The notes under the pieces were generated by a model. It searched no databases. It was not told the DNA's origin and was given only the letters and a program-made list of their open reading frames with translations. DNA of 8,359 nucleotides from an uncultured Collinsella sp. (GTDB taxonomy: Bacteria; Actinomycetota; Coriobacteriia; Coriobacteriales; Coriobacteriaceae): contig CAUBGU010000062.1 in NCBI GenBank assembly GCA_958435545.1, positions 1 to 8,359 of the forward strand. The letters are read 5' to 3'. Shown one piece after another: positions 1 through 8,359 of the stretch (its first letter is position 1; each line of letters opens with the position of its first letter). Made by a program: the position numbers and the translations under genes.

Positions 1-26
1 AGATTGAGATTGTTGAGGATGGGTGA
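1..26 (+). CDS. possible last codons of an upstream plus-strand gene
   Basis: Reading from base 3 gives IEIVEDG followed by TGA at 24-26, a plausible acidic protein tail. The strong plus-strand terminator that starts 14 bases later implies a transcribed gene coming in from the left. Another frame (stop TAA at 34-36, tail RLRLLRMGEGS) is also open, so the frame is uncertain. Too little is visible to name a product. Confidence 0.25.
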
Positions 27-39
27 GGGTAGCTAATTC

Positions 40-99
40 GGACGGGGCTATTTTAGCTACCCTGCAAGTGGGGTAGCTAAAATAGCCCCGTCCCTTTTT
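40..99 (+). terminator. very strong intrinsic terminator (23-bp perfect stem)
   Basis: Bases 40-62 pair without mismatch with 71-93, leaving an 8-base loop (TGCAAGTG), and the stem is followed at once by TTTTT at 95-99. The base of the stem is GC-rich (GGACGGGGC) and the T-run gives it plus-strand direction, so it should end a gene to the left of the window. The stem is longer than the usual 6-12 bp and shares the long-palindrome style of the other gene ends in this window. Confidence 0.85.
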
Positions 100-118
100 A
101 AACATTGGGAAATCGAGC

Positions 119-147
119 GTGGCAAGCGGAGGTCTTCGGGGTATAAG
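119..147 (+). promoter_or_regulatory. candidate sigma70-type promoter for the DJ-1/maf unit
   Basis: A GTGGCA box at 119-124 (4 of 6 to TTGACA) lies 17 bases before TATAAG at 142-147 (5 of 6 to TATAAT). It sits after the terminator at 40-99 and about 37 bases before the proposed ATG at 184, giving a leader of roughly 30 bases. This is pattern matching only, and the start site is inferred. Confidence 0.45.
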
Positions 148-183
148 ACGGCTAATTGTATGCCGCCTATGAAAGGAACCCTC

Positions 184-726
184 ATGCCCAGCGTTGCCGT
201 TCTCGCCGCCGATGGCTTTGAAACTATTGAATGCTTGACCATGGTCGATGTCATGCGTCGCGGCGGCGTGCGTGCCACGCTCGTCTCGATCATGCCCACG
301 CGCGAGGTCGTAAGCTCGCTGCAGATCCCCGTGACCTGCGATGCGCTCTTTGATGAGATCAACTTTGACGAGTACGACTGCGTCGTGCTGCCCGGCGGCC
401 TGCCCGGTGCCACCAACCTGCGCGCAGATCAGCGCGTCTGCGACGTGGTCTGCGAGTTCGCCGCAACCAAGCACGTCGCCGCCATCTGCGCCGCCCCGTT
501 TATCCTGGGCGAGCTCGACCTGCTCGAGGGGCGCCATGCCACGTGCTTCCCTGGCTTTGAGAAAAGCTTCCCCGAAGGCGCCTATACCGGCGAGAAGGTC
601 ACGCAAGACGGCAACATCATCACTGCCAGCGGCATGGCACAGTCCCTCCCCTTTGCATTGGAGCTGCTGCGCACGCTCGCCGGCGACAAGGCCGTCGAGA
701 AGGTCGCCGAGGGCATCCAACTATGA
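184..726 (+). CDS. DJ-1/PfpI (YajL/ThiJ-like) family protein
   Basis: The 180-residue protein has the DJ-1/PfpI fold signatures in order: a first strand and turn VAVLAADGFE (4-13), the acidic helper residue Glu16 (aligning with DJ-1 Glu18), the VDVMRRGG helix (21-28), VVLPGGLPGA (67-76), and the nucleophile elbow AICAAP with Cys102. The length is typical of the family (180-195). Members are cysteine proteins linked to glyoxal/glycation or oxidative protection, and some are named after thiazole-phosphate metabolism on weak grounds. The site aligned with human DJ-1 His126 is Phe122 here, so the catalytic set is not DJ-1-like throughout. The start at 184 is preferred over an in-frame ATG at 160 because GAAAGGA (171-177) sits 6 bases before it and the protein then begins directly with the first beta strand. 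The stop overlaps the next ATG (ATGA, 723-726), indicating translational coupling to maf. The exact substrate cannot be told. Confidence 0.9.
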   Translation: MPSVAVLAADGFETIECLTMVDVMRRGGVRATLVSIMPTREVVSSLQIPVTCDALFDEINFDEYDCVVLPGGLPGATNLRADQRVCDVVCEFAATKHVAAICAAPFILGELDLLEGRHATCFPGFEKSFPEGAYTGEKVTQDGNIITASGMAQSLPFALELLRTLAGDKAVEKVAEGIQL

Positions 727-1304
727 TTTTGGCTTCGCAATCGCCGCGCCGCATAGAGCTGATGCGCGAGGCAGGCTACAACATTCGCGTGATTCCCGCG
801 GATATCGACGAAACGCCCTTTGATGGCGAGGCCCCGCTCACGCTTGTCGAGCGCTTGGCACGCGCCAAGGCGGCTGCCGTTGCTGCCGAGTATGCCGAGC
901 CCAATGAGCTGACGGTCGCGGCCGACACCATCGTCACCTTTGACGGCAAGATTCTGGGCAAGCCGGCAACCGAGGACGAGGCGCGCACTATGCTCCGTGA
1001 GCTTTCGGGCCGCACGCACCAGGTCGCAACCGGCGTCTGCATCGTTAAGGCAGGCGATACGGCCGCCCCGCATGCCGCCGAAAGCCTGTCCTTTGTCGAT
1101 GTGACCGACGTGACGTTCTACGAGCTCACCGACGAGCAGATCGAGCACTACGTCGCCTCGGGTGAGCCCATGGACAAGGCCGGCGCCTACGGCATTCAGG
1201 GCACAGGAGGACGCATGCTCGTGCACGATATTTCGGGCGACTTCTATAACGTGGTGGGCCTACCCATCGCCCGCGTCGCGCGCGCGATTCAAAAACTCTC
1301 GTAA
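723..1304 (+). CDS. maf: Maf family nucleoside triphosphate pyrophosphatase (YhdE-type, dTTP/UTP)
   Basis: The 193-residue cytoplasmic protein has the complete Maf signature. LASQSPRR (3-10) forms the phosphate-binding start, AADTIV (66-71) contains the probable catalytic base Asp68, ILGKP (77-81) supplies a conserved Lys, SGRTHQVATGV (95-105) follows, and the C-terminal block is DKAGAYGIQG (151-160) and VVGLPI (177-182). Family members hydrolyse nucleoside triphosphates to the monophosphate and pyrophosphate, removing modified or surplus nucleotides; some are linked to septum inhibition. The SGR-H-Q and DKAGAYGIQG forms match the dTTP/UTP-specific YhdE branch rather than the m7GTP-specific YceF branch; this is from motif memory, not a search. 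The start overlaps the DJ-1 stop by four bases, so it is likely translated by coupling. A terminator-like hairpin follows at 1313. Confidence 0.93.
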   Translation: MILASQSPRRIELMREAGYNIRVIPADIDETPFDGEAPLTLVERLARAKAAAVAAEYAEPNELTVAADTIVTFDGKILGKPATEDEARTMLRELSGRTHQVATGVCIVKAGDTAAPHAAESLSFVDVTDVTFYELTDEQIEHYVASGEPMDKAGAYGIQGTGGRMLVHDISGDFYNVVGLPIARVARAIQKLS

Positions 1305-1312
1305 TTGCATCT

Positions 1313-1344
1313 GGCGCTGGGTATCCCCCGGCGCCTACAATTTT
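1313..1344 (+). terminator. terminator-like hairpin after maf
   Basis: Bases 1313-1321 (GGCGCTGGG) pair with 1327-1335 with one T-G wobble, a 9-bp GC-rich stem with a five-base TATCC loop. The tail is TACAATTTT, so the T-run starts six bases late, which weakens it as an intrinsic terminator. The same tail contains TACAAT (1336-1341), which could be a -10 box for the peptidase gene at 1406, but no good -35 box lies at the right spacing. Confidence 0.45.
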
Positions 1345-1405
1345 GGCGTACCGTACGGATCCCGACCGGGCACAAGGCGCGGCGGAAAACCGATAGGAGT
1401 TAAAC

Positions 1406-2407
1406 ATGGATACACTGCTCGAGGCCATTGACGTCTGCGATGTCGATGGCTTTTGCTATGGCAACTATACGGACGAGGAGGCCGGCACCGGTTGCACCGT
1501 AATCGTGGCACCCGAGGGCGCCACCGGCGGCGTTGACGTTCGCGGCGGTGCTCCAGCATCGCGCGAAACCGACCTGCTGCGACCCGAGAACACCGTCGAC
1601 AAGGTCCACGCCGTCTGCCTTTCGGGTGGATCGGCCTTTGGCCTCGAGGCTGCAAGCGGCGTCGCTCGCGAGCTTGAGAGCCGCGGCATCGGCCTTCCCG
1701 TCGGCCCCACGCAGGTGCCTATCGTGTGCTCCAGCTGTATCTTCGACCTCGCCTTTGGTAACCCCACCGTGCGCCCCGACATTGAGGCCGGCATCGCCGC
1801 CGTGCGCGAAGCACTCGACCACACCCCCACCAAGCTCGAACAGGGCAACGTAGGCGCCGGCACGGGCGCTACCGTGGGTAAGCTCATGGGGCCTGCCACC
1901 TGCATGAAGGCCGGCCTTGGAGCTGCCGCCGTGGCACTCGGCCCCATCAAGGTGGGCGCCGTGGTCTCGGTCAACGCCTGCGGCAACGTTGTCGACCCCT
2001 TCACCGGCGAGTGGGTCGCCGGCATGCGCGCCGCAGCCGATAGCGACCAGATCGTCGACATGGAACTCGCAGCCTTTGCCGCCGCCGGATCCATGCAGAT
2101 GCCGCTCGACCGCACCAACACCACCATCAGCTGCATCGTCACCAACGTGGAACTCACTAAGGCACAAGCCACCAAGGTCTCCCAGATGGCCGCAGACGCC
2201 TACGCACACGCCATCCGCCCCACACACACCACCAACGACGGCGACACCATCTACACCCTCGCCAGCGGCAAACTGGGCGCCCAGGCAAGCGCCGCCGTTC
2301 CCCTAGACCTGCTGGGCATGCTCGCCGTAAGGGCCCTGGAAACCGCCATCGTAAACGGAGCCAAAACCGCCAAAACCTCCCACGGCATCCCCGGCGCCGC
2401 GAAGTAG
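1406..2407 (+). CDS. P1 family peptidase (DmpA/S58, L-aminopeptidase/D-esterase type)
   Basis: The 333-residue protein follows the P1/DmpA Ntn-like hydrolase family. It has GTGCTVIVAPEGAT (27-40), the LSGGSAFGLEAASGV block (72-86), NVGAGTGATVGK (148-159), VVSVNACGNVVDP (186-198), and the NTTISCIVTN segment (238-247) followed by IRPTHTTNDGDTIY (270-283). In this family the precursor cuts itself before a Ser or Thr that becomes the N-terminal nucleophile of the small subunit. Here the expected cut is Asn238/Thr239, giving subunits of about 238 and 95 residues (inference from DmpA and BapA). Substrates are usually N-terminal residues of short, amide or beta-amino peptides; the specificity here is unknown. 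No signal peptide or membrane segment is visible, so it should be cytoplasmic. AGGAG (1395-1399) lies six bases before the ATG. The gene stands alone, 101 bases after maf, and ends in the palindrome at 2420. Confidence 0.92.
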   Translation: MDTLLEAIDVCDVDGFCYGNYTDEEAGTGCTVIVAPEGATGGVDVRGGAPASRETDLLRPENTVDKVHAVCLSGGSAFGLEAASGVARELESRGIGLPVGPTQVPIVCSSCIFDLAFGNPTVRPDIEAGIAAVREALDHTPTKLEQGNVGAGTGATVGKLMGPATCMKAGLGAAAVALGPIKVGAVVSVNACGNVVDPFTGEWVAGMRAAADSDQIVDMELAAFAAAGSMQMPLDRTNTTISCIVTNVELTKAQATKVSQMAADAYAHAIRPTHTTNDGDTIYTLASGKLGAQASAAVPLDLLGMLAVRALETAIVNGAKTAKTSHGIPGAAK

Positions 2408-2419
2408 CCTAACCTGACC

Positions 2420-2544
2420 GGTTGCCCGGTGGGGCTTGGTTATGTTTGCTGCTCTACAGTCCTGACTCGCACGAAGAGCACATTAAGTGCTCTTCGGCTC
2501 GTGCGGAACTCGCGACAAACATAACCAAGCCCCACCGGGCAACC
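2420..2544. repeat. nested palindrome A with conserved core (minus orientation)
   Basis: Outer arms 2420-2448 and 2516-2544 are perfect 29-bp inverted repeats. Inside lies a second hairpin: CGCAC (2468-2472), GAAGAGCAC (2473-2481), loop ATTAA, GTGCTCTTC (2487-2495), then an unpaired GGCTC (2496-2500) and GTGCG (2501-2505). Bases 2456-2510 are nearly the reverse complement of 2664-2717 in palindrome B, differing at four stem positions plus one indel. It begins 13 bases after the peptidase stop, between convergent genes, so it may end transcription from the left, but there is no T-run after the arms. It may equally be a REP- or MITE-like repeat. Together with palindrome B it fills most of the 372-base gap between genes. 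Confidence 0.85.
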
Positions 2545-2576
2545 TACCAACCAGATTCTTTTCAGCCCAGGCCCCT

Positions 2577-2633
2577 GTGTACCGCGCGTCGAAGATCTTC
2601 AAATTCAGGCAGCCTGACAATCGATTCTTATAG
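2577..2633 (+). pseudogene. possible decayed inverted copy of the glycosyltransferase 3' end
   Basis: Frame 2580-2633 reads YRASKIFKF and then runs nine more codons (six of them RQPDNR) to TAG. The glycosyltransferase at 2780 ends YRLASKIFKFN on the other strand. At DNA level AAGATCTTCAAATTCA at 2592-2607 is an exact 16-base inverted copy of 2785-2800, and TACCG also matches at the same distance upstream. Nothing coding is visible further upstream in that frame because palindrome A intervenes. It is either the tail of a lost convergent paralogue or an inverted duplication around palindrome B. Confidence 0.35.
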
Positions 2634-2637
2634 CAGA

Positions 2638-2747
2638 GGCCCCTTGGCCTTTAGTTTGATACAAGTTCCGCACGAGCCGGAAAGCACTTAATGTGCTTTC
2701 CGTGCGAGCAGGACTGTTCGCAGTAGCAAACTAAAGGCCAAGGGGCC
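2638..2747. repeat. nested palindrome B with conserved core (plus orientation)
   Basis: Outer arms 2638-2658 and 2727-2747 are perfect 21-bp inverted repeats. The inner hairpin is CGCAC (2669-2673), unpaired GAGCC (2674-2678), GGAAAGCAC (2679-2687), loop TTAAT, GTGCTTTCC (2693-2701), GTGCG (2702-2706). The core 2664-2717 matches palindrome A in reverse orientation, and the differences keep the pairing. Both elements also share GTTTG and CAAAC at the inner ends of their arms (2654-2658 and 2727-2731 here). It lies 32 bases past the glycosyltransferase stop and may serve as its terminator, though without a T-run. Confidence 0.85.
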
Positions 2748-2779
2748 CAGTCAACCTATCAGCAGCGATTACTCAGCAG

Positions 2780-3811
2780 CTAGTTGAATTTGAAGATCTT
2801 TGAGGCAAGACGGTATAGGCCGAGTGTGGTTTTGTCACCGGCACGACCGCGCAGATTGGTGAAGAAGCCGACCACGCCGTAGCGGGCACGACGATACATG
2901 CGCTCGTCGTAGGCCTTCAAATCACTCCACAACGTCTTCAGGCGCTCGTCGGCACAATCCTCGTCGGAAAGCTTAGTAAGCACCGAGCAGATTGCCATCA
3001 TCATGGTGAAATAGCCCATCATGTACGAGCGCAGACGCGATGACTCAACATCGGTGTACAGATGGAACGACTCCATCATGATGCGCGTCACACGGAACTG
3101 CTGGTCCAGACGCTTGACCATCGTGGCCTCGTTGACGCTTTGGCCCTCGCGACCGATAAAGTAGCGATAGAGGTCGATGTCGGCGTAGTACATGGTCTTG
3201 CAGCGCGGCAGCGGCACGTAGGCGTAGATGTTGTCTACATAGAACGTGTGCGGCGGCATAGGCAGATTGGACGCGCGCAGCACATCCGTGCGATAGCACA
3301 GGCTGTGCATGAGTAGGTTCTGGTCCAGGCGGAAATGACCGATCTGATCCCAGGTAAAGATCTTTTTTCGCGGCAGGGCAAACTTGTAGCCAATAGCGGT
3401 GTGCGTACCCTCGTAAACCTTCTCGTACACATAGTTCGAGATAAAGAGGTCGACGCGCTGGTCGCGCTCCTCAAAACCGCGAAGAATCGAAAGCATTGTC
3501 GACAGGGCTGCGCCATCGAGCCAGTCGTCCGAGTCGACGACCTTGTAGTAGGTGCCCTGTGCCTCGCGCAAGCCCGAAAGGACGGCAATGCCGTGGCCGC
3601 CGTTCTCCTGATGTACCGCGCGGATGATTCCGGGGTAACGCGTCTCCCACTCATCGGCCTTGGCCGCCGTCTCGTCCTTGGAACCGTCATCGACGATGAT
3701 GATCTCGATATCGGTGGCGTAATTGCTCCCCTCCAGAATGGAGGTGATGCAATGGTCCATGTCCTTGGCGGCGTTATACGAGGGAATACCGAATGTTATG
3801 ACTTTATGCAT
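2780..3811 (-). CDS. family 2 glycosyltransferase (GT-A fold), surface glycan
   Basis: The protein has 343 residues from the chosen start. It opens MHKVITFGIPSYNAAK, typical of GT2 enzymes, followed by IEIIIVDDGSKDET (35-48) with the sugar-nucleotide-binding Asp41-Asp42, QENGGHGIAVLSGL (68-81), and VVDSDDW (91-97) holding the DxD metal site (Asp93, Asp95). The C-terminal half (about 150-343) is helical and basic toward the end, with no clear transmembrane segment, so it probably works at the inner membrane face. It transfers a sugar from a nucleotide donor to a growing glycan; donor and acceptor are not readable. Coupling to glf suggests galactofuranose or a partner sugar. An in-frame ATG at 3829 would add six residues. 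I prefer 3811, whose ATG overlaps the glf stop by eight bases (3804-3811); neither start has a good ribosome binding site, which fits translational coupling. Confidence 0.9.
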   Translation of the reverse strand: MHKVITFGIPSYNAAKDMDHCITSILEGSNYATDIEIIIVDDGSKDETAAKADEWETRYPGIIRAVHQENGGHGIAVLSGLREAQGTYYKVVDSDDWLDGAALSTMLSILRGFEERDQRVDLFISNYVYEKVYEGTHTAIGYKFALPRKKIFTWDQIGHFRLDQNLLMHSLCYRTDVLRASNLPMPPHTFYVDNIYAYVPLPRCKTMYYADIDLYRYFIGREGQSVNEATMVKRLDQQFRVTRIMMESFHLYTDVESSRLRSYMMGYFTMMMAICSVLTKLSDEDCADERLKTLWSDLKAYDERMYRRARYGVVGFFTNLRGRAGDKTTLGLYRLASKIFKFN

Positions 3812-5006
3812 GGCAGGCGATAATCTCATCCGAAAGATCGAGGGCAGAATTGGTCACGGCGTCCATATCGTAGTAACGATACTCGGCCAGACGACCCACC
3901 GGGTGGAAGTTCGTCAGGTTCTGGACGCGCTCAAGATAGCGTTCATAGAGCTCGCGGTTCTCGGGCTCCAGAATGGCGTAATAGGGCGTCTCGCCCGAGC
4001 CGGGCGTATAGGCCTTGGAATACTCCTTCATGATGGTGGTCTTGCCGGGCAGGACCTGACCAGTCATGTTCTTGAACTCGGTGATACGCGTGTAATCCTC
4101 ACTCGTGGTGTAGTTGACGGTGCCCACGGGCTGGAACTGGTCCATATCGAGCGTCTCGAACTTCATGTCGAGCGTACGGTACGGCAGAGCGCCCAGGTCG
4201 AGGTTGAACAGCTCGTCGAGCGGACCGGTGTAGACGATCTCGCCGCCATAGACCTTACCGTCGATCTTGACGGTGGTCTCGTCGATCTCAAAGAGGTCGC
4301 GGGCGTCCACGTCGCAGAACACATCAATCAGATCGTGGTCGAGCATGTGCTCGAACAGCGCGGTATAGCCGTCCTGCGGCATGCCCTGGAAGGGAGCCTG
4401 CGGGAAGTAGCGGTCATCGTCGCCCACAAAGACGGGAACGCGGCCGGTGATCGAGGGATCGATCTGATCGGGCGTCTGGCCCCACTGCTTCATGGTGTAA
4501 TGCAAAAAGACGTTCTCGTAGACGTAATCGGCGACCTCGGCAAGATCCGGGTCGTTCTTCTTACGCAGCTCCATAATGGGCACCTTGACATCCTTGCCAA
4601 AGGTCTCCACGAGCTTCTGATACAGCTCCTCGCCGCGCTCGTCACCAAAGGCGAGCTTGAGACTCGCATGGTTGAAGGGCACGGGCATAAGGGTACCGTT
4701 GATGTTGGCGAGCACCTTGTGCTGATAATCCGTCCACTTGGTAAAGCGCGACAGGAAATTGTGCACGCGCTCGTTAAAGGTGTGATAGATATGCGGACCG
4801 TACTCGTGAATCAGGATTCCGGCCTCGTCAGTGCAGTCATAGGCATTGCCCGCAATGTGGCTACGGCGCTCCAAAACGGCAACACGATAGCCGATGGTCT
4901 CGGCAAGACGGCGGGCGCAAACGGCACCGGCATATCCAGCACCGACGACAATCATGTCGTACGCGCCGGCGTTAAAGCCTTCAGGCAGGCCTGAGGTAAT
5001 CTGCAT
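3804..5006 (-). CDS. glf: UDP-galactopyranose mutase
   Basis: The 400-residue FAD enzyme interconverts UDP-galactopyranose and UDP-galactofuranose, the donor for furanose sugars in surface polysaccharides. Visible marks are the Rossmann motif VVGAGYAGA (20-28), Glu46 in AVLERR for the FAD ribose, IAGNAYD (51-57), HEYGPHIYHT (67-76), the active-site segment YTMKQWG (170-176), YTGPLDELF (259-267), RITEFKNMTG (307-316) and the C-terminal FAD-contacting GRLAEYRYYDMD (371-382). Family length is usually 365-400, so the gene is complete; the 16 residues before the Rossmann strand are a slight extension. The start is fixed by AAGGAG (5012-5017), five bases upstream. The glycosyltransferase follows with an 8-base overlap, making a two-gene operon read from the divergent promoter region near 5085. 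Other glycan genes are not present in the window. Confidence 0.95.
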   Translation of the reverse strand: MQITSGLPEGFNAGAYDMIVVGAGYAGAVCARRLAETIGYRVAVLERRSHIAGNAYDCTDEAGILIHEYGPHIYHTFNERVHNFLSRFTKWTDYQHKVLANINGTLMPVPFNHASLKLAFGDERGEELYQKLVETFGKDVKVPIMELRKKNDPDLAEVADYVYENVFLHYTMKQWGQTPDQIDPSITGRVPVFVGDDDRYFPQAPFQGMPQDGYTALFEHMLDHDLIDVFCDVDARDLFEIDETTVKIDGKVYGGEIVYTGPLDELFNLDLGALPYRTLDMKFETLDMDQFQPVGTVNYTTSEDYTRITEFKNMTGQVLPGKTTIMKEYSKAYTPGSGETPYYAILEPENRELYERYLERVQNLTNFHPVGRLAEYRYYDMDAVTNSALDLSDEIIACHA

Positions 5007-5020
5007 CGATACTCCTTGTC

Positions 5021-5068
5021 AAAAGCCACGGGCTCGTTAGCTGGGCTTTTCTCGAACATTCTTCGAGA
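5021..5068 (-). promoter_or_regulatory. two adjacent hairpins in the glf leader
   Basis: Read on the minus strand, TCTCGAA (5062-5068) pairs with TTCGAGA (5050-5056) around a five-base loop. Directly after, AAAAGCC (5044-5050) pairs with GGCTTTT (5021-5027). The second ends in TTTT four bases before the AAGGAG of glf and so resembles a weak terminator or attenuator. Both lie inside the predicted leader if transcription starts near 5078. Function is inferred from structure only. Confidence 0.4.
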
Positions 5069-5084
5069 CATATTTATCAGAGCG

Positions 5085-5110
5085 ATTATAGCGCTAATGC
5101 GTCCTATAAT
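5085..5110. promoter_or_regulatory. divergent promoter pair for glf (minus) and pta (plus)
   Basis: A perfect TATAAT stands on the plus strand at 5105-5110 and another on the minus strand at 5085-5090 (ATTATA as read on plus), back to back with 14 bases between. The plus box would start transcripts near 5117 toward pta, the minus box near 5078 toward glf. The -35 positions are poor on both sides (GCGATT for plus, CTCATT for minus at 17-base spacing), so an activator or a strongly -10-dependent promoter is possible. Overlap of the two -35 regions means the polymerases would compete. Confidence 0.55.
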
Positions 5111-5162
5111 GAGCTTGCCACACAAGGAAAGCTCAAGCACCGCGGCGTACATAATTGAAAGG

Positions 5163-5188
5163 TAAACCCGCTAGCAGCGGGTTTATTC
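5163..5188 (+). terminator. terminator-like hairpin in the pta leader
   Basis: TAAACCCGCT (5163-5172) and AGCGGGTTTA (5176-5185) form a perfect 10-bp stem with a three-base loop, followed by TTC. It lies 50 bases before the pta start and about 46 bases after the predicted transcript start. It could attenuate pta, end a short RNA of about 70 bases, or be a protein-binding dyad. The T-run is weak. No alternative promoter is obvious between it and pta. Confidence 0.45.
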
Positions 5189-5237
5189 GTGAACAGCCGG
5201 GTGCCTGGAGCTTAGCGAAACGCTTGTAAGGAGTAAC

Positions 5238-6218
5238 ATGAGCGATTTCCTAAACCGTATGAAGTCTGCCGCCAAGGCCGACCTTAAGACGATCGTCCTG
5301 CCCGAGGGCGAGGATCCGCGCACTATCGTCGCGGCCACCAAAATCATCGAGGAGGGCCTGGCAAAGATCGTCATCCTGGGCAACCCCGACGAGATCAACG
5401 TTCCCGGCGCTACCGTCATCGACCCGCGCAATGCCGAGAAGCACGAGGAGTATGCGCAGAAGTTTGCTGAGCTCCGCGCCAAGAAGGGCGTTACCATCGA
5501 GCAGGCTCGCGCCCAGGTGATGGACGCCACCTACTTTGGCACCATGATGGTCAAGATGGGCGACGCCGACGGCCTGGTCTCCGGCGCCTGCCACTCCACC
5601 GCCGACACCCTGCGCCCTGCACTTCAGATCCTCAAGACCGCCCCGGGCACCAAGCTGGTCTCGGCCTTCTTCGTGATGTGCACCGACACCCCGCAGTTCG
5701 GCACCGACGGCACGCTGATCTTCGCCGACTGCGGCCTCAACATCAACCCGTCCTCCGACGAGCTCTCCGAGATCGCCATCGCCTCCGCTCACTCCTGGTC
5801 CACCTTCATGGGCAACGTTGAGCCGCACGTGGCCATGCTCTCCTACTCCACCATGGGCTCCGCCGGCGGCGAGGTCGCCAAGAAGGTCCAAGAGGCCGTA
5901 AAGTTCTGCAAGGAGAAGGCTCCCGAGCTCGCCATCGACGGCGACCTGCAGCTCGATGCCGCTATCGTCCCCACTGTCGCCCAGCTCAAGGCTCCCGGCT
6001 CCTCCGTCGCCGGTAAGGCTAACGTGCTGGTGTTCCCCGACCTCGAGGCCGGCAACATCGGCTACAAGCTGGTCCAGCGCTTCGCCGGTGCTGACGCCTA
6101 CGGCCCCATCCTGCAGGGCATCGCCAAGCCGGTTAACGACCTTTCGCGCGGCTGCTCTGCCGACGACATCGTGGGTGTCGTGGCCATCACCGCCGTCCAG
6201 GCTCAGATGGCTGAGTAG
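5238..6218 (+). CDS. pta: phosphate acetyltransferase (short form)
   Basis: The 326-residue enzyme converts acetyl-CoA and phosphate to acetyl-phosphate and CoA. It has LPEGEDPRTI (21-30), DGLVSGACHSTADTLRPALQ (111-130) with Arg126, FPDLEAGNIGYKLVQR (266-281), and the C-terminal GPILQGIAKPVNDLSRGCS (289-307). By alignment with the Methanosarcina thermophila enzyme, Ser303, Arg304 and Asp310 match its active-site Ser309, Arg310 and Asp316. It is the compact type, without the N-terminal regulatory domains of the long E. coli protein. AAGGAG (5228-5233) is four bases before the ATG, and a small stem (AGCG/CGCT, 5214-5224) abuts it. Codon use is strongly biased to C-ending codons, suggesting high expression. 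It faces ackA tail to tail instead of being in one operon with it. Confidence 0.96.
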   Translation: MSDFLNRMKSAAKADLKTIVLPEGEDPRTIVAATKIIEEGLAKIVILGNPDEINVPGATVIDPRNAEKHEEYAQKFAELRAKKGVTIEQARAQVMDATYFGTMMVKMGDADGLVSGACHSTADTLRPALQILKTAPGTKLVSAFFVMCTDTPQFGTDGTLIFADCGLNINPSSDELSEIAIASAHSWSTFMGNVEPHVAMLSYSTMGSAGGEVAKKVQEAVKFCKEKAPELAIDGDLQLDAAIVPTVAQLKAPGSSVAGKANVLVFPDLEAGNIGYKLVQRFAGADAYGPILQGIAKPVNDLSRGCSADDIVGVVAITAVQAQMAE

Positions 6219-6233
6219 CGGACGCACTCCCCC

Positions 6234-6364
6234 GAAGGGCGTACGGGCTAACCCCTGAAAACGTCCTCGACCAATGAAACGCCCCCGTTCTGCTCCTTCG
6301 GAGCTACGAACGGGGGCGTTTCTGGTCTGCGGAGTGTTTTCAGGGGTTAGCCCGTACGGCCTTC
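6234..6364. terminator. three-tier palindrome, bidirectional terminator between pta and ackA
   Basis: Outer arms 6234-6262 and 6336-6364 pair at 28 of 29 positions (one G-G mismatch, 6239/6359). Inside, GACCA (6269-6273) pairs with TGGTC (6323-6327), then a perfect 15-bp stem pairs 6276-6290 with 6308-6322 (GAAACGCCCCCGTTC and its complement), and at the tip GCTCC (6292-6296) pairs with GGAGC (6300-6304) around TTC. The 15-bp stem has A-rich and T-rich ends and is the likely terminator for pta. The outer arms add a much larger fold. The core seen in palindromes A and B is not present here. Confidence 0.8.
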
Positions 6365-6484
6365 TACAACTACGTAGTAATCAGGGTATCTGGGGTGGAC
6401 GGCGGCTTGGCTACGTGCTGGGGCTGAGAATCTGAATGGATGGGTGCCGTCGCTGGAAGCGCAGGCGTTGCCGGCGATGATCAC
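6347..6484 (-). other. possible short coding remnant downstream of ackA
   Basis: A minus-strand frame of 45 codons runs from a GTG at 6484 to TAA at 6347-6349, with codons like those of neighbouring genes and a protein-like sequence (AGNACASSDGTHPF near the start, HPRYPDYYVVVEGRTG at the end). The frame stays open further upstream through the ackA terminator but has no ATG there, and no convincing ribosome binding site precedes the GTG. Its last codons lie within the right arm of the palindrome. It resembles no family I recognise; it may be a gene tail left by rearrangement or chance. Confidence 0.22.
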
Positions 6485-6512
6485 TTTGGGACTGGAATTT
6501 CCGTATGCTAGT

Positions 6513-6548
6513 AAAAAGGCCTCCGGAGCTGTTGCTCTGGAGGCCTTT
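6513..6548 (-). terminator. intrinsic terminator of the 6571-7749 acetate kinase gene
   Basis: On the minus strand AAAGGCCTCC (6539-6548) pairs with GGAGGCCTTT (6515-6524), ten base pairs, extended inward by a wobble and GAGC/GCTC (6526-6529 with 6534-6537) around a four-base loop. TTTTT (complement of 6513-6517) overlaps the stem end. It lies 22 bases after the ackA stop. Confidence 0.88.
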
Positions 6549-6570
6549 CGTTTACTTGCAAATGCGCGCG

Positions 6571-7749
6571 TTAGTTGTTCTTGGTCAGGCGCTCGACGTC
6601 GTGGGCGATCATGTATTCCTCGTCGGTGGGGATGACCATAACCGTGACGGAAGAGCCGGCGGCGCTGATGACCTGTGGGCCGTTGCCCACGGCCTCGCGG
6701 TTCTTGTTGTTGTCGATGCGCACGCCCAGCCACTCAAAGCAGTCGCAGAAGGCCTTGCGGATCGACCAGTCGTTCTCGCCGATGCCGGCGGTAAAGGTAA
6801 TGGTGTCCACGCCCGCCATGGAAGCGATCATGGAACCGGCCTGCTGCATGGCCTTGTAGGCAAACATATCAAAGGCGAGCAGGCAGCGCTCGTCGCCCTC
6901 GGAGGCACGTGTACGGATGTCACGGGCATCGTTGGAGATGCCCGAGATGGCAAGCAGACCGGACTGCTTGTTCATCATGTCGTCGACTTCCTGGTAACTG
7001 TAGCCGCCCTCGCGCTGAAGATAGCACACGGTGGCCGGGTCGATGGAACCGCAACGGGTACCCATCATCAGGCCGTCAAGCGGCGTGAGGCCCATCGTGG
7101 TGTCGCGGCACACGCCGTCCTCAATGGCGGCAAGCGAAGCACCGTTGCCCAGATGGCACGAAAGCAGACGGTGGCAGCGCGAGCCCAGGATCTCCTTGGC
7201 CATCATCCACTCGTAGCGGTGGCTCGTACCGTGTGCGCCGTACTTGCGCACGTGGTACTTGTCGCACACGTCCTTGGGCAGCGCGTAGGTGTAGGCGACC
7301 TCGGGCATGGTCATGTGGAACGAGGTGTCGAAGACGGCCACGTTGGGCAGCTCAGGATACTTCTCGCGGCAATATTCGATTGCCGCGGCCTCGCCGTAAT
7401 TGTGCAGCGGAGCGAGCGGGGCCACCTCAAGGATCTTAGCCATAACCTCGTCGTCGACGACCGCGGAATCATCGAAGTGCCAGCCGCCCTGAACGATACG
7501 ATGGCCAATGCCATCAATCGTAAAGTCGGTCTTCTCGAGCTCCTCGAGCACGCGAGCGATAGCAGAGCGATGATCGGGGAAAGGGACCTCCTCGGTCTGC
7601 TTGGCGCCACCGTTCTCGGAGTGGCCAAAGATGCCCATGTCCGAACCGATACGTTCGCAGTTGCCCTTGGCGAAAACCTCGCGGGTATCGGTATCCAAAA
7701 GCTGATATTTAAGGCTTGAGCTGCCGGCGTTGACAACAAGTACGTTCAT
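6571..7749 (-). CDS. ackA: acetate kinase paralogue with altered substrate pocket
   Basis: The 392-residue member of the acetate/propionate kinase (ASKHA) family makes ATP from acetyl-phosphate. Matched residues from M. thermophila AckA are present: Asn7, Ser10, Ser12 (VVNAGSSSLK), Arg84, His116 (APLHN), Asp141 (VFDTSFH), His173, Asn202 (HLGNGAS), Arg232 (GTRCG), GIGEN (322-326) and Glu377/378 (PTDEE). Several near-invariant blocks differ: GHRIVQGG (82-89) where GHRVVHGG is usual, HNYGEAAA where HNPAN is usual, and YGAHGTSH (170-177) where YGFHGTSH is usual. Ala172 replaces the Phe179 of the acetate pocket; Val86, Leu115 and Pro223 of that pocket are kept. So it may use another short acid or differ in rate (inference). 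AAAGGAGT (7753-7760) precedes the ATG. It lies 164 bases downstream of a second acetate kinase gene, with a terminator between, so the two are separately regulated. Confidence 0.93.
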   Translation of the reverse strand: MNVLVVNAGSSSLKYQLLDTDTREVFAKGNCERIGSDMGIFGHSENGGAKQTEEVPFPDHRSAIARVLEELEKTDFTIDGIGHRIVQGGWHFDDSAVVDDEVMAKILEVAPLAPLHNYGEAAAIEYCREKYPELPNVAVFDTSFHMTMPEVAYTYALPKDVCDKYHVRKYGAHGTSHRYEWMMAKEILGSRCHRLLSCHLGNGASLAAIEDGVCRDTTMGLTPLDGLMMGTRCGSIDPATVCYLQREGGYSYQEVDDMMNKQSGLLAISGISNDARDIRTRASEGDERCLLAFDMFAYKAMQQAGSMIASMAGVDTITFTAGIGENDWSIRKAFCDCFEWLGVRIDNNKNREAVGNGPQVISAAGSSVTVMVIPTDEEYMIAHDVERLTKNN

Positions 7750-7812
7750 GAGACTCCTTTGCAGTGCAATACGGTCGACGCAGACCCCTTAAGGCGGCCG
7801 CATGTTAATAAG

Positions 7813-7827
7813 AAGTTATCACAACTT
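7813..7827. promoter_or_regulatory. AT-rich dyad upstream of the 6571-7749 kinase gene
   Basis: AAGTT-ATCAC-AACTT at 7813-7827 is a small perfect dyad in an AT-rich island (about 7801-7845) inside GC-rich surroundings, 64 bases upstream of the kinase ATG and past the upstream gene's terminator. The island is where the promoter must be, but I could not find a convincing -35/-10 pair. The dyad could be an operator; no regulator family is recognised. Confidence 0.3.
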
Positions 7828-7863
7828 AATAAATAACTATCAGGCATATCGCCCAACGAGCGC

Positions 7864-7902
7864 AAAAGAGGGGCTGAACGGCACTTGGTCGTCCAGCCCC
7901 TC
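7864..7902 (-). terminator. intrinsic terminator of the 7914-8359 acetate kinase gene
   Basis: On the minus strand GAGGGGCTG (7894-7902) pairs with CAGCCCCTC (7868-7876), followed by TTTT (complement of 7864-7867). ACG/CGT pairs extend it inside after one mismatch. An alternative register pairs CCCCTCTT (7902-7909) with 7866-7873. It lies 11 bases after the stop codon, separating the two kinase genes. Confidence 0.85.
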
Positions 7903-7913
7903 CCCTCTTGCAA

Positions 7914-8359
7914 TTACTTGCCGTTGACGATGCGCTCGACGTCGGAAGCGATCATGAACTCCTCGTCCGTAGGGATGACGAAAATCTTGACGTTGGAATC
8001 CTTGGCGGACAGGCACCAAGCGCCGTCGCCACGCAGGGCATTACGGGCGTGATCCATCTTGACGCCCATAAAGGCCAGACGATCGGCCACGCCAGCGCGA
8101 ACGGCCGGAGCGTGCTCGCCGATGCCGGCGGTAAAGACCAGGGTGTCCATGCCGCACATGGAGGTGGCCATCTCGGCGGCCTTAGCGGCAATCTTGTAGA
8201 CGAACATGTCGAAGGCGAGCTGAGCCTCGGGGTCACCAGCAGCGGCGAGCTCCTCAACGTTGCGGCAGTCGTTGGTCTTGCCACCGGTCACAGCCAAAAG
8301 GCCAGACTTCTTGTTCATCATCTCGTCGACCTCGTCGAAGGTGTAGCCACCCTCGCGCT
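7914..8359 (-). CDS. ackA: acetate kinase, C-terminal part (gene runs off the window)
   Basis: The visible 148 codons read from REGGYTFDEVDEMMNKKSGLL to the stop TAA at 7914-7916 and are open to the window edge, so the N-terminal two thirds lie beyond 8359. It aligns with residue 246 to the end of the neighbouring kinase and keeps SGLLAVTGG, LAFDMFVYKI, FTAGIGEHAPAVR and VIPTDEEFMIASDVE. It has one codon more in the TGGKTND loop. GIGEHAPAVR is closer to common AckA enzymes than the neighbour's GIGENDWSIR. This may be the main acetate kinase of the Pta-AckA route, but the active-site residues that would show it (the Asn/Ser start, Asp141 and His173 equivalents) are outside the window. Confidence 0.94.
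   Translation of the reverse strand, partial: REGGYTFDEVDEMMNKKSGLLAVTGGKTNDCRNVEELAAAGDPEAQLAFDMFVYKIAAKAAEMATSMCGMDTLVFTAGIGEHAPAVRAGVADRLAFMGVKMDHARNALRGDGAWCLSAKDSNVKIFVIPTDEEFMIASDVERIVNGK

Follow-up and report, generated by a model that had tools for sequence, protein, structure and literature searches.

What are the two long hairpins that face one another between two convergent genes on a contig of an uncultured Collinsella sp. (CAUBGU010000062.1), and what might they do for their host? Within the window, that is, the whole 8,359-nt stretch analysed, a preliminary description had recorded a ~55-nt structured repeat in two opposite-facing copies. Recomputation returned the same match between 2456-2510 and the reverse complement of 2664-2717 (50 of 54 positions identical, one gap), and the four substitutions (A/G, G/A, C/T and T/C) do indeed form two compensatory pairs in the inner stem. 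The repeat is real, but its extent had been drawn too short: the true unit is about twice as long, and the 55 nt are its tip.

Each copy is a nested hairpin of 110-125 nt (Table 1). An outer stem (29 bp in copy 1, 21 bp in copy 2), whose sequence is unique to its site, encloses a 67-68-nt core, which combines a variable inner hairpin with an asymmetric internal loop that is conserved (TGCTC..ACAGTCCT opposite TGCGGAACTCGC). By inspection, AGTCC can pair with GGAACT across the internal loop, leaving one A unpaired. A repeat search of the window recovered the copy 1 arms as perfect complements over 29 nt, and the copy 2 arms as either 21 perfect pairs or 25 nt at 96% complementarity (2638-2662/2723-2747). 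At spacers of up to 130 nt, 29 nt is the longest perfect inverted-repeat arm in the window, against a maximum of 15 nt in 200 dinucleotide-preserving shuffles. Predicted folding energies are likewise extreme, at -89.3 kcal/mol for copy 1 (z -12.4) and -70.4 kcal/mol for copy 2 (z -9.3), with none of 200 shuffles equally low in either case.

Table 1. Features of the two facing hairpins, their neighbouring genes and a related hairpin in the window.
Feature	Position	Strand	Remarks
Gene with copy 1 at its 3' side	1406..2407	+	333 aa; no NCBIfam match at E<=1e-10
Copy 1, full nested hairpin	2420..2544	+	
Copy 1, left outer arm, 29 nt, site-specific	2420..2448	+	starts 12 nt past the stop of 1406-2407
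Copy 1, core 5' side, CTGCTCTACAGTCCTGACTCGCAC	2449..2472	+	conserved CAGTCCT at 2457-2463
Copy 1, inner hairpin GAAGAGCAC-ATTAA-GTGCTCTTC	2473..2495	+	
Copy 1, internal loop, conserved 3' side TGCGGAACTCGC	2502..2513	+	
Copy 1, right outer arm	2516..2544	+	perfectly complementary to 2420-2448
Copy 2, full nested hairpin	2638..2747	-	
Copy 2, right outer arm	2638..2658	-	
Copy 2, core, 68 nt	2659..2726	-	CAGTCCT at 2710-2716; inner hairpin at 2679-2701; TGCGGAACT at 2664-2672
Copy 2, left outer arm (own strand)	2727..2747	-	32 nt past the stop of 2780-3811
Convergent gene with copy 2 at its 3' side	2780..3811	-	glycosyltransferase-like; matches under curated cut-offs
F2 nested hairpin	6234..6364	+	29-nt outer arms, GTCCTCG..CTGCGGAGT loop, variable inner stem; ~15 nt past the stop of 5238-6218

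Each copy marks the 3' end of a gene, the two genes being convergent and the first of them presumably encoding a P1-family peptidase. The last codons of the glycosyltransferase gene are repeated in inverted orientation across copy 2 (2586-2607 against 2785-2806; 22 nt, 91%), possibly as the trace of an inverted duplication.

Genome and covariance-model searches have shown that the pair is far from alone, with many more intergenic copies in both the genus and the class. A pattern scan of species genomes returned 117 stretches, and all 80 of the 117 that were listed are titled Collinsella. At the scan loci the 67-68-nt core again tips a site-specific outer stem, commonly of ~20-44 bp; hits lacking that stem in the unfiltered list were mostly truncated by the end of a contig. 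Exact-pattern copies number 25, 24, 25, 26, 25 and 3 in six whole genomes (24-26 per genome in five Collinsella genomes), and the reversed pattern none. At 12 of the 80 listed loci the core starts or ends within ~50 nt of the end of the stored stretch (L016, L022, L023, L026, L035, L040, L046, L051, L063, L074, L078 and L080), and such palindromes may account for some of the contig breaks in Collinsella assemblies.

Beyond the genus, a covariance model built on 42 copies matched 94 of 197 Coriobacteriia genomes at E<=0.001, where E-values are rough and at most 22 candidates were scored per genome; a fuller search of 12 matching genomes found 8-41 copies in each. Since the other 103 of the 197 gave no match to the model, the class as a whole does not depend on the element. 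A second covariance model, built on 59 class-wide matches, was searched against 346 genomes of the phylum and matched 22 at E<=1e-5. Nineteen of these had already matched in the class search, and the three new ones (G217, G231 and G433), with one weak match each, may or may not be Coriobacteriia. Phage collections gave no match to the element. Plasmid collections gave one matching record, a 900-kb Collinsella sequence labelled Collinsella aerofaciens plasmid 6 (NZ_OY725717.1; loci L252-L259), which looks like a piece of chromosome because ribosomal-protein genes and groESL are aboard. Rfam 15 has no family at the element, whether in the window at E<=1 or at 17 + 19 loci at gathering thresholds, and no description of the family turned up in the open-licence PubMed Central papers searched. 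An element matched in about half of the sampled Coriobacteriia genomes, at up to 41 copies per genome, is thus nameless in the resources searched, and the borders it occupies are those of ribosomal-protein, chaperone, tRNA, RNA-decay and metabolic genes.

A second family, F2, is related to the first. Its searched loop pattern, GTCCTCG..CTGCGGA, occurs in 2-7 exact copies in six of eight genomes and in none of G070 and G159, and its inner loops are mostly C-TNC-G. By its anatomy the hairpin at 6234-6364 is a member, with CTGCGGAGT one base off the searched pattern; the gene before it (5238-6218) we take, from its neighbours, to encode phosphate acetyltransferase.

The clearest regularity of the main family lies in where its copies sit and which way they point. 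With gene calls made for this analysis in five genomes, 97 pattern matches were distributed over called genes (13, of which 11 weak), convergent gaps (24), codirectional gaps in sense (32) or antisense (24) orientation, and divergent gaps (4), so that 80 of the 84 copies outside called genes occupy convergent or codirectional (56) gaps. Of the 32 sense copies in codirectional gaps, 29 start no more than 65 nt from the upstream stop; of the 24 antisense ones, 3 lie that close to it (Fisher p=2e-9, assuming that copies are independent). In convergent gaps 21 of 24 copies are nearer the gene on their own strand. A single rule fits 71 of the 80: past a stop, a copy reads with its gene, and upstream of the following gene it reads against that gene. 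The exceptions are three of 32 codirectional sense, three of 24 codirectional antisense and three of 24 convergent copies, and the four divergent copies fall outside the rule. On NZ_OY725717.1, the one record for which NCBI annotation was used (incomplete in that form), all 11 exact-pattern copies obey it: five sense copies follow the stops of pnp, manA, tsaD and two hypothetical genes, and six antisense copies lie upstream of rnj, rplC, rpsL, groES, thrB and the gene for carbon starvation protein A. From these counts it follows that copies mostly point out of a gene into intergenic space and that paired copies in one gap face each other, as they do in the window. Copies might conceivably have formed the 3' ends of non-coding RNA genes, a candidate that was rejected: the tRNAs at L005, L064, L192 and L193 and the RNase P gene at L231 run opposite to the core strand, so those copies lie upstream of them.

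Predicted terminators add to this picture. In gene-end clusters of Collinsella loci with an element of the main family (F1), a terminator was called in 13 of 16, its median place lying at least 150 nt past the stop in 10; among element-free gene-end clusters one was called in 36 of 126, at a median of 32.5 nt, and only 1 lay at 150 nt or beyond. As the called terminators are mostly beyond the element, after-stop copies are predicted to lie often within the transcribed 3'-UTR.

Another line of evidence comes from the pairing itself. The preliminary description had read the kept pairing and constant loop as the product of selection on an RNA or single-stranded DNA fold, and further covariation is strong across the class: when 59 class-wide matches, 55 of them distinct, were aligned by fitting to the model (a procedure that favours structure), 97.2% of 1175 cells paired, a share that falls to 64.9% in shuffles and to 35-53% when partners are slid. 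Of the 22 pairs, 18 vary on both sides, leaving three conserved-loop pairs and one inner pair invariant. With further copies that keep their pairing, the preliminary description withstands the refutation test that it had set itself. Between sites both stems are replaced wholesale with Watson-Crick pairing kept, and the internal loop stays constant; the loops of the inner hairpin vary (ATTAA, ACT, ACC, GCT, GAAA and others). Covariation beyond the controls fits a DNA fold and an RNA fold equally.

The make-up of the pairs gives no support to an RNA fold in particular, as the wobble signature is absent. Among 142 distinct pairs of outer arms (4131 cells), 3979 cells are Watson-Crick, 70 A-C, 33 G-U and 49 other. 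About 20 of the A-C cases apparently represent one fixed place near the top of the outer stem, and without them, after de-duplication, ~43 A-C stand beside ~30 G-U. Inner stems give the same result (1458 cells: 1430 Watson-Crick, 7 A-C, 5 G-U and 16 other). RNA selection would prefer G-U over A-C; since that preference is absent, RNA-level selection on the stems is not claimed, and the counts argue for DNA-level copying, and not selection on RNA wobble, as what maintains the stems.

Sense copies lie directly downstream of nrdD in each of G004, G070 and G159, which with G006 are distant species of one genus search, and two or three of the four have further sites in common (upstream of rplC, in the pnp/rnj gap, upstream of leuS and others). 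At such shared sites the core is the same and the stems are largely or wholly different. Among strains, the copy-1 site occurs with two stem types between identical flanks. Across 17 site clusters, divergence per sequence pair was 0.3-0.6% in the core, 0.8% in the inner hairpin, 2.8-3.0% in the arms and 11-12% in the nearest 15-nt flanks (flanks differing at more than 6 positions were excluded, as were comparisons of cores or inner hairpins that differ in length); gene conversion between copies could be an alternative source of the low core divergence.

In 17 clusters of arms, 26 of 55 variable stem positions occur as two Watson-Crick types. Two kinds of allele are such as template switching would produce: the right half of copy 2 in L178 is a copy of the left half (a snap-back type), and the core has opposite orientations in L052 and L099 at one site. 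Copy 2 of L169 has lost its inner hairpin, and L182 is a recombinant with unpaired arms, so that pairing can also break. Because the mismatches carry no wobble bias and both snap-back and core-inversion alleles occur, upkeep of the stems looks like replication template switching. Hairpin evolution by that route has been reported to produce instant compensatory change and loop inversion (PMC8794818) and homogenised arms with an inverted spacer (PMC8604942), all of which resemble what is seen here. Those reports differ in that they concern a mutation mechanism and not a repeat family, whereas in Coriobacteriia the process acts round a conserved core. The family makes it a testable matter whether long perfect hairpins in bacterial genomes are kept by selection or by template switching.

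Some sites have been disrupted. On the 3' side of valS, 3 of 22 close strains (L269, L270 and L277) retain no more of the element than its left half, which in all three is cut at the same core position and fused to a different nested hairpin; beyond the half-element in L270 lies what we take to be an IS110-like transposase gene. In the first 200 bases of L179, copy 2 of the window's own site is broken, close to where the contig starts, by a different sequence that itself bears a hairpin and may be an insertion sequence that targets the palindrome.

Given the asymmetry of the loop, the way copies are oriented to transcription and their persistence at gene borders, we prefer, at a rough probability of 0.4, a Coriobacteriia-wide hairpin of transcription-unit borders that would act through outward RNA, its loop being recognised by a putative host factor. 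Given the orientation rule, an RNA polymerase exiting a gene unit either way would read the core strand. A conserved putative host factor could then bind the loop, displayed on a long rigid hairpin, on the RNA leaving the unit, whether that RNA were an mRNA 3'-UTR or a divergent transcript from upstream of a promoter. The effect might be to protect or trim the mRNA 3' end, or to stop outward transcription. The sequence of the stems would be immaterial, as template switching between the arms during replication would regenerate them and keep them perfect, occasionally inverting the core or snapping it back. Covariation, orientation, shared sites with a kept core, low core divergence, terminators beyond the element and template-switch-like alleles all speak for such a border RNA. 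Against it, G-U is not favoured over A-C in either stem on the core strand, and upstream antisense copies lie outside the usual mRNA. A bolder version, which we hold to be quite unlikely, would make the element a class-specific punctuation signal, presenting the same loop outward at the 3' end and upstream of the promoter, where a dedicated factor on nascent RNA would stop or trim transcription both ways while unconstrained stems were rebuilt by template switching. In any event, stems that are replaced around one kept internal loop provide a natural series in which the role of the loop can be isolated, and for one member of the class, E. lenta, a genetic toolkit has been reported (PMC9734109).

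A different way in which the hairpins could work is as DNA. Since the stems are strand-symmetric and copies also lie upstream of genes, one may conceive of a BIME-like border element whose cruciform or single-strand hairpin would serve, at each end of an active gene unit, as a supercoil barrier or as a site for gyrase or a nucleoid protein, the RNA being irrelevant. This is somewhat unlikely. The strictly Watson-Crick pairing suits it well, as do the upstream copies that precede rplC, rpsL, groES and tRNA genes and that adjoin, by eye only, promoter-like boxes; most F2 loops, moreover, are complementary to GNA triloops, which are stable in DNA. A symmetric topological site, however, needs no orientation rule tied to transcription, and the part that is conserved here is an asymmetric loop.

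A further alternative, and an unlikely one, is a non-autonomous mobile palindrome of REP- or MITE-like kind, for which a putative transposase would favour gene borders in one orientation and whose conservation would reflect mobility and gene conversion. Dispersed copies, facing pairs and intergenic sites are what such an element would leave, and one copy with an unusual core (L260, genome G003) lies beside genes that we take to be of ABC-transporter-like type, in a segment perhaps transferred horizontally. The preliminary suggestion of a REP/BIME-like element holds in part, as REPs too are interspersed extragenic palindromes, mainly in convergent or codirectional gaps and often in inverted facing pairs (PMC3733652). 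But REPs are described as 20-40 bp long, each family having a single sequence and a tag, either GTAG or CGTC, and the GTAG type going with RAYT transposases (PMC3733652), whereas the Coriobacteriia unit measures ~100-160 nt, has stems without fixed sequence and is conserved in its internal loop only. Inspection of the stem ends and arms, which vary by site, showed no palindrome of fixed sequence tagged by GTAG or CGTC. The main text of PMC3733652 contains neither "Actinobact-" nor "Coriobacter-", nor the names of four Coriobacteriia genera.

The REP-associated tyrosine transposase that had also been anticipated fails as a general partner: Y1_Tnp is present in five of nine copy-bearing genomes and absent from the other four (G042, G058, G159 and G070), which hold 41, 29, 23 and 13 model matches and include the richest genome. 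There is no sign of a larger version either. In six genomes counted both ways, TGCGGAACTCGC is rarer than the full pattern, and nearly all of its places are full elements; those outside the full-element lists are G001:C21:14943, G004:C2:656704 and G159:C3:563621. A larger autonomous version was therefore rejected, the half-element pattern not being in excess. Nor do copies have terminal inverted repeats in common, and since the arms are site-specific and not shared terminal repeats, the element is not a classical MITE. Distant species, furthermore, share sites with the core intact, and no clean empty site was found at either of the two sites examined (GT2 and valS), where distant species show different neighbours or an ordinary terminator. 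The structured RNA candidates proposed by comparative genomics (PMC2864571) and Rfam families resemble the element in having a conserved loop, covarying stems and intergenic positions; they differ in that here both stems are replaced in full, hardly any G-U pairs occur and the copies are scattered over many unrelated genes. We have not filed it as a member of REP/BIME, MITE or any Rfam family.

Finally, that the elements are simply the intrinsic terminators of the class, merely of unusual length, is very improbable and was dropped as the main reading on account of the called terminators beyond them: a stable hairpin does lie 1-46 nt past the stop in 27 of 32 codirectional sense copies, element-free species often have an ordinary terminator-like hairpin in that place (by eye) and no other terminator was called at either gene end in the window, but inspection of the right flanks shows the T-tract to be absent right after the hairpin, and the element is also found antisense, upstream of genes.

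Two other features of the window are worth recording. At 40-93 there is a perfect 23-bp hairpin whose loop measures 8 nt; with the CTTTTT that follows, it has the form of an ordinary terminator of unusual length. The adjacent open frames at 6571-7749 and 7914-8357, presumably tandem acetate kinase genes, contain repeated stretches of DNA that are 75-86% alike.
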